From Parabacteroides gordonii MS-1 = DSM 23371 (GTDB taxonomy: Bacteria > Bacteroidota > Bacteroidia > Bacteroidales > Tannerellaceae), in assembly GCF_000969825.1 (NCBI RefSeq), contig NZ_KQ033920.1, positions 1,663,075-1,727,074 on the forward strand: a stretch of DNA of 64,000 nucleotides, in the 5' to 3' direction. Made by a program: the position numbers and the translations under genes. The notes under the pieces were generated by a model that did no database searches, was not told the DNA's origin, and saw only the letters and a program-made list of their open reading frames with translations. Below, piece by piece: positions 1-64,000 of this stretch; position 1 is the stretch's first letter, and each line of letters starts with the position of its first letter.

Positions 1-533
1 AGAGATTAGGAAAGTGTTCTTTGAAAATAACCTATCATCAGCCGACTTATCTGTTTTCGGGAAAACTTAACCGAGCAGGGAGTGTAGCATGTCGGAAAAG
101 TCATAAGTCAGTTAGTTACCAAACTGCGACTGAATGGCGAGATGAAAAGATAGATATGAGGATAAAGTCCGAATTGATTAAACGATAGTCCGAGTGGTTC
201 CCCTTTAGGCTATGGCGTAAGGTAACTATCAATCGCCATATCGTGATACTACTTCAGTGTATAGGTATGAATGTAGCAAGAACTTATCACGACACAACCG
301 CAGTAAGCGAGTGAAGGACGGAAGTCGTATCCGACAATCTATCATGCCAACAGTTACGATGTAATAAACGGGGATTACCTATCCCGAAGTGCCGAAAGGC
401 TATTAGGTTTGACCTATGAAAATTCGGAGTGGTAACGGAGCTTCCATAGTAGTCCGAGCAAGGTAACGCCTTGTACATGGCGAAGGGAAGCAGCTAATTA
501 TTAATACAATTAACGGAAAATGTGAGAGACATT

Positions 534-2345
534 ATGAGAAGTCCAGAAAGAGTATTAAACAGTCTATCAGAACACAGTAAGGATGTAAGCTACAAGTTTG
601 AACGTCTTTACAGAATTTTGTTCAATGAGGAAATGTTCTATGTTGCCTATCAGCACATCTACGCCAAAGAGGGCAACATGACTAAAGGTTCGGACGGTCA
701 GACCATTGACAACATGAGCCTGAAACGAATTGAAAAGTTGATTGATACGTTAAAAGATGAAACGTACCAGCCCCAACCGTCAAAGAGGGTGTACATACCG
801 AAGAAAAACGGTAAGAAAAGACCTCTTGGCGTACCGACTTTCAATGACAAGTTAATACAAGAAGTAGTAAGAATGGTATTGGAAGCCATATACGAGGGAA
901 ATTTTGAATACACCTCGCATGGGTTTCGACCCAATCGAAGCTGCCATACTGCATTAACTCACATCCAAAAGGAGTTTAGCGGTGCAAAGTGGTTTGTAGA
1001 GGGAGATATAAAAGGTTTCTTTGATAATATAAGCCATGATGTATTAATAAACATACTCAAGGAGCGCATTGCGGACGAACGCTTCATACGCTTAGTACGC
1101 AAGTTTTTGAAAGCGGGATATATCGAAGAATGGCAATTCCACAATACTTACAGTGGCACACCGCAAGGGGGTATCATCAGCCCGATATTGGCTAATATAT
1201 ACCTTGACAAGCTGGATAAGTATATAAAGGAATACATAGCCAAATTCGATAAAGGGAAGAAACGAAAATTCAGTAGAGAAAGTTTGGACTTCGGCAATGC
1301 AAGAAAACGTATTGTGCGAAGATTGAAGTCCGTAAAAGACGAAAGGCAAAGGGTAAAGCTAATCCTTGAACTGAAAGCAATAGAACAAGGACGGGCTAAA
1401 TATCCCAATGGCGAAGAAATGGATGCCGATTACAGGAGAATGAAATATGCGAGATATGCAGATGATTTTCTCGTGGGAATTATCGGAAGTAAGCAAGATG
1501 CGCAACAGATAAAGGGAGATATTAAAAACTTCCTTGCTGATAAACTGGCATTGGAACTGTCTGATGAAAAGACACTTGTCACCCATACCGAAAGACCTGC
1601 CAAGTTTCTCGGATATGAAATTACTGTAAGAAAGTCCAACGACCAAAGACGTGATAAACGGGGTAGATTAAGAAGAACCTATGGTAAAAGGGTCTGCTTG
1701 AATGTCAGTATGGAAACTGTCCGTAAAAAACTGTTCGATTGGGGAGTCTTGGAAATGACAAACCGTAACGGAAAGGAAATATGGAAACCGAAATGTAAAT
1801 CGGGACTGATATTCAATGACGACCTTGAAATCCTTGATAGCTATAATCGGGAAATCGTGGGTTTCTATAATTACTACTCCATAGCCAACAACTGTGCCCA
1901 TGCCTTGAATAATTTCAAGTACATCATGGAATACAGCATGTACAAAACGTTTGCAGGCAAATATAAGTGCCGCACACGCAAGGTAAACAAGAAATATCGT
2001 AAGAACGGTAGGTTTATCATAAAGCACATGACTAAAACAGGTGTAAAGGAAAGATACTTTTACGACGGTGGCTTCAAACGCAAGAAGCCCACCTATAAAT
2101 CGGAATGTGACACCATGCCACGAACAATTTATACTGCGGGGCGGACAAGTCTTGTTGAAAGGCTGAAAGCCCATGAGTGTGAATTATGTGGAGCGACAGA
2201 CGACCTTGTTATGCACCATGTAAGGAAACTAAAGAACTTGCAGGGTAAGGAAAGCTGGGAACGACACATGATTGCCCGCAAACGCAAAACGATTGCCGTG
2301 TGCAGGAGTTGTCACAAAAAGATACATGACGGAAAGATAGACTAA
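534..2345 (+). CDS. ltrA: Group II intron-encoded reverse transcriptase/maturase with HNH endonuclease
   Basis: Multifunctional intron protein: it folds the intron RNA for splicing, nicks the target DNA and reverse-transcribes the intron. The order is RT fingers/palm (conserved GFRPNRSCHTAL, then SGTPQGGIISPILANIYL, then the catalytic YADD in YARYADDFLVG), the X/maturase region around residues 380-500, and a C-terminal HNH endonuclease with CELCG, HH and CRSCHKKIH zinc/metal residues. About 603 aa, close to LtrA of Lactococcus Ll.LtrB, which it resembles throughout. I chose the ATG at 534; an in-frame GTG at 522 would add four residues. No frameshift or stop is seen, so RT, maturase and endonuclease functions all appear intact. 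It is nested inside intron domain IV. Confidence 0.96.
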   Translation: MRSPERVLNSLSEHSKDVSYKFERLYRILFNEEMFYVAYQHIYAKEGNMTKGSDGQTIDNMSLKRIEKLIDTLKDETYQPQPSKRVYIPKKNGKKRPLGVPTFNDKLIQEVVRMVLEAIYEGNFEYTSHGFRPNRSCHTALTHIQKEFSGAKWFVEGDIKGFFDNISHDVLINILKERIADERFIRLVRKFLKAGYIEEWQFHNTYSGTPQGGIISPILANIYLDKLDKYIKEYIAKFDKGKKRKFSRESLDFGNARKRIVRRLKSVKDERQRVKLILELKAIEQGRAKYPNGEEMDADYRRMKYARYADDFLVGIIGSKQDAQQIKGDIKNFLADKLALELSDEKTLVTHTERPAKFLGYEITVRKSNDQRRDKRGRLRRTYGKRVCLNVSMETVRKKLFDWGVLEMTNRNGKEIWKPKCKSGLIFNDDLEILDSYNREIVGFYNYYSIANNCAHALNNFKYIMEYSMYKTFAGKYKCRTRKVNKKYRKNGRFIIKHMTKTGVKERYFYDGGFKRKKPTYKSECDTMPRTIYTAGRTSLVERLKAHECELCGATDDLVMHHVRKLKNLQGKESWERHMIARKRKTIAVCRSCHKKIHDGKID

Positions 2346-2355
2346 AATTAGTGGA

Positions 2356-2450
2356 GAGCCGGATACGCTGAGAGGTGTAAGTCCGGTTCGGGGGCGAGCA
2401 TTTGGAAACCTACCATAGAAATATGACAAGGCGCTGGGTGCTTAGCCTAC
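2356..2450 (+). ncRNA. Group II intron domains V and VI
   Basis: Domain V is a 34-nt hairpin at 2356-2389, beginning GAGCCGGAUACGC and ending GUCCGGUUC, with the AGC-type catalytic triad region of the family. Domain VI follows: GGC GAGCA at 2393-2400 pairs with UGCUU at 2439-2443 and GCC at 2445-2447, leaving A2444 bulged as the lariat branch point. These elements fix the 3' splice site at 2450/2451. Confidence 0.9.
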
Positions 2451-3192
2451 ATTCTTCATCGATGACAAACAAGCTATTAGAAGTGTTGAAATTGGATCAT
2501 CAGAACTAATCCGAGATTGTGCAAAAGAATATGAGGCTGATATTGTTGAAATTGAATTAAAATCTCAATTTAGATGCAATGGTTCTGATAACTATTTAGA
2601 CTGGCTTGAACAAGTTATTTATAATGAGCCTATAAAATCATCTTTTAAAAAAGAAGAATTTGATTTTAGAGTTTTTGATGATCCACAAACATTGTATGAA
2701 GAAATAAAGAAAAAAGATAATGTTGAAAATCAAACAGCCCGTCTCACTGCAGGCTTTTGTTGGCCTTGGTCTAGTGATTTAGATGAAAATGGTAATTTAG
2801 TAAAAGATGTAACAATTGATAAATTTGCAATGCCTTGGGAAACAAAAGATACTATTACTAGTATTCCTGAAGGTTATGTTAAGTGGTATGAATGGGCATA
2901 TAAACCTGAAGGAATAAAGCAAGTTGGATGTATATATACAGCACAAGGGTTTGAATTTGATTATATAGGGGTTATCATTAGTCCAGATTTGCGATATGAT
3001 ACAGAAAAACAATGTTTAGTTACTGATATAAATAAAATAAAAGATCCTGTATTAAAGAGAAATTCCACAAATTTCGATAACTATGTTCGCAATATTTATC
3101 GAGTTTTAATGTCACGTGGGATGAAAGGATGCTATGTATATTGCTGTGACAACAATTTAAAAGAATACATCAAATCAAAATTACAACAATAA
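2451..3192 (+). CDS. 3' exon of an intron-split DUF2075 (Schlafen-like/helicase-like) ATPase gene
   Basis: The frame opens directly at the intron junction with FFIDDKQAIRSVEIG and runs 246 codons to a TAA. Family features are the FIDDKQ motif, TAQGFEFDYIGVI near the middle and YRVLMSRGMKGCYVYC near the end. The last two correspond to late helicase motifs of DUF2075 proteins, which are often linked to restriction or defence loci. The Walker A half must lie upstream of the window, on the other side of the intron. The gene can give full-length protein only if the intron splices. An internal ATG at 2692 could give a shorter product but would lack the FIDD motif. Base composition is more AT-rich than the core genes to the right, suggesting transfer. 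Confidence 0.85.
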
Positions 3193-3208
3193 CTCTATAA
3201 TTATAAAA

Positions 3209-3238
3209 ATAAGGCTCCGTTTCGGAGCTTTATTTTTA
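3209..3238 (+). terminator. Rho-independent terminator after the DUF2075 exon
   Basis: Stem AAGGCTCCG / CGGAGCTT with a TTT loop, followed by TATTTTTAT, 17 bases after the TAA of the preceding frame. Confidence 0.85.
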
Positions 3239-3265
3239 TATGTACAGTTTGTGTTACACGAAGCA

Positions 3266-3400
3266 ATGATCACAGTTTTAAAAAAAGCTAATAAGCCTTT
3301 AACTAGCAGTGAAATCGCTGATAAAATTAATGATCAAAATTTATATAAAAGAAATACCCTGCCTTATCAACGCTTATTAAAGAGAAATAAGACGTTTTAG
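3266..3400 (+). pseudogene. Remnant of a HARE-HTH-like domain
   Basis: A 44-codon frame, MITVLKKANKPLTSSEIAD and onward, resembles the N-terminal half of HARE-HTH (HB1/ASXL/restriction endonuclease) winged-helix domains, which often sit on restriction enzymes. The upstream in-frame codons (LHEA) also fit the family, so the true domain starts earlier. After about 30 residues the similarity is lost and a TAG follows, so I read it as a decayed fragment rather than a working gene. It sits between the DUF2075 terminator and the tRNA-Pro. Family assignment is from pattern memory only. Confidence 0.45.
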
Positions 3401-3402
3401 CA

Positions 3403-3441
3403 TAAAAAAAACGAGCCAATACAATAATGTACCGACTCGTT
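3403..3441 (-). terminator. Terminator downstream of tRNA-Pro
   Basis: AACGAG at 3410-3415 pairs with CTCGTT at 3436-3441 around an AT-rich loop. On the minus strand the stem is followed by a run of T (AAAAAAA at 3404-3410 on the plus strand), as expected for the end of the leftward tRNA transcript. Confidence 0.65.
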
Positions 3442-3479
3442 ATCTCTTTAATTAGCTGAAAACAACTTTTTGTTTTGTG

Positions 3480-3554
3480 TCGGGGTACCAGGATTCGAAC
3501 CTGGGACCCCCTGCTCCCAAAGCAGGTGCGCTAACCGGACTGCGCTACACCCCG
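3480..3554 (-). tRNA. tRNA-Pro (anticodon UGG)
   Basis: The minus strand folds as a standard cloverleaf: acceptor CGGGGTG / TACCCCG, anticodon loop TTTGGGA in the stem CCTGC/GCAGG, and T arm CCAGG TTCGAAT CCTGG. The anticodon is TGG. The discriminator is A and CCA is not encoded. It marks the left limit of core-like DNA; the intron and DUF2075 DNA lies on its 3' side. Confidence 0.97.
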
Positions 3555-3719
3555 TTTTACAACCGCTTTATTGTCGATTGCGGTGCAAAGGTAAGCATTT
3601 ATTTTTAACCACCAAATATTTCGTGTTTTTTTTTAATTGATTACTTTCGCATCTGTTTTATTACCTCAACTAAAGGGAAAGGAGGAAAAGCAAAGGAAAG
3701 AAGTAGATCATTAAACATG

Positions 3720-3742
3720 AACATATTGCAGGCCAATATGTT
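3720..3742. repeat. Inverted repeat upstream of the recombinase gene
   Basis: AACATATTG (3720-3728) and CAATATGTT (3734-3742) are perfect complements separated by CAGGC. The palindrome lies about 32 bases before the recombinase ATG and next to TATAATATAA. It could be an operator or a recombination site. The rest of 3555-3773 is AT-rich with no gene. Confidence 0.6.
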
Positions 3743-3773
3743 ATAATATAAACATATCAACATTGAAAATAGT

Positions 3774-4418
3774 ATGATAATTGCCTATACACGAACATAT
3801 TCAAACAAGCAACAAAGTGACAATCAAAAAAATGCGATTGAACAATTTGCAGTAAATAATAACATAACCATAGACAAATGGCATAATGATTCTCGAACTA
3901 CTTCTTCACGCCATAAAAACAGGCTTGAAGAAATAATTAAGAATATGAATGCCGGCGACACACTGATTGTGGCAGATGTTACCCGTCTAAGCCGGAAATT
4001 AATGGAAATTATGCATTTGATCTTGTTATGTATTGAGAAGAAAGTGACACTTTACTGTCTTAAGGAAGGGTACACTTTCGAAGATAACGTCGACAGCAAG
4101 ACGTTGGCATTTACTTTCGGACTCGTTTCAGAGATTGAAAGTAAACTAATCTCGACCCGTACAAGAGAATCTCTTGAGATCAGTAGAAATAAAGGGACAG
4201 CTCTCGGACGACCCAAAGGAACTCCTAAAATGGATCACCTGCTTGCTCAGAAAGAACAGATAGAAAAAGAGCTAAACGAAGAAAAAGCGACTTATGCTGA
4301 ACTGGCTGAATATTACCAGGTGTCATTAAGTAGTTTTAAAAATTTCGTCAGAAACAATATCAGCCCTAGCCTTCCGGGAAGAAAAAGAACCGGAAAGAGA
4401 AAGAAAAAGATGGATTGA
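3774..4418 (+). CDS. Diverged serine recombinase, Mpi-like DNA invertase family
   Basis: 214 aa. The N-terminal resolvase/invertase fold spans residues 1-140 and a small HTH spans about 175-200 (ATYAELAEYYQVSLSSFKNF). Family marks include GDTLIVADVTRLSRKLMEIM, KEGYTFEDNVDSKTLAFTFGLVSEIE, LISTRTRE and LGRPKG, as in Bacteroidales master invertases that flip promoters. At the nucleophile the usual YxRVSTxKQ is YTRTYSNKQ: Tyr5, Arg7, Lys12 and Gln13 line up, but position 9 is Tyr and the Ser is at 10. The enzyme may be inactive or may use a shifted Ser. It is monocistronic, preceded by a palindrome at 3720-3742 and closed by a strong terminator. It could act in trans on inverted repeats such as those at 27.6-27.8 kb, but nothing in the sequence proves that. 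Confidence 0.85.
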   Translation: MIIAYTRTYSNKQQSDNQKNAIEQFAVNNNITIDKWHNDSRTTSSRHKNRLEEIIKNMNAGDTLIVADVTRLSRKLMEIMHLILLCIEKKVTLYCLKEGYTFEDNVDSKTLAFTFGLVSEIESKLISTRTRESLEISRNKGTALGRPKGTPKMDHLLAQKEQIEKELNEEKATYAELAEYYQVSLSSFKNFVRNNISPSLPGRKRTGKRKKKMD

Positions 4419-4431
4419 ACAGTCAATAAAT

Positions 4432-4486
4432 AAAAAGGGGAATTGAAAATAATCGACAGGCTAATACATTTTCAATTCCCCTTTTT
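4432..4486. terminator. Strong bidirectional terminator
   Basis: A perfect 19-bp stem (AAAAAGGGGAATTGAAAAT at 4432-4450 against 4468-4486) has T-runs on both strands. It separates the rightward recombinase gene from the leftward acyl-CoA synthetase gene. Confidence 0.95.
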
Positions 4487-4504
4487 TATTTCGTATTTAT
4501 ACGA

Positions 4505-6589
4505 TCACTTTTCAATCCTTATCCGTGCATCGACAGCAAACAATCCCCGGTCAGTTGCCAACAGCGGATTAATATCCATCTCTTTTATCTCAGAAGCAAA
4601 GCGAAGGATAGTAGAAAGACGAACGATAATATCTGCATATTGCTGCTCATCAATACCTTTTTGTCCACGTGTTCCCTTTATGATTGGATATCCGCGCAAA
4701 GAATGGATCATTGAATATGTTTCATCATATGATAAAGGAGCCAACCCGTATGATACATCTTTCAGTACTTCGACGAAAATACCTCCTAATCCGCAAAGTA
4801 TAACATGGCCGAAACCTTCCTCATACTTCGCACCGAGGAACAACTCCTGCCCTTTCAGCATAGGCTGAACCATAATGGCCGTTACATCCGGTAAGCGCAT
4901 CATACGCTCGAATTCGAACAATAAATGTTCTTCACTCCGGATATTCAAGGCAACGCCACCGATATCACTTTTGTGTACAGGACCAACCACCTTAGCTACA
5001 ACCGGGAATTTTACCTTCTTGGCAAATGCTATCAGCTCGTCTTTATCCGTCGATGTAAACTCTTCCACTAACGGAATATTTGCAGCTCCCAATAAAGTTC
5101 GAACCTGTTCGGGTGCCAGATAACCGTTTGAAGGTAACTGATCGATAATCCGGCGTACTTCCGGTACGTTGACACCATATAACTGAATATCGGTACTCAT
5201 CGGCTTCGGCGTATTGATCACGCGCGAAAGAGCTGTTCCCAATGTCACCTCATCGGAGAAGTTGACGTGACCTTTCTTTACAAAACTGCGCACTTCAGGA
5301 CCTGCCGTTACAATAGATGGTAAAACAGGGAAGATAGGTTTCTTACATTCCTCCATCTTTTTATGAAGTACCTCGTATGTCTCATAGAGTTTGACCAGGC
5401 CGGGACTACCGAAAATAACCATCATCAAATCGATCTCCTCAAAATGATTTTCACAATAATCGATCGCGGTAGCTAAATGTTCAGGCGTACCGGTTCCGAT
5501 TATATCGATCGGATTACCGACAGCGGCTCCAGGATACAATTTGGATTTCAATTCAGCAGCAATCGGCCCTTCCAGATTCGGCACATTCAGACGCCCTTTC
5601 GAAAGAGCATCGGCCAACATGACCGCCGGGCCTCCGGCATGGGTTATAATAGCACAATTCTTTCCTTTCACCTCTTTCAATGTAAAGATACTGGCAACCG
5701 TAGTCAATTCTTCACGACTGAAACAACGTACGATACCTGCTTTACGGAATAAAGCTTCAACGGCTGAATCCGAGCTGGCTATTGCACCGGTATGTGACGA
5801 AGCGGCACGTTTACCCGATTCCGTACTACCAGCTTTAATGGCAGCAATATGACAGCCTTTACGGATCAATGAGGATGCATGATAAAGCAGTTTATCCGGA
5901 TTCTTGATTTGTTCTATATAAAGCATTTTAATCTTTGAGTCGAGCACAGGATCAAAGTGACGATCCATATACTCAAGCACCTCCTCCACTCCAATCTGCT
6001 TGGAGTTACCGACCGACCAGACAGATGAGAAACGCAACCCTTTTGTCAATGCAGACTCGATAATGAAAAGTGCCGTACCTCCGGAGCTGGAAATAAAATC
6101 CACTCCATCCGGATGAAATTCAGGTATAGGTTGCGTAAATACGCCGTGAAATTTCGTATTCATCAGCCCGATACAGTTCGGGCCGATCATGGAAGCGCCG
6201 GCTTCGTTCACTGTTGCCAGCATCTGGTCTTCTAAAAGGGCTCCCTCATGGGTTTCTTCGCCAAAACCGGCAGAAACAACGATAAAAGCTTTTACATTCT
6301 TCTGATTAGCCAGTACATCGATAGCCTCAGGACAAGAAGGACCGGGAATCGACACGATAGCCATCTCCGTGTCCGGTATATCATGTACAGAATGATAAGA
6401 TTTCAAACCTTGTACATCGTCTTCCCTAGCGTTGACAACATACAGTTCTCCTTTATATTTACCATCCAGAAGATTTCGTACCAACCGTCCACCCGGCTTG
6501 TGTACATTATTTGAGCCACCTACTACAACGATGCTCTTAGGGTCGATTAATTCTCGGTTAATCATAACATTTTGATTAATTTGGTTCAA
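4505..6589 (-). CDS. ADP-forming acetyl/acyl-CoA synthetase (fused alpha-beta, NDP-forming)
   Basis: Converts acyl-CoA + ADP + Pi to acid + CoA + ATP, an energy-conserving last step in fermentation. The 694-aa chain has an N-terminal CoA-binding Rossmann domain (IVVVGGSNNVHKPGGR near residue 21), two succinyl-CoA-synthetase-like domains with the phospho-histidine in AASSHTGAIASSD, and a C-terminal ATP-grasp domain with VAKVVGPVHKSDIGGV. The length fits single-chain archaeal/bacterial ACD enzymes. The substrate (acetate, propionate or branched acids) cannot be read from sequence. It is monocistronic, with a TATATTTG box just upstream and the bidirectional terminator downstream. Confidence 0.92.
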   Translation of the reverse strand: MNQINQNVMINRELIDPKSIVVVGGSNNVHKPGGRLVRNLLDGKYKGELYVVNAREDDVQGLKSYHSVHDIPDTEMAIVSIPGPSCPEAIDVLANQKNVKAFIVVSAGFGEETHEGALLEDQMLATVNEAGASMIGPNCIGLMNTKFHGVFTQPIPEFHPDGVDFISSSGGTALFIIESALTKGLRFSSVWSVGNSKQIGVEEVLEYMDRHFDPVLDSKIKMLYIEQIKNPDKLLYHASSLIRKGCHIAAIKAGSTESGKRAASSHTGAIASSDSAVEALFRKAGIVRCFSREELTTVASIFTLKEVKGKNCAIITHAGGPAVMLADALSKGRLNVPNLEGPIAAELKSKLYPGAAVGNPIDIIGTGTPEHLATAIDYCENHFEEIDLMMVIFGSPGLVKLYETYEVLHKKMEECKKPIFPVLPSIVTAGPEVRSFVKKGHVNFSDEVTLGTALSRVINTPKPMSTDIQLYGVNVPEVRRIIDQLPSNGYLAPEQVRTLLGAANIPLVEEFTSTDKDELIAFAKKVKFPVVAKVVGPVHKSDIGGVALNIRSEEHLLFEFERMMRLPDVTAIMVQPMLKGQELFLGAKYEEGFGHVILCGLGGIFVEVLKDVSYGLAPLSYDETYSMIHSLRGYPIIKGTRGQKGIDEQQYADIIVRLSTILRFASEIKEMDINPLLATDRGLFAVDARIRIEK

Positions 6590-6599
6590 TGAATTGGAA

Positions 6600-6607
6600 C
6601 AAATATA
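6600..6607 (-). promoter_or_regulatory. -7 box for the acyl-CoA synthetase gene
   Basis: The minus strand reads TATATTTG, a full match to the Bacteroidales TAnnTTTG element, 11 bases before the start codon. No good -33 element is seen. Confidence 0.55.
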
Positions 6608-6644
6608 GCTTTTTTATCTATTCATCCACCGAAATCCGGGTAAT

Positions 6645-7409
6645 TTATTTACATTTTGTACACTCTGAGACCAACCAATCGCACCAGGCATCCATTCCGG
6701 TTCCTTTCGTAGCCGACACTTCAAAGACCTTTAAATGGTGATTCACCTTCAAAGCATTATTCTTCAACGCCTCTACATTTGTATCCAGATAGGGTGCAAG
6801 ATCGATCTTATTAATCACGCAAATATCAGCTTCAGCAAAAATATGCGGATACTTCAAAGGCTTATCATCCCCTTCCGTGGTACTCACGATTACGACTTTC
6901 TTTGCCTCTCCCAGATCGAACATAGCGGGACAAACCAAGTTGCCTACATTCTCGACAAACAATATCGAGCCATTTTCCGGAGAAAGATGCTTAACGGCAT
7001 GGTTCACCATATCAGCTTCCAGATGGCAGCCTGTTCCGGTATTCACCTGAAACACAGGTATATCGAGGGCTGCGATACGGTCGGCATCATTGGATGTTTG
7101 CTGGTCGCCTTCGATAACATATATCTTTGGGGAAGGCTGTTCGCGAACAGCCCCTACGAGACGGCGGACAGTTTCTTCCAGAAGCGTTGTCTTTCCCGAG
7201 CCGGGTGAACTCATCAGGTTCAGGCAAAAGATCTCTTTTGCTTCAAAATAACCGCGATTGCGTTCAGCCAGCAAGTTATTGCGCTGAAGAATATCCTGTT
7301 CGAGTGTTATTACTTTGCCTTCATCGTGGTGATGATGGTGATGTTCATGGCCATGATCATGGTCGTGTTCGTGATGATGATGCTCTCCGCATCCGCAAGT
7401 TCCACACAT
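6645..7409 (-). CDS. hypB: Hydrogenase nickel incorporation GTPase HypB
   Basis: GTPase that delivers nickel to the [NiFe]-hydrogenase large subunit precursor together with HypA. I start at ATG 7409, giving MCGTCGCGEHH, the usual CxxCGCG N-terminus; an upstream in-frame ATG at 7439 would overlap hypA. Residues about 9-30 are a His/Asp-rich stretch likely to store nickel. The G domain has the P-loop SSPGSGKTTL, EGDQQTSNDADRI and NKIDLAP. 254 aa. It is the last gene of hypF-hypA-hypB, 16 bases after the hypA stop. Confidence 0.97.
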   Translation of the reverse strand: MCGTCGCGEHHHHEHDHDHGHEHHHHHHDEGKVITLEQDILQRNNLLAERNRGYFEAKEIFCLNLMSSPGSGKTTLLEETVRRLVGAVREQPSPKIYVIEGDQQTSNDADRIAALDIPVFQVNTGTGCHLEADMVNHAVKHLSPENGSILFVENVGNLVCPAMFDLGEAKKVVIVSTTEGDDKPLKYPHIFAEADICVINKIDLAPYLDTNVEALKNNALKVNHHLKVFEVSATKGTGMDAWCDWLVSECTKCK

Positions 7410-7425
7410 AAGCGTTTTGTATTTA

Positions 7426-7767
7426 TTATTTAATAACAATCGATTTTACACGAAGTTCTTTTCCTTTAATGATTTTAACACAATAAGAACCGCACTCCGG
7501 ACAAGAAGCGAATAATGCTTCCATCGGGAATGTATGTCCGCAGTCGGTGCACTGTCCTTCACCCTCAATAATATGGCGTACAATAGTTGCCTGTTCGAGC
7601 ATAGACCCTTTCACTGCGCTTTCCAGGGCGAAAGCCAGGGTTTGTAGCTCCACACCGGCAAGGCGTCCGATCTCCAGCTCCAACTCTTCGACCGCTAACG
7701 AACCACGATTACGCGCCTGCTCTTCGGCAAGATCCACAATACTTTGTGCAATAGACATTTCATGCAT
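7426..7767 (-). CDS. hypA: Hydrogenase maturation nickel metallochaperone HypA
   Basis: Small zinc protein that binds nickel and passes it to the hydrogenase large subunit with HypB. Start MHEMSIAQSIVDLAEEQ at 7767 supplies the conserved His2 nickel ligand; the longer open frame beyond it overlaps hypF and is not used. The zinc site is CTDCGHTFPMEALFASCPECG, two CxxC pairs. 113 aa, the standard length. It begins one base after the hypF stop, so translation is probably coupled. Confidence 0.97.
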   Translation of the reverse strand: MHEMSIAQSIVDLAEEQARNRGSLAVEELELEIGRLAGVELQTLAFALESAVKGSMLEQATIVRHIIEGEGQCTDCGHTFPMEALFASCPECGSYCVKIIKGKELRVKSIVIK

Positions 7768-7768
7768 A

Positions 7769-10036
7769 TCATTCTTTTTTATTTCGGGAAGCGGCAATAG
7801 CCAGTTGACCAACTGCCACTCCTCCATCGTTACAAGGTATACGGCCGGGAACATACAACGGAATGCCGGCTTCGGCAAAAAGACGCTGCAACTGCTCCGT
7901 CAGCCTTTTATTTTGAAAACAGCCGCCGGAGATGACCACACGGGAAACTCCGGTTTGCTTCAGAAGCCGTTTTCCTTCATCCAACAGCAGATAAGCGATC
8001 GTATTATGGAACCGGGCGGAAATATCACAAACCGACACTCCGGAAGCCAGATCATTCAATAACTCTTCAAACAGCGGACAAAAGGAAATAACATCTTCTT
8101 TTATTAGAACCGGATAGCAGTCAAAGGGTTCAATAGAAGCCACTTGTTCGAGCCGTACCGGTGCTTCGGCCTGGTGAGTCGATACATCACAAAGTCCCAG
8201 CAAAGAAGCAACAGCGTCGAAAAGCCGACCGACACTGGAAGTATAAGGTGTGTTTATCCCTTTCTCCATCATAGTAATCAGCATCCGGATCTTCTGTTCT
8301 CCTATCCGCTCGATGAAACCATCCGGAAAGCGAACTGATTCTCCGAAGTAATGCCACAAAAAAGCGACAGCCATCCGCCAGGGTTCAACAGAAGCCTTAT
8401 CACCGCCGGGCAGCGGGACATACTCGAAATGCGACAAACGACGATACGTCTTACGGTCGCAAAGAAAAAACTCGCCGCCCCAGACTTTACCATCGTCACC
8501 CAATCCGGTTCCATCCAGCACGATAGCTATTACCAGTTCATGCAATCCGTACTCCAGCATACAGGCCGCAGCATGGGCATGATGATGCTGAACCTTCAGC
8601 AAAGGTAATCCGCAACGCACAGCCGTACGTTCCGCTTCCTGCGAAGAAAGATAATCGGGATGCAGGTCACACACCAGGGATGTTGGCGTGAAACGGAAAA
8701 GATGTTCAAACCGTTCCAAGGATTCCGTATAGAAGCTGAATGTTTCCCAATTCTTTAAATCGCCGATATACTGGCTTTGCAGGATCGTATCTTCCTTTCC
8801 CAAAGCGAACGTATTTACTTTTTCTGCTCCGAAAGCCAGGATTCCTTCCACCTCCACATCGGCAAAGAAAGGCTCGGGCACGTAACCACGCGAACGACGG
8901 ATCAGACAAGGCTGCCCGCCGCAAACCTGCAAAACCGAATCATCCACCCGGTTATAAATATCCCGGTTATGATGAAGTATCAGCGGCACTTTACCGGATA
9001 ACTGTTCCTCCGCTTCCGCAGGAGTAATAGCAATCGGATAATCACTCAGGTTTCCGCTGGTCATAACCAATGCCGGGACATCCAGCGCTGCAAACCAATC
9101 ATAATGCAATGGCATATACGGCAACATACAACCTAACGTTTGCATATCCCGGTTGATATCAGCAGCAAGGGCTTTCTTTTGCTTCAGCAAGACGATCGGA
9201 CGACGCCAGGAGATCAGGCAATCTTCTTCCGCAGGATCGACTTCAGCATATTCTTTCAGTAGACCGACTGAACGGAACATAACGGCAAAAGGCTTACTGT
9301 CGCGCTGCTTTATCTCACGCAGACGTTTCACCGCCTGTTCGTTCGCAGCATCGCATATCAAATGATAGCCGCCGATACCTTTTGCCGCAATCACTTCACC
9401 TTCGCACAGTAAGCGGCAGGAAAGATCGAACAGCGTCCGGTAGTCGGTTATCTCTACATTATTATATCGGGTATAATAGAAAGGCCCGCAATGATTGCAG
9501 GCCACAGGTTGCGCATGAAATCGTCGGTCACTGACAGTTCCGTATTCTTTTCCGCAATCAGGACACATCGCAAAAGCAGACATGGTTGTCTGTTTCCGGT
9601 CATAGGGCAGATCACGGATGATGGAAAAGCGCGGGCCGCAATGGGTACAGTTTATAAAGGGATATTGCAGACGATGGGGCTGCTCCTTCCTGTCTTGCAG
9701 GCATTCCGGGCAAACGGCGATATCGGGTGCCACCTGCGTTACCTCGTTCGAGTCGGAACGGCTGGGTGTAATGGAAAAGTCCGTGTAATTCGTGGCCGGA
9801 TCTTCTACCTCCGTCACCCAGATGCTATGAATTGCAGCAACAGGCGGATGCTCTTTCTTTATACGGGAGATAAACCGGTCGCATTGCTCCGGAGTCAAGA
9901 TAGCCCGGATGCAAACACCGTTATTCCGGTTATCGACCTCTCCTTTTATCCCCATCTCACTTGCGATACGATAGATAAAAGGACGAAAGCCAACGCCTTG
10001 CACTAATCCACGGATTGTCAATATCGATATTTTCAC
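7769..10036 (-). CDS. hypF: Carbamoyltransferase HypF
   Basis: Uses carbamoyl phosphate and ATP to carbamoylate the C-terminal Cys of HypE, the source of the CN ligands of the [NiFe] site. 755 aa in the usual order: acylphosphatase domain (GLVQGVGFRPFIYRIA near residue 10), two zinc-finger pairs (CPECLQ/CTHCG and CPDCGKEYG/CNHCG), a YrdC-like domain (AAKGIGGYHLICDA) and a C-terminal Kae1-like domain with VQHHHAHAAACMLEYG and VISGGCFQNKRL. First gene of the leftward hypFAB operon, with a well-matched promoter at 10060-10090. Confidence 0.97.
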   Translation of the reverse strand: MKISILTIRGLVQGVGFRPFIYRIASEMGIKGEVDNRNNGVCIRAILTPEQCDRFISRIKKEHPPVAAIHSIWVTEVEDPATNYTDFSITPSRSDSNEVTQVAPDIAVCPECLQDRKEQPHRLQYPFINCTHCGPRFSIIRDLPYDRKQTTMSAFAMCPDCGKEYGTVSDRRFHAQPVACNHCGPFYYTRYNNVEITDYRTLFDLSCRLLCEGEVIAAKGIGGYHLICDAANEQAVKRLREIKQRDSKPFAVMFRSVGLLKEYAEVDPAEEDCLISWRRPIVLLKQKKALAADINRDMQTLGCMLPYMPLHYDWFAALDVPALVMTSGNLSDYPIAITPAEAEEQLSGKVPLILHHNRDIYNRVDDSVLQVCGGQPCLIRRSRGYVPEPFFADVEVEGILAFGAEKVNTFALGKEDTILQSQYIGDLKNWETFSFYTESLERFEHLFRFTPTSLVCDLHPDYLSSQEAERTAVRCGLPLLKVQHHHAHAAACMLEYGLHELVIAIVLDGTGLGDDGKVWGGEFFLCDRKTYRRLSHFEYVPLPGGDKASVEPWRMAVAFLWHYFGESVRFPDGFIERIGEQKIRMLITMMEKGINTPYTSSVGRLFDAVASLLGLCDVSTHQAEAPVRLEQVASIEPFDCYPVLIKEDVISFCPLFEELLNDLASGVSVCDISARFHNTIAYLLLDEGKRLLKQTGVSRVVISGGCFQNKRLTEQLQRLFAEAGIPLYVPGRIPCNDGGVAVGQLAIAASRNKKE

Positions 10037-10052
10037 CCTTTATGTTTTAACT

Positions 10053-10100
10053 GTCCGGACAAATATAGAGGGTTTACCCGAATAAACAAACCGTCCGGAC
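10053..10100. promoter_or_regulatory. Pair of GTCCGGAC palindromes bracketing the hypF promoter
   Basis: The perfect palindrome GTCCGGAC occurs at 10053-10060 and 10093-10100, exactly 40 bp apart. Both copies sit in the same longer context GTCCGGACAA followed by an ATA two bases on. One overlaps the -7/start region and the other abuts the -33 element, as expected for paired operators of a dimeric regulator. The regulator is unknown. Confidence 0.55.
10060..10090 (-). promoter_or_regulatory. Promoter of hypFAB
   Basis: On the minus strand, -33 TTTG (10087-10090) and -7 TATATTTG (10060-10067) are separated by 19 bases. This is a near-ideal Bacteroidales promoter, about 24 bases before hypF. 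Confidence 0.75.
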
Positions 10101-10178
10101 AACAATACAGATAGTTTTTATTTATCACTTAATAGATAATATGTATCATTTAACACACCTTTTCCAAAACATATTACC

Positions 10179-10186
10179 TACTTTTG
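10179..10186 (+). promoter_or_regulatory. -7 box for the hypCDE-hydrogenase operon
   Basis: TACTTTTG matches TAnnTTTG and lies 27 bases before the hypC ATG. The -33 element is weak. Confidence 0.6.
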
Positions 10187-10213
10187 AAGTTGTTAATAAA
10201 AACAAATCAACTT

Positions 10214-10441
10214 ATGTGTCTTGCAATCCCGGGTAAAATAGTAAGCATTGACCGCTCCGAGCCTGATCTGACGATGGCAAAGGTAGATTTCAGCGGCATC
10301 GTAAAGAACATCTGTATCCAATGGGTGGATGTAGCAGAAGGCGATTATATTCTGGCACATGCCGGAATGGCGATCTCCGTAGTGAATGCTCAGGAAGCAG
10401 AGGAAACACTGGAAGACCTTAAGAAGCTGCAACGCTTATGA
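10214..10441 (+). CDS. hypC: Hydrogenase assembly chaperone HypC
   Basis: Carries the Fe(CN)2CO group with HypD and hands it to the large subunit. It starts MCLAIPGKI, with the essential Cys2 exposed after Met removal; ten extra in-frame residues upstream (from 10184) are therefore not used. 75 aa, with ILAHAGMAISVVNAQEAEETL typical of the C-terminal half. Its stop overlaps the hypD start (ATGA at 10438-10441). Confidence 0.97.
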   Translation: MCLAIPGKIVSIDRSEPDLTMAKVDFSGIVKNICIQWVDVAEGDYILAHAGMAISVVNAQEAEETLEDLKKLQRL

Positions 10442-11517
10442 AATACGTCGATGAATACAGAAACAACGATCAGGTACAATCGTTACTCCGGGCTATCCGG
10501 CAGGTAACGACCCAGCCGTGGCATATCATGGAGATATGCGGCGGACAGACACATGCCATCGCCCGTTACCGCCTGGAAGAACTATTACCGCGAGAGATAC
10601 ATTTGCTTCACGGCCCCGGATGTCCGGTCTGTGTAACTCCGGTTGCACTGATCGACCAGGCACTGGAACTGGCCGGACAGCCCTCTGTCATACTGGCCTC
10701 ATTCGGCGATATGATGCGTGTGCCGGGAACAAAGGAAGACCTGCTGCAAGCCAAAGCACACGGGGCGGATGTCCGTATGCTTTACTCCCCGCTCGATGCG
10801 GTTGAACTGGCAGAAGCTTATCCAGATAAGGAAGTCGTCTTCTTTGCTATCGGCTTTGAAACGACGGCTCCCGTCCACATGATGGCTTTAAAAGAAGCAC
10901 AGCGGAGGAAGTTGCCGAACTTTTCGCTCCTCACCTCTTTATTTACCGTTCCTCCGGCTATGGAAGCCATCCTTTCCGACCCTGAATGCAAAGTGGACGG
11001 TTTTCTTACAGCCGGACATGTTTGTGCAATCACCGGCAATACAGCTTACCATAAACTGGCAGAGAGATATAAGACACCCATGGTCGTAACCGGCTTTGAA
11101 CCGGTCGATCTGCTGTATGGCATTTACCGCTGCCTCCTTCAACTGGAGAACGGAAGCCATTTTGTAGAGAATGCCTACAAACGGGTCGTACCGGAAGAAG
11201 GCAATCCCGCCGCCCGCCGTTTAATGGATGAAACACTCGAACCATGCGACCAGGAATGGCGTGGGATCGGACTCATTCCCGGCAGCGGATTACAATTAAA
11301 GAAAGAGTATGCAAACTATTCCTCCCGGGAGAAATTCCCGTTCCATCCGAAAGGAGCTGAAATTTCATCCAGATGTATTGCCGGAGACATCATGCGCGGC
11401 ATCAAGCAACCATCCGACTGTCCTTTCTTCGGAAAGGCCTGTTCGCCGGAACGTCCGGTAGGAGCTCCGATGGTTTCGTCGGAAGGAGTTTGCGCTGCAT
11501 ACTATAAATATATGTAA
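10438..11517 (+). CDS. hypD: Hydrogenase formation protein HypD
   Basis: Fe-S protein on which the Fe(CN)2CO cofactor is assembled with HypC and HypE. 359 aa. Conserved motifs include MEICGGQTHAIARYRLEELLP, HGPGCPVCVTP with redox Cys residues, GFETTAP, FLTAGHVCAITG and a Cys-rich C-terminus (CIAGDIMRGIKQPSDCPFFGKACSPERPVGAPMVSSEGVCAAYY cluster region). Translationally coupled to hypC and followed by hypE after one base. Confidence 0.98.
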   Translation: MKYVDEYRNNDQVQSLLRAIRQVTTQPWHIMEICGGQTHAIARYRLEELLPREIHLLHGPGCPVCVTPVALIDQALELAGQPSVILASFGDMMRVPGTKEDLLQAKAHGADVRMLYSPLDAVELAEAYPDKEVVFFAIGFETTAPVHMMALKEAQRRKLPNFSLLTSLFTVPPAMEAILSDPECKVDGFLTAGHVCAITGNTAYHKLAERYKTPMVVTGFEPVDLLYGIYRCLLQLENGSHFVENAYKRVVPEEGNPAARRLMDETLEPCDQEWRGIGLIPGSGLQLKKEYANYSSREKFPFHPKGAEISSRCIAGDIMRGIKQPSDCPFFGKACSPERPVGAPMVSSEGVCAAYYKYM

Positions 11518-11518
11518 T

Positions 11519-12565
11519 ATGAAGAGTGAAGATTTTAGTTGTCCGGTTCCGCTGAATAACGCCGATTGTGTACTGATGGCACACGGCGGTGGCGGACGTT
11601 TGACGCATCAACTGATCAGTACAATATTTTATCCAGCCTTCCGCAATGCGCTGCTGGAACAGGATCATGACGGCTGTGTTTTTCCCGTTCAGGAAGGACG
11701 GATGGCCTGCTCGACCGACTCGTTCGTTGTCGACCCCATTTTCTTCCCCGGTGGCGACATCGGAGACCTGGCAGTGAACGGAACGGTGAACGACCTGGCC
11801 TGTTGCGGTGCCCGCCCGCTCTATCTGACGGCCGGATTCATACTGGAAGAAGGATTGCCGCTAGCCGACCTGCAACGGATCGTACAATCCATGCGCCGGG
11901 CAGCCGACAAAGCCGGCGTACAGATCGTGGCAGGCGACACCAAAGTGGTGGAGCGCGGTAAATGCGACAAACTATTCATCAACACCAGCGGTATCGGAGT
12001 CGTGCCCGAAGGCATCCGCATCGCCCCCGACCGTGTAGAGACCGGGGATGTTGTCATTTGCAGCGGGCCGATAGGGGCACACGGCATTACGATCCTCTCC
12101 GCCCGCGAAAGTCTCGGATTTGAAACAAATCTGAAAAGTGATACAGTTTCGTTAAACAATATGCTTTCCCGGTTGTTAAAAAATATAGAGGAAGTCCATG
12201 TCCTACGCGATCCCACACGGGGTGGCGTAAGCGGGACATTGAACGAGATAGCAAAAGCTGCCAACGCAGAGATCGTGCTGGATGAAGCCGCCCTCCCGAT
12301 CCCCGATGCCGTCAAAGGCGCTTCGGAGATACTCGGGCTCGACCCGCTCTATGTGGCCAACGAGGGATTGGTGCTGGTCATCCTCCCCGAAGCCCGGGCA
12401 CAGGAGGCGCTTGCTATCATGAAAAGCTTCCCGGAAGGAAAGGATGCAACAATCATCGGCCGTGTAACTGCAAAAGGAAACGCGATCGTAAAGATGAAAA
12501 CACTATACGGTAACTACCGCATTGTAGACATGCTGAGTGGGGAACAGTTGCCTCGCATCTGCTGA
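11519..12565 (+). CDS. hypE: Hydrogenase expression/formation protein HypE
   Basis: PurM-like ATPase that dehydrates a thiocarboxamide on its C-terminal Cys to thiocyanate, giving the cyanide ligands of the active site. 348 aa. N-terminal MAHGGGGRLTHQLI, DLAVNGTVNDLACCGARP and VAGDTKVVERG are family marks. The chain ends exactly in PRIC, with the acceptor Cys last, so the frame is complete. It is followed by an unusual array of 23-bp tandem repeats before the hydrogenase structural genes. Confidence 0.98.
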   Translation: MKSEDFSCPVPLNNADCVLMAHGGGGRLTHQLISTIFYPAFRNALLEQDHDGCVFPVQEGRMACSTDSFVVDPIFFPGGDIGDLAVNGTVNDLACCGARPLYLTAGFILEEGLPLADLQRIVQSMRRAADKAGVQIVAGDTKVVERGKCDKLFINTSGIGVVPEGIRIAPDRVETGDVVICSGPIGAHGITILSARESLGFETNLKSDTVSLNNMLSRLLKNIEEVHVLRDPTRGGVSGTLNEIAKAANAEIVLDEAALPIPDAVKGASEILGLDPLYVANEGLVLVILPEARAQEALAIMKSFPEGKDATIIGRVTAKGNAIVKMKTLYGNYRIVDMLSGEQLPRIC

Positions 12566-12570
12566 CGGGA

Positions 12571-12662
12571 ACCGTCAACGAGAGGCGACGACTACCGTCA
12601 ACGGGTGATGACGACTACCGTCAACGAGAGGTGACGACCGCCGTCAACGGAGGATGACGATC
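12571..12662 (+). repeat. Four 23-bp tandem repeats between hypE and the hydrogenase small subunit
   Basis: Units start at 12571, 12594, 12617 and 12640 with the core CCGTCAACG. Each contains CGTC and GACG that can pair as a small stem, so the mRNA could form four short hairpins. No spacer diversity is present, so this is not CRISPR. The array fills nearly the whole gap between hypE and the next gene. Confidence 0.85.
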
Positions 12663-12700
12663 ATCGCAACAAAACAAAGAAACCAATAAATTACTAAGAT

Positions 12701-13798
12701 ATGGAAAATAAAAGACCGACCGTCTACGAGGAATGCCGACAGAAAGGCATCTCCCGAAGGGATTTCCTGAAATTCTGCACTACCATGGCCGCCCTTATGG
12801 GATTGGAAGCATCCGGGGTTGCACAGGTTGTCAATGCACTGGAAACGAAGCCCCGCCTGCCGGTTATCTGGCTTCACCTGCAGGAATGCACCTGCTGTAC
12901 CGAATCGTTCATCCGCGCCGCCCACCCGATCGTGGCGACTCTCCTGCTCGATAAAATCTCACTCGACTATACGGAAACCCTGATGGCTGCTGCCGGCGAA
13001 CAGGCTGAAGCTGCCAAAGAGGAAACCATGAAGAAGTATCATGGCGAATACCTGCTTATGATAGAAGGCTCGATCCCGACCAAAGACGAAGCCTATTGCT
13101 GTGTAGGCGGTAAAAGTGCTTTGCAGATCACGAAGGAAGCGGCAGAAGGTGCCAAGGCGATCATTGCTTGGGGAAACTGTGCCTGTGCCGGTTGCGTACA
13201 GGCGGCTAACCCGAACCCGACCGGTGCCAAAGCCATTCATAAGGTAATAAAGGGGAAACCTATTATTAATGTACAGGGCTGTCCTCCTATCGCCGACGTG
13301 ATGGCTGGCGTTATCATCTATATGCTGACGTTCGAACGCATGCCGCAGCTCGACGGTCTGGGACGTCCGAAGATGTTCTACTCCCGCCGCGTACACGATA
13401 CCTGTTACCGCCGTGCCAACTTCGACGCCGGACTGTTCGTTGAAAGCTTCGACGACGAGAATGCCAAGAAAGGTTATTGTCTCTACAAAGTGGGTTGTAA
13501 AGGGCCGAGCACGTACAACTCGTGCGGTATTATCAAATGGAATGAAGGGACGAGTTACCCGATCCAGAGCGGTCACCCCTGCCTGGGTTGCAGCGAAGAG
13601 AACTTCTGGGACAACAGCCCGTTCTATAAACGGATGCCCGACGTCCACGGCTTCGGGATCGAAGCAACCGCCGACCAGATCGGCCTTGCCCTGGGAGCCG
13701 CAACAGCAGCCGGTATCGCTGTTCACGCCGTTGCCACCAATATCCGCAAGAAGGAGTTGATCGACAACGACGAACCGGAAAGTAAGTCTAACATCTAA
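12701..13798 (+). CDS. hyaA: [NiFe]-hydrogenase small subunit (Tat-exported, membrane-bound)
   Basis: Electron-transfer subunit of a periplasm-facing uptake hydrogenase. The twin-arginine signal SRRDFLKFCTTMAALMG lies at residues about 18-35. Fe-S cysteines include LQECTCCTES (proximal), GNCACAGC, VQGCPP, HDTC, GYCLYKVGCKGP and HPCLGCSEENFW. A hydrophobic segment near 325-350 (IGLALGAATAAGIAVHAVA) followed by RKK looks like the usual C-terminal anchor. 365 aa, standard for group 1 enzymes. Named after the E. coli Hya system by analogy. It lies 11 bases before the large subunit gene. Confidence 0.95.
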   Translation: MENKRPTVYEECRQKGISRRDFLKFCTTMAALMGLEASGVAQVVNALETKPRLPVIWLHLQECTCCTESFIRAAHPIVATLLLDKISLDYTETLMAAAGEQAEAAKEETMKKYHGEYLLMIEGSIPTKDEAYCCVGGKSALQITKEAAEGAKAIIAWGNCACAGCVQAANPNPTGAKAIHKVIKGKPIINVQGCPPIADVMAGVIIYMLTFERMPQLDGLGRPKMFYSRRVHDTCYRRANFDAGLFVESFDDENAKKGYCLYKVGCKGPSTYNSCGIIKWNEGTSYPIQSGHPCLGCSEENFWDNSPFYKRMPDVHGFGIEATADQIGLALGAATAAGIAVHAVATNIRKKELIDNDEPESKSNI

Positions 13799-13810
13799 AT
13801 TCGTATTACC

Positions 13811-15532
13811 ATGTCTGAAAGAATCGTTATAGACCCTATCACCCGTATCGAAGGCCATCTGCGGGTAGAAGCTGTCATAGAAGGCGGCAAGATTAAAGAC
13901 GCTTACAGTTCCGGTACGATGGTACGCGGAATAGAAAATATAGTACGCGACCGCGACCCGCGCGATGCTTGGGTATTCGTAGGACGCGTTTGCGGCGTGT
14001 GCACCTCCATCCATTCGCTTTGCTCGGTGCGTGCGGTCGAACATGCGTTGGATATCACCATTCCTCCCAATGCGGAAATGGTGCGTAACATTATGGAAGC
14101 AGTGCTTTATATGCACGACCATACGGTGCACTTCTATCAATTGCACGCGCTCGACTGGGTAGATATCGTCTCCGGCCTGAAAGCCGACCCGCAGAAGGCT
14201 GCCCTCCTCGCCCAGCAACTCTCTCCGTGGGCGAAGAACACGGAAGGTTACTTCAAAGCGACACAAGACCGCCTGAAGAAATTTGTTGCAAGCGGCCAAC
14301 TGGGTATATTCTCCAACGGCTACTGGGGACATCCGGCCTACAAGCTGACACCGGAGCAGAACCTGATCGCCACAGTACATTACCTCGAAGCACTGGAATG
14401 GCAGAAAGAGATCGTGAAGGTACATGCCGTCTTCGGCGGAAAGAACCCGCATCCGAACTTCCTCGTCGGCGGTATGCCGTGCAGTATCGACCTCAACGAA
14501 GCCAACTCGATCAATGCCGAACGCCTGGCGCTGGTGAAACAGAAGTTGCAGGAAGGCAAAGACTTCATCGACCAGGTCTATATTCCCGACCTGCTGATGA
14601 TCGCCGGAGTCTACAAGGATGAATGGAGCAAGATCGGCGGCGGCGTAAGCAATTACCTGTCGTACGGCGACTTCCCGCTGCACGGATATGCCGGTATAGA
14701 AGATTTCATGAGTCCGCGCGGTATCGTGTTGGATCGCGACCTGAGCAAGGTGCATCCCGTAGATGCCAACTCTCCCGATGAGATAAAAGAATACATCTAT
14801 CACTCCTGGTATAAATATACGGAAGGCGATAAAGCCGGTCTGCATCCCTACGACGGGGAAACCAATCTGGAATATACAGGCCCGAAACCACCTTACAAAC
14901 ACCTGGATGTAGAAGACAAATACAGCTGGATCAAAACCCCGCGCTGGAAAGAAAAGCCGATGGAAGTTGGCCCGCTCGCCCGTCTGGTCGTGGCGTATGC
15001 CGCCGGTAAGGAACCGCAAAAGACGGCTGTCGACAATGTCCTGGCAGCACTCGACCTTCCGGCCAGTGCCCTTTTCTCCACCCTGGGCCGTACAGCCGCC
15101 CGCGGGATCGAGACGCAGTTGGTAGCCGGCTGGGCACTCGAATTCTTCGACCAACTGATGAAGAATCTGGAGAACGGAGACTCACGCATGGCCAACCCGG
15201 TGATGTGGGAAAACGAGAACTGGCCGAAGAAAGCGCAGGGTGTCGGACTGACCGAAGCTCCGCGTGGCGCACTCGCCCATTTCATCGTGATGGAAAACAA
15301 CCGGGTGAAGAATTACCAGATGGTGGTTCCTACTACCTGGAATGCTTCGCCGAGAGACGAGAACGGAAATCTATCCCCTTACGAGTCGGCCCTGATCGGC
15401 ACACCGGTACACGATGCCAACCAGCCGCTCGAAATCCTCCGGACAATTCACTCTTTCGACCCGTGCCTGGCTTGTGCCGTGCATCTGTATGACGAAGAAG
15501 GGAAGTATGTACACCAAATGGATACGTTTTAA
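13811..15532 (+). CDS. hyaB: [NiFe]-hydrogenase large (catalytic) subunit
   Basis: Holds the Ni-Fe active site and oxidises H2. 573 aa. RIEGHLRVEA is at the N-terminus, the L1 motif is RVCGVCTSIH (about residue 58) and the L2 motif is DPCLACAVH at 550-558. All four nickel-binding Cys are present. A 15-residue tail after His558 is the peptide removed by the maturation protease, whose gene lies downstream at 16420. The L1/L2 form is that of membrane-bound respiratory uptake enzymes. It has no signal of its own and should travel with the Tat-bearing small subunit. Confidence 0.97.
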   Translation: MSERIVIDPITRIEGHLRVEAVIEGGKIKDAYSSGTMVRGIENIVRDRDPRDAWVFVGRVCGVCTSIHSLCSVRAVEHALDITIPPNAEMVRNIMEAVLYMHDHTVHFYQLHALDWVDIVSGLKADPQKAALLAQQLSPWAKNTEGYFKATQDRLKKFVASGQLGIFSNGYWGHPAYKLTPEQNLIATVHYLEALEWQKEIVKVHAVFGGKNPHPNFLVGGMPCSIDLNEANSINAERLALVKQKLQEGKDFIDQVYIPDLLMIAGVYKDEWSKIGGGVSNYLSYGDFPLHGYAGIEDFMSPRGIVLDRDLSKVHPVDANSPDEIKEYIYHSWYKYTEGDKAGLHPYDGETNLEYTGPKPPYKHLDVEDKYSWIKTPRWKEKPMEVGPLARLVVAYAAGKEPQKTAVDNVLAALDLPASALFSTLGRTAARGIETQLVAGWALEFFDQLMKNLENGDSRMANPVMWENENWPKKAQGVGLTEAPRGALAHFIVMENNRVKNYQMVVPTTWNASPRDENGNLSPYESALIGTPVHDANQPLEILRTIHSFDPCLACAVHLYDEEGKYVHQMDTF

Positions 15533-15543
15533 ATAGTATTGCT

Positions 15544-16284
15544 ATGAAAAGTCGCAAGAAACGCCTCACCGAGGTATATGTATGGGAGCTTCCCGTACGT
15601 ATTTATCACTGGGTAAATGCATTGTGTATCGTTATACTCTGCATTACCGGATTTATCATTGCCGATCCTCCCGCTATACTGAATGCTTCGGAAGCGTATT
15701 TCAGTTACTGGTTCGGCATCGTCCGTTTCATCCATTTTGTAGCGGCCTTCGTGTTCTTCTTCAACTTCGTATTCCGTTTGTACTGGGGATTCGTGGGAAA
15801 TCGCTTTGCCCGGTGGACGAACTTCATCCCGTTGAAGAAAGCGCAATGGCAGGAAGTGCTGGAAGTCATTAAGGTCGATATCCTGATGATAAAGAACAAG
15901 CCGGTCGAAAGTATCGGGCATAATGCTTTGGCGAGCCTGATCTACTTCGGTACGTTCTGGGCTTTCCTGCTTCAAAGCATTACGGGCTTCGGACTGTATG
16001 CCAAGATGAGCCAGTCGGCATTCCCTCAACTGTTTGCCTGGACGATCCCGCTGATGGGCGGCGACCTGATGGCACGGCAGATTCATCATTTCCTGATGTG
16101 GTTCTTCATCCTCTTCGCCATCGTACATGTCTATCTGGTGTTCTATCACGACTACATCGAACAGCGTGGCGAAACGTCTTCCATCATCGGTGGCTGGAAG
16201 TTTATCGAAGAAGAGATTGCAGACAAGGAAGAGATAACGGAGACGGCTGAGACGATCACCAAGATTGCAAAAAAGAATGAGTGA
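15544..16284 (+). CDS. hyaC: Hydrogenase b-type cytochrome subunit
   Basis: Di-haem membrane protein that passes electrons from the hydrogenase to quinone (menaquinone in this group). 246 aa with about four membrane segments: residues about 18-40 (WVNALCIVILCITGFIIA), 60-85, 130-155 and 175-200. Candidate haem ligands include His in RIYHWVNA, VRFIHFVAA and IHHFLMWFFILFAIVHVYLVFYH. The C-terminal tail is charged. Eleven bases after the large subunit gene, so clearly co-transcribed. Confidence 0.93.
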   Translation: MKSRKKRLTEVYVWELPVRIYHWVNALCIVILCITGFIIADPPAILNASEAYFSYWFGIVRFIHFVAAFVFFFNFVFRLYWGFVGNRFARWTNFIPLKKAQWQEVLEVIKVDILMIKNKPVESIGHNALASLIYFGTFWAFLLQSITGFGLYAKMSQSAFPQLFAWTIPLMGGDLMARQIHHFLMWFFILFAIVHVYLVFYHDYIEQRGETSSIIGGWKFIEEEIADKEEITETAETITKIAKKNE

Positions 16285-16300
16285 TACTTGACTCTTAACA

Positions 16301-16382
16301 GGACTATAGTGCTACGGGGTATGATACACTAGTGTTAACATAGCTGGCACTATAGTGTTGGTATCCCTAGCACTATAGTGCT
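16301..16382. repeat. Cluster of CACTATAGTG-type palindromes
   Basis: Four related palindromic cores lie in 82 bases: ACTATAGTGCT at 16303-16313, ACACTAGTGT at 16326-16335, CACTATAGTG at 16348-16357 and AGCACTATAGTGCT at 16369-16382. The last two can also pair with each other as a 10-bp stem with a 13-base loop. They fill the gap between the cytochrome b gene and the protease gene. Confidence 0.8.
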
Positions 16383-16419
16383 ATTCTTTCAGATATAAAA
16401 CCCTGCTTATTACGAATTT

Positions 16420-16869
16420 ATGGAAAAGAAAACGCTTATATTAGGTGTCGGCAACTTGTTGCTGAAAGACGAAGGAGTCGGTATTCACGTCATCCGGGCT
16501 CTTGAAAAAGAAACGCTTCCCGCCCATGTCACCCTGATGGATGGCGGGACGGGTGGCCTTCATCTGATCAGCTGGCTGACGGGCTACGACCATATCATCA
16601 TGGTCGACGCCACCCTCGACAGTAACCCGCCGGGTACCGTCCGCCTAATCCGTCCGCAATATGCCAGCGACTATCCTCCCCTGATGAGTGCTCACGAGAT
16701 CGGCCTTCGCGATATGATCGAAACCATGATCCTGACCGGCGACCTTCCCGAAGTGCATCTGATCGTGATCTCCGCCGCCAACCTGAATGAAGTGAATATG
16801 GAACTGACTCCGGAAGTAGAGGCTTCTATTCCGGAAGTGATAAGGGTTATTCGGGAGTTGATTGAATAA
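16420..16869 (+). CDS. hyaD: Hydrogenase maturation endopeptidase (HyaD/HybD family)
   Basis: Nickel-dependent check protease that cuts the C-terminal peptide from the large subunit after Ni insertion. 149 aa with ILGVGNLLLKDEGVGIHVIRALE at the start (metal-binding Glu in DEGVG), LMDGGTGGLHLISWL with the second Asp, and SAHEIGLRDMIE containing the His ligand. Last gene of the hydrogenase operon, about 135 bases after the cytochrome gene, a gap filled by the palindrome cluster. Confidence 0.95.
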   Translation: MEKKTLILGVGNLLLKDEGVGIHVIRALEKETLPAHVTLMDGGTGGLHLISWLTGYDHIIMVDATLDSNPPGTVRLIRPQYASDYPPLMSAHEIGLRDMIETMILTGDLPEVHLIVISAANLNEVNMELTPEVEASIPEVIRVIRELIE

Positions 16870-16885
16870 TGAATACCCGAACCAA

Positions 16886-17869
16886 TCAATAAGGTGAATT
16901 GCTGTCCTGATACTCCCCGGCATTCCCCTTGTTCACGACAGTGGCAGGCATCACGATCTGTTTTTCTTCAATGGCCTTACCTTTTAATAGATCATCAGCC
17001 AGATCCACACATTTGGTGATCATGGACGGCGAATAAAGCGTTGTAGCAACATCTGTTACCGTTGTTGAAAGGATCAACGACAGGAACGCCTGCGATCCGC
17101 CACAACCGACAACGACTTTGATATCAGTACGCCCGGATTCGCTGATCGCTTCGATCACGCCGGATGCCACCTCGTCATCCTGGGCATAGAAGGCATCTAC
17201 CGACGGGTCACCGGCCAGGATACGGGCTGCCGCTTCCTTACCGTCAGCACTTGTATATAATGAAAGAGTTTGTGTAGTCAACCGGGTGGAAGGTGATTTG
17301 GATTTCAGTTCCTCCGTAAAAGCACCGACACGGGCATCACTCGATGCCGGATCTTGCGTGATCTTAAAAGCAACCACATGTACGGCTCCTTTTGATGCAA
17401 TATACCCCGCCGCATTCTTTCCGGCAGCCGCATTATCACCTTGTACCAATGCCGTATATCCATCAGTCACCCCGTCTTCAAACATAATAACGGGTATTCC
17501 CGCCGAGAAAGCGAAATCGAGCGCCTCTTTTCCGATACCTTCGGGAACAACCACCAGTATTTGACAACCTGCTTCCAGAGCCATCCGTATCTGGTTTGCC
17601 TGCTGTGTTTTATCCTTGGCCACATAGGTTGCGTAAGTCAACCCTTTCGACTCCAACTGATTGGTTGCATAATAACTTAAGGCTGTACGCCAACTGTTCG
17701 TCTGGTTTTTCAGACAAACCGCCACCTGCGGATGTTGTGCCGGACACGGCTCATCATCATCGCTGCAAGCTGCAAATAAGATCATCACTGATAAGAATGC
17801 ACAAGTTAAAGCCAATAGACGTCTCAATAAAAATGGTTTCTTTAATGTTGAAAATGTACTGGTTTTCAT
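16886..17869 (-). CDS. Orphan sugar-type periplasmic binding lipoprotein
   Basis: Periplasmic binding protein of the LacI/ribose-binding fold (Peripla_BP_4-like), 327 aa. I start at MKTSTFSTLKK (17869). The lipobox is ILFAAC near residue 35, so the protein is probably lipid-anchored. Motifs fit the fold: VAVCLKNQTNSWRTAL, AGIPVIMFEDG, VQGDNAAAGKNAAGYI and DAFYAQDDEVASGVIEAI. No ABC permease or ATPase gene is nearby, so it may be a sensor component rather than a transporter part. The next gene upstream in the same direction encodes a membrane-anchored TPR/HTH regulator. The ligand is unknown. Confidence 0.82.
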   Translation of the reverse strand: MKTSTFSTLKKPFLLRRLLALTCAFLSVMILFAACSDDDEPCPAQHPQVAVCLKNQTNSWRTALSYYATNQLESKGLTYATYVAKDKTQQANQIRMALEAGCQILVVVPEGIGKEALDFAFSAGIPVIMFEDGVTDGYTALVQGDNAAAGKNAAGYIASKGAVHVVAFKITQDPASSDARVGAFTEELKSKSPSTRLTTQTLSLYTSADGKEAAARILAGDPSVDAFYAQDDEVASGVIEAISESGRTDIKVVVGCGGSQAFLSLILSTTVTDVATTLYSPSMITKCVDLADDLLKGKAIEEKQIVMPATVVNKGNAGEYQDSNSPY

Positions 17870-17929
17870 GTTCACTAGTTTTAATTCATAATATAATAGC
17901 AACTCCGCTCAGGAGCCATACAACAAAAG

Positions 17930-17937
17930 CAAAACTA
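17930..17937 (-). promoter_or_regulatory. -7 box for the binding-lipoprotein gene
   Basis: The minus strand reads TAGTTTTG, a full TAnnTTTG match, 60 bases before the chosen start. Two direct repeats lie just upstream of it (17969-17991). Confidence 0.5.
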
Positions 17938-17968
17938 TATAATACCATAGCTATTTCCTAAAAACAGC

Positions 17969-17991
17969 AATAGACAATTCAATAGACAATT
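17969..17991. repeat. Two direct repeats AATAGACAATT
   Basis: Identical 11-mers at 17969-17979 and 17981-17991, one base apart, 31 bases upstream of the -7 box. The position suits an activator site. Confidence 0.6.
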
Positions 17992-18028
17992 GCAGCCATC
18001 GCCAACAAAGCGTTGATTTATAAGCCGC

Positions 18029-20041
18029 TTAAAATCGACTCATATACTCTTCCAGCGACACGTCTTTATCCAGTCCCAGCTTTTTTCGCAAGCGGAAACG
18101 GGAAGTATTCACACTTGCCTTATGATTTCCGAGAGCTAATGCGATCTCTTCCGAAGAAAGATTCAGGCGGATAAGCATAGCCAGCAACTCATCATTACGT
18201 GTCACGGCAGGGCAAATCTCCCGTAACCCCGATAGGAAAGATGGGTAAAGGAGACAAAACTGACGACGGAACTCCTGTTCCTCATCGGCTGTCAGCAGAC
18301 AAGGAGAAAGACTGTTGATCACATCCTGCATGGTGTGCTGAGCCTCCGCCGTTTCAATCTGTATGCGGAGTTCTTCGTTTTTACGATTCAGCTTTTGTCG
18401 CTCGGTCAGCATCTGACGGAGTTGAGCCTCCTTCTCCTCGATCTGACGAAGGGATTCCCTGTGCCGGATTTTATCTAATTCATGTTGGCGAAGACTAGCC
18501 TCATGACGCAAACTCAAAGTGCGGTGGCGCATAGTCAGCCAAAGCATAAAAACAACACATAATAAGATGGACAGGACACCGATCAGTATATAATGTCGCA
18601 GGGAACGTTCCCGCAATTGTAATTCGGCACGCAACAACCGGTTATCCTGTTCCTTTTCCTTTGTTTCGTATTTAACCCGGAACTGCGAGATCAGTCCGGC
18701 ATTCCGGCGTTCGGTAAACAACTGGTTTGCCTGATGAGCCATTAGCAGATAACGGGACGATTCGGCCGGACGCTTTGTTTCTGCATACAACTCTCCCAGC
18801 GCATAATAGACCAGGCGCTGCTGATTCACCAGTTGGTTCTTTTGTATATAATCGCCACAAGCCAGATACGCCTCAATCGCCGCCTCTGTCTCTCCTACCT
18901 CCGCCAGCACATCCCCCAACAGGCGGTATGTCAACACCGAAAGGTTATTCAACGGTTTATTCTTCAGTTCTCCGATCAGCCGGCGGGCAGCGGCAATGGC
19001 CTTTCCGTCTTTCCCTTTCGTTTCGTTGACAGCCAGGATGCAGGTATAATTATCATAAAACTCATGATAAAACGAGTTCTGCGAACGATCCGGCATACGA
19101 ACCTGCATACTGTCCAACAATGTTACCGCCTTTTCATACTCTTTCGATTGAAGAGCATAATAAGCAGACAAATTATCTACCCGGAGAAAGGCATCGGGAA
19201 CTCCACTCAGGCGGGCTGCATCCCTGGCTTTATCGAGATGAGTCATTACTTCCTCCTCCAATCCCCATTCGTCATAAAGCTGTACGACATTTGTCTCGGC
19301 TGCACATAGTCCGTACGGATTCTTTTCCCCTTCACCGGTAGCCAGCAGAGCATCATAAGCGGCAAGGGCTTCCTCAAACTCTCCAACCTGCTGATACTGG
19401 TAGATCAGGTTACCCAGCACAAACACGATCTTCGACTGATCTTCCAGCGTCTTTATGATCTCCAGGCTCCGTTCGCCGCAAGCTATCGCCTTACGTATTT
19501 CACCGGTCTGGTTATAAATGACGGAGGCAATGCCATTATCCACATAAAGCTGCTCTTTCTCCCTACCCTCCTCCGGACGTGACAAAGCACGATCTATCAA
19601 AGCCACAGCTTCATCCAGACGTGTCGCTTCATAGAGGGAGTAAGCAGTACTGATTTCCGCACTACGAGGATAGTTTCGTACAAACCAGAACTTGTTTTCC
19701 TTATAAACTGAACTGAAATAGTCCGCCCCGTCCTTACGTTGCCCGGAAAAGATATAGCAATAGACCAGTTGCAGAAATCCTTCATCTATCAGGTTTGCCA
19801 CAGGCTTTATGTTTTCTCCGGTTGGTTCCAGGGAGATTAATTGCTGATAAGCGGATATGGCAGCAGGATAGTCCTCGCTTTTTTGCAGTTCACGAGCTTT
19901 GTCGAACAACTGTTGTGCATGGCTATGAAGTTCGGATAACGAATCCGGTCGCAACGCAGACTGGTCACTATGGGATTTATGGTTTCCGCATCCGGACAGT
20001 ATCAGACAAAAGACTAAAAGTAATGTGGTTGTTTTACTCAT
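18029..20041 (-). CDS. Membrane-anchored TPR protein with C-terminal LuxR-type HTH
   Basis: 670 aa, a Bacteroidales-type one-piece sensor/regulator. A lipoprotein-like signal (LLVFCLILSGCG) is followed by TPR-like helical repeats over about residues 30-460 in the periplasm, one membrane helix near 485-507 (YILIGVLSILLCVVFMLWL), a cytoplasmic coiled coil rich in Glu/Arg (about 510-570), and a HTH at the end (LNLSSEEIALALGNHKASVNTSRFRLRKKLG). The layout suggests that periplasmic binding events alter a DNA-binding tail. It sits upstream of the orphan binding lipoprotein, a possible partner or target. No kinase domain is present. Confidence 0.85.
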   Translation of the reverse strand: MSKTTTLLLVFCLILSGCGNHKSHSDQSALRPDSLSELHSHAQQLFDKARELQKSEDYPAAISAYQQLISLEPTGENIKPVANLIDEGFLQLVYCYIFSGQRKDGADYFSSVYKENKFWFVRNYPRSAEISTAYSLYEATRLDEAVALIDRALSRPEEGREKEQLYVDNGIASVIYNQTGEIRKAIACGERSLEIIKTLEDQSKIVFVLGNLIYQYQQVGEFEEALAAYDALLATGEGEKNPYGLCAAETNVVQLYDEWGLEEEVMTHLDKARDAARLSGVPDAFLRVDNLSAYYALQSKEYEKAVTLLDSMQVRMPDRSQNSFYHEFYDNYTCILAVNETKGKDGKAIAAARRLIGELKNKPLNNLSVLTYRLLGDVLAEVGETEAAIEAYLACGDYIQKNQLVNQQRLVYYALGELYAETKRPAESSRYLLMAHQANQLFTERRNAGLISQFRVKYETKEKEQDNRLLRAELQLRERSLRHYILIGVLSILLCVVFMLWLTMRHRTLSLRHEASLRQHELDKIRHRESLRQIEEKEAQLRQMLTERQKLNRKNEELRIQIETAEAQHTMQDVINSLSPCLLTADEEQEFRRQFCLLYPSFLSGLREICPAVTRNDELLAMLIRLNLSSEEIALALGNHKASVNTSRFRLRKKLGLDKDVSLEEYMSRF

Positions 20042-20137
20042 TTCAATAGATCTAAATTAGATAAATGCTACTCTCTTCTTCCAGAATAGCACTACGAATA
20101 TAGCAATTATTTAAGATAGATCTAAAGCGTTTAAGTC

Positions 20138-20875
20138 CTATTTCAGAACATAATACAGCATCGCAGCTATCGCAGATCCTGCAATCGGTGCAATTCCGGG
20201 GATCCAGGCATATTCCCAATGACTGCTTCCTTTTCCTTTAATCGGAAGAATGGTATGCATAAAACGCGGAGCCAGATCGCGGGCCGGATTAATGGCATAC
20301 CCGGTCGGCCCACCGAGCGACAGGCCGATCACCCAAACCGTAAACGCCACCGGAATAGCTCCGACCGATCCAAGCCCGATCGGTAGCGTACTGTTACTTT
20401 CATACGTCAGTTCACCATCCGTAATATAAAAGACAACGAACATCAGGACAAACGTCCCCACCATCTCCGTCAGGAAATTGATAACCGGATTACTGATCTC
20501 CGCATTGGTACAAAACACGCCCAACTTTGCCGCCTGGCTATCCGTTGCATCGAAATGATCCTTGTAAACCAGCCAAACCACCAATGCCCCTAACGCCGCA
20601 CCCAGGAATTGGGCCAGAATATAAACAGGCACCTCGCTCCAGGGAAAAGTCCCCCCGATAGCCAGCCCGATCGAAACCGCAGGATTCAGATGAGCCCCGC
20701 TATACGGCCCGGCCACAACCACCCCGATAAAAACACCTAATGCCCAGGCGGTGGTGATAGCCATCCACCCGGCACTGTTCCCTTTTGTCTTTGTCAGGCA
20801 GACATTGGCAACTACACCGCCTCCCATCAGGATCAGCAATATAGTTCCTATAAATTCAGCAAGAAATGGTGTCAT
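20138..20875 (-). CDS. glpF: Glycerol facilitator (aquaglyceroporin)
   Basis: Channel for glycerol entry, MIP family. Six membrane helices and both NPA loops are visible: AHLNPAVSIGLAIGG and AINPARDLAPR. The Asp after the second NPA-Arg marks a glycerol rather than a water channel. I start at MTPFLAEFIG (20875), giving 245 aa; an upstream Met at 20911 would overlap the glpK stop. Last gene of glpD-glpK-glpF. Confidence 0.95.
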   Translation of the reverse strand: MTPFLAEFIGTILLILMGGGVVANVCLTKTKGNSAGWMAITTAWALGVFIGVVVAGPYSGAHLNPAVSIGLAIGGTFPWSEVPVYILAQFLGAALGALVVWLVYKDHFDATDSQAAKLGVFCTNAEISNPVINFLTEMVGTFVLMFVVFYITDGELTYESNSTLPIGLGSVGAIPVAFTVWVIGLSLGGPTGYAINPARDLAPRFMHTILPIKGKGSSHWEYAWIPGIAPIAGSAIAAMLYYVLK

Positions 20876-20900
20876 GGTAAGTAAGGTATTAATTATAAGA

Positions 20901-22412
20901 TCAGATTTCACTCTCCATCGCCCAGTTCATCGTACGGCCAACCGCTTTATGCCAATCGGTAAGCAAAGCCATTGCCGTCTCGGGCTTCATCTTAGCCGTG
21001 AATATAGTATCCAGCGACCATTGTTCCTTCAGTTCGTCCATATCCTTCCAGTAATTCACTGCCAGACCGGCCAGATAAGCCGCCCCTAAAGCCGTTGTTT
21101 CCAATATCCGGGGACGAACCACCGGACACTGGCAGATATCCGCCTGAAACTGCATCAGGAAATTATTGGCAATAGCCCCACCGTCTACCCGGATCTCTTT
21201 CGGCTTGGCATGAATATCGTTTTCCATAGCCATCAGGACATCATACACCTGATAGCAAATACCTTCAAGCGCGGCACGTGTCAGATGGGCGGCCGTCGTT
21301 CCCCGGGTAATGCCAATGATAGCACCACGGGCATACTGATCCCAGTAGGGAGCCCCTAATCCGGTCAGGGCGGGAACAAAATAGACCCCGCCGTTATCAG
21401 GAACCGACTTGGCCATCTGTTCCGTCACCGGTGCATTCGGGATCAGACCGATACCGTCACGCAGCCATTGAACGACTGCTCCGCCGACAAACACACTCCC
21501 TTCCAGTGCATAGGTAACCTTGTCCCCCAGCTTCCAGGCAATCGTCGTCAGCAGGTTATTTTGTGAGAAGACAGGCTTCTCCCCGGTATTCACGATCATG
21601 AAACATCCGGTTCCGTAGGTCGTTTTCATCATACCCTCTTCCAGGCAAAGCTGCCCGAATAAAGCGGCTTGCTGGTCACCGGCCATACCGGAAACAGGAA
21701 TACCCGCTTTAAAGATAGGTGTAGAGGTTTCGCAATACACCTCGCTGCTGCTTTTCACTTCAGGCATCATGGAAGACGGGATAGTAAAAAGATCCAGCAA
21801 CTCCTGATCCCACTGCAACGTATTTATATTGAAAAGCATCGTGCGGGATGCATTGGTTATATCGGTGATGAACTGAGCACCACGCGTCAGCTTCCAGATC
21901 AGCCACGAGTCGACGGTTCCGAAGCAGAGTTCGCCCCTTTCAGCCCGTTCGCGGACACCTTTCACATGGTCAAGTATCCATTTTACTTTGGTGGCAGAAA
22001 AGTAAGCGTCGATCACCAGGCCGGTCTTTTGCTGGATATAGTCGGCATAACCTTCAGCCTTCAGTTCTTCGCAATAATCGGCTGTGCGGCGATCCTGCCA
22101 TACAATGGCATTATACACAGGGAAACCGGTCTCGCGATCCCAGACAATGGTCGTCTCCCGCTGGTTGGCGATACCGATACAAGCTATATGGGTATCCGTC
22201 ACATCGGCCTTCGCCATCGCTTCCTTGATCGCGGACGATTGCGTGTACCATATTTCGTTCGGGTCGTGCTCTACCCAACCCGGCTTAGGAAAATATTGCT
22301 GGAATGCTTTCTGGGAGAAAGTGATGATCTCTCCCTGGCGGTTAAACAGAACGGCCCGGGAAGTCGTCGTACCCTGGTCTATAGACAGTACATATTTATG
22401 TCTGAAATTCAT
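20901..22412 (-). CDS. glpK: Glycerol kinase
   Basis: Phosphorylates glycerol to sn-glycerol 3-phosphate with ATP, trapping it in the cell. 503 aa, the standard FGGY-kinase length. Motifs: [20 protein letters not shown] at the N-terminus, [22 protein letters not shown] and [16 protein letters not shown]. It lies between glpD and glpF with short gaps, so product and uptake are co-expressed. Confidence 0.98.
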
Positions 22413-22448
22413 ATTCTTCCTTTCTGTTAGTTCATTATCATTTTCTTG

Positions 22449-24011
22449 TCAATCCAATATGTAATGGGCAGCCACACGATTGAATTCTTCCAGTTGCCCG
22501 GCTTTCCAGGAAACGTCTTTCCCTCTTTCCTCCGCCAGGATAGCAACAACCTGCGGAGCTATTGCCATCGCTGCACGGGCATCCATAAACAAGATCCGCA
22601 GACGGCGGGCCAGCACATCCTCCAATGTCCGTGCCATCTCATTACGGATGATCCAGGTAACTTCCCCCCGCGTATAAGCATACCGGGGATGCAACTTCTC
22701 TCCCATTTCCGGGGCAGAAGCCACCAGTTGCCTGATCGCATCGGCATCCGTACCATATACATATAAAGGATCGGAATAATCGGGAGTGACTCCGGAGCCA
22801 TGAACCGGGAACGTTTCGGTTACACAATCCCGTGTCGGCACATGCATATAACGAATTGCATAATCGAGTGTGTCCTGCGCCATCTTCCGGTAGGTAGTCC
22901 ACTTCCCTCCGATTATAGTTATTAAACCCGATTTCTCACGGATAAGTTTATGACTGCGCGAAATCTCTTTCGTTTTTTTCCCCTCGTTACGCGGAGCCGC
23001 CAGAGGACGGAGCCCGGCAAATACGGACAAAACATCGCTCCGCTGCGGGGCACGGTTCAAGTAATTGGCAGCCGTATTCAGGATAAACTGCACCTCTTCC
23101 TCCAGGGCGGCCGGTTCCACGCTCGACTCCTCCATCAACGTATCGGTGGTGCCTACCACGACCTTATCATGCCAGGGCACAGCAAACAGGACACGTCCGT
23201 CAGATGTTTTAGGGATCATAACCGCACAATCGCTGTCAAGAAAAGAGGCATCCAGCACAAGATGGACTCCCTGGCTGGGGCGGACAGTCGGACGGTTGTC
23301 CGGCTTATCCATCTGCAGTATCTCGTCGGCAAACACTCCGGTGGCATTGATAACCGAATGAGCCTTCACCCGGTACATATCACCTGTTTCTTCATCACGG
23401 ACAACGACACCCGTCACCTGTTTCTTCTCTTTCAACAGGCCGGTCACGTTCATATAGTTCAGTACGCAGCCACCGGCCTCCACAGCCGTTTGCGCCAGGT
23501 TGATTGCCAAACGGGAATCGTCGAACTGGCCGTCGTGATAAAGCACACCGGCAGTCATACCTTTCTTACGAAGCATAGGGATCGTCTTTACGGCACGCTT
23601 GGGGCCGATACAAATAGACCGCCCGAGACTGAGCTTCCGGGCCATCAGGTCGTACAAGATCAGGCCGACCGTATAGAAAGGCCCTTCCCACCAACGGTAA
23701 CAAGGGATCAGAAAAAGCTGGTCTTTCACCAGATGGGAAGCATTATGGCGAAGCAGTCCCCGCTCATGCAGTGCTTCCAGAACCAGCGACACATCCCCCT
23801 GCGCCAGATAACGTACTCCTCCATGCACCAGCTTCGTGCTCCGGCTAGAAGTTCCTTTCGTAAAATCCGAACGTTCGAACAAGGCCACGCTATATCCGCG
23901 GGTTGCTGCATCGAGCGCTATTCCCAAACCTGTGGCTCCACCGCCTATTACGACAAAGTCGAATACTTTTTCCCGGTCATCCAGCAGGGAAATAACTGAT
24001 TCTCGTTCCAT
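22449..24011 (-). CDS. glpD: FAD-dependent glycerol-3-phosphate dehydrogenase
   Basis: Oxidises glycerol 3-phosphate to dihydroxyacetone phosphate and feeds electrons to the quinone pool at the membrane. 520 aa. The N-terminal FAD-binding motif is VVIGGGATGLGIALDAATRGY; later come SSRSTKLVHGGVRYL, ATGVFADEIL and GGKWTTYRKMAQD. The C-terminal domain is helical. First gene of the glp operon. Together with the hydrogenase it would supply reducing power for fumarate respiration, which is inference. Confidence 0.96.
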   Translation of the reverse strand: MERESVISLLDDREKVFDFVVIGGGATGLGIALDAATRGYSVALFERSDFTKGTSSRSTKLVHGGVRYLAQGDVSLVLEALHERGLLRHNASHLVKDQLFLIPCYRWWEGPFYTVGLILYDLMARKLSLGRSICIGPKRAVKTIPMLRKKGMTAGVLYHDGQFDDSRLAINLAQTAVEAGGCVLNYMNVTGLLKEKKQVTGVVVRDEETGDMYRVKAHSVINATGVFADEILQMDKPDNRPTVRPSQGVHLVLDASFLDSDCAVMIPKTSDGRVLFAVPWHDKVVVGTTDTLMEESSVEPAALEEEVQFILNTAANYLNRAPQRSDVLSVFAGLRPLAAPRNEGKKTKEISRSHKLIREKSGLITIIGGKWTTYRKMAQDTLDYAIRYMHVPTRDCVTETFPVHGSGVTPDYSDPLYVYGTDADAIRQLVASAPEMGEKLHPRYAYTRGEVTWIIRNEMARTLEDVLARRLRILFMDARAAMAIAPQVVAILAEERGKDVSWKAGQLEEFNRVAAHYILD

Positions 24012-24033
24012 AATACCCTGTATAAAATATTAA

Positions 24034-24071
24034 CTCCCACAAATCTAACAAATTATTTAGATTTGTGGGAG
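24034..24071 (-). terminator. Terminator of the PBP1A transcript
   Basis: A perfect 15-bp stem (24034-24048 with 24057-24071, arm CTCCCACAAATCTAA) has an 8-base loop and is followed on the minus strand by TTAATATTTTAT. It separates PBP1A from glpD. Confidence 0.8.
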
Positions 24072-24097
24072 CCGGGTATGTTAATTAACTTAGTCTG

Positions 24098-26443
24098 TTA
24101 TTCGAACATCTTGTCGATACCGCCAATATCCGCCGGAGTATGCCTCCGCTCTTCTTCCGTTGTCGTCTTACAAGGGTTCGCATATTGTTCGGGGACATCA
24201 AAATCCTCCTCCTCCGAATAACCGAGTGTCTTGTCGGCATATACTTTCTGCATGAACAAACCGTAGATAGGCAAAGCCATGCTTGCCCCCTGTCCTTCCG
24301 ACAAACGGTCGAAATGGATGGAACGTTCTTCACCTCCTACCCAGCAACCCGACACCAGGCTCGGGGTAAAGGCCATGAACCAACCGTCGGAGTTGTTCTG
24401 TGTCGTACCGGTCTTACCGCCCATCGGCGCCTTGATACCATAACGGAAACGAACACGGCTACCTGTTCCGCCATCAATCACATTCTTCAGCATATGGAGC
24501 ATCTTATAGGAAGCATCTTCCGTCAACACCTCGCTCATCTGCGAATTGAAGCTGGCAATCGTATTTCCATACGGGTCTTCTATACGGGTCACATAAATCG
24601 GTTCCGCACGGATCCCCTTGTTGGCAAAGACAGTATAACCACTTACCATTTCGCCCACCGAAACGTCAGGCGTACCGAGACAGATCGAGATCACAGGATC
24701 CATCTGGTTCTTCAAACCGAACGAATGGAGCAGGCGTACGAACGTATAAGGAGACATCTGGCTCATCAGCCACGCCGTCACCCAGTTGTCCGAATTCTGC
24801 AACCCCCATTGGATGGAGACACGTTCGCCGACCCGTTTGGCACTGGCATTACGCGGTGTCCAGGGGATGCCGTTCTCGTCAAAGTATGTATTTTGCACAT
24901 GCATCATTTCGTCGCACGGGCTGAAACCTTCAATCATCGCCAGCGAATAAAGGAACGGTTTGATAGTCGAACCGATCTGGCGGCGTCCGCCATTCACCAT
25001 ATCATACTGGAAGTCGTTATAATCGATCCCCCCTACATAAGCTTTTACATAACCGGTACGCGGATCCATCGACATGAAGCCGGTACGCAGGAAGCTCTTA
25101 TGATAACGGATAGAGTCCATCGGCGACATAAGCGTGTCGATCGGCCCGTTCCAGGAGAATACACGCATATCGACAGGCGTATTGAACACCTTGCGTATCT
25201 CTTCCTCTTTCTCGCCGGCCTTTTTCATAATCCGGTAGCGGTCAGTCTGGTGCATGGCACGTGTCAGAATGGTATCCACTTCACCCGGGCGAAGGTCTAT
25301 CGAGAAAGGAGCCTGTTTCTTCTTTTTGTTTGCCTGGAAGAAAGCGGGTTGCAGGTCTTTGCTGAAATGCTCGCGAACAGCCTCTTCCGCATACTGCTGC
25401 ATACGGGAGTCGATCGTCGTATATATCTTCAGGCCATCGGTATAAAGATTATAGAACTCGCCATCCGCTTTCTTGTTCTTGTTGCACCAGCCATAAAGCG
25501 GATTGGTTTCCCAGGCCAGGGAGTCTTCATAGAACTGCTGTTTCTGCCACCCCCTGTACTCACCACGGTCGGGTTTCTTGCGGGTCATCAAAATACGCAG
25601 ATATTCACGGAAGTAAGGCGCCGGGCCGTCCTTGTGATCCATACGGGTAAAACGCACGGTCAGCGGTAGCGCCTTCAACGAATCGCATTCGGCACGGGTG
25701 ATATAACCCGCTTTCTGCATTTGCTCCAGCACCGTATTACGGCGGCCTCGTGTACGCTCATTCTGGCGTACCGGATTGAAGTAAGAAGGGTTCTTACACA
25801 TACCGACCAGCGTAGCGGCTTCCTCTGTCTTCAGATTCTTCGGATTAGTACCGAAATAAACCCGGGCAGCCGATTGAATACCGACAGCATTATACAGGAA
25901 GTCGAATTTATTCAGATACATATTAATGATCTCTTCCTTTGTATAATAGCGTTCCAACTGGACGGCAATCACCCATTCGATCGGCTTCTGGAACAGACGC
26001 TCCATCAGGTTATCGGCATTCGGCGAAAACAGCTGTTTAGCCAACTGCTGGGTAATGGTACTACCGCCCCCACCGCTCTTCTGCATCAGGATACCGCGCT
26101 TCACAATAGCACGGAAAAGCCCCAGTGCATCGATACCGCTATGTTCGCTGAAACGGACATCTTCAGTAGCGATCAACGCCTTCACCAGGTCGGGCGAAAG
26201 ATCCTGGTAGTTCACATAAATACGGTTATCTTTACTATGTGCATAACTTCCCAGCGTTTTCCCGTCGGACGAGATAACCTGGGATGCATATTTATCGATC
26301 GGATTTTCGAGCTGTTCGACCGGCGGCATATAGCCAATAGAGCCATTTGCTATGGATGTAAATATCAGGAATACAGTTCCTACTGCTGCAACGAACAGCA
26401 CCCAAAATGAAATTATAATGCCTTTTGTTACTTTTGAAGCCAT
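24098..26443 (-). CDS. mrcA: Penicillin-binding protein 1A (bifunctional glycosyltransferase/transpeptidase)
   Basis: Class A PBP that polymerises and cross-links peptidoglycan. 781 aa. One N-terminal membrane helix (about 8-30) precedes a GT51 domain with EDVRFSEHSGID (catalytic Glu) and GGSTITQQLAKQLF. The transpeptidase domain follows with STIKPF (SxxK), NSDNW (SxN) and GKTGTTQNN (KTG). All catalytic motifs are present. It is monocistronic, with a TATCTTTG box upstream and a strong hairpin downstream. A second, monofunctional glycosyltransferase (mtgA) lies at 55 kb. Confidence 0.95.
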   Translation of the reverse strand: MASKVTKGIIISFWVLFVAAVGTVFLIFTSIANGSIGYMPPVEQLENPIDKYASQVISSDGKTLGSYAHSKDNRIYVNYQDLSPDLVKALIATEDVRFSEHSGIDALGLFRAIVKRGILMQKSGGGGSTITQQLAKQLFSPNADNLMERLFQKPIEWVIAVQLERYYTKEEIINMYLNKFDFLYNAVGIQSAARVYFGTNPKNLKTEEAATLVGMCKNPSYFNPVRQNERTRGRRNTVLEQMQKAGYITRAECDSLKALPLTVRFTRMDHKDGPAPYFREYLRILMTRKKPDRGEYRGWQKQQFYEDSLAWETNPLYGWCNKNKKADGEFYNLYTDGLKIYTTIDSRMQQYAEEAVREHFSKDLQPAFFQANKKKKQAPFSIDLRPGEVDTILTRAMHQTDRYRIMKKAGEKEEEIRKVFNTPVDMRVFSWNGPIDTLMSPMDSIRYHKSFLRTGFMSMDPRTGYVKAYVGGIDYNDFQYDMVNGGRRQIGSTIKPFLYSLAMIEGFSPCDEMMHVQNTYFDENGIPWTPRNASAKRVGERVSIQWGLQNSDNWVTAWLMSQMSPYTFVRLLHSFGLKNQMDPVISICLGTPDVSVGEMVSGYTVFANKGIRAEPIYVTRIEDPYGNTIASFNSQMSEVLTEDASYKMLHMLKNVIDGGTGSRVRFRYGIKAPMGGKTGTTQNNSDGWFMAFTPSLVSGCWVGGEERSIHFDRLSEGQGASMALPIYGLFMQKVYADKTLGYSEEEDFDVPEQYANPCKTTTEEERRHTPADIGGIDKMFE

Positions 26444-26467
26444 CTTTTCTTATTAACTTAGGAACCG

Positions 26468-26475
26468 CAAAGATA
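26468..26475 (-). promoter_or_regulatory. -7 box for PBP1A
   Basis: The minus strand reads TATCTTTG, 25 bases before the start codon. Confidence 0.55.
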
Positions 26476-26485
26476 AGAAATTAAT

Positions 26486-27427
26486 TTAAACCAACAGTAT
26501 TACACCCAGACTGATCAATCCGATAAATATCCAGAGAACAACACCTTGTACCATCGGACGCACGCCGACCTGTTTGATTACCTTACGCGACAGTCCGGCA
26601 CCGATCAGGAAAAGGGTAACGGTAAGGCCTTTCTTTGCCAGCCAAACCAGCGAAGCCGTAATTGTTTCGGGAATAGTCAGGAATGTGTTTGCCACCATTG
26701 CCAGGATGAAGAAGAAGATAAACCAGGGGATACTGATCTTCGCCCCCTTTTGCTGGAAAAGGAACATCGTTACGATCGTGATCGGAATAATCCACAAAGC
26801 ACGTGTCAGCTTGACCATCGTCGCTATTTCAAGCGCTTGCTCGCCATAAGCCGCTCCGGCACCGACCACCGAACTGGTATCGTGGATAGCGATTGCAGCC
26901 CACATACCGAACTGTTCTTGCGTCATACCCAGCAAATGTCCGATCGGCGGGAATATAAACAAGGCGATCGCATTCAGGATAAAAATAGTACCGAGTGCCA
27001 TCGACATTTCATTATCGTTTGCCTTTACTACCGGGCCGACCGCCGCAATGGCACTACCGCCACAGATAGCCGTTCCGGCAGAAATAAGATAGGCTGTCTT
27101 CCGATCCATCATCAGCCGTTTACCCAGGTAGATACCCAGCACCATCACGGCTACAACCGATACAATGGTGAAAAGCATCCCTTCCTTACCGGTCTTTAAC
27201 GACTCATGCAGATTCATACCGAATCCCAAACCTACCACAGAAAACTGCAACAGGTATTTGGATGTTTTCTTACTGAATTTAGGGAAAGGTTGTCCGGCTG
27301 TCATCCCCAATGCCAGCCCCAGAAACAGGGCTACAGCCGGAGAAATAAATGGAAACAGACAAAGGGCAAAAAGGAGAATGAAAAGAGGTTTGTTGTACTT
27401 CGCTAATACTTGTTCGATTGAATCCAT
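26486..27427 (-). CDS. YeiH-family (UPF0324) putative anion/sulfate exporter membrane protein
   Basis: 313 aa, nearly all hydrophobic, with about nine to ten membrane helices. Family marks are GLALGMTAGQPFPKFSKKTSKYLLQFSVVGLGFG region, AGTAICGGSAIAAVGPV and AIHDTSSVVGAGAAYGEQAL. The family is annotated as a putative sulfate exporter; the real substrate is unproved. In E. coli the homologue is controlled by a LysR regulator (YeiE); a LysR gene lies 4 kb away here, not adjacent. It has its own promoter at 27468-27499. Confidence 0.9.
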   Translation of the reverse strand: MDSIEQVLAKYNKPLFILLFALCLFPFISPAVALFLGLALGMTAGQPFPKFSKKTSKYLLQFSVVGLGFGMNLHESLKTGKEGMLFTIVSVVAVMVLGIYLGKRLMMDRKTAYLISAGTAICGGSAIAAVGPVVKANDNEMSMALGTIFILNAIALFIFPPIGHLLGMTQEQFGMWAAIAIHDTSSVVGAGAAYGEQALEIATMVKLTRALWIIPITIVTMFLFQQKGAKISIPWFIFFFILAMVANTFLTIPETITASLVWLAKKGLTVTLFLIGAGLSRKVIKQVGVRPMVQGVVLWIFIGLISLGVILLV

Positions 27428-27467
27428 ATTTTATATCATTTAATTATCTTTTCGTTTTTTGAAGGCG

Positions 27468-27499
27468 CAAAGGTATGATTAATAAGAATACCGATCCAA
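27468..27499 (-). promoter_or_regulatory. Promoter of the YeiH-family gene
   Basis: On the minus strand, -33 TTGG (27496-27499) and -7 TACCTTTG (27468-27475) are 20 bases apart, about 40 bases before the start codon. Confidence 0.65.
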
Positions 27500-27623
27500 T
27501 CACTATATGGAATGGTTAATAACCTGAAGTTATACATCATCCTGCTTCTTCCTACTAATGTATAAAGAAACAGCGCATTAGCTCAGAAAGTTGTAGCGAA
27601 TAAGTGATCAGAAAAATGGAATG

Positions 27624-27807
27624 AGTTCGGGAAGAACTACGTTAATTATGGTCGCAAAGATAGGTATTTATGCCAAAAACGAGCATAAATAGTGCTTGAT
27701 TTTTAGGCTTCGCGTAAAATACATACGAAAAAAGGGGATATTTAGCTGTTTGAACCACCTATTTCTGACAGAAAAGATCTTTTTCTCACCCTAGTTCTTC
27801 CCGAACT
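27624..27807. repeat. Candidate invertible promoter segment bounded by 16-bp inverted repeats
   Basis: AGTTCGGGAAGAACTA at 27624-27639 recurs as its exact reverse complement at 27792-27807, leaving 152 bp between. Each arm is itself a partial palindrome (AGTTC/GAACT around a 5-base centre), like recombinase sites. The enclosed DNA has a TATCTTTG box (27655-27662) that now points left. Inversion would place it at 27769-27776 pointing right, about 50 bases before the 27826 start codon. In the present orientation no TAnnTTTG box faces that gene. This is the layout of Bacteroidales phase-variable promoters. The rest of 27500-27825 holds no gene. Confidence 0.75.
27655..27662 (-). promoter_or_regulatory. 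-7 box inside the candidate invertible segment
   Basis: TATCTTTG on the minus strand followed by CGACC, typical Bacteroidales start context. The -33 region is poor: no TTTG at 19-21 bases, only a TTTTTGG 11 bases upstream. It faces away from the 27826 gene as sequenced. Confidence 0.55.
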
Positions 27808-27825
27808 AATCAAATTCAAAGCATC

Positions 27826-28608
27826 ATGGCAAACAATGAACCAAAGAAACGCAGCATCATCGGTAATCTGACACCGAACAAGATGACAGAACGTGAAGAT
27901 GACTTCACATTCAACACTATTTACGTAGCCAACCGTACGATAAAAGACCTTTGCCGACTCGCAGCCGCCAATAAAAGCAAGTTCAGCGCAACCGAACTCG
28001 AAAGTGCTTACAACGATTTATACGCTCAGGCGAAGGAAGAACTCTACTCTGCTTCTACCGTAGAATTCGGTTTCAGCAACAATTCATTGAGCGCAGACGG
28101 GCCCTTTATCGGCCCCGAAGCCAAGTTTAATCCTGAGGTCAATCACGTTGTTTTACATAGCTCTCCGCGTGCCGAGATACGCGATGAGATGAAAACGATA
28201 GATGTGATCGTGAATAAGGTGGAAGAAGGCATGCCGACCATTATCAAAGTTACCGACGTGGTTACCGGCGCGATAAATGGCAAAATAACTGCCGGCGGTA
28301 ACCTCAACGGCGAAGGCAAGCGTGTCCGCATTGCCGGAGAAGAAGGAAAGCCGGTCGGTTTCTTTTTCATAGCCGAAAAAGACGACACAGAAACAGCCGT
28401 TCCGATGACGTCGGTTTCACGTAACGAACCGACACATTTCTCGTTCACGATCCCGGCACTGGCCGACGGAAAGTATTATCTCGAAATAGCCACCCAGGCC
28501 GGAAGCAACAGCAAGACCCTCGTCAAAGAGGTGCGCCGCAGTCGTTTCCCCTATGTGCTTACCGTAGGTGCCGGTGGTGGCGAAGACGACCGTCCGGTCA
28601 TCGAGTAA
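27826..28608 (+). CDS. HU-like DNA-binding/DUF4469 domain protein
   Basis: 260 aa. The N-terminal ~125 residues (FTFNTIYVANRTIKDLCRLAAANKSKFSATELESAYNDLY region) resemble the HU/IHF-like domain that Bacteroidales pair with DUF4469, and the C-terminal half (residues 140-250) is a beta-rich DUF4469-like domain ending FPYVLTVGAGGGEDDRPVIE. No signal peptide. I do not know its function; DNA binding is inferred from the fold assignment. It is the first gene downstream of the candidate invertible promoter, and a large secreted protein follows. Confidence 0.7.
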   Translation: MANNEPKKRSIIGNLTPNKMTEREDDFTFNTIYVANRTIKDLCRLAAANKSKFSATELESAYNDLYAQAKEELYSASTVEFGFSNNSLSADGPFIGPEAKFNPEVNHVVLHSSPRAEIRDEMKTIDVIVNKVEEGMPTIIKVTDVVTGAINGKITAGGNLNGEGKRVRIAGEEGKPVGFFFIAEKDDTETAVPMTSVSRNEPTHFSFTIPALADGKYYLEIATQAGSNSKTLVKEVRRSRFPYVLTVGAGGGEDDRPVIE

Positions 28609-28646
28609 CCCATCCTCATCTCCCCTCTCCACACAGACGGTAGCCG

Positions 28647-28706
28647 TCTCCGAGGGGAGATGCCACCCGTCTCCGGTCGCAGACGCTTGTCGTCTCCCCT
28701 CGGAGA
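28647..28706 (+). repeat. GC-rich inverted repeat between the DUF4469 gene and the secreted protein gene
   Basis: TCTCCGAGGGGAGA at 28647-28660 is the exact reverse complement of 28693-28706, a 14-bp stem with a 32-base loop. No T-run follows, so it may attenuate or stabilise the mRNA rather than terminate it. Confidence 0.6.
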
Positions 28707-28766
28707 TGGGTGACGTAAATTTTAGTAATCAATTTTCAATCATATATGCAAAAAGAATTTATAGGT

Positions 28767-31442
28767 ATGAAACAACAGATGCGATCGATAACTTTATTTT
28801 GTCTGCTGATGCTTTTATACACAGGGAAAGGCTATGGACAAGCAAAACTAAAGACAAATATCGGAGATTCAGGCCTGACAATAGTCACCGAAGGGAGCAG
28901 TCCGGATGATTATGAATATACATTAACAACAGATGACTTTTATCACGTAAATGTATTAACGATTAAAAGTAGCAAACCGATAACTATTTCGGGAACTTCG
29001 TCCGATAATATAACAATAGCAGGAGGTGTAATAGCAAATGTAACAATCGATGGGCTATCGATCAAGAATGGCAAACAGGATGGCCCGTTCTCTGTTTCTC
29101 CCGATGCCACACTAAACTTAACGCTGAAAGGCAAAAACGAATTAACCGCAGAAAATCCGGACAAAAGCGGTCTCAGTGTTCCCGAAGGAGCTACATTATT
29201 CATCCGGGGAGAGGGGGAATTAACGGCAATAGGATGTTCGAGCGGTGCCGGAATCGGAGGAAATTACGATACAAGCTGCGGCAATATTACTATTGAAAGC
29301 GGAACGATTACGGCTAAAAATACCGACGATGGACCTGGTATTGGTGGGAGCTATAACAGGTCAACTAACACAAACAATGGTTCCATAACAATAACCGGAG
29401 GAAATATTACAGCTATAGGAGGATCTAAGTCAGCCTGTATAGGAGGATATGGTGGATATAATGGAGCGGGGACTGCCGGGGCCGGAACCATCCTGATCAC
29501 CGGTGGAGTGATCACGGCCTTGGGAAATGGTATCGGTGGAGGTGACAATAACACAGATGGTAAAATCACTATCTCCGGAAATCCCGTCATCAAGACAGGG
29601 AAGATTAATACGACAGATACAGAGAAAAATGGCGGTATTTTGTTTATTGGCGATAATGAGACAGCGTTAAAGAATGGATCTGTATACGGTAATACTATTC
29701 TTCCTGATGGCTATATCAACGAAGAAGGGACTACACTTACAATACAGGATGGAGCTTCTTTAATTATTGAGAATGACAAAACGCTGGTTAATAACGGGAC
29801 AATAAAAACAGAGGGAAGTGGAACACTAACTAACAATGGTACAATCCATAACACAGGGACAGTTCCCAACGGTGTTGATGGAGTGTTATCCCCCTATCCC
29901 ACTGTAAAAATAAACGATATTCTACCGACGAGCTATACTTATATCGGATTAGCTATCGAACCGACACCTACAGTAACCGACCAAAATAGTGGTAATACGT
30001 TAACACTGAATACTGATTATATACTTACTTATTCCAATAACGTAAATGTAGGGACTGCAACGGTAATAATTGCTCCCCAAAAGAATAAATACTTCGGTGG
30101 CAGTTCCGTTGAAAAGCAATTTACAATCACCGCAGGAACCCTCACTGTCACCCCGGAAGACGGACAGGTTCTTTATCAGGATGAGTCCACCACTTATTTT
30201 CCAACCTATACTTATAGCGGTCAGGTCAGCGGAGAAACTCCCGCGTTTACCGATCATCTGAAATGGGACAACAGCGACAAGAAAATTAAAAGTGGCAATC
30301 TGGCACTTGCCGACAACAATGCCGGTAACTTCAAAGCATCCAATTATACACTAACGGTTGATGAAACCAAATCATTCACTCTGATTGCCGAGAATATAGC
30401 AGATAAAGAAGCTACTCCGGAAGCCGCAGACGGAAATCCGAAGGTCAGCGACTGGTACACCGGAAATGTCATTATCAAAGCCCCTACCGACTTCAAGATC
30501 AAACAGACCAGAGTAACGGAGTTACGCAGTACAGACGACTGGACAGCAACCTCCCTCACCTTCGACCGGGAAGGCAAGCACACCGTCCGCTACCAATTGA
30601 AACGTGACGGACGCACCAATCCCCTTACCGAGAAGTCTGTCGATATCAATCTCGATAAGTCCGCCCCTACCATCGGTGAACCCGTAAAAGGTGCAGACGG
30701 CAAGAGTTTTACCCTCAAAGTGGGTGATGCATATAGCGGCATCGCTTCTATCACCTACAATCTGAACAGCGCAGGCGAAACAACCGTCAGCGACTTTACA
30801 CAAGGTGACAAGAGCTATACACTTTCCCTCACCCCGCTGGACTACGGCACGCATAGTATAGCGGTAACCGTTACCGATGTGGCCGGACATTCGACCACCG
30901 ACACCCGCAGTATCGAACTGAAAAAAACGGAGAATCCCGATCAACCGGTAGTGAAACCCGACCCAATCTACTATACCGTAACGATCCCGGCTGTTGAAGG
31001 AGCCACGACCGACCCGGTGGCGGGTGAGTATCAGGTGGAGTCATGGAGTAGTTTCCGCTTTTATCTCACCCTCGATAGCGATTATAACCAATCGGAACCC
31101 GTTGTAACAACCGACCGCGGTGAAACGCTGATACCGCGCACTTCCGATGGTGCCTACATTGTGAAATACGTGCGTGATGATGTCGCTATATCTATCGACG
31201 GCATCGTGAAGAACCCCGATCCGGTAGCGAATGAGGAGTTACAGACGGAAGGTATCCGTATCTATGCAGCCAACGGTTATCTGCATATACAAACGTCGAA
31301 GCCTGAAAAGGTGTATATCTTTACGCCCGACGGACGTTTGAAAACAATGCTACTTGTTACCGATAGCGGGGAACGGATAGCATTAGCGAAAGGTGTCTAT
31401 TTCGTAAAGGCAGGAGAAAGAGTATATAAAACGGTATTGTAA
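28767..31442 (+). CDS. Large secreted repeat protein with MBG-like domains and DUF6383-type C-terminal tail
   Basis: 891 aa from MKQQMRSITLF (an upstream Met at 28746 adds seven residues). Signal peptide at 1-23. Residues about 25-330 form a Gly/Thr/Ile-rich beta-helix-like region resembling Bacteroidales carbohydrate-binding DUF4353 repeats (GIGGNYD, GIGGSYN, CIGGYGG). An MBG-like segment follows (TYSNNVNVGTATVIIAPQKN), then Ig-like domains (SAPTIGEPVKGADGKSFTL, GTHSIAVTVTDVAGH). The last ~75 residues (VYIFTPDGRLKT then GVYFVKAGERVYKTVL) match the tails at 57.9 and 63.8 kb and look like a cell-surface or secretion sorting tail. Likely surface adhesin or matrix protein. It is placed to be controlled by the candidate invertible promoter. 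Confidence 0.75.
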   Translation: MKQQMRSITLFCLLMLLYTGKGYGQAKLKTNIGDSGLTIVTEGSSPDDYEYTLTTDDFYHVNVLTIKSSKPITISGTSSDNITIAGGVIANVTIDGLSIKNGKQDGPFSVSPDATLNLTLKGKNELTAENPDKSGLSVPEGATLFIRGEGELTAIGCSSGAGIGGNYDTSCGNITIESGTITAKNTDDGPGIGGSYNRSTNTNNGSITITGGNITAIGGSKSACIGGYGGYNGAGTAGAGTILITGGVITALGNGIGGGDNNTDGKITISGNPVIKTGKINTTDTEKNGGILFIGDNETALKNGSVYGNTILPDGYINEEGTTLTIQDGASLIIENDKTLVNNGTIKTEGSGTLTNNGTIHNTGTVPNGVDGVLSPYPTVKINDILPTSYTYIGLAIEPTPTVTDQNSGNTLTLNTDYILTYSNNVNVGTATVIIAPQKNKYFGGSSVEKQFTITAGTLTVTPEDGQVLYQDESTTYFPTYTYSGQVSGETPAFTDHLKWDNSDKKIKSGNLALADNNAGNFKASNYTLTVDETKSFTLIAENIADKEATPEAADGNPKVSDWYTGNVIIKAPTDFKIKQTRVTELRSTDDWTATSLTFDREGKHTVRYQLKRDGRTNPLTEKSVDINLDKSAPTIGEPVKGADGKSFTLKVGDAYSGIASITYNLNSAGETTVSDFTQGDKSYTLSLTPLDYGTHSIAVTVTDVAGHSTTDTRSIELKKTENPDQPVVKPDPIYYTVTIPAVEGATTDPVAGEYQVESWSSFRFYLTLDSDYNQSEPVVTTDRGETLIPRTSDGAYIVKYVRDDVAISIDGIVKNPDPVANEELQTEGIRIYAANGYLHIQTSKPEKVYIFTPDGRLKTMLLVTDSGERIALAKGVYFVKAGERVYKTVL

Positions 31443-31451
31443 AGCCGAAGT

Positions 31452-31499
31452 CTATAAATAAAGAAGGGGCTGTTGAAACAGCCCCTTCTTTATTTATAG
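31452..31499. terminator. Strong bidirectional terminator
   Basis: A perfect 22-bp stem (31452-31473 with 31478-31499) around a TGAA loop has A/T tails on both sides. It ends the rightward secreted-protein gene and overlaps the stop codon of the leftward LysR gene. Confidence 0.95.
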
Positions 31500-32374
31500 G
31501 TCTCCGTATACCGCATAAAGCTCTCTTCCAATCCCCCACTCTGCCCCATCAGTTGCACAAAAGAGAACATCCGCTCGGCAGAGAAATCAGTCACATCGAT
31601 CACCTTAAATACTCCCGACATCAGTTCGCGGGCTACGGCACGCACCGAAACGATTGCCAGCGCATCCGAATTCTCCAGGAAAAGTTTGATACTCTCCGTG
31701 CTTCCCAGCTGCATTAATACTTTCAAGTGGGATAATTTGATCTGATGTTCGCCTAAAGCCGACTCCAATACGGCCAACGTACCCGAACCATTCTCACGAA
31801 GCACGAGGGGAAGGGTACATAACTGTTCGAGCGTCAGCTCCTCGTAATGAGCCAGTTTGCTTCCGGTATGGGTGATCACCACTAGTTCATCTTTCATGAA
31901 AGGGGTATAATGGAGCGAACTCTGACGGGCATATCCTTCCACCAGCCCCAGCGTGATCTTTCCGTCGCGGAGAGCCTTTTCTATATCATGGCTGTTCCCG
32001 TTAAGCAGCGACACGCGGATATCCGGGAACTTGCGGACAAAGGACGACAGGATAGGCGGCAGCACATATTGCGCGATCGTGGTACTGGCTCCCAGACGCA
32101 ACTCACCACAGACGTTATCCGTAAGCAGGTTCATTTCAAAATCCAGTTGCCGGTAGGCGGCCAGCAGTGTATTGGTGTGCGACAATAACAGTTCCCCGGC
32201 ACGGGTCAGCACAATGCGGTTGCCTGTACGGTCGAAAAGCGGGGTTTTATATTGCACTTCCAGTTCATGAATATGTTTGCTTATGGCAGGTTGACTGATA
32301 AACAATTCCTTCGACGCTTTTGTAAAGCTCAGGTTAGTCGCTACGCTATAAAATACCTTCAGGCGAAAATCCAT
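31490..32374 (-). CDS. LysR-family transcriptional regulator
   Basis: 294 aa, the usual length. The winged HTH is at residues 1-60 (SFTKASKELFISQPAISKHIHELEVQYKTPLFDRTGNRIVLTRAGELLL), followed by a linker helix and a periplasmic-binding-like effector domain (about 90-290). The effector is unknown; the sequence recalls the CysB/YeiE-like branch. It is divergent from the AsmA-like gene with 87 bases between, and back-to-back promoter boxes are present, so that gene could be a target. Confidence 0.93.
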   Translation of the reverse strand: MDFRLKVFYSVATNLSFTKASKELFISQPAISKHIHELEVQYKTPLFDRTGNRIVLTRAGELLLSHTNTLLAAYRQLDFEMNLLTDNVCGELRLGASTTIAQYVLPPILSSFVRKFPDIRVSLLNGNSHDIEKALRDGKITLGLVEGYARQSSLHYTPFMKDELVVITHTGSKLAHYEELTLEQLCTLPLVLRENGSGTLAVLESALGEHQIKLSHLKVLMQLGSTESIKLFLENSDALAIVSVRAVARELMSGVFKVIDVTDFSAERMFSFVQLMGQSGGLEESFMRYTETYK

Positions 32375-32408
32375 ATCCCTTATAATTTTTAAATAAACTT
32401 ATCAGGGA

Positions 32409-32416
32409 CAAAGATA
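32409..32416 (-). promoter_or_regulatory. -7 box for the LysR gene
   Basis: TATCTTTG on the minus strand, 35 bases before the start codon. Confidence 0.5.
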
Positions 32417-32430
32417 TGAGTTTATTTACA

Positions 32431-32438
32431 TACTTTTG
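32431..32438 (+). promoter_or_regulatory. -7 box for the AsmA-like gene
   Basis: TACTTTTG, 24 bases before the ATG at 32462, divergent from the LysR box. Confidence 0.5.
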
Positions 32439-32461
32439 TATGACCATAACATGAAGGCATT

Positions 32462-35400
32462 ATGAAGATAAGCAAAAAAGCACTAACAATCGTCGCAATC
32501 ATTCTCGTTACCCTGTTCTTTATCCTTCCGGGTATCGGATTCAGTATACTTAACTGGGGAGTTCTTCCACCGGAGAGGTTAACTCCACTCGTTATCGAAC
32601 AAACGAACAAATTCCTCGACGCCCATCTGGACTGCGAGCGGATCGAGCTGACCTATTTCGAAACGTACCCGCACCTGGGGATCAAACTGATCAACGGGCA
32701 CCTGATCTCGCATGCCGCCGAAGACTCGACCGCCCATGTCGAGGAACTGGCCATCCCGTCCGACTCGCTGCTGGCATTTAAGAAAGCAATCATTTCGCTC
32801 CGCCCGACCGACTATCTGTTCGGGGGCAAGATCACGATCGGCGAAATAAATATAGAAGAACCCCGCTTTTACGGCTATGTCAACAAGAAAGGAGCTGCCA
32901 ACTGGGACATTTATTCGAGTGAACCCGACTCTACCGAAACCGATAAGAAGCCTTTACCGCCTATCGACCTGCAGAAAGTACGCATCACCAACGGCCGTTT
33001 CACCTACGACGACCGCCAAGGCGACCTGTTTGCCGAAATAAACGGCTTCTTCCTCAACCTGGACGGTTCGCTGACAAATGGGGAAAACAAACTGGATATC
33101 GAAACCGGCTCCACTTCCATCCTCTTTAGTAGCCCGACCTATACATTAGAGAATAAACTGGCACTGAAACTGAAAAGTCAGCTCCTGCTCTCGGACAACT
33201 TCAACACAGTCACCCTGAATAATGCCGAGTTGCTGGTAAACAACCTGCCTTTCACCGCCGACGGTTCCATCAGCAGCCTGCCCCTGCTGAAACAGACCCG
33301 GATCGATATGGAAGTCGGGCTTAAGATATCCGATATGAACGACCTGCTTCATTTCATCCCCGATGCTTATTTCCAAAACCGGGACAAGACACTGGCGAAA
33401 GGCTCTATTATTATGGAAGGGAATATACATGGTTTCCTGGGCGACAGTATCGCGCCGTCCGTCAACCTGTGTTGCAAGATTGAGAATGGTTCCTATCATA
33501 TGAAAGGGCTCAAACAGGGTATCGACACCCTGCAAATGGATATGGATCTTCATCTGAACGGGCTGTACCCCGACTCCTCGTTCGTCTCTCTCGAACAACT
33601 GACACTGAAAGGCTTAACAACCTCTCTCGATATGCAGGGCAAAGTCACCAACCTGCTCACCTCGCCGAATGTAGATGCCAATATAAAGGGAAAGATCGAC
33701 TTTACCCGCCTGGCGAAAGAGTTCCTCAACCCGGATACATTGCTTGTACAAGGTGTAATGGATGCCGACCTTTCCGCATCGTTCAATGTGGACGATCTGC
33801 TGAACAGCCAGTACGGAAAGATACATGCCTCCGGCCGGCTGAATATAGATACGCTGAAAGCTTACAGCCAACCGCTGGGGATGGATGTATTCATCACCAA
33901 GGCTCATTTTTCTGTCGACTCTACCGGGGCGAGCAGTTCTTACCTGGAAAACAAAGACCTGCTAAGCATGTCGATGTCGGTCGATAGCCTGAACGTTAAA
34001 TATCAGGAAGCCATCAGTACCAATATAAGTAAGTTGGCCATACAGGCAAAGACCTCTCCTGTAATAGACACGACCGCCGTTATCCCGATGACGGGACAAA
34101 TCAGGTTCGACTACTTGCGTACCCGGTTACCGGACTCTGTATTGCTGGTTGCCGGACGGACGGTATTGAAGGGGGGAATCAAATCTTCGGACTCCGACAA
34201 GCGGATACCAACGGTCGGAGCCACGATCTCTGTCGATACCCTCCGTTATTTCAGTATCCCGATGCGCACCGGTATGATACTCTCTGAAAATACGTTTAAC
34301 CTGCAGGCTTTGCCTTATCGCGATGCCATGCGCCAGCGTTGGCTTGCCCGGACAGACACCACGCGCATTAACACGACAAGACGTGTACGCCGTCCCCGGA
34401 CAGCAGGCAACCCGGCCCAAACAGATTCAACCGACGTCACCACCCAGTTGTTACGGCAATGGGAAGTACGCGGCAGCCTGTCATTCAAACAAATGCGCGG
34501 ATTCAGCCGTATGATGCCTATTCCTATAAAAATAGATCAGACTACGATGAAGTTCAACACCAACGACATCACTCTCACCGATGCCCGCCTGCATCTGGGT
34601 AAGAGTAATTTCGTGTTGAACGGAGAGATCAACAAGATACGCCAAGCGATGTTGCGGGGCGGCAAGCTGAAAGGGAAATTCTCCCTTACCTCCGATTATA
34701 TCGATTGCAACCAGCTTATAAAAGCCATGAACTCCGGAATGCAATATGCCGAACAGCACGGTTCCGCAGATCAGGAAAGCCTGAGCGCAGAAAGCCTGGC
34801 TACGCTGGATACCCACACCTTGCAGGATTCCATAACGGTAGCCTCGCTCGACACGACCGACCAGGTATTTGTCATCCCGGCCTATCTGGATATGACGCTT
34901 CATACCGATGCCAAAAGGATAGACTTCAAAGATGCGGAGCTTAGCAATGTTGAAGGTGAAATAATTATCCGCGACCAAAGCATCAACCTGAGCAACCTGG
35001 CCATGAATTCGAATATCGGCCGTGGTAACATGACGATGTTCTATACGGCAAAAGATAACAGCGGCGCCTCCGCCGGGTTCGATCTCGATATGGAGGATGT
35101 TATGGTCGAAAAATTGATCAGCCTCTATCCCGCTATCGACACATTGGTTCCGATGCTTCGTTCGTTCGAAGGGGTCGTAGACTGCCAGATCACGGCTACC
35201 TGTAAGATGGACTCTACCATGTCGATCGAACTGCCGTCATTGCATTCGGCCTGTTACCTGCATGGAGAGAATATGGTGTTGCTGGATGGCGAAACATTCA
35301 CCGAGATTTCAAAAACGCTTATGTTTAAGAATAAGAAACGTAACGTGATAGATAGTATTTCCGTCGACCTGGCTATCAAGGATAACAAGATAGAAGTATT

Positions 35401-35755
35401 CCCTTTCCTCGTCGAAATGGATCGTTACAAAGTTGCCGTCGGGGGTACGCACAACCTGGATATGACATTCAACTACCACCTGTCGGTATTGAAATCGCCT
35501 GTCCCGTTCAAGCTCGGTATAGACATAACCGGCAATCTGGACGACTTCAAATATAAGATCGTGAAATGCCGTTACAAAGACCTCTTTAAGCCGGCCAAAG
35601 AAGCTGAACTGGACAGCACCCGTACCAACGTAAGGAAGGAGATACGCGAGTCGATCCGTAAACAAATAAAAGAGACTGCTCCCGAACTGGTGAGCAGCCT
35701 CTCATCTTCTAATCAAATATCAACACCGGCTATGGAAGAAACCGGTGTTTTATAG
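32462..35755 (+). CDS. AsmA-like protein (AsmA/TamB superfamily)
   Basis: 1097 aa. One N-terminal membrane helix (about 8-30, LTIVAIILVTLFFILPGIGFSIL) anchors a long periplasmic beta-rich rod, the shape of AsmA/TamB/YhdP-type lipid-bridging proteins. Family marks include an early FETYPHLGIKLINGHLI and repeated D-x-N/G-x-F strands. The C-terminus is charged (RKEIRESIRKQIKETAPELVSSL). Likely role is outer-membrane homeostasis or phospholipid transfer, inferred from the family. Its stop codon abuts the convergent rfbB stop with no base between, and a terminator hairpin lies inside its last codons. A separate TamB homologue is at 48.8 kb. Confidence 0.88.
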   Translation: MKISKKALTIVAIILVTLFFILPGIGFSILNWGVLPPERLTPLVIEQTNKFLDAHLDCERIELTYFETYPHLGIKLINGHLISHAAEDSTAHVEELAIPSDSLLAFKKAIISLRPTDYLFGGKITIGEINIEEPRFYGYVNKKGAANWDIYSSEPDSTETDKKPLPPIDLQKVRITNGRFTYDDRQGDLFAEINGFFLNLDGSLTNGENKLDIETGSTSILFSSPTYTLENKLALKLKSQLLLSDNFNTVTLNNAELLVNNLPFTADGSISSLPLLKQTRIDMEVGLKISDMNDLLHFIPDAYFQNRDKTLAKGSIIMEGNIHGFLGDSIAPSVNLCCKIENGSYHMKGLKQGIDTLQMDMDLHLNGLYPDSSFVSLEQLTLKGLTTSLDMQGKVTNLLTSPNVDANIKGKIDFTRLAKEFLNPDTLLVQGVMDADLSASFNVDDLLNSQYGKIHASGRLNIDTLKAYSQPLGMDVFITKAHFSVDSTGASSSYLENKDLLSMSMSVDSLNVKYQEAISTNISKLAIQAKTSPVIDTTAVIPMTGQIRFDYLRTRLPDSVLLVAGRTVLKGGIKSSDSDKRIPTVGATISVDTLRYFSIPMRTGMILSENTFNLQALPYRDAMRQRWLARTDTTRINTTRRVRRPRTAGNPAQTDSTDVTTQLLRQWEVRGSLSFKQMRGFSRMMPIPIKIDQTTMKFNTNDITLTDARLHLGKSNFVLNGEINKIRQAMLRGGKLKGKFSLTSDYIDCNQLIKAMNSGMQYAEQHGSADQESLSAESLATLDTHTLQDSITVASLDTTDQVFVIPAYLDMTLHTDAKRIDFKDAELSNVEGEIIIRDQSINLSNLAMNSNIGRGNMTMFYTAKDNSGASAGFDLDMEDVMVEKLISLYPAIDTLVPMLRSFEGVVDCQITATCKMDSTMSIELPSLHSACYLHGENMVLLDGETFTEISKTLMFKNKKRNVIDSISVDLAIKDNKIEVFPFLVEMDRYKVAVGGTHNLDMTFNYHLSVLKSPVPFKLGIDITGNLDDFKYKIVKCRYKDLFKPAKEAELDSTRTNVRKEIRESIRKQIKETAPELVSSLSSSNQISTPAMEETGVL
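35722..35753 (+). terminator. Terminator hairpin inside the AsmA-like gene's last codons
   Basis: AACACCGG (35722-35729) pairs with CCGGTGTT (35742-35749), then TTAT follows. It overlaps coding sequence because the convergent rfbB stop starts immediately after. Confidence 0.6.
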
Positions 35756-36895
35756 TCAACGGCCAGCGTACATCTGGTCGTAATATTTCATGTAATCGCC
35801 ACCGGTGATATCTTCCACCCACTGTTGGTTTTCCAGATACCAGCGGATTGTTTTTACGATACCGACCTCAAAACTGGTTTCAGGTGTCCAGCCTAATTCC
35901 TCTGAGATCTTTGTCGGGTCGATAGCATAACGCTGATCGTGTCCGAGGCGGTCTTTAACGAATGTGATTAGGCTGTCATTGATCCAGTCGATCGAGATCT
36001 CACCGTCTGAGCCGATCTCTTTCTTCTTCAGCATCTGACGATATTCGGGTTGCTCGGTCATTAACCGGTGGATCGTACTGATAGTCAGCTTAACGATTTC
36101 AATATTCTGCTTTTCGTTATGGCCGCCTACATTATATACCTCACCTACCCGTCCGCGATGGATCACGGCGTCGATAGCCTTGCAATGATCTTCAACATAC
36201 AGCCAGTCCCTTACATTTGTCCCGTCGCCATACACCGGCAGTGATTTACCTTCCAGTATATTCTTGATAATAAGCGGGATCAGCTTTTCGGGGAAATGAT
36301 ACGGGCCGTAGTTATTAGAACAACGGGTGATGCTTACCGGCATTTTATAGGTATCGGAATAAGCCTTTACAAACAGGTCGGCACTGGTTTTAGACGCACT
36401 GTACGGACTTCTCGGATCCAACGGAGTTGTTTCGTGGAAATAACCTTCGGCTCCCAGGCTGCCATATACTTCGTCGGTCGAAACCTGATGGAAACGGACA
36501 CCTTCCCGCCATTGGGGATAACCGGTTTCGTCTTTGCCTGTCACCCAGGCCTTGCGGGCGGCATCGAGCAGGTTTTGCGTACCTAATATATTTGTAACAA
36601 GGAATAACTGCGGATCTTCGATACTACGGTCTACATGACTTTCGGCAGCAAAGTTAACCACATAATCGAAGTTATACTTTGCAAAAAGCTCATCGGCCAG
36701 CGCCCGATCACAAATATCTCCTTTTACGAATTCACAACGTTTGCCATCGATATCTTCTGCAATCGTACCCAGATTACCTGCATAAGTCAACAGGTCGAGA
36801 ACCACGATCTTTATATCCTGATGTTCCGCCAGCATATATTTGATAAAGTTAGCACCAATAAAACCGGCAGCTCCGGTAACCAGATAAGTCTTCAT
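35756..36895 (-). CDS. rfbB: dTDP-glucose 4,6-dehydratase
   Basis: Second step of dTDP-L-rhamnose synthesis: dTDP-glucose to dTDP-4-keto-6-deoxyglucose, NAD-dependent. 379 aa, extended SDR. TGAAGFIGANF is the NAD site, STDEVYGSLG gives the Ser/Thr-Asp-Glu catalytic group, and YSASKTSAD gives the Tyr-x3-Lys. NNYGPYHFPEKLIPL is typical of RmlB. Directly downstream of rfbC; rfbA and rfbD are not in the window. Confidence 0.97.
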   Translation of the reverse strand: MKTYLVTGAAGFIGANFIKYMLAEHQDIKIVVLDLLTYAGNLGTIAEDIDGKRCEFVKGDICDRALADELFAKYNFDYVVNFAAESHVDRSIEDPQLFLVTNILGTQNLLDAARKAWVTGKDETGYPQWREGVRFHQVSTDEVYGSLGAEGYFHETTPLDPRSPYSASKTSADLFVKAYSDTYKMPVSITRCSNNYGPYHFPEKLIPLIIKNILEGKSLPVYGDGTNVRDWLYVEDHCKAIDAVIHRGRVGEVYNVGGHNEKQNIEIVKLTISTIHRLMTEQPEYRQMLKKKEIGSDGEISIDWINDSLITFVKDRLGHDQRYAIDPTKISEELGWTPETSFEVGIVKTIRWYLENQQWVEDITGGDYMKYYDQMYAGR

Positions 36896-36903
36896 CGTCC
36901 GTA

Positions 36904-37464
36904 TTATTTAAATGTAAAATTATATTCCGCCTCACTCAACAGAGGGGCTTTTGTATCTTTCTCTGATAAATTCACAGCCTTTATGTCTGTGATCCCCCAG
37001 TCTACACCAACCGTCGGGTCATCAAACCGGAGACCTCTTTCATGGCTCGGCATATAAGGATTATCTACCTTATAGGTAAAAATCGCTTCTTCACTCAGCA
37101 CATGAAACCCGTGGGCAAACCCTTGCGGGATAAAGAACTGCCGTTTGTTTTCCGCAGAAAGCTCGACAGATACGTATTTGCCGAAGGTCGGAGATCCGGC
37201 ACGCAGATCGACAGCCACATCCAACACACGCCCTGTTATCACCCGAACCAACTTCGACTGCGAATAAGGAGCCAACTGGTAGTGTAAGCCTCTGAGCACT
37301 CCTTTCGAAGAACAGGATTCATTATCCTGAATAAAATTTACCTTACCAATGTTTTGTTCAAATTCAGCTTGTTTAAAAGCTTCCATAAAATATCCCCGTG
37401 CATCATTAAACACCTTTGGTTCAATGATCCAGACACCGGGTATTTCCGTTTCTATATAATTCAT
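36904..37464 (-). CDS. rfbC: dTDP-4-dehydrorhamnose 3,5-epimerase
   Basis: Third step of dTDP-L-rhamnose synthesis. 186 aa cupin. Motifs: RGYFMEAFKQAEFE, SSKGVLRGLHYQLAPYSQSKLVRV (catalytic His in GLHYQ), and FIPQGFAHGFHVLSEEAIFTYKVDNPY. First gene of the rfbC-rfbB pair with its own promoter. The sugar probably serves O-antigen or capsule. Confidence 0.97.
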   Translation of the reverse strand: MNYIETEIPGVWIIEPKVFNDARGYFMEAFKQAEFEQNIGKVNFIQDNESCSSKGVLRGLHYQLAPYSQSKLVRVITGRVLDVAVDLRAGSPTFGKYVSVELSAENKRQFFIPQGFAHGFHVLSEEAIFTYKVDNPYMPSHERGLRFDDPTVGVDWGITDIKAVNLSEKDTKAPLLSEAEYNFTFK

Positions 37465-37490
37465 CCCTTTATATTTATACTAACAGGAGA

Positions 37491-37521
37491 CAAAGTAACT
37501 TCTTTTTCCTTAGTTCTGCAA
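37491..37521 (-). promoter_or_regulatory. Promoter of rfbCB
   Basis: Minus strand -33 TTG (37519-37521) and -7-like TTACTTTG (37491-37498, one mismatch) are 20 bases apart, 26 bases before rfbC. Confidence 0.5.
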
Positions 37522-37621
37522 CTATCAACGCCTGCAAAAAGAATGAAAAAGATTTGCATATTCAAAAGATAATACCTTTCTTTGCACTCGCAAAAACGAT
37601 AAGACATCATTTGAAACAAAC

Positions 37622-37693
37622 GGTTCCTTGGATGAGTGGCTTAGTCAGCGGTCTGCAAAACCGTGTACGGCGGTTCGAATCCGCCAGGAACCT
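37622..37693 (+). tRNA. tRNA-Cys (anticodon GCA), copy 1
   Basis: Acceptor GGTTCCT/AGGAACC, anticodon loop CTGCAAA in stem GCGGT/ACCGT, T arm GGCGG TTCGAAT CCGCC. CCA is not encoded. A near-identical copy follows 35 bases later. Confidence 0.97.
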
Positions 37694-37728
37694 CACAAAA
37701 ATGATAATCGTTCGAGCAAAACAAATCC

Positions 37729-37800
37729 GGTTCCTTGGATGAGTGGCTTAGTCAGTGGTCTGCAAAACCATGTACGGCGGTTCGAATCCGCCAGGAACCT
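37729..37800 (+). tRNA. tRNA-Cys (anticodon GCA), copy 2
   Basis: Same as copy 1 except for a paired change in the anticodon stem: GTGGT/ACCAT instead of GCGGT/ACCGT. The C-G pair became T-A, so the stem is kept. Confidence 0.97.
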
Positions 37801-37810
37801 CGAAAAGCAA

Positions 37811-37844
37811 AAGAAGGTGTCCGAAAAAGACACCTTCTTTTTTT
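37811..37844 (+). terminator. Terminator after the tRNA-Cys pair
   Basis: The stem AAGAAGGTGTC / GACACCTTCTT with a short A-rich loop runs into seven or more T, ten bases after tRNA copy 2. Confidence 0.92.
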
Positions 37845-37879
37845 ATTTCGATTAAAACACAGAGTTCTTTTAATCTTAC

Positions 37880-38182
37880 TTAACCTTCCAGACCAATATT
37901 GAAAAACAATGTCGTACCTGTCGTACGATAAGTAGCCGCTGCGGAACTATTACGAGAAAATCTCACATGCTTGGAAGCTTGTTTAGTTTTTCCTAAAATA
38001 GCATGAACCTCTACCCAAACTTCTGTTCCGTCCGGGATATTGTACCTTGTCAAATCAATAGTTCTTGACTGCGGATTCGGATAACGTTCTGATAAATCAG
38101 ATTTTCCACCCTGCCATACTATACGAAATTCCTGTACGAAACCTGCTGCATTTACACATGCAATTTTACTTACCTCTTGCAT
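37880..38182 (-). CDS. Small beta-rich protein of unknown function
   Basis: 100 aa from MQEVSKIACVNAAGF (an upstream Met at 38209 overlaps the previous gene by eight bases and adds nine residues). No signal peptide or membrane segment. The pattern FVQEFRIVWQGG, SRTIDLTRYNIPDGTEVWVEVHAILGKT and TTGTTLFFNIGL suggests alternating beta strands in a compact sandwich. I cannot name the family. It is immediately downstream of a predicted cysteine-protease inhibitor gene and probably co-transcribed, so it may be a second inhibitor or a partner. Confidence 0.65.
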   Translation of the reverse strand: MQEVSKIACVNAAGFVQEFRIVWQGGKSDLSERYPNPQSRTIDLTRYNIPDGTEVWVEVHAILGKTKQASKHVRFSRNSSAAATYRTTGTTLFFNIGLEG

Positions 38183-38201
38183 AATAACTCTATTTTTATT
38201 A

Positions 38202-38798
38202 TTAATCATTCAAAAACGGAACAATCTTGGTAATCATCACCTCTCCACCATAACAAGGTAAAGCCTGATGAATATACACCATAGCATGAGACTCACGCGG
38301 AGGGTTCGTTACAGTCGTAGACTTACAGATATAACGGTAATTGACACCTTCCACTATCTGAGTCGCTACCGACAGAGGTTCATACATAACTCCACACAGC
38401 CCTTCCATCGCTTTCCGAAAAACTACAACTTCTTCCGGGGATAAGTCATGCTGATCACTCCAGCCCCCAGCCGTCAACCGGTCGACATTGTCTTCCTTTA
38501 TTTCAACAGGCAGCACTTGTTCATACAGAATATCCGATTCAGAAACATGTGTATGAGCTAATTGATAAGCAGCCATTCCAGGGAACACCGCTTTAAAAAC
38601 AAAAACTTTTTTTCCAGGTGCTCCCATTAAGCCTGATTCCGGTTTTATCACATCTTCATCCAAGAGGATTAAACCACCTTCCAAACGTGATAAATAACAG
38701 TTCGCACCCGTACTAAAATTAACTTCACGTTCTACCGTAAACGTCTCATACAATTTCAGACCTCTACCTTGAGAATTTTCCTTTTTTTCCATGTTCAT
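38202..38798 (-). CDS. Predicted two-domain cysteine-protease inhibitor (chagasin-like plus cystatin-like)
   Basis: 198 aa, no signal peptide. Residues about 18-100 resemble a chagasin/I42 domain: NFSTGANCYLSRLE in place of the NPTTGY loop, then SGLMGAPGKKVFVFKAVFPG and a closing strand LYEQVLPVEI. Residues 110-198 have cystatin hallmarks: the N-terminal Gly-Gly-Trp (111-113), a helix (SPEEVVVFRKAMEGL), the QxVxG loop as QIVEG at 147-151, and GVNYRYICKS. Both folds block papain-type proteases. The assignment rests on motif patterns only. It is followed by a small beta-rich gene on the same strand. Confidence 0.6.
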   Translation of the reverse strand: MNMEKKENSQGRGLKLYETFTVEREVNFSTGANCYLSRLEGGLILLDEDVIKPESGLMGAPGKKVFVFKAVFPGMAAYQLAHTHVSESDILYEQVLPVEIKEDNVDRLTAGGWSDQHDLSPEEVVVFRKAMEGLCGVMYEPLSVATQIVEGVNYRYICKSTTVTNPPRESHAMVYIHQALPCYGGEVMITKIVPFLND

Positions 38799-39120
38799 AA
38801 TATTTAAGATTATGTAATAAGATAGCCCTTAAACTATCCGTATCTTCACCAGCAAATAAAAAGGAAAAATTAATCAACGCAAAGAATATCAAACTTTTTG
38901 AGGTGACAACAGGTGTATTGTCATAAGACAAAAGAGATGTCACCCCTCCATCATACCGCTGTCATCAACTTGTCACCTTATTTTAACCATCTTTCATCCT
39001 CCTAAACGACCGTCGGGAGCATTAACAAACAATTTTATCTCACCCCAATTATAAAAGGATTTATTAGCATTGCAGATTGATTTATTTAGCTATTTTTGCG
39101 CACTTATTTAATATTCATCT
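38799..39120. promoter_or_regulatory. Intergenic region with three TGTCACC/GGTGACA sites
   Basis: No gene seen. AGGTGACAA (38901-38909) is the exact reverse complement of TTGTCACCT (38970-38978), and a third TGTCACC is at 38939-38945. They lie between the divergent inhibitor and ATP-grasp genes and could be operator sites. Confidence 0.4.
39069..39098 (+). promoter_or_regulatory. Promoter of the ATP-grasp/GNAT pair
   Basis: -33 TTG (39070-39072) and -7 TATTTTTG (39091-39098) are 18 bases apart, 22 bases before the ATG at 39121. Confidence 0.6.
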
Positions 39121-40593
39121 ATGAATAATGTGCTAATTCTGTTAGACAGCTTAAATGATTGGAAACCTTATTATAAAACCAGTAGCATACTGGCCGTTTC
39201 CGATTATTTGAAGAACAAATCTCTCCAGAAAGAAAAGGGGAGTAAGTTCGTAATAAACCTTAGTAATGACTACAGTTATAACTCGGAAGGGTATTACTGT
39301 TCACTACTGGCCCAAACCAGGGGGCACAAAGTGATCCCCGGAGTAGATATCATCAACAAACTGGAAGCCGGTGCGGGTGTCCGGATGGATCGGAATTTAC
39401 AAAAACTCTGTTATCAGTGGATACAGAAGAATAATATTACCGATGAGATCTGGTATCTGAATATCTATTTCGGCACCTGTAAAGAAAAAGGACTGGAAAA
39501 GATAGCCCGATTCATTTTCGAAAACTATCCGGCTCCCTTGTTAAGGATCAGCTTGAATACCCGTCCAAAGAACCAGATCGAAGGGATCCAGTTTTTATCG
39601 TTGGAACAACTGGATGACGAGGAACAGAACTTCTTTGCTGAAGCACTCGACCGTTTCAACAAGAAAGTGTGGCGCGCTCCTCAAACCGTAAAATCAGCCC
39701 GGTACAGTCTGGCCGTATTATACGACCCGGAAGAGAAATTCCCGCCCAGCAACAAACAGGCGTTGAATAAGCTGCTTGAAGTAGCCAAAAAGATGGATAT
39801 ACATGCCGAGCTGATCACAGAAGAGGATGCGACCCGGCTGATGGAGTTCGATGCGTTGTTTATCCGTACGACGACTTCGCTGAACCATTACACGTTCCGT
39901 CTTTCGCAACTGGCGAAGCAGAACGGCATGGTGGTGATAGATGACCCGTTATCCATTATACGATGCACGAACAAGGTCTATCTGAATGAATTGTTCGAGA
40001 AGGAAAAAATACCGGCTCCGCTATCCATGCTGATTTTCCGGTCAAACGAAAACACTTTTGAACAGATCAGCAACCAGCTGGGCTCTCCGTTCATCCTGAA
40101 AATACCGGACGGTTCCTTCTCTTTCGGTATGAAGAAAGTGACAAATGAAACGGAGTTGAAAGCTGCACTCGATTTGCTGTTCGACAAATCGTCCATCCTG
40201 CTTGCCCAGGAGTTTACCCCTACCGAATATGACTGGCGTATCGGTATCCTCAACGGTGAGCCGCTGTATGCCTGCAAATATTATATGGCCAAAGGGCACT
40301 GGCAGATCTATTGTCATTATGACTCAGGAAGAAGTCGTTGCGGACTGGTTGATACGATTCCTATTTACCAGGTACCCCGTAAAGTGCTCGATACGGCTGT
40401 CAAAGCGGCTTCGCTTATCGGTAAAGGGTTATATGGGGTCGATATGAAACTGGTCAACGACCGGGCAATGGTTATCGAGATCAATGATAACCCAAGTATC
40501 GATCATGGGATCGAAGATGCCGTACTGGGGGATGACCTGTATTACAGAATACTGAATCACTTCGGTCGTACACTGGATATGAAACACTTCTAG
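39121..40593 (+). CDS. RimK-family ATP-grasp ligase with N-terminal RLAN-type domain
   Basis: 490 aa. The N-terminal ~200 residues (LILLDSLNDWKPYYKTSSILAVSDYL, LLAQTRGHKVIPGV) match the RimK-like ATP-grasp N-terminal domain, then a pre-ATP-grasp region (IRTTTSLNHYTFRLSQLAKQNGMVVIDDP). The ATP-grasp core spans about 280-480 with FILKIPDGSFSFGMKKV, DWRIGILNGEPLYACKYYM and the Mg-binding VIEINDNPSI. Such enzymes form amide bonds by adding amino acids to a peptide or small-molecule carboxylate. A GNAT acetyltransferase starts four bases downstream, a pairing known for predicted peptide-modification or amino-acid conjugate pathways. The substrate is unknown. Confidence 0.85.
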   Translation: MNNVLILLDSLNDWKPYYKTSSILAVSDYLKNKSLQKEKGSKFVINLSNDYSYNSEGYYCSLLAQTRGHKVIPGVDIINKLEAGAGVRMDRNLQKLCYQWIQKNNITDEIWYLNIYFGTCKEKGLEKIARFIFENYPAPLLRISLNTRPKNQIEGIQFLSLEQLDDEEQNFFAEALDRFNKKVWRAPQTVKSARYSLAVLYDPEEKFPPSNKQALNKLLEVAKKMDIHAELITEEDATRLMEFDALFIRTTTSLNHYTFRLSQLAKQNGMVVIDDPLSIIRCTNKVYLNELFEKEKIPAPLSMLIFRSNENTFEQISNQLGSPFILKIPDGSFSFGMKKVTNETELKAALDLLFDKSSILLAQEFTPTEYDWRIGILNGEPLYACKYYMAKGHWQIYCHYDSGRSRCGLVDTIPIYQVPRKVLDTAVKAASLIGKGLYGVDMKLVNDRAMVIEINDNPSIDHGIEDAVLGDDLYYRILNHFGRTLDMKHF

Positions 40594-40597
40594 CAGA

Positions 40598-41065
40598 ATG
40601 GATACGGAGATCATTGTCAGACAGGCGGTCATTACAGACCTCGATGCGATACTGGAAATAGAAACGACCTGTTTCGGTGCAGACAGCTTTTCCAGGAAAC
40701 AGTTCATTTATCTTATCACCCGGGCAAAGGGGATATTTTACGTCGTAATATATGAGGAGAAGGTTATTGCCTATATCTCATTGATCTCGAATGCCCGCAC
40801 CCGCAATCTCCGTATCTACTCCGTTGCCGTCCATCCCGGTTCAAGAGGGAAGAAACTGGGGCAAATGCTGATAGACAAAGCAGTTGAGTTTGCAGAGCTC
40901 CGGCAACTGAGAAAAATAACGCTGGAAGTGAATGTTACTAACGAACCGGCCATCGGTTTGTATCTGAAAAACAAATTCGAACCAACCCACATAATCGCTA
41001 ATTATTATGCGGATGGTTCGAATGCTTATTATATGCAGAGAAAGATAGCCGGTGACAAGATATGA
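40598..41065 (+). CDS. GNAT-family N-acetyltransferase (RimI-like)
   Basis: 155 aa single GNAT domain. The acetyl-CoA loop is VAVHPGSRGKKLGQMLIDKA near residues 75-95, followed by LEVNVTNEPAIGLYLKNKFEPTHIIANYY, typical of RimI-like N-alpha or amino-group acetyltransferases. It starts four bases after the ATP-grasp stop, so the two proteins probably act in one pathway, for example acetylating the ATP-grasp product. Substrate not known. Confidence 0.9.
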   Translation: MDTEIIVRQAVITDLDAILEIETTCFGADSFSRKQFIYLITRAKGIFYVVIYEEKVIAYISLISNARTRNLRIYSVAVHPGSRGKKLGQMLIDKAVEFAELRQLRKITLEVNVTNEPAIGLYLKNKFEPTHIIANYYADGSNAYYMQRKIAGDKI

Positions 41066-41086
41066 TCTTGCCAACCGGTATCTTAC

Positions 41087-43075
41087 TTATTTATATATCT
41101 TCGCAGCATATCCTCCGCCCGGAGCCATTTTGATCTTCAGCTTGCGGTTGGCAGGAACCTGCAGGATTTCCTTCTTATAATCGCAGGCGGCACGGTCGGC
41201 GTTGATACCGTCTTTAAATAATTCCAGTTTATAATCGCCATCTCCCAGGAAAGAAAGATCCAACTCCATTTCGCGCGGATCCCAGTTGGTCAAAGCGCCT
41301 ACATACCAGTTACCGCCATGTTTACGGGCAATCGCCACATATTCGGAGACTTTACCGTCCAACACTTTCGTTTCTTCCCACACAGTCGGGATGTTGGCGA
41401 TAAACTCGGTACATTCCTGTTCACGCATATAGTTGGAAGGGTTATCGCAAAGCATGTTCAACGGTGATTCAAAGATCACGTAAGTAGCCAATTGGCGGCA
41501 GCGGGTTCCCTGGCTCATCGGTTCGGAATTGACAGGGCGGTAATTGTTGCGGGTGGCATTCCGCATAGCTCCCTGGGTATAATCTACCGGGCCGGCAACC
41601 ATACGGATAAACGGGAAGGTTACGTCGTAAGTGACCATATCATAAGAAGTAGGCGACCATTTCAATTGTTCCAGCCCATTCACACCTTCATAATTGATAA
41701 CGTTCGGATACGTACGCTGCAAACCGGTCGGTTTACAGATCCCGTGGAAATCAACCATCATTTTATATCGGGCACAAGTTTCGGCCGAACGATAGAGGAA
41801 GTCTATTATCTCCTGATCGTCACGATCCATAAAGTCCACTTTGAAACCTTTTACCCCCATATCGGCATATTGTTTCACCACGTTCTCCATATCACGGTCG
41901 AAAGCATAATAACCTGCCCAAAGGATAATTTCCACATTTTTAGACTTGGCATAAGTTACGATTTCTTTCAGATCGATCTCCGGGATCACCTTCAGCAAGT
42001 CGGCTTCCAGGTTGACTGCCCAACCTTCATCCAGGATCACATACTCGATACCATGCTCGGAAGCGAAGTCGATATAATATTTATAGGTATCGTTATTGAT
42101 GCCGGCACGAAAATCAACATTATAAATATTCCAGTCGTTCCACCAATCCCAGGCAACCTTACCCGGCTTGATCCAGGAGACATCGCTAATACGGCTGGGG
42201 GATGCCAGGCGATACACCATATCGCAATCAGCCAACTGGCCGTCGTTTTCAGACACTACAAATACACGCCAGGGGAAAGAACGGGTACCTTTCGTCTTGG
42301 CAATATAGTTCTCGCGTTCCTTCACCAACATCTGAAGACGGTTATGCCCGCCCTGTTCTTTCCGTTTAGGATAAGGGGCATGGACGGATTTCAAAGATGG
42401 CTTATCGGTGGAGTTGTTCAGGAACATACCCGGATAATCTTCCAGGTCGGCTTCCGTGATACATAGCTTCTTTCCGTTTTCGAGTTCAACCAGGAAAGGC
42501 AGGATCATTAAACGCTGGCTGTTCAGCTTAGTGATCGGTTCATTTACGTACGGCTGCTCAAATGAGTTGGAGAACTGCTCTTCAAAGGTCGGCTTCGTGC
42601 TGTTCACGTAAGGAGCAAAAGTCTTGTGGTCAGAAGAGAAATTATAAGTGGCATTCTCGTCCGTTACAATGATGTCCCCTTTCTTCCTGGTCATAAAACG
42701 GTAAGCGAGACCATCGTTATACAAACGGAAGGCGATACTGTAATCGCCCCGGAAAGCGATAGTCATTTCATTATAGACATCCGCCACTTCCGATTTCTTA
42801 TATAAAGGAGAAGGAATAACCTTATCAACCGAACCTTTCGTCACTTTCGACACTTTCGGATTTACTCCCAGAACTTCGCCGTTCTGCAAAGTCATCGAGA
42901 TAACAGAGGGTGCCAACACTTCTGTTCCATCATGGGTCAATGAAAATCCGACTTCATCCCCAACCTCAACTACGACTTGTAATTTTCTGTCCGGAGACTG
43001 TAACTGATAGCTCTTTTGAGCCATCAAAGACATACTTCCTATCAGCAGGAAGGCTAACAGTGCTTTTACTTTCAT
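41087..43075 (-). CDS. Glycoside hydrolase family 97 (probable retaining alpha-galactosidase type)
   Basis: 662 aa from MKVKALLAFLL (43075), signal peptide 1-19 (LIGSMSLMAQ). N-terminal beta-sandwich (about 25-280), a (beta/alpha)8 barrel (about 285-560) and a small C-terminal beta domain, as in GH97. The barrel has VILDEGW, ILWAGYYAFDRD, GVKGFKVDFMDRDDQ and NYEGVNGLEQ. The Asp in KVDFMDRDD is where the retaining alpha-galactosidase branch has its nucleophile; the inverting SusB-type glucosidases use Glu residues instead. This sub-assignment is inference. It is not inside a SusC/D locus here. Confidence 0.93.
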   Translation of the reverse strand: MKVKALLAFLLIGSMSLMAQKSYQLQSPDRKLQVVVEVGDEVGFSLTHDGTEVLAPSVISMTLQNGEVLGVNPKVSKVTKGSVDKVIPSPLYKKSEVADVYNEMTIAFRGDYSIAFRLYNDGLAYRFMTRKKGDIIVTDENATYNFSSDHKTFAPYVNSTKPTFEEQFSNSFEQPYVNEPITKLNSQRLMILPFLVELENGKKLCITEADLEDYPGMFLNNSTDKPSLKSVHAPYPKRKEQGGHNRLQMLVKERENYIAKTKGTRSFPWRVFVVSENDGQLADCDMVYRLASPSRISDVSWIKPGKVAWDWWNDWNIYNVDFRAGINNDTYKYYIDFASEHGIEYVILDEGWAVNLEADLLKVIPEIDLKEIVTYAKSKNVEIILWAGYYAFDRDMENVVKQYADMGVKGFKVDFMDRDDQEIIDFLYRSAETCARYKMMVDFHGICKPTGLQRTYPNVINYEGVNGLEQLKWSPTSYDMVTYDVTFPFIRMVAGPVDYTQGAMRNATRNNYRPVNSEPMSQGTRCRQLATYVIFESPLNMLCDNPSNYMREQECTEFIANIPTVWEETKVLDGKVSEYVAIARKHGGNWYVGALTNWDPREMELDLSFLGDGDYKLELFKDGINADRAACDYKKEILQVPANRKLKIKMAPGGGYAAKIYK

Positions 43076-43102
43076 GGTATTTAACTTTTTGTTTAGTGGC
43101 AG

Positions 43103-43110
43103 CAAATATA
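43103..43110 (-). promoter_or_regulatory. -7 box for the GH97 gene
   Basis: TATATTTG on the minus strand, 28 bases before the start codon. Confidence 0.5.
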
Positions 43111-43146
43111 CGGGAATAAACAAAAACAGCATTTCCGAAATTGTAC

Positions 43147-43154
43147 TATCTTTG
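43147..43154 (+). promoter_or_regulatory. -7 box for the SGNH hydrolase gene
   Basis: TATCTTTG, 44 bases before the ATG at 43198. Confidence 0.5.
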
Positions 43155-43197
43155 TCAATATTGTATCAAAAGTACTATAAAAACACGATAACAACCT

Positions 43198-44931
43198 ATG
43201 AAGAGACTCATTTCCTTATTAATTCTGTGTATGACATTCTTCGCTGCCGAAGCGCAGTGGAAATGGCAAGATCCGATGAAAGCAGGTTTTCCTGTAGTAC
43301 AAAACCAGGGATGGCCCGGAGAGATCGGTTATAAATATGTGCGTTTACCGGATAGGGCAAAAGACCAGGTAAGGCCTCCCGTTTGGGACCTGTCCCGTAA
43401 TGCTGCCGGATTAGCTATCCATTTTTACTGCAATTCCCCGGAGATAACTGTCCGTTACCAAGTCAGCGGATCACACAGCATGCCTCATATGCAGGCTACC
43501 GGCGTTTCCGGACTCGACCTTTACAGCATCGACAGTGAGGGTCAATGGGGTTTCTGTTTCGGCAATTATTCTTTTGGCGACACGATCCAATATAGTTACA
43601 AAGGTTTAGGCAAAGATAAATACCATGACCGCGGATTTGAATACCGTCTTTACTTACCTTTATATAATACGGTAGAATGGATGGAGATCGGTACACCGGA
43701 AGAAAGCGAACTGACGTTCATCCCGCAATCTCCCGAAAAACCGGTCATACTTTACGGAACCTCCATCGCCCAGGGAGCTTGTTCGTCCCGTCCGGGCATG
43801 GCATGGGGCAATATCCTGCAACGTTCGCTGGGGTATCCGCTTATCAATCTGGGATTTTCGGGCAATGGCAAGCTGGAAAAAGAAGTATTAAACTACGTGA
43901 TCGAACAGGATGCCCGCCTGTATATACTGGATTGCCTTCCCAACCTCACGCAGAACACGGAACAGGAAGTGACCGACCTCGTGGTAGCAGCCGTCAAGCA
44001 GATCAGAGCCACCCGCAACGCTCCTATCCTGCTTGTCGAGCATGCAGGCTACAGTAATGCGCCTACAAACAAAGCCCAGTATGAATTATATACCCGCCTG
44101 AACGAAGGTTCACGCAAAGGTTTCGAGAAATTACAGTCTGAAGGGATCAAAGACCTGTATTACCTGACGCATGACGAATTGAATTATTCGCCGGATGCCT
44201 GGGTGGATTATGTACATCCTTCCGACTTCGGGGCAGAAGCGCAGGCAACAGCCGTGGAAAAGAAAGTGCGCGAAATCCTTCATATTCCGGTAGGCAACCA
44301 GCCGACCACCCGCCCGGTGACCCAACGCCGCGAACCGAACAATTACGAATGGCAGACGCGCCACCGCGACCTCCTCGCCTGGATCGGCAATCATCCTCCT
44401 AAGGCAGTCATATTGGGTAATTCTATCACTCATTTCTGGGGAGGAGAACCGGCCGCCCCCCGAAGCAACGGTTCAAAAAGTTGGAAAAAGATCATGGAGC
44501 CTGCCGGATTCCAAAACCTGGGATATGGTTTCGACCGGATAGAAAACGTACTCTGGCGCGTTTATCATGGCGAACTGGATGGATATGAAGCAGAGAAAGT
44601 TGTCCTGATGATAGGCACAAACAATATGGGAATAAGCAGCGACCGTGAAATAGTGGAAGGCCTCCGGTTCCTACTGTCCGCCATCCGCGAACGCCAACCG
44701 AAAGCCTCTATCAAAGTCATGGGTATCCTACCCCGCCGGGAACATGAGGATTGGGTAAAGAATATAAACCACGAGATCAGCACGATGGCAAAAGCCGCCG
44801 GCTGCCGATTCAGCGATGCCGGAGTATTTCTGTTAAAGAAAGATGGTAAAATCGACGAATCTTTGTTTCTCGATGGATTACACCCGAACGAAAAAGGCTA
44901 TCAACTGATCGCCGGAACAATAGCCGAATAA
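43198..44931 (+). CDS. Secreted tandem SGNH/GDSL hydrolase
   Basis: 577 aa with signal peptide 1-19. Residues about 20-170 form the beta-sandwich that precedes SGNH domains in this family. Two esterase domains follow. The first (about 180-355) has YGTSIAQGAC (Ser), INLGFSGNGKLE (Gly/Asn) and DYVHPSDFG (Asp-His). The second (about 400-577) has ILGNSITHFW, NLGYGFDRIENVLW, MIGTNNMG and DGLHPNEKGY. Both catalytic sets look complete. Probable role is deacetylation of host or dietary glycans or glycopeptides; no substrate evidence in sequence. Divergent from GH97. Confidence 0.88.
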   Translation: MKRLISLLILCMTFFAAEAQWKWQDPMKAGFPVVQNQGWPGEIGYKYVRLPDRAKDQVRPPVWDLSRNAAGLAIHFYCNSPEITVRYQVSGSHSMPHMQATGVSGLDLYSIDSEGQWGFCFGNYSFGDTIQYSYKGLGKDKYHDRGFEYRLYLPLYNTVEWMEIGTPEESELTFIPQSPEKPVILYGTSIAQGACSSRPGMAWGNILQRSLGYPLINLGFSGNGKLEKEVLNYVIEQDARLYILDCLPNLTQNTEQEVTDLVVAAVKQIRATRNAPILLVEHAGYSNAPTNKAQYELYTRLNEGSRKGFEKLQSEGIKDLYYLTHDELNYSPDAWVDYVHPSDFGAEAQATAVEKKVREILHIPVGNQPTTRPVTQRREPNNYEWQTRHRDLLAWIGNHPPKAVILGNSITHFWGGEPAAPRSNGSKSWKKIMEPAGFQNLGYGFDRIENVLWRVYHGELDGYEAEKVVLMIGTNNMGISSDREIVEGLRFLLSAIRERQPKASIKVMGILPRREHEDWVKNINHEISTMAKAAGCRFSDAGVFLLKKDGKIDESLFLDGLHPNEKGYQLIAGTIAE

Positions 44932-44942
44932 AAAGGCTATTG
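44918..44942. terminator. Shared hairpin between convergent SGNH and MATE genes
   Basis: CAATAGCC (44918-44925) pairs with GGCTATTG (44935-44942) around an A-rich loop, covering both stop codons. T-runs are short, so it is a weak terminator call. Confidence 0.5.
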
Positions 44943-46289
44943 TTTCAACGAACGGCGTACCAGCCAGAAAGAGACAGACAAGGTACAAACCTCAGCTATC
45001 GGTACATCATACCAGATCGCATCGATACCGAACACAGCAGGGAGGACAAGTATTCCGATCCCGACAAATATGAGTCCTCTCAAAGCTGAAATAATAATGG
45101 ATATCTTGGCATTCCCAATCGCGGTAAAATAGCTGGATGCCAGAATATTCAGCCCACACAACAAAAAGGCGAAACAATAGATCGAAACACCCCGCGAAGC
45201 GATCGCAAACGCTTCACTTCCGTGATCCTTGAAAAAGAGCCCGATCACCTGCTCGCCAAACAGCAACAGCAACAGGAATAAACTGATCCCGATCAGCGAA
45301 TTAGTCCGTGCCGCCAACTTCAGGATCGACTTGATACGCCCCTGCTGCCGGGCCCCGAAATTATATCCGATAATAGGAATGATCCCATCCGATATACCCA
45401 GGAATACAGTCGTTCCGATAAACAATATATAATTGATTGCCGTAAACGCAGCCACCCCACTCTCCCCCAGATACCTCATCATGGTAATATTGAAGAGGAA
45501 AACCGTGATCGCCACCGACAACTCCGACATTCCTTCGGACGAACCGTTATAGAAAGCGTTCCACACCAGCCGGCGATCATAGCGTCCACGCTGCACGGCT
45601 ACCACTTCATGGCGCGAAAACAGACGGGGCAAATTGAAACAAGCACCTACCGTAAAAGCAATACCGGTAGCCAACCCGGCTCCCATAACGCCCCATCCCA
45701 ACCTGGCAACAAACACGATATCCAAGATAATATTCAGTATCACCGTCAGCCCCATGACAGAGGTCGCATACAGCGGATGACCCATCGCCTTGATGATATA
45801 GTCACCGAAAAACATCGCACACAGCAGCGGGAAGAACGGTACAAGCGCCCGTATGTAACCAACCGCATCGGGTAGCAACACTTCGTTCGCACCCAAAAAA
45901 GATGCAATCTTTCCTGCTGACAAAAAAATCACCAGGCTCACCACCACCGACATCCCCAGCAAAAACAGGAACACCGAGCGTAAGGCATTATTCGCCTCCT
46001 GCTTATCTCCTTTTCCGAGGCTGATACTTACAAGAGTCTGCCCCCCGATACCCATCACAATCGCAAAAGCAGATATCAAACTATAACACGGCAAAACAAG
46101 ATTCACACTGGCCAACGCATTGGCACCGACGAAGCGTCCAAGCACAATCCCGTCGATCACAGATTGTATACCCAGGAACAATAATCCCGCAACGCCGGGA
46201 AGTGCATACTTAAAAAATAAACGGGGAATTTCACCTGTCAACAATAATTTCTCCCTTTCCTGGCGGAAGAGAGCTTTGTCCTTATTCAT
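44937..46289 (-). CDS. MATE-family multidrug/metabolite efflux transporter
   Basis: 450 aa with about twelve membrane helices in two MatE halves. N-terminal IPRLFFKYALPGVAGLLFLGIQSVIDGIVLGRFVGANALASVNLVLP is the typical first-helix pair, and MGIGGQTLVSISLGKGDKQEANNAL follows. Expected to exchange Na+ or H+ for cationic drugs or metabolites. It has its own promoter and faces a Crp-family regulator gene upstream on the same strand. Confidence 0.93.
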   Translation of the reverse strand: MNKDKALFRQEREKLLLTGEIPRLFFKYALPGVAGLLFLGIQSVIDGIVLGRFVGANALASVNLVLPCYSLISAFAIVMGIGGQTLVSISLGKGDKQEANNALRSVFLFLLGMSVVVSLVIFLSAGKIASFLGANEVLLPDAVGYIRALVPFFPLLCAMFFGDYIIKAMGHPLYATSVMGLTVILNIILDIVFVARLGWGVMGAGLATGIAFTVGACFNLPRLFSRHEVVAVQRGRYDRRLVWNAFYNGSSEGMSELSVAITVFLFNITMMRYLGESGVAAFTAINYILFIGTTVFLGISDGIIPIIGYNFGARQQGRIKSILKLAARTNSLIGISLFLLLLLFGEQVIGLFFKDHGSEAFAIASRGVSIYCFAFLLCGLNILASSYFTAIGNAKISIIISALRGLIFVGIGILVLPAVFGIDAIWYDVPIAEVCTLSVSFWLVRRSLKQ

Positions 46290-46317
46290 AAATCAACTCA
46301 CTTTTGGTTTCCGGCTG

Positions 46318-46325
46318 CAAAGGTA
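46318..46325 (-). promoter_or_regulatory. -7 box for the MATE gene
   Basis: TACCTTTG on the minus strand, 29 bases before the start codon. Confidence 0.5.
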
Positions 46326-46377
46326 GTGAGCTCTTTTCAGATAAAAATTACCATAAGATAATTTCGGCAGGTGCTTT

Positions 46378-46932
46378 TTATTTAGAAGACGAACGTATCC
46401 GGCTCAGCGATTGCGGGGTGATCTGGAGATAGGACGCGATATGCTTGAGAGGCACACGCTGGAAGAGTTCAGGGTTACTGCGCAGCAAGGCTTCGTATTG
46501 CTCGCGGGCATCACTCCAACTATCATTGATGAAATAATTTTCATACTCCCGGAGATAATAGTCGAGCAGCTTCAGCCCCCAGATAGCGATGTCATGGGAA
46601 TGTTCGAAAAGCTCCTCCAACCGCCGGGCGGGGATGCGGAGCAAGTCCGAGTCTTCCACCATTTCAATATTATAGGCTGCGATATCACGATAGACAAAGT
46701 TGATCATTTCGCCATCCGAAGCGAACCATAGCGTAATGTCTTTCGTCTCTCTTTCGACATAAGAACGGATCAGCCCCTTCCTGACGAACCACACGAACGG
46801 GTCACGGTCGCCTTCCCTGACAAGCAAATCGCCTTTCGGGAAAGAAACCTCATCCATTTCATCGACCAGAAGCCGGATCGCTTCGTCCGACATAGGATAG
46901 ACCAGTCGTTGTTGTTCGATGAATTTATCCAT
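46378..46932 (-). CDS. Crp/Fnr-family transcriptional regulator
   Basis: 184 aa from MDKFIEQQRL (46932); the upstream Met at 46953 lies further inside cinA. Cyclic-nucleotide-binding-like beta-roll at residues about 15-115 (FPKGDLLVREGDRDPFVWFVRKGLIRSY), a dimer helix, and a C-terminal wHTH (PLKHIASYLQITPQSLSRIR). It lacks the Cys cluster of Fnr, so it is not an obvious Fe-S oxygen sensor. Its start overlaps the cinA stop by eight bases, implying coupling. It may control the MATE gene just downstream. Confidence 0.9.
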   Translation of the reverse strand: MDKFIEQQRLVYPMSDEAIRLLVDEMDEVSFPKGDLLVREGDRDPFVWFVRKGLIRSYVERETKDITLWFASDGEMINFVYRDIAAYNIEMVEDSDLLRIPARRLEELFEHSHDIAIWGLKLLDYYLREYENYFINDSWSDAREQYEALLRSNPELFQRVPLKHIASYLQITPQSLSRIRSSSK

Positions 46933-47413
46933 TCGACTTCTGTAAAAGTTCAAGCAACATCGTCAAAGCGGTATCGGCTGCCGACTGTATGTTTTCAGCC
47001 CGTACCGTGCCGAAATGGTAACAATGTGAAACGACCCGGTCTTTCAAAGCCGCAGCGATCCACACCGTACCGACAGGCTTTTCAGGCGTTCCGCCACCCG
47101 GCCCCGCAACGCCCGAAGTAGCCACCGAGCAATCGCATCCCAGGGTACGGATAGCACCCAGCGCCATCTGCTCCACTACTTCACGGCTCACGGCACCATG
47201 AAGACGCAAACTCTCTTCCGAAACTCCGAGCACATTGTGTTTCACCTCGTTGCTGTAGGAGACAACACCGCCGACAAAATAATCGGAACTGCCAGCCACC
47301 AGGGTAATCATATTGGCGATGCGTCCGCCTGTACAACTCTCCGCCGTACCCATCAGCAAACCTCTCGAACGCAGGAGTTCCCCTAGTTGGCCGGTTATTG
47401 AATTATTATTCAT
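46925..47413 (-). CDS. pncC: CinA-family nicotinamide-nucleotide amidohydrolase
   Basis: 162 aa, the stand-alone CinA C-terminal domain that deamidates NMN to NaMN for NAD recycling. Motifs: GTAESCTGGRIANMITLVAGSSDYFVGGVVSYSNEVKHNVLGV, HGAVSREVVEQMALGA and ATSGVAGPGGGTPEKPVGTVWIA. It has a TAGCTTTG box 42 bases upstream and overlaps the Crp-family gene. Confidence 0.95.
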   Translation of the reverse strand: MNNNSITGQLGELLRSRGLLMGTAESCTGGRIANMITLVAGSSDYFVGGVVSYSNEVKHNVLGVSEESLRLHGAVSREVVEQMALGAIRTLGCDCSVATSGVAGPGGGTPEKPVGTVWIAAALKDRVVSHCYHFGTVRAENIQSAADTALTMLLELLQKSNG

Positions 47414-47454
47414 ATCGTTTATTAATTTATAGCCAGATCACTATCTTTTTCTCC

Positions 47455-47462
47455 CAAAGCTA
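47455..47462 (-). promoter_or_regulatory. -7 box for the pncC-crp pair
   Basis: TAGCTTTG on the minus strand, 41 bases before the pncC start. Confidence 0.5.
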
Positions 47463-47550
47463 TGACTAAATTTCACCCGGATACAGACTTTTAGTTGCCT
47501 GGATGCCCGTTTCACCCGGTTTTACACCCCCATCCCGACGATGCTCACAC

Positions 47551-47770
47551 CCGGGTGTCGAGGGTGTCGAGACCCGGATGTCAAGCAACTTTTGTCACTA
47601 TCTTACTGAACTTTAGTCATATACTTACTAAAAACAACATACTGTCTATCCAACTTTTTAAGCAGGGAGTGATAGTAGTGTGATAGATAAGTGATAGTTG
47701 AAAATACATACTATCACCCTATAACAATCATGTTCACAGCACATTGCGACAAAAAGTGATAGTGTGATAG
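47551..47770. repeat. Repeat-rich gap between tsaD and pncC
   Basis: No gene seen in 47414-47801. GTGATAG occurs at 47669, 47680, 47691, 47756 and 47764, with the inverse CTATCAC at 47711. The first three are spaced exactly 11 bp. A separate CCGGGT / ACCCGG pair (47551-47577) could form a hairpin. Confidence 0.6.
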
Positions 47771-47801
47771 TATATTTCTATTCAACCTTTAAGTAGTTCT
47801 C

Positions 47802-48821
47802 TTAAATAACAACCCTTGAGAAAGGAACCGCGTCCATCGGACAGAAATCCTTGTCAAGGTATTTATAGTAACCGGTAATGGCTACCATCGCAGCGTTGTC
47901 TGTTGTAAACGCGAACTTCGGGATATGTACTTTCCAACCAAACCGCTTGGCATGATCCAGGAAAGCATCACGCAGACCGGAGTTTGCAGAAACGCCACCG
48001 GCCACAGCCACCTCTTTTATATTCAAGTCTTTGGCTGCCTTACGCAACTTATCCATCAGGATGTCGATCACCGTCGACTGCAAAGAGGCACACAGGTCTT
48101 GTTTGTTCTTTTCGATGAAATCAGGATCTTCCTGTAGCTTATCCCTCAACGTATAGAGGAAAGACGTTTTCAGTCCGCTAAAGCTATAATCGTATCCGGG
48201 GATATGCGGCTTGCTGAATACGAAGGCCTTCGGATTACCTTCGTTAGCCAGGCGGTTTACCACCGGGCCTCCGGGATATCCCAGCCCCATCACCTTCGCA
48301 CACTTATCGAAGGCTTCGCCCGCTGCATCGTCTATCGTCTGCCCTATCACCTCCATGTCGTTATAAGCATTCACTTTGATGATCTGCGAGTTACCGCCCG
48401 ACACCAGCAAACACAGGAACGGGAACGAGGGAGCATGATCGTCTTCGGGCGTTTCCTTGATAAAATGAGCCAGCACATGCGCCTGCAAATGGTTAATCTC
48501 GATCATCGGGATGTCCAAAGAAGCGGCAAACCCTTTGGCAAAGGAAGTACCGACCAGCAGGGAGCCCATCAGACCCGGCCCGCGGGTAAAGGCAATCGCA
48601 TCCAGTTCCGACTTATCGATGCCGGCACGCTTGATCGCCTCGGCAACCACCGGAATAATATTCTGCTGGTGTGCACGTGATGCCAACTCCGGAACCACAC
48701 CACCATAAGCTTCGTGAACAGCCTGGCTGGCGATCACATTCGACAGCATCACGCCGTCACGTATTACGGAAGAGGAAGTATCATCGCAAGATGATTCTAT
48801 CCCCAATATTGTTACACTCAT
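47802..48821 (-). CDS. tsaD: tRNA N6-threonylcarbamoyladenosine transferase TsaD
   Basis: Transfers threonylcarbamoyl to A37 of ANN-decoding tRNAs with TsaB/TsaE. 339 aa, standard. GIESSCDDTSSSVI at the N-terminus, metal-binding HLQAH near residue 110, CLLVSGGNSQII and AVAGGVSANSGLR. Essential in most bacteria. It has a TAAATTTG box upstream and diverges from the TamB gene. Confidence 0.98.
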   Translation of the reverse strand: MSVTILGIESSCDDTSSSVIRDGVMLSNVIASQAVHEAYGGVVPELASRAHQQNIIPVVAEAIKRAGIDKSELDAIAFTRGPGLMGSLLVGTSFAKGFAASLDIPMIEINHLQAHVLAHFIKETPEDDHAPSFPFLCLLVSGGNSQIIKVNAYNDMEVIGQTIDDAAGEAFDKCAKVMGLGYPGGPVVNRLANEGNPKAFVFSKPHIPGYDYSFSGLKTSFLYTLRDKLQEDPDFIEKNKQDLCASLQSTVIDILMDKLRKAAKDLNIKEVAVAGGVSANSGLRDAFLDHAKRFGWKVHIPKFAFTTDNAAMVAITGYYKYLDKDFCPMDAVPFSRVVI

Positions 48822-48837
48822 ACTCTTCTCTTATTTT

Positions 48838-51800
48838 TTGTGCAAATTTAATGATTTCTATCGCGATATTGTTGTAGATTTGTGCTTAAAATATAGTAAA
48901 GATATCAGAGGACTCAAATACATAATCATTACCCTACTTACTCTGCTCTGGATATTCTATGCAATGCCCTTCATTCTGTTGAAGATACCGTATGTTCAAC
49001 ACCAGGTTTCCAACATTGCATCGACCGAATTATCCAGTCACCTCGGTGTGCCCGTAAAGATAGGAAACGTAAATATCGAATGGTTCAACCGGCTGGTTCT
49101 CGACAACTTATACCTGGAAGACCAGGAAGGGGAAACCTTGTTTGAAGCCAACCACGTAGCAGCAGGCTTCGAGGTATTGCCCCTGCTGAAAGGCAAATTC
49201 GTATTCTCGACCGTGAGGCTGTTCGGTTTCTCGGTCAATCTGAAGAAAAAGACACCCGATGCCCCGCTCAACCTCCAATTCGTGATCGATGCTTTCGCCA
49301 GCAAAGACACCTTGAAGAAGAACCCGAATATCGACCTGCGTTTCAACTCGATACTGATCCGCCGGGGAAACTTCCGCTATGATGTGGAAAGCGAAGCCCC
49401 CACGCCCGGCAAGTTCAACGGCAAGCATGTGGACATCAAGAACCTGAGTGCCAAAATATCCCTGAAAGCTTTCAATAAGGACAGCTTGAATGCCAACATC
49501 AAGAAGATGAGTTTCGACGAGGCTTCCGGTTTTGAGTTGAACAAGCTTACGATGAATATCATCGGTAACCGCGACAGTGCTTTCATCAACAACTTCGAGA
49601 TAAAACTACCGGAGACAGACCTGAAGATCAGCCGTGCCCAAATAGGCATGCAAGAGATCAAGAATGCCACCGAACTGCTCAACCAGGCTCCGCTGGAACT
49701 CAATATCTCCCCTTCGCAGATTTGCCTGAAAGACCTGTCGCCTTTCGTCCCCGCCTTCCAGAATTTCACGGAGACGATCGAGCTGTCGGCCGAGGCGTCC
49801 GGCTACATTAATAATATCGACCTGAAACGGCTGACACTCCGGTACAGCGACAAGATGCTTTTCGTAGGAAAAATGGAGCTGAAAGGGATCACCCACCCCG
49901 AAGAGGCCTATATATTCGGACAGGTCAATAAAATGTATATCACCACCGAAGGTATAGCCGGACTGGTGAACAACTTCAACAAGAAACCCGTCACACTTCC
50001 CGATCCGGTCGTCAAGCTCGGCACGGTTAACTTTACCGGTGAGATCTCCGGCTTCTTCGATAACCTGGTTGCATTCGGGAAGTTCTCGTCAGCCATCGGT
50101 TCCGTACAAACGGATATGATATTCGGTAGCGACAAGGAGAACGGCATCACGGCCTATCTGAAAGGACATGTTTCAACCCCCGGTTTACAACTGGATGAGT
50201 TATTCAACGAAGGGAACCCGTACGGGAATACAAAACTCAGCATCTCGATCGACGCCAAACAGCACAAACACAGCGGTTTCTTCGGAAACATAAAGGCAAA
50301 CATCGACGAGATCGAATATAAGAAATATACCTATAACGACATCCACCTTTCCGGTAATTTCAAAAAGAACAGTTTCGACGGAATGGTGCAGGTGAACGAT
50401 CCGAACGGCCAGCTTTATGCCGAGGGTATGTTCAGGCATGAAGGACAAAACTCCATGTTCAACTTTACGGCCAACTTACGACATTTCCGGCCGGACAGCC
50501 TGAACCTGATCGACAAATACGAATCGCCGGATATCTCGTTATCACTCAACGCCGACTTCACGGGTAACAATATCGACAACCTCGAAGGGAACATCACGAT
50601 AGACAGTCTGTCGTTCAAAACCGCCCCGAGCAGTTTCTTCCTGAAGAAGTTCCAGGTAACCGCTTCGGGACATTCGCTCGACCGGCACCTGACGATCTCT
50701 TCAGACATCCTGAACGGGGAAGTGACCGGAGCCTATTCCTTTAAAACGATTGTGCCGAGTTTTATGAATACTTTCAAGGGATACATACCGGCTCTGATCA
50801 ACGCGACGCAGAAAAAACAGAAGGTGGAAGAAAACAACTTCTCCCTGCTCCTTACCGTCGAAAACACCGACAGCATCTCCAAAACGTTGAAGCTGCCTTT
50901 CACTATGGTAAGCCAGGGACGCATCACCGGACATTATAACAACCTGTACAACAAATTCCGTTTCGAAGCCTTCCTGCCGAAGTTCAAGCTGGGCAATTCG
51001 ATGTTTGAATCCGGTTACCTGACTTGTGACAACCCGGCGGAAGACATAACCCTGCAACTGAAAGCGGTCAACTACAACCAGAAGGGAACCCGTAACTATC
51101 TGGATCTGAAAGCAGATGCGAAAGACAACCGGATCAATACCCTGGTAGGATGGGCGAACAATAAAGAGAAAGTGTTCAGGGCCGAACTGTCTGCCTCCGC
51201 CCTTTTCACGGAAGAAGAGCATGAAAAAAAGCCCAGTACGTTGCGGACTAATATATCCCTGAACGAAAGTCCGCTGATACTGAACGACTCTATATGGAAA
51301 ATCAACCCTTCGGAGATAACAATAGCTGACGGCAGGATAGATATCGACAACTTCAAAGTATCCAACGAGCAACAATATCTGCGTTTGGACGGTAGCATTT
51401 CCAGCAATCCGGCCGACACGCTTCTGATGGATCTGAAGGAAGTGGAGCTCAGCTACATATTCGACATCCTGAATATCCCCGTCCTGCAATTTGCCGGGAA
51501 AGCAACGGGTACCTTTAATATATGCGACCTGTATGGTAGTCGTATGCTGAATACCGACCTGGAGATAAAAGACTTCTCCTTCAACCAGGTTGCACTCGGC
51601 CGCCTGAACCTGTTCAGCGAATGGGACGACGAGCAGCAAGGCATCCTGATGCTCGGCAGTATCTATAAGAACGATACGACATGGACTGATGTAAGCGGTT
51701 ACATTTTCCCCGTCGGGAAGAATGCCGGCCTGTCCCTGTTCTTCGGGGCAAACGACCTCAACATCGCTTTCCTCCATCCTTTTGTGGATAAGGTAGCCAA

Positions 51801-53448
51801 GAATATACAGGGACGCGGTTTCGGAAACGTCCACCTGCACGGCCCCTTCAAAGCACTGACCGTAGAAGGAGACGCCTACGTGGAAGACGGCGGACTGGGT
51901 ATCGAATATACCAATACCTATTATACCTTCTCCGACTCCATCCATCTGGATGCGGGCTCCATCAACATGAGAGACCTGAAAGTGAACGACAAGTTCGGCA
52001 ACTCGGGGATTGTCAACATGCATGTCTATCACAACCATTTCAAGGATGTCAGCTTCGATGTGAACGTCAAGACAAACAACATGCTGGTGTTCGATGCTAC
52101 CCGTAAATTAAACCCGTTGATCTATGGTACGGTGTTTGGTAGCGGAACGGCTTCCATCAAAGGAAACGACAAGCTGATCAACTTCGACATTAATATGCGG
52201 AACGATCCGAAGACGACCGTCACACTCGACTTCATGAATAATACAACGGCTGCCGACTACGATTTTATCACCTTCGTCGATAAAAAGAAACTTAAGGAAG
52301 CTGCCGCCAACGGCACACTCCCGTACGACTCGCTAAGCATCGCGTCCAACGTAGAGGAAGAGGGAGCCGAGCTGCGCATGAACTTCCTGCTCGATATCAA
52401 CCCGGATGCCAATATCGAACTGATCATGGATCCGATAGCAGGCGATAAGATCACCGGGAATTGTAGCGGAAGCATACAAATTGAATACGGCACAAAGACA
52501 GACCTGCGCATGTATGGAAATATGGGTATCGTAAGCGGTAACTATAATTTCAGCCTGCAACAGATCATACATAAGGACTTTAAGATACGCGACGGCAGTT
52601 CGATCGACTTCCGCGGCGATCCGTTCGATGCCACGATGCATGTTAACGCGATCTATAACCTGACGGCCAACCTGCGCGACCTGGATGAAAGTCTTGCCGG
52701 ACAAAGCGCGCGAACAAACGTTCCGGTAAACTGCGTGCTTAACCTGGACGGTATGTTGCGCAACCCGGCTATTTCATTCGACCTGGAGCTACCCGGTTCC
52801 AACGAAGAGATAGAACGGCAGATGAAATCGCTGATAGACACTGAAGATATGATGACCCGGCAAATCATCTACTTGCTGGTGCTGAATAAGTTCGATACCC
52901 CAGAATATAATCGTGGCGTCGGCACCTACCGTTCAAGCGAACTGAGCGCCGTAGCTTCATCTGCCCTCTCATCCCAAATATCCAGTATCCTGAACAGTCT
53001 GACCGACAAGGTGCAGATCGGTACCAACATCCGTACCAGCGAAGACGGCATACAAGACACCGAAGTCGAAATGATGTTGTCGAGCCAATTGCTTGACAAC
53101 CGGTTGCTGCTTAACGGAAGTTTCGGCTACAAGAACAGGACTGCCGAAGCTAGTCAAAAGAATGATTTCATAGGAGAATTCGATCTCGAATATAAGCTCA
53201 CCAGAAGCGGGGAGATCCGCCTGAAGGCTTACAACCACTCCAACGATATGTACCGTTATCTGAAGCAGTCGCTAACCACACAAGGGGTAGGTATCATGTT
53301 CAAGAAGGACTTCACCCACCTGTCGGAATTCTTCCGCAGAAGGAAAAGACTGCCGCTCATGCCGCTTGCCCCTGCCGATACGGTTCCGCCGATGAGAACG
53401 GATACTACAACGATAACAGCTCCTTCACAGCTGAATAATAAGCAGTAA
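48838..53448 (+). CDS. tamB: TamB-like translocation/assembly module protein (DUF490)
   Basis: Up to 1536 aa. One N-terminal membrane helix (KYIIITLLTLLWIFYAMPFILL) precedes a very long periplasmic beta-helical rod, and the C-terminal DUF490/TamB domain is clear (DGSSIDFRGDPFDATMHVNAIYNLTANL, NPAISFDLELPGSNEEIERQMKSLI). Thought to move phospholipids or help insert outer-membrane proteins. The open frame begins at a TTG (48838), but a TAGATTTG promoter box lies at 48875-48882, so the true start is probably later. The first ATG, at 48964, would cut the membrane helix, so a TTG near 48880 or another non-ATG codon may be used. The 3' end overlaps the convergent dus gene by 44 bases. Confidence 0.9.
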   Translation: MCKFNDFYRDIVVDLCLKYSKDIRGLKYIIITLLTLLWIFYAMPFILLKIPYVQHQVSNIASTELSSHLGVPVKIGNVNIEWFNRLVLDNLYLEDQEGETLFEANHVAAGFEVLPLLKGKFVFSTVRLFGFSVNLKKKTPDAPLNLQFVIDAFASKDTLKKNPNIDLRFNSILIRRGNFRYDVESEAPTPGKFNGKHVDIKNLSAKISLKAFNKDSLNANIKKMSFDEASGFELNKLTMNIIGNRDSAFINNFEIKLPETDLKISRAQIGMQEIKNATELLNQAPLELNISPSQICLKDLSPFVPAFQNFTETIELSAEASGYINNIDLKRLTLRYSDKMLFVGKMELKGITHPEEAYIFGQVNKMYITTEGIAGLVNNFNKKPVTLPDPVVKLGTVNFTGEISGFFDNLVAFGKFSSAIGSVQTDMIFGSDKENGITAYLKGHVSTPGLQLDELFNEGNPYGNTKLSISIDAKQHKHSGFFGNIKANIDEIEYKKYTYNDIHLSGNFKKNSFDGMVQVNDPNGQLYAEGMFRHEGQNSMFNFTANLRHFRPDSLNLIDKYESPDISLSLNADFTGNNIDNLEGNITIDSLSFKTAPSSFFLKKFQVTASGHSLDRHLTISSDILNGEVTGAYSFKTIVPSFMNTFKGYIPALINATQKKQKVEENNFSLLLTVENTDSISKTLKLPFTMVSQGRITGHYNNLYNKFRFEAFLPKFKLGNSMFESGYLTCDNPAEDITLQLKAVNYNQKGTRNYLDLKADAKDNRINTLVGWANNKEKVFRAELSASALFTEEEHEKKPSTLRTNISLNESPLILNDSIWKINPSEITIADGRIDIDNFKVSNEQQYLRLDGSISSNPADTLLMDLKEVELSYIFDILNIPVLQFAGKATGTFNICDLYGSRMLNTDLEIKDFSFNQVALGRLNLFSEWDDEQQGILMLGSIYKNDTTWTDVSGYIFPVGKNAGLSLFFGANDLNIAFLHPFVDKVAKNIQGRGFGNVHLHGPFKALTVEGDAYVEDGGLGIEYTNTYYTFSDSIHLDAGSINMRDLKVNDKFGNSGIVNMHVYHNHFKDVSFDVNVKTNNMLVFDATRKLNPLIYGTVFGSGTASIKGNDKLINFDINMRNDPKTTVTLDFMNNTTAADYDFITFVDKKKLKEAAANGTLPYDSLSIASNVEEEGAELRMNFLLDINPDANIELIMDPIAGDKITGNCSGSIQIEYGTKTDLRMYGNMGIVSGNYNFSLQQIIHKDFKIRDGSSIDFRGDPFDATMHVNAIYNLTANLRDLDESLAGQSARTNVPVNCVLNLDGMLRNPAISFDLELPGSNEEIERQMKSLIDTEDMMTRQIIYLLVLNKFDTPEYNRGVGTYRSSELSAVASSALSSQISSILNSLTDKVQIGTNIRTSEDGIQDTEVEMMLSSQLLDNRLLLNGSFGYKNRTAEASQKNDFIGEFDLEYKLTRSGEIRLKAYNHSNDMYRYLKQSLTTQGVGIMFKKDFTHLSEFFRRRKRLPLMPLAPADTVPPMRTDTTTITAPSQLNNKQ
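48843..48850 (-). promoter_or_regulatory. -7 box for tsaD
   Basis: TAAATTTG on the minus strand, 21 bases before the tsaD start. Confidence 0.55.
48875..48882 (+). promoter_or_regulatory. -7 box for the tamB-like gene
   Basis: TAGATTTG matches TAnnTTTG and lies inside the longest possible reading frame, which argues against the TTG start at 48838. Confidence 0.55.
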
Positions 53449-54340
53449 GGTTGTTGCTTTTCAGCACCTTCTTTCGCAGGCGCTTTTCCGCATCCGGCAG
53501 AAGATACTCCCAAAGGGTTTTCAGTTTAGCCAGTATCTGGTGGTCGCCGCCTTCCAGACGCGAAGTGTACTGTTCAGCAAGGAGCTGATGAAAGGTCGCG
53601 AGCTTTGTCCGTTTCTCTGCTTCCGACAATGTTTGGCCGGTAAGATATTCGGCTGCCAACCAGGGGTGCGACAGTAATCCCCGTCCCAGCATAACGCCTT
53701 TCAGGCTGGGGTAACGGTCTGTTACCGAATAGATATCTTCCAGGGTATTCAGGTCGCCGTTATAAATAAGCGGATGGGTACATGCTTCGTAGAAACGGGA
53801 AAAGCCATCCATATCCACCGTCCCTTTATACTGTTGAACCCCGATCCGCGGATGCAACGTGACATGGGTGAAAGGCAGGGCGTTGATGTGGGGCAAAAGA
53901 GATAACGATTCGTCCGCCCGTTCCCACCCCAGCCGGAGTTTCAGTGAGAAACTCATTTCCGGAAACTCCCGGAGCGTGTCCAGCAGTGCGACGGCTTCCT
54001 CTTTATAAGGTAATATCCCCGATCCCCGGTGCAGACGGGCCTGCATAGGAAAAGGACAGCCCATATTTATATCCGCCTGCCTGTATCCCTGTCCCCGGAA
54101 GAAGACGGCGATACGCCGGAACTCATCGGGTGTAGCGGCTATCAGTTGGGGTATGACCGGAATGTCCCGGTTATGTTCGGGAGCTACGTCACGCAGTTCT
54201 TTGTTGCGGAAACCATCTTTCTCCAAACGGACAAAAGGGGTGTAATAACTCTCCACCCCACCGAATATACGGTGGTGCGCTTCCCGGTACACGGCATCGG
54301 TATATCCTTGCAAGGGGGCGAAATGTATCTTATAATCCAT
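53405..54340 (-). CDS. dus: tRNA-dihydrouridine synthase
   Basis: FMN enzyme that reduces uridine to dihydrouridine in tRNA D-loops. 311 aa. FAPLQGYTDAVYR at the start, PQLIAATPDEFRR, and the catalytic Cys in DINMGCPFPMQARLHRGSGIL; then SLKLRLGW, HPRIGVQQYKG and NGDLNTLED, VMLGRGLLSHPW. Its start overlaps the lipB stop by one base and its 3' end overlaps tamB on the opposite strand by 44 bases. Confidence 0.93.
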   Translation of the reverse strand: MDYKIHFAPLQGYTDAVYREAHHRIFGGVESYYTPFVRLEKDGFRNKELRDVAPEHNRDIPVIPQLIAATPDEFRRIAVFFRGQGYRQADINMGCPFPMQARLHRGSGILPYKEEAVALLDTLREFPEMSFSLKLRLGWERADESLSLLPHINALPFTHVTLHPRIGVQQYKGTVDMDGFSRFYEACTHPLIYNGDLNTLEDIYSVTDRYPSLKGVMLGRGLLSHPWLAAEYLTGQTLSEAEKRTKLATFHQLLAEQYTSRLEGGDHQILAKLKTLWEYLLPDAEKRLRKKVLKSNNLTAYYSAVKELLSL

Positions 54341-55005
54341 CAGGGAAACAGTTCGGAAAACAGTGAATGCAATTGCGATTTGGCCTTCTCGAAATCCTGT
54401 TGTGCCCCCAGTTCCTTTTCCAGCGAGGTAACGCCCTTATCGGTAAAGCCACAGGGGTTGATCAGCGAGAAATAGCTCAGGTCGGTATTGATATTCAGCG
54501 CAAAGCCGTGCATGGTGACGTATCGGCTGCTCTTCACTCCGATGGCACATATCTTACGGGCACGGCCTTTTACCAACGGGTCGATCCAGACGCCGGTCGC
54601 TCCTTCCAACCGCTCCCCTTTTATCCCGTAGAGAGACAGGAAGCGGATAATGACCTCTTCCAGGGTGTGGATATACTGTTTCAATCCCAGTTGCCAGTGT
54701 TCGAGGTCGAATACCGGATAGCCAGTGATCTGTCCGGGGCCGTGATAGGTGATATCCCCTCCCCGGTTCGTGTGGAAGAAGGAAATGCCCCTCTGTTTCA
54801 GTAGCTCGGCAGGGATCAGCAGGTTAGCGTCTTTTCCGCTCTTGCCGATCGTCAGCACGGGTTCATGTTCGCAGAAAAACAGTTTATTCTCTCCCTGTCC
54901 GCCCCACACCTTGGCATGCAGCAGTGTCTCAAACGCTTCCGTTTGAACCTTTAAAGCGTCGGCATAAACGATACGTCCGAGGTCGTGAAAAGTGAAGCTC
55001 TCCAT
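54340..55005 (-). CDS. lipB: Octanoyltransferase LipB
   Basis: Moves octanoyl from acyl-carrier protein to lipoyl domains, first step of lipoate synthesis. 221 aa. RGGDITYHGPGQITGYP is the signature, the catalytic Lys is in ICAIGVKSSRYVTMHGFALN, and the Cys in LINPCGFTDKGVTSLE. The start MESFTFHDLG fits Bacteroidales LipB, so the 55-base overlap with the mtgA 3' end appears real. No lipA is seen here. Confidence 0.97.
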   Translation of the reverse strand: MESFTFHDLGRIVYADALKVQTEAFETLLHAKVWGGQGENKLFFCEHEPVLTIGKSGKDANLLIPAELLKQRGISFFHTNRGGDITYHGPGQITGYPVFDLEHWQLGLKQYIHTLEEVIIRFLSLYGIKGERLEGATGVWIDPLVKGRARKICAIGVKSSRYVTMHGFALNINTDLSYFSLINPCGFTDKGVTSLEKELGAQQDFEKAKSQLHSLFSELFP

Positions 55006-55745
55006 TTCTTTCTCTTTTTTATTTTACCATCTTTATTTTCTATCTCTCCGGCACCGTGGCCCATCTGTATCTTTATCAGCTTACCCATCAGGGAAAGGAT
55101 CTGCCCCTGCCGCTTCAACATGTAGGGAGAAGGTTTGCCGGAATTGAATTTCCGCGGATTGGGTAGTGAAGCAGCTATCAACGCCGCCTCGCCCGCACTC
55201 AACCCGGCTGCCGGCTTCTTGAAATGAGCCTGTGCCACCGCCTCGGCCCCGTAGATGCCGTCTCCCATCTCTATGGAGTTGAGATAGACCTCCATGATCC
55301 GTTCCTTTCCCCATATCCATTCGATCAGCAGGGTGAAGTAGGCTTCGATCCCTTTCCGGATATAGCTTTTAGTGGGGAGAAGGAATACGTTCTTGGCTGT
55401 CTGCTGCGAGATCGTGCTGGCACCACGGACGCGTTTGCCTTTCTCGGCTTCGTCGCGGGCCTTCTGTATCTGCTCGATATCGAAGCCGTTATGGTCGAGG
55501 AACAGGTTATCTTCCGAAGCGACCACCGCCTGCACCAGCGGTTGGGCAATCTCCGACAACGGCACCCATTTATGGTCGAGCTTGAAGGGTTTGCCGGCCT
55601 TATGCTGGTCATACAGGCGTGTCAGCATCAAAGGCGTATAGTAAACGGGGATGAACTTGAAAGCCACCACCGCCAACAGACTGGATACAAACAGGAATAT
55701 AAGGATATTCCGGCACCAGATTAAAATTCGTTTTATAAAAGGCAT
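54951..55745 (-). CDS. mtgA: Monofunctional biosynthetic peptidoglycan transglycosylase
   Basis: GT51 enzyme that polymerises lipid II without transpeptidase activity. 264 aa. One N-terminal membrane helix (about 8-30), then VASEDNLFLDHNGFD (catalytic Glu), RGASTISQQTAKNVFL, KERIMEVYLNSIEMGDGIYGAEAVAQAHF. The last ~25 residues are basic and not conserved; this tail is encoded in the stretch overlapping lipB. Start of the mtgA-lipB-dus operon. Confidence 0.96.
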   Translation of the reverse strand: MPFIKRILIWCRNILIFLFVSSLLAVVAFKFIPVYYTPLMLTRLYDQHKAGKPFKLDHKWVPLSEIAQPLVQAVVASEDNLFLDHNGFDIEQIQKARDEAEKGKRVRGASTISQQTAKNVFLLPTKSYIRKGIEAYFTLLIEWIWGKERIMEVYLNSIEMGDGIYGAEAVAQAHFKKPAAGLSAGEAALIAASLPNPRKFNSGKPSPYMLKRQGQILSLMGKLIKIQMGHGAGEIENKDGKIKKRKKWRASLFTTSDVSFMPTL

Positions 55746-55873
55746 ACTGTTCAGTCTTCTTTAGTGACGGCAAACTTACAAAAAGTAATGGTAATGACAG
55801 GCTTTGTTACAGGTTTATTTATGACAGATTGTTTATGTCCAAATAGGCCTAAATCTTTCTATGTTTTAAACAC

Positions 55874-55967
55874 CTACCTTACCGCCACCTTTCGCACCGT
55901 CGCCTCAACCTGTACGATCTAGATATTCGTCGCTGTCGAGCAGGCAGCCTTCGGGCGTAAAGATGCG
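55874..55967 (-). pseudogene. Relic of a DUF6383-type C-terminal tail
   Basis: The minus strand closely matches the last ~130 bases of the gene ending at 57904 and the partial gene at 63798, including RIFTPEG and the final codons, but 38 bases are missing and the frame is broken (an early stop follows the deletion). Nothing upstream of about 55967 matches. It is the only content of 55746-56037 that I can identify. Confidence 0.8.
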
Positions 55968-56037
55968 AATAGTGGGAAAAAAACGTGCCGGGGGAAGAAT
56001 TTGGGGGAAGACTGAAGGGGGTTACAGAGGGAAAATG

Positions 56038-56045
56038 TATCTTTG
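56038..56045 (+). promoter_or_regulatory. -7 box for the AAA-ATPase gene
   Basis: TATCTTTG, 34 bases before the ATG at 56079. No clear -33. Confidence 0.5.
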
Positions 56046-56078
56046 TAACTGTGAAATCCTAAATACCCGTCAAAGATC

Positions 56079-57635
56079 ATGAGCATAAAATATCCTATCG
56101 GAATACAGAACTTCGAGAAACTCCGCAAAGACGGATATATCTATGTCGACAAAACAGCCTTGATGTATCAGTTGGTGGATCGTGGCAGTTACTACTTCCT
56201 CAGCCGCCCGCGCCGTTTCGGCAAAAGCCTGCTGATCTCCACCCTCGAAGCCTACTTCGAAGGCAAGCGCGAACTGTTCGAAGGGCTGGCGGTAGAAAAG
56301 CTGGAAAAAGACTGGGTGAAACGGCCGGTGTTGCATCTGGATCTAAATACGCAGAAATATGATACTCCGGAAAGTTTAGTGGATATTCTTAATGCGACCC
56401 TGACCAGGTGGGAACAGATGTATGGCAGCGAACCGTCTGAAGTAGGGCCGGCCTTGCGCTTTCAAGGTATCATCCGCCGGGCTCATGAAAAGACAGGCCA
56501 CCGCGTTGCCATCCTTGTCGACGAATATGACAAACCGATGTTGCAGGCTATCGGAAATGAGGAACTGCAACAATCGTTCCGCAGCACATTGCAGGCTTTT
56601 TACGGCGCACTGAAAACGATGGACGGATATATCAAGTTCGCTTTCCTGACGGGCGTCACCAAGTTCGGTAAGATCAGCGTGTTCAGCGCACTCAATAACC
56701 TGAAGGATATGTCGATGGACGAACGGTACATCGACATATGCGGCATTACGGAACGGGAGATACATCTGTATTTTGAAGAAGTACTGCATGCGTTGGCTAA
56801 TAAACAAGGAATGACGTATGAAGAAACATGCGCCGAACTGAAAGAGTGTTACGACGGCTATCATTTCACGGAAAACAGCATCGGTATCTACAACCCCTTC
56901 AGCCTGCTCAACACATTCGATCAACTGAAATTCGGCAACTACTGGTTTGAAACCGGTACGCCGACCTATCTGGTGGAGCTGCTGAAAATGCATAATTACG
57001 ACCTCCACAACATAGAGAATGTAGAAACCGACGAAGATACGCTCAACAGCATCGACTCTTCTTCGACCAACCCGATACCGGTGATTTACCAGAGCGGTTA
57101 CCTGACGATCAAGGACTACGACCGCCGTTTCGGCACGTACTACCTGGGTTTCCCTAACCGCGAAGTGGAAGAAGGGTTTATGAAGTTCTTGTTGCCTTTC
57201 TACACCGATACCGACAAGGTGGACGTTGCTTTCCATATCACAAAATTCGTCCGCGAAGTGGAGAACGGCGATTACGACGCTTTCTTCCGCCGCCTGCAAT
57301 CCTTCTTTGCCGACACGCCTTACGAGTTGGTGCGCGACCTGGAACTGCATTACCAGAACGTGCTGTTCATCGTCTACAAGTTGATCGGTTTCTATGTAAA
57401 GGCGGAATACCATACTTCACAAGGGCGCATCGACCTGGTGCTGCAAACGGACAAGTTCATCTATGTGATGGAGTTCAAATTCGAAGGCACCGCCGAGGAA
57501 GCTCTCCGGCAGATCGACGAAAAGAACTATGCCCTCCCCTTCGCCTCCGACCCGCGCAAGCTATTCAAGATCGGCATCAACTTCAGCAATGAGATGCGGA
57601 ATATCGAGCGGTGGGTGGTGGAAACGGCTATATGA
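56079..57635 (+). CDS. AAA-ATPase-like protein with C-terminal PD-(D/E)XK nuclease-like domain (DUF1703)
   Basis: 518 aa. The N-terminal AAA-ATPase_like domain begins MSIKYPIGIQNFEKLRKDGYIYVDKT; Walker A is SRPRRFGKSLLIS (about residue 47) and Walker B is VAILVDEYDKPM. The C-terminal region has GRIDLVLQTDKFIYVMEFKFEG, a PD-(D/E)XK-type Asp and Glu-x-Lys. These proteins occur in many copies in Bacteroidales genomes and are thought to be selfish or defence-related; function is unproved. It lies between a DUF6383 relic and a MITE-like element, on the strand opposite to its neighbours, which suggests insertion into a DUF6383 locus. Confidence 0.9.
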   Translation: MSIKYPIGIQNFEKLRKDGYIYVDKTALMYQLVDRGSYYFLSRPRRFGKSLLISTLEAYFEGKRELFEGLAVEKLEKDWVKRPVLHLDLNTQKYDTPESLVDILNATLTRWEQMYGSEPSEVGPALRFQGIIRRAHEKTGHRVAILVDEYDKPMLQAIGNEELQQSFRSTLQAFYGALKTMDGYIKFAFLTGVTKFGKISVFSALNNLKDMSMDERYIDICGITEREIHLYFEEVLHALANKQGMTYEETCAELKECYDGYHFTENSIGIYNPFSLLNTFDQLKFGNYWFETGTPTYLVELLKMHNYDLHNIENVETDEDTLNSIDSSSTNPIPVIYQSGYLTIKDYDRRFGTYYLGFPNREVEEGFMKFLLPFYTDTDKVDVAFHITKFVREVENGDYDAFFRRLQSFFADTPYELVRDLELHYQNVLFIVYKLIGFYVKAEYHTSQGRIDLVLQTDKFIYVMEFKFEGTAEEALRQIDEKNYALPFASDPRKLFKIGINFSNEMRNIERWVVETAI

Positions 57636-57680
57636 TGCGAACAGTTCAGTTCTTGGCAGAAGTGAGTCTTTGATAATAGC

Positions 57681-57868
57681 GACTGATAGTAACTGGCTCC
57701 CCTCTTGAGAGGGGGAAGGGGGTGTGTTATAATCCCGCCTATAAACGGGCCTTAATTAATAACACATTAATATATTTAAGCCATCCCTATGTTTTTTACC
57801 GGTTTTATTTACTGGCATTTACACACCCCCTACCCCCTCTCAAAGAGGGGAGCCGGTTACTATCAGTC
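57681..57868. mobile_element. MITE-like 188-bp element with ~47-bp terminal inverted repeats
   Basis: The left arm 57681-57727 (from GACTGATAGTAACTGG) and right arm 57821-57868 are nearly perfect reverse complements, with about three differences. The AT-rich centre has no open frame. Within each arm CTCCCCTC and GAGAGGGG also pair. No transposase gene and no clear target-site duplication is seen. It sits between the AAA-ATPase gene and the 3' end of the GLUG gene and could also act as a bidirectional terminator. Confidence 0.7.
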
Positions 57869-57903
57869 ACTAATCAGATAGCTCAATTTTTTCTATGAAA
57901 CCC

Positions 57904-60900
57904 CTACCTTACCGCCACCTTACGCACCGTCGTACCAACCTGTACGATATAGATGCCCGTCGGCAATTGCCGACGGTTCAGTCCCGGGACTGAACGGAAG
58001 CTGTCGAGCAGGCGGCCTTCCGGCGTAAAGATGCGGACGGGCGACGACGGCAAGCCTTCCGGCAAGCGGATGCAGAGACAGGCGTTTTCGCTCCATATCT
58101 CCGGCTCCGGCTCGGGGGCGGCGGCGCGGATCGGTTCGTTGGCAACGGGAGGCGGGTTCTTCACGATACCGTCTATGAAGATCTCCACATCGGTGCGCAC
58201 GTACTTCACCAGATAGGCTCCGTCGGAGCTGAGGGGCTGAAGCGTCTCGCCACGGCTGGTGGTGACCACGGGGTGCGACTGGTTGTAAGCCGTATCCAGC
58301 GTGAGGTAGAAGCGGAAGGTACTCCACGACTCCACTTCGTAATCACCTGCCACGGGGTCGGTCACGGCTCCCGTTACAGACGGTAGCGTGACGGTGTAGT
58401 AGACCGTTGGGGCAGGTTCGGGTTCGGGTTCAGGATCAGGTTCGACCGGCGGCACGGGTTTATTCTCCAGATAATCGCTTGCCGGCAGGGTAGGCTGGCA
58501 GGAAGGGGATAGCCAGTCGGTGTAAGAAAGAGAGCCATCGGCATCGCCCTTCACTATCTTCAACTGCGGCAGGTTGCTACTACCGCCACCACTCCAAGAC
58601 CATGCCTTACTCCATCCGTTGTCGGCGGCGGTAGGGTCGGGTATCAGATTACCTTTGAACGTATCGAGCCAAGTATCGGCACCGTTCACATCCTTATCGT
58701 TACCGTTGCTGACGACCTTCTTGTTTACCCGTATCGTAGAAGCGTAGTTGTCGGAGAGGGTGACAGATGAGTATACACCTCCGGCTATCCGGTTGCTCTG
58801 TCCTTCTTTTCCATTTACCTGTTCATTCAGGGCGAGGTTGTTTGAGAGCGTTCCAGTCTGAAAATACCCGAAGATACCGCCGGCGTAGTTATCATCCGTC
58901 CCGTCTGCCGCCTCGACAGCTCCTGTGGCATAGGTATAGGAAATTACACCACCAGTAGAAGAATATCCGGCAATACCGCCGGCGTAGTTGTTGTAACTTC
59001 CCTTCGCCTTCACTCCGACAGTGGCATAGCAATGGGTTAGAGAAGAGTTAAGAGATCCCACTATACCACCGGCATCGGATAAAGTAACCTCAATCTGCCC
59101 GCTGTCACCCTTACCAGATCTTCCTTTCGCCATAACCTCCCCCTCTCCCACAACATAACAGTTGGAGATATTGCTAGCCCGTCCGGCTATTCCTCCGGCA
59201 TAGGCGCTAGCTAGCGTTGAAGGAACAGCCTGTACCCCTTCCGGCGCCAGAACGACACCGAGGTTACGAAGGGTTCCAACCGAGGCATAGCCGAACAAGC
59301 CGGCATAGGCATATTTAGAGACAGCCGTCTCCACCTTCACCCTCAGCCCCTTCACGCAATGACCCTTGCCGTCGAAATTGCCGCGGAAAGGATGGTCGCG
59401 ATTTCCTATCGGCGTCCAGTAATGGGCGGACAGGTCGATGTCGGCGGCGAGGGCGAAGTAGATGCCTTTGAAGCCGGAGTCGCTGTCGTCTTTATTCTCC
59501 AAAGTACCGCCAGACAAATTCTTATCTACCGTGAGGTTTGCTCCTGCATTCACCTGCTTTGCCAGATAGGCCAGTTCGGCTCTGTTGGCTATCAGGATGG
59601 GGGCGTCCCAAGATAAGCCGTCGCCACCACCGGTATTCGCGATGCTTCCGGCTATCAGGTGGTCAGAGGCGGGGATGGTGGGTTGTTGGGAGGAGGAAGG
59701 CCAGTTGGAGTAAGTCGGATTGCCGTCGGGGTCTTCACCTTTCAGTTTCAGCTGGGGCAAGCTGCCGTCGGTAGGGAAAGTCCAAGCATTGTCCCAGTCA
59801 TTGCTGCTACCTCCTTTCAGTTTTGTCTCAAAGTCTTTGAGGGTGATCTCGTCATTGCCATTGGCTTCATTTGCGGCGCTGCCGCTAATGGTCTGGCCGT
59901 TTACTTGTATCTCGGGGGAGGCGTAGTTGGCGTCGAGAGTGGCGTTACTCTCCTTATGACCAACTATCCGGTTACTATGTGAGTTACCTCCTATTATCTG
60001 TCCATTGACGGCCAAACTGTTTGTGAGTGTGCCCTTGCTCTGCAAATATCCGCAGATACCGCCGGCATAACGGTTATTATCTTCTGTTCCCGTTTCAACA
60101 TCTCCCGTGGCATAGGTGTGGGAGATCGTTGATTTATAGTCACCACGCCCGACAATACCACCAACATAAACCGTACCATCAGGTCCTACCTTTACATTTA
60201 CAGTAGCATAACAATTAGCAAGCGAACCATCAGTGTCAAGATATCCTACGATCCCACCGACGACATAGCCAAAGTTCAATGAAGAATGTATCTCAATCCT
60301 CCCCTCTCCCACTACATAGCAGTTAAAGATTTTATGAGCGCACCCGGCTATTCCACCGACATAAACAACACCATCCGTCGAATTTACCTGTATCCCCGCA
60401 TCCGCCAGACGGACACCGAGGTTACGGAGGATTCCGACATACGTATAACCGAACAAGCCGGCATAGGCTTCCCCACTAACGGTTTCGACCTTCATCACCT
60501 TCAGGCCGTTCACACAATGCCCCCGGCCGTCGAAATTACCTTTGAAAGAAGTAGTGTTCCCTATCGGCGTCCAATCATAACCCGACAGGTTGATGTCGGC
60601 GGAGAGGGCGAAGTAATAGGACATAAAGCCTCCTGCTTGATCTTTACCGGCCGGACCGATCGATTTGCCGTCACCATAATTGATAGACTGTTTGCTATTC
60701 ACCTGCTGCGCAAAGTAGGCAAGCTCTTCGGCAGTGGCTATCTTGATGGCATCGTTCCAGGATGAGCCGTCGCCACCGTTTTGGTTAGCTATCTGAGTCG
60801 CACAATGGTCTTTCCAGTTATCCTGCCCTGCCGCCATCGGGGCAAAGAGGCAGAGGAAGAACAGTGCCGCCAGAAGGCGGCAGGCTGTTTGTCGGTAAGT

Positions 60901-60915
60901 TGTTATCAGTTTCAT
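57904..60915 (-). CDS. Secreted GLUG-repeat protein with DUF6383-type C-terminal tail
   Basis: 1003 aa. Signal peptide 1-30 (LLAALFFLCLFAPMAAGQ). Two tandem blocks of about 390 residues each start with IANQNGGDGSSWNDAIKIATAEELAYFAQQVN or its counterpart and contain GLUG-type motifs (YAGLFGY, YVGGIAG, YVGGIVGYL, YAGGICGYL), likely a beta-helix stalk. A Pro/Glu spacer (PVPPVEPDPEPEPEPAP) leads to an Ig-like domain and the ~65-residue tail with VRIFTPEGRLLDSF and GIYIVQVGTTVRKVAVR, shared with 28767 and 63798 genes. Probably displayed on the cell surface. It begins three bases after the metallo-hydrolase stop, so it is in the same operon. Confidence 0.85.
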   Translation of the reverse strand: MKLITTYRQTACRLLAALFFLCLFAPMAAGQDNWKDHCATQIANQNGGDGSSWNDAIKIATAEELAYFAQQVNSKQSINYGDGKSIGPAGKDQAGGFMSYYFALSADINLSGYDWTPIGNTTSFKGNFDGRGHCVNGLKVMKVETVSGEAYAGLFGYTYVGILRNLGVRLADAGIQVNSTDGVVYVGGIAGCAHKIFNCYVVGEGRIEIHSSLNFGYVVGGIVGYLDTDGSLANCYATVNVKVGPDGTVYVGGIVGRGDYKSTISHTYATGDVETGTEDNNRYAGGICGYLQSKGTLTNSLAVNGQIIGGNSHSNRIVGHKESNATLDANYASPEIQVNGQTISGSAANEANGNDEITLKDFETKLKGGSSNDWDNAWTFPTDGSLPQLKLKGEDPDGNPTYSNWPSSSQQPTIPASDHLIAGSIANTGGGDGLSWDAPILIANRAELAYLAKQVNAGANLTVDKNLSGGTLENKDDSDSGFKGIYFALAADIDLSAHYWTPIGNRDHPFRGNFDGKGHCVKGLRVKVETAVSKYAYAGLFGYASVGTLRNLGVVLAPEGVQAVPSTLASAYAGGIAGRASNISNCYVVGEGEVMAKGRSGKGDSGQIEVTLSDAGGIVGSLNSSLTHCYATVGVKAKGSYNNYAGGIAGYSSTGGVISYTYATGAVEAADGTDDNYAGGIFGYFQTGTLSNNLALNEQVNGKEGQSNRIAGGVYSSVTLSDNYASTIRVNKKVVSNGNDKDVNGADTWLDTFKGNLIPDPTAADNGWSKAWSWSGGGSSNLPQLKIVKGDADGSLSYTDWLSPSCQPTLPASDYLENKPVPPVEPDPEPEPEPAPTVYYTVTLPSVTGAVTDPVAGDYEVESWSTFRFYLTLDTAYNQSHPVVTTSRGETLQPLSSDGAYLVKYVRTDVEIFIDGIVKNPPPVANEPIRAAAPEPEPEIWSENACLCIRLPEGLPSSPVRIFTPEGRLLDSFRSVPGLNRRQLPTGIYIVQVGTTVRKVAVR

Positions 60916-60918
60916 AAT

Positions 60919-63762
60919 CTATCCTATTGTTTTATGTTTATAATCGTAAAGGAAACGATAGCACAGATAAAGGAAATGCAGGAGTTCGGAGCCGTAGAAC
61001 TCTCCGTCTTGACCGATTCCCGGATTTTTATTACTCGTATCGCCATTTCCGCAAAATCGAATATTCTCATTGTAAATATACCGTATATCTTTATTTGTAT
61101 CCATACATCCGAATACCTGTAAACAATACTTCTTCCAGGTATTCAGATCATCTTCATCGAAAGGATAATACTCGGCACCCCGACCTTCGCCTTTAGGGGT
61201 GGCTCCGTCAGGTCTTTCGCCTGGCTTTCTCCTGAAACGGTTCACGTAAGGTTCAACCATGTCGATACAGAACTTTACGAATTGGGTTCCGCTGTCCGGC
61301 ACGTAGTTGCCTGCCAGATATTTATAGCATTCATACAGGGTTTCGCAATACTGGTATTTGTAGAAGGTCTCATCGTAGCCGATCTTTTCATACTCTTCTG
61401 CGGGAGTTTCCGAGAAAAAGTAAAGGTCGTCTATAATGCCGGCGTCTACCAGTTCACAACCGGTACTATTCCAGCAATCCTTATCATTTTCCGACAGAGA
61501 ATACGCTGTATCAAATGAGATGACACTTATATTATCATAAGACTCTTCGAGCATCCCGGCACATTTTTCCACCCACTGATAATACCGGTCGTTGCATGGC
61601 TGCATGATGTCAAAGGTAGCGTATCGGTTGATGTTTACCATATAGCAGAAGATTTGCTGCAATAAAGAGATAGCACGGTCGTCGCCCGTCAAGCCACCGA
61701 CTATCTTCTTTATATTCGCATTATTACCGATATTGGCAATCAGCGAATAAAGGTTTTCTCTGGTTAGGATAACTTTCACAGGGCTTGAAATGTCCTCATC
61801 CAATATTTTCCGATAAAGCAATACGCCATACTCTATCGAAACATGGAACAATTGCGTATCATCAGAAGATTCAGAGGTCATAGAGGTAATTCCGAGATAG
61901 AAGTCGGTCGTTGCCGGTTTGGACTTTTGGCTCCATAAAGCCTCTGCACCGAGGGCCGAAGCCTTGTCGGTGTCGAGCACGATAGCCAGATAGTCGAGCA
62001 GCATTTCGTTAGACATATTGCGCATCATCGAACTGAGCGGCATTTTATAAGTACCATCGTCATTGAGCAACGGGGCAACCGACGGTTTCTGCTGCGGCGT
62101 GCCTTCGCGCACCTCCCCGGCTCCGGACAGGTAGCTGTTGCGCCAGATGCCCGACTCGGCCAAAAAGCCCAGTTGCTGCAACGAATTGGCCAGATAATCG
62201 CGATAGAATTCATCGTTGGGAGCCTTTCCCAACAGAAGCTGATAGCAGACATCGGCCACGAAACGATAATTGCCCTGCTTGTATTCTGCCTCTATCTGCT
62301 TTACGAGATTTTCTGCCGGTTGAAGCAGCAGCGCGGCATACTTCTCTGCCCGTTCCTTTTCGGGCAACGGATCGAGGTGCACCGGATTGGCATCATACCA
62401 GCCCAGGTAGCGCTGGTAGACGGCACGGGCATTATGTTTGAGCGTGCCGTAGTAAGGACGCAGGTAGGGAGTGCACTCCAGCGGTTTGGGCAAACGCACC
62501 TTTTCGGCTATCTCGTCGGGTTTGAAGCCCTGGTTCATGTAGAGCAGGCACTGATCGTTGAGATATTTGTAGGCGGCGGCGGTACGGAAGAGGTATCCGT
62601 TTACGGCGTTCTCCTTATTTACGGCATTGACACGGGGCCAGTTGTGTGCCTGAAACACCACTTCGGCATCGGGCCAGAGGCTGAGTGTTTGCATCAGGAA
62701 GTCCGACCAGGCCTTGGCATCGCGTACCTGGGCACCCCGCAGGGTATAGAGGTTGTGGAGCGTGCCGTTGCAGTTTTCGGCCATCCAAAGGGCACGGTGA
62801 ACCAGTTGACCGTCTTGATAAAACTCCAGATAGTTGTTCATCTCCGCCGGAGCCTCGGTGCCGGGAGTTAGCTGGAAGTAGAGGCGAACGTTGCCGAAAA
62901 CGAGGTAACGCCGACCTGTTTCCTTTGTGCCTTTGAAATCGTGATCATGGCTGTTCATAAAAACCTCGTCCACCTCAAAGGAGGGGCGCAAGTAACCCAC
63001 CGTACCTTTCGACTGTCCCTGGCCGATACCGATGCTGATGCGTCCGCAGGGACAGGCAGCCAGACCGGTGCCGTACTGGTAAGAGGCACGGCGCCCCATT
63101 GCTACACCGGCATAGAGGTTTTCGCTTACAGCATGCTGCTCGAAACCTTTGGGAGCGTAGATAATTAGCTCGCCACCGTTGATATCCTTCAGGGTTTGCA
63201 GTCCGCCGTAGTGGTCGATATGGCTGTGACTGACGATGACGGCTTCTATCGTCTCCTTACCTACTTTTGCATAATTGTTGTTATATTTCTTATCCAGATA
63301 GTCATTGAAGAGATCGACTGCCACCTGTGTGCATTCGCCGCTCATCAGAGTGTCGAAGATCAGCCACGACTTGCCGGTATATACAAAGGAGATGTTTGCC
63401 ATATCGTAACCGCGCACCTGGAAGATGGGCATTTCGTCGTGTACCCGGAATACGCCGTTCAGATGGTTGTTGCGGCCGTTGTTCCAGAGGCTGGGATGGA
63501 CGGTGTAGTTCTTGTCGTATTGTTTTTCCAGGAAGTCGTATTCAGCCTGGCTCCAGACTACTATTTTTTCATCCTTGTCTTCGTTATCATTGTGTTTGTA
63601 TACAACACAATTGCCGTCGCCCGTATAATCGGGGGTATCCACTTTTTCAAGCGTAGTGTCGCCCAGCAGGATATATTGCGCTTCATTGCTTTTAGCAGTG
63701 AAATCGGTGACCACCGGCTGGCTGCCGGTAGGGTTGTTGCTGATAAATGTATTCTTTTCCAT
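60919..63762 (-). CDS. Alkylsulfatase-like metallo-beta-lactamase-fold hydrolase with extra C-terminal region
   Basis: 947 aa, no signal peptide. The metal motif HSHIDHYGG is at residues 179-187, with MNSHDHDF and a later FQAHNWPRV, as in SdsA1/YjcS-type linear alkylsulfatases. The alkylsulfatase dimerisation region follows (AAYKYLNDQCLLYMNQGFKPDEIAEKV and LRPYYGTLKHNARAVYQRYLGWYDANPVHLDPLP), then an SCP2-like segment (about 580-690). Known members are about 650 aa; the final ~230 residues here (rich in Tyr, Cys and acidic residues) are not recognised. It may hydrolyse sulfate esters, but the cytosolic location and long tail make the substrate uncertain. It lies between two DUF6383-tailed genes. 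Confidence 0.82.
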   Translation of the reverse strand: MEKNTFISNNPTGSQPVVTDFTAKSNEAQYILLGDTTLEKVDTPDYTGDGNCVVYKHNDNEDKDEKIVVWSQAEYDFLEKQYDKNYTVHPSLWNNGRNNHLNGVFRVHDEMPIFQVRGYDMANISFVYTGKSWLIFDTLMSGECTQVAVDLFNDYLDKKYNNNYAKVGKETIEAVIVSHSHIDHYGGLQTLKDINGGELIIYAPKGFEQHAVSENLYAGVAMGRRASYQYGTGLAACPCGRISIGIGQGQSKGTVGYLRPSFEVDEVFMNSHDHDFKGTKETGRRYLVFGNVRLYFQLTPGTEAPAEMNNYLEFYQDGQLVHRALWMAENCNGTLHNLYTLRGAQVRDAKAWSDFLMQTLSLWPDAEVVFQAHNWPRVNAVNKENAVNGYLFRTAAAYKYLNDQCLLYMNQGFKPDEIAEKVRLPKPLECTPYLRPYYGTLKHNARAVYQRYLGWYDANPVHLDPLPEKERAEKYAALLLQPAENLVKQIEAEYKQGNYRFVADVCYQLLLGKAPNDEFYRDYLANSLQQLGFLAESGIWRNSYLSGAGEVREGTPQQKPSVAPLLNDDGTYKMPLSSMMRNMSNEMLLDYLAIVLDTDKASALGAEALWSQKSKPATTDFYLGITSMTSESSDDTQLFHVSIEYGVLLYRKILDEDISSPVKVILTRENLYSLIANIGNNANIKKIVGGLTGDDRAISLLQQIFCYMVNINRYATFDIMQPCNDRYYQWVEKCAGMLEESYDNISVISFDTAYSLSENDKDCWNSTGCELVDAGIIDDLYFFSETPAEEYEKIGYDETFYKYQYCETLYECYKYLAGNYVPDSGTQFVKFCIDMVEPYVNRFRRKPGERPDGATPKGEGRGAEYYPFDEDDLNTWKKYCLQVFGCMDTNKDIRYIYNENIRFCGNGDTSNKNPGIGQDGEFYGSELLHFLYLCYRFLYDYKHKTIG

Positions 63763-63797
63763 GATATGATATTTTTAGTTGTTTATGTTATAACGGA

Positions 63798-64000
63798 CTA
63801 TTTTACCGCCACCTTTCGCACCGTCGCACCAACTTGTACGATATAGATATTCGTCGGCAATTGCCGACGGTTCAGTCCCGGGACTGAACGGAAGCTGTCG
63901 AGCAGGCGACCCTCCGGCGTAAAGATGCGGACGGGCGACGACGGCAGGCCTTCGGGCAGGCGGATGCAGAGGCAGGCGTTTTCGCTCCATATCTCCGGCT
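63798..64000 (-). CDS. 3' end of a third DUF6383-tailed protein (cut by the window)
   Basis: The last 66 codons are visible and nearly identical to the tail of the GLUG gene: EIWSENACLCIRLPEG, VRIFTPEGRLLDSF, then a tail ending RKVAVK and TAG at 63798-63800. The rest lies beyond the window. Thirty-five bases separate it from the metallo-hydrolase start, so it is probably the upstream gene of the same operon. Confidence 0.85.
   Translation of the reverse strand, partial: PEIWSENACLCIRLPEGLPSSPVRIFTPEGRLLDSFRSVPGLNRRQLPTNIYIVQVGATVRKVAVK

Follow-up and report, generated by a model that had tools for sequence, protein, structure and literature searches.

A candidate invertible promoter ahead of an HU/DUF4469 and secreted-protein operon in Parabacteroides gordonii

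Within the 64,000-nt stretch of the Parabacteroides gordonii genome that was analyzed (the window, to which positions refer), the region 27624-27807 most probably is a phase-variable invertible promoter, OFF as sequenced, whose segment presumably inverts at this locus; we put the probability of this reading at about 0.86. The same reading had been proposed in an initial annotation of the window, and it is supported by a site family with matched cores, a fixed distance between box and arm, one family member inverted between species, a homolog in the ON configuration, and the boxes at -58 to -63 of homologs lacking arms. Below, G000 designates the 6.79-Mb genome from which the window derives, other G-numbers designate comparison genomes, and L-numbers designate loci.

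Results

The two arms (Table 1) read AGTTCGGGAAGAACTA and TAGTTCTTCCCGAACT and are, as the initial annotation had claimed, perfect 16-bp inverted repeats around 152 bp; the extended repeat is 18/19 identical. Taken singly, the arms are palindromic as well, over 15 bp of the form AGTTC-N5-GAACT, a motif that occurs twice in the window versus 0.04 times expected, a count of two being reached in none of 100 shuffles. The further claims on the promoter hold as well. The -7 box faces away from the gene starting at 27826, and nothing replaces it, as no TAnnTTTG points toward that gene across 27428-27825, the two boxes of this interval, at 27468 and 27655, both pointing away. With the segment inverted in silico, the distance to the ATG at 27826 is 57 nt from the start of the box and 49 nt from its end, where about 50 bases had been announced. 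Also the caveat of a weak -33 element was justified, with a TTTG situated just 11 nt from the box and similar weakness in the whole class. An Rfam search of the locus gave no match; elsewhere in the window, positions 2354-2450 match a group II intron (Rfam).

The outward box might instead be the fixed promoter of the leftward gene 26486-27427 (Cons_hypoth698), to which it points from a distance of about 230 bp from the gene start, the repeats being incidental. This is very improbable, since that gene has its own box, CAAAGGTA at 27468, which is also found in G037 and G012, where the cassette is missing from this site, and since outward boxes at HU/DUF4469 loci face genes of either strand.

Table 1. 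Features of the candidate invertible promoter and of the cassette to which it belongs (window coordinates).
Feature	Position	Strand	Remarks
Inserted cassette	27541..31489		Inverton, HU/DUF4469 gene, palindromic array, secreted-protein gene, terminator; delimited by homology breaks versus relatives
Left putative recombination arm	27624..27639	+	Core AGTTC-GGGAA-GAACT; exact repeat match
Predicted invertible segment	27640..27791		152 bp enclosed by arms
-7 box TATCTTTG	27655..27662	-	16 bp inside left arm core; points away from operon (OFF)
Right putative recombination arm	27792..27807	-	Exact repeat match to left arm
HU-DNA_bdg and DUF4469 protein, operon gene 1	27826..28608	+	260 aa; PF14848 1.7e-12, PF14734 4.4e-22
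Palindromic array	28635..28718		Between two genes; four 15-bp cores, 23-bp period; AGACG/AGATG-N5-CGTCT, fourth imperfect
Secreted surface-type protein	28746..31442	+	898 aa; C-terminal DUF6383 6.6e-7; signal-like N-terminus by eye
Terminator-like hairpin, operon end	31452..31499		By eye; overlaps 3' end of LysR gene

The presumed target of the promoter, an HU-like/DUF4469 gene followed by a gene for a putative surface protein, had been identified correctly in the initial annotation, which is to be amended in that the locus is one copy of a dispersed family of paralogous cassettes. Paralogous gene pairs exist at six other places in G000, their secreted partners having a similar C-terminus by eye, and eight partners examined in G000 and G037 contain GLUG, InlB B-repeat, and DUF6383 in varying sets, the one at L080 having no Pfam match. 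For the HU/DUF4469 protein itself, the PDB offers one weak relative (4fmr, E 2.8e-5); its structure model was poor (mean pLDDT 46.8) and was not used. Homology to G037 stops at 27540 and that to G012 at 27533, both resuming at 31490, and the distance between the flanking genes is 108 bp in these two genomes versus 4.06 kb in the window. The cassette is likewise missing in G002, where the flanking genes are adjacent (L055). As the ends of the insertion do not match the arm positions, the invertase is no obvious mover of the cassette.

The arm sequence, initially called unrecognized, is no one-off: judged by sequence, the window arms belong to a genome-wide family of putative recombination sites with locus-specific matched cores. 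G000 harbors 54 exact AGTTC-N5-GAACT sites, versus 2 for a reversed-pattern control, and its full list contains 20 pairs of neighboring sites within 1.3 kb, 19 of which are oppositely oriented. Within all of these 19, N5 is identical, and 16 different N5 are represented. When one mismatch per arm was tolerated and matching N5 required, the fetched stretches of G000 yielded 30 distinct arm pairs, scattered over distant regions. Dyad symmetry in every arm would also suit operators of a dimeric regulator that are no recombination sites; this seems very improbable, as operators have no use for an N5 that recurs reversed in each of the 19 pairs and is mostly private to its locus, and as a segment of the family has actually changed orientation between species (see below).

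Similar numbers of sites were encountered in G012 (45) and G037 (46), with 2 control sites each, when 38 genomes of the genus were scanned, and G021 possesses 21 versus 2. The excess over control is smaller in G013 (25 versus 7), G014 (24 versus 7), G011 (22 versus 9), G002 (14 versus 2), and G003 (10 versus 2), and many others of the 38 genomes show none. Across 198 genomes of the order, G000 alone is far ahead (54 versus 2), with small excesses elsewhere, e.g., in G144 (12 versus 1) and G196 (9 versus 0). Several AGTTC pairs of G000 precede genes that are SusC-like by their ends, as judged by eye. Sites with a TAAAA core are found in G000 at C2:20, C2:6629, C3:81, C3:503, C3:7875, C1:3707341, and C1:3707718. 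Contig ends and SusC-like genes adjoin several of them, an arrangement reminiscent of a shufflon. The window arm core AGTTCGGGAAGAACT recurs in another species, at L058 (G009:C307) 203-217, before a SusC-like gene and near a contig end.

The candidate box is at a fixed distance from the arm throughout the family. TAnnTTTG lies 12-22 bp inside an arm in 45 of the 71 arm pairs from G000, G037, G012, and G014, which had been preselected for matching N5 and freed of the repeated fetches L185 and L186, whereas 200 mononucleotide shuffles of the 71 segments gave this geometry 1.4 times on average and 5 times at most. A consistent -33 element is absent from the aligned family promoters, a TTG starting 20-22 nt before the box in 11 of 44.

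For one segment of the family, and between two close Parabacteroides genomes, inversion just between the arms is evident from alignment. The loci L143 (G037) and L160 (G012) are orthologous, with flanks that are 95-96% identical and an inner 578 bp that is 90% identical but reversed, and in-silico inversion between their arms raises the identity from 495/947 to 776/848 columns. At this locus N5 is species-specific and yet matched inside each genome, which points to continuing exchange in the AGTTC family. The comparison of G037 with G012 comprised 15 locus pairs that passed the flank cut, 12 of them with an inner alignment (the rows for L107, L108, and L141 had none), and 1 of these 12 is inverted. 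L078 (G000) likewise appears inverted relative to L160 (G012), with an inner match that is weak (47 bits) and an identity that changes from 401/897 to 431/888; L105 versus L141 is mixed, and the remaining clear orthologs of G000 have the same orientation, in a comparison set of one genome per species. The search for an inverted form in related genomes, recommended by the initial annotation, thus succeeded for one family member; the window cassette itself is absent from its site in G037, G012, and G002.

G000 encodes 21 DUF4469 genes, 11 of which have an upstream arm pair, and in all 11 the arm-proximal box faces away from the gene; at L102 and L178 an additional TATTTTTG, 153 bp from the arm, points to the gene. 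Further OFF cases were found in G037 (6), G012 (3), G014 (2), G011 (1), and G021 (2) and one ON case in G020, so that HU-class invertons of seven genomes comprise 25 OFF and 1 ON, a count of 26 that includes orthologous loci (L080, L110, and L113) and imperfect arms (L072 and L206). Without four first-gene remnants, 21 are OFF and 1 is ON; in L056, L111, and L115 nothing but the HU part is left, and in L054 a short stretch similar to the N-terminus is joined to DUF4988. At L054 (G011) 987-1346, behind an OFF inverton, the HU/DUF4469-like N-terminus continues directly into the DUF4988 protein, an arrangement that would result from deletion of the first gene and its fusion to the partner gene.

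The single ON case, L237, is a homolog of the window operon in which the box faces the gene, and its box, arm, and ATG align gap-free to the in-silico-inverted window over 75 nt ending in the ATG. Its half-sites are degenerate, so that it may be locked ON. Four close homologs possess no arms, and three of them have a TAnnTTTG toward the gene, at -63 (L238), -58 (L239), and -62 (L241), the fourth (L240) having none. In G000, other members of the arm family, such as L076 and L095, have a box that faces an adjacent gene.

The lopsided orientation of the HU class (25 of 26 OFF) and the single inversion among 12 G037-G012 pairs weigh against the phase-variable reading. The segment might accordingly be a former inverton now fixed OFF, with arms that are intact but unused and a recombinase that is absent or inactive here. 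Such a fixed state would be in line with the uniformly OFF invertons of G000 (11 of 11) and with the lack of a recombinase linked to the AGTTC family, but it is improbable given the error-free 16-bp arms and their matching N5, members of the same genome, such as L076 and L095, whose box faces an adjacent gene, and an N5 that is matched yet species-specific.

No PF00589 match is present inside the window, and G000 as a whole has 66. One candidate for a master invertase was the 316-aa tyrosine recombinase at C1:56499 (L222), whose region is among the 9 of 20 examined without a local repeat of the CTTATTT type and among the 8 without any 16-bp inverted repeat. It is unlikely to be the invertase because no match at E<=1e-60 exists in G012 or G037, although both bear sites. 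Searching the fetched loci of relatives with 53 G000 integrases (tblastn) disclosed no convincing shared gene. Nothing could be learned from the co-occurrence of sites and recombinases across the 198 order-wide genomes, since G000 is far ahead in sites and excesses elsewhere are small. As a separate observation, CTTATTT-type local inverted repeats, about 400-540 bp apart, lie beside the recombinase in 11 of 20 tyrosine-recombinase regions of G000 (L213, L214, L216-L219, L221, and L223-L226).

Arrays like the one between the two operon genes (Table 1) are frequent behind DUF4469 genes. For the 21 genes of G000, the best self-match shift of the downstream region (15-49 nt) is 23 in 16 cases, 24 in 4, and 48 in 1, and an array score was passed by 15 of 21 DUF4469 downstream pieces versus 3 of 400 control pieces. 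With downstream regions of other species added, 59 of 65 have their peak at 22-24 or twice that, in a set that contains some loci twice, two weak peaks at 48 nt, and a few rows truncated by an early stop codon. Under strict criteria, 289 fetched loci, a set enriched in DUF4469 loci, yielded 53 arrays, all adjoining DUF4469 genes except the one at window position 12563, and 1 array was retrieved from a 3-Mb random control. Peaks at 22-24 nt are present in 56 of 177 gene spacers of G000 loci, many being weak and DUF4469 spacers being included. Further arrays of 23-bp period without an adjoining DUF4469 gene lie in gene spacers of a hydrogenase operon (window 12563-12670 and 16330-16380), which rules out an exclusive pairing of array and DUF4469.

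Spacers with arrays fold strongly, with z of -2.9 to -7.9 in 11 of 12 (L115, +0.96), but broken pairs of the array show no sense-strand wobble bias (46 G-T versus 42 A-C). Because this bias is absent, a DNA-level palindrome fits as well as an RNA hairpin, and the RNA-hairpin reading was not adopted despite the strong folding. The half-sites of the array vary from operon to operon, and proteins 65-71% identical to the HU/DUF4469 protein of the window go with other half-sites, a finding that does not favor recognition of a particular sequence by the HU protein.

Discussion

The operation of the phase-variable promoter may be envisaged as follows. Strand exchange at the AGTTC-N5-GAACT arms by a site-specific recombinase acting in trans would flip the 152-bp segment, the enzyme most likely being a Tsr0667-type tyrosine recombinase and the locus-specific N5 presumably confining recombination to its own locus. 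In the OFF state, the TAnnTTTG promoter would fire leftward, away from the operon. After the flip, the box 57 nt before the ATG would drive transcription of the HU/DUF4469 gene and then of the gene for the secreted DUF6383 protein, an 898-aa product for which a location at the surface is presumed.

Promoter switches of this kind are known, the target family here is little studied, and about 30 such candidate switches exist in G000. In B. fragilis, the arms of Tsr0667 reportedly have the consensus AGTYYYN4GDACT, and we take the window arm, read as AGTTCTTCCCGAACT, to fit this consensus, by eye and in one reading direction. Mpi, Tsr0667, and Tsr19 are described as master invertases of B. fragilis, Tsr0667 (BF0667, a tyrosine recombinase) having as targets three SusC/SusD clusters as well as nine further regions (PMC4747536). 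The regulon of Tsr0667 resembles the present family in that several distant regions share arms, here in 30 distinct pairs of G000, and differs in that the target in the window is an HU/DUF4469 and DUF6383 operon. In P. distasonis, Fletcher et al. reportedly found in 2007 phase-variable S-layer glycoproteins, with large surface proteins subject to promoter inversion at several loci. Going by this description, that system is alike in employing, in the same genus, promoter inversion ahead of large surface proteins.

In capsule loci of B. fragilis, promoter inversion is combined with a regulator encoded by the first gene (UpxY/UpxZ) before the surface genes, as outlined in an inversion review (PMC12632263); the first gene is UpxY there and HU/DUF4469 in the window. 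Inverton group 131 of hCom2 is presented as the largest Bacteroidota-dominated group, regulating TonB/SusD genes and having no significantly linked invertase group (PMC11892184); any identity with the AGTTC family would be a guess. The arms described in PMC12118408 and PMC8748976 are different, and our literature search found no account of this arm motif in an inversion context. Of two T. denticola proteins, TDE_2259 is described as resembling PF14848 and PF14734, and TDE_2258 is given as BspA (lrrA), a surface antigen (PMC12724145); the consecutive locus numbers hint at an equivalent gene pair in a spirochaete.

Whether the switch is the only layer of control in the cassette is a matter of speculation. 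It is conceivable, if rather unlikely, that there are two, the inverton acting as on/off switch and the HU/DUF4469 protein acting on the 23-bp array of its own operon and so setting the expression of the surface protein, by analogy with antitermination by UpxY. The literature searched gave no match for DUF4469, nor for HU-family proteins with palindromic tandem repeats.

If the two-layer proposal were true, the array together with the HU/DUF4469 protein would constitute an undescribed regulatory module of surface operons in Bacteroidota, and the array behind DUF4469 genes makes a role of these proteins testable. The phase-variable reading would extend promoter inversion to HU/DUF4469 genes and their secreted partners, with 11 such invertons in one genome, and arm motif and geometry would allow the state of each switch to be called from reads.
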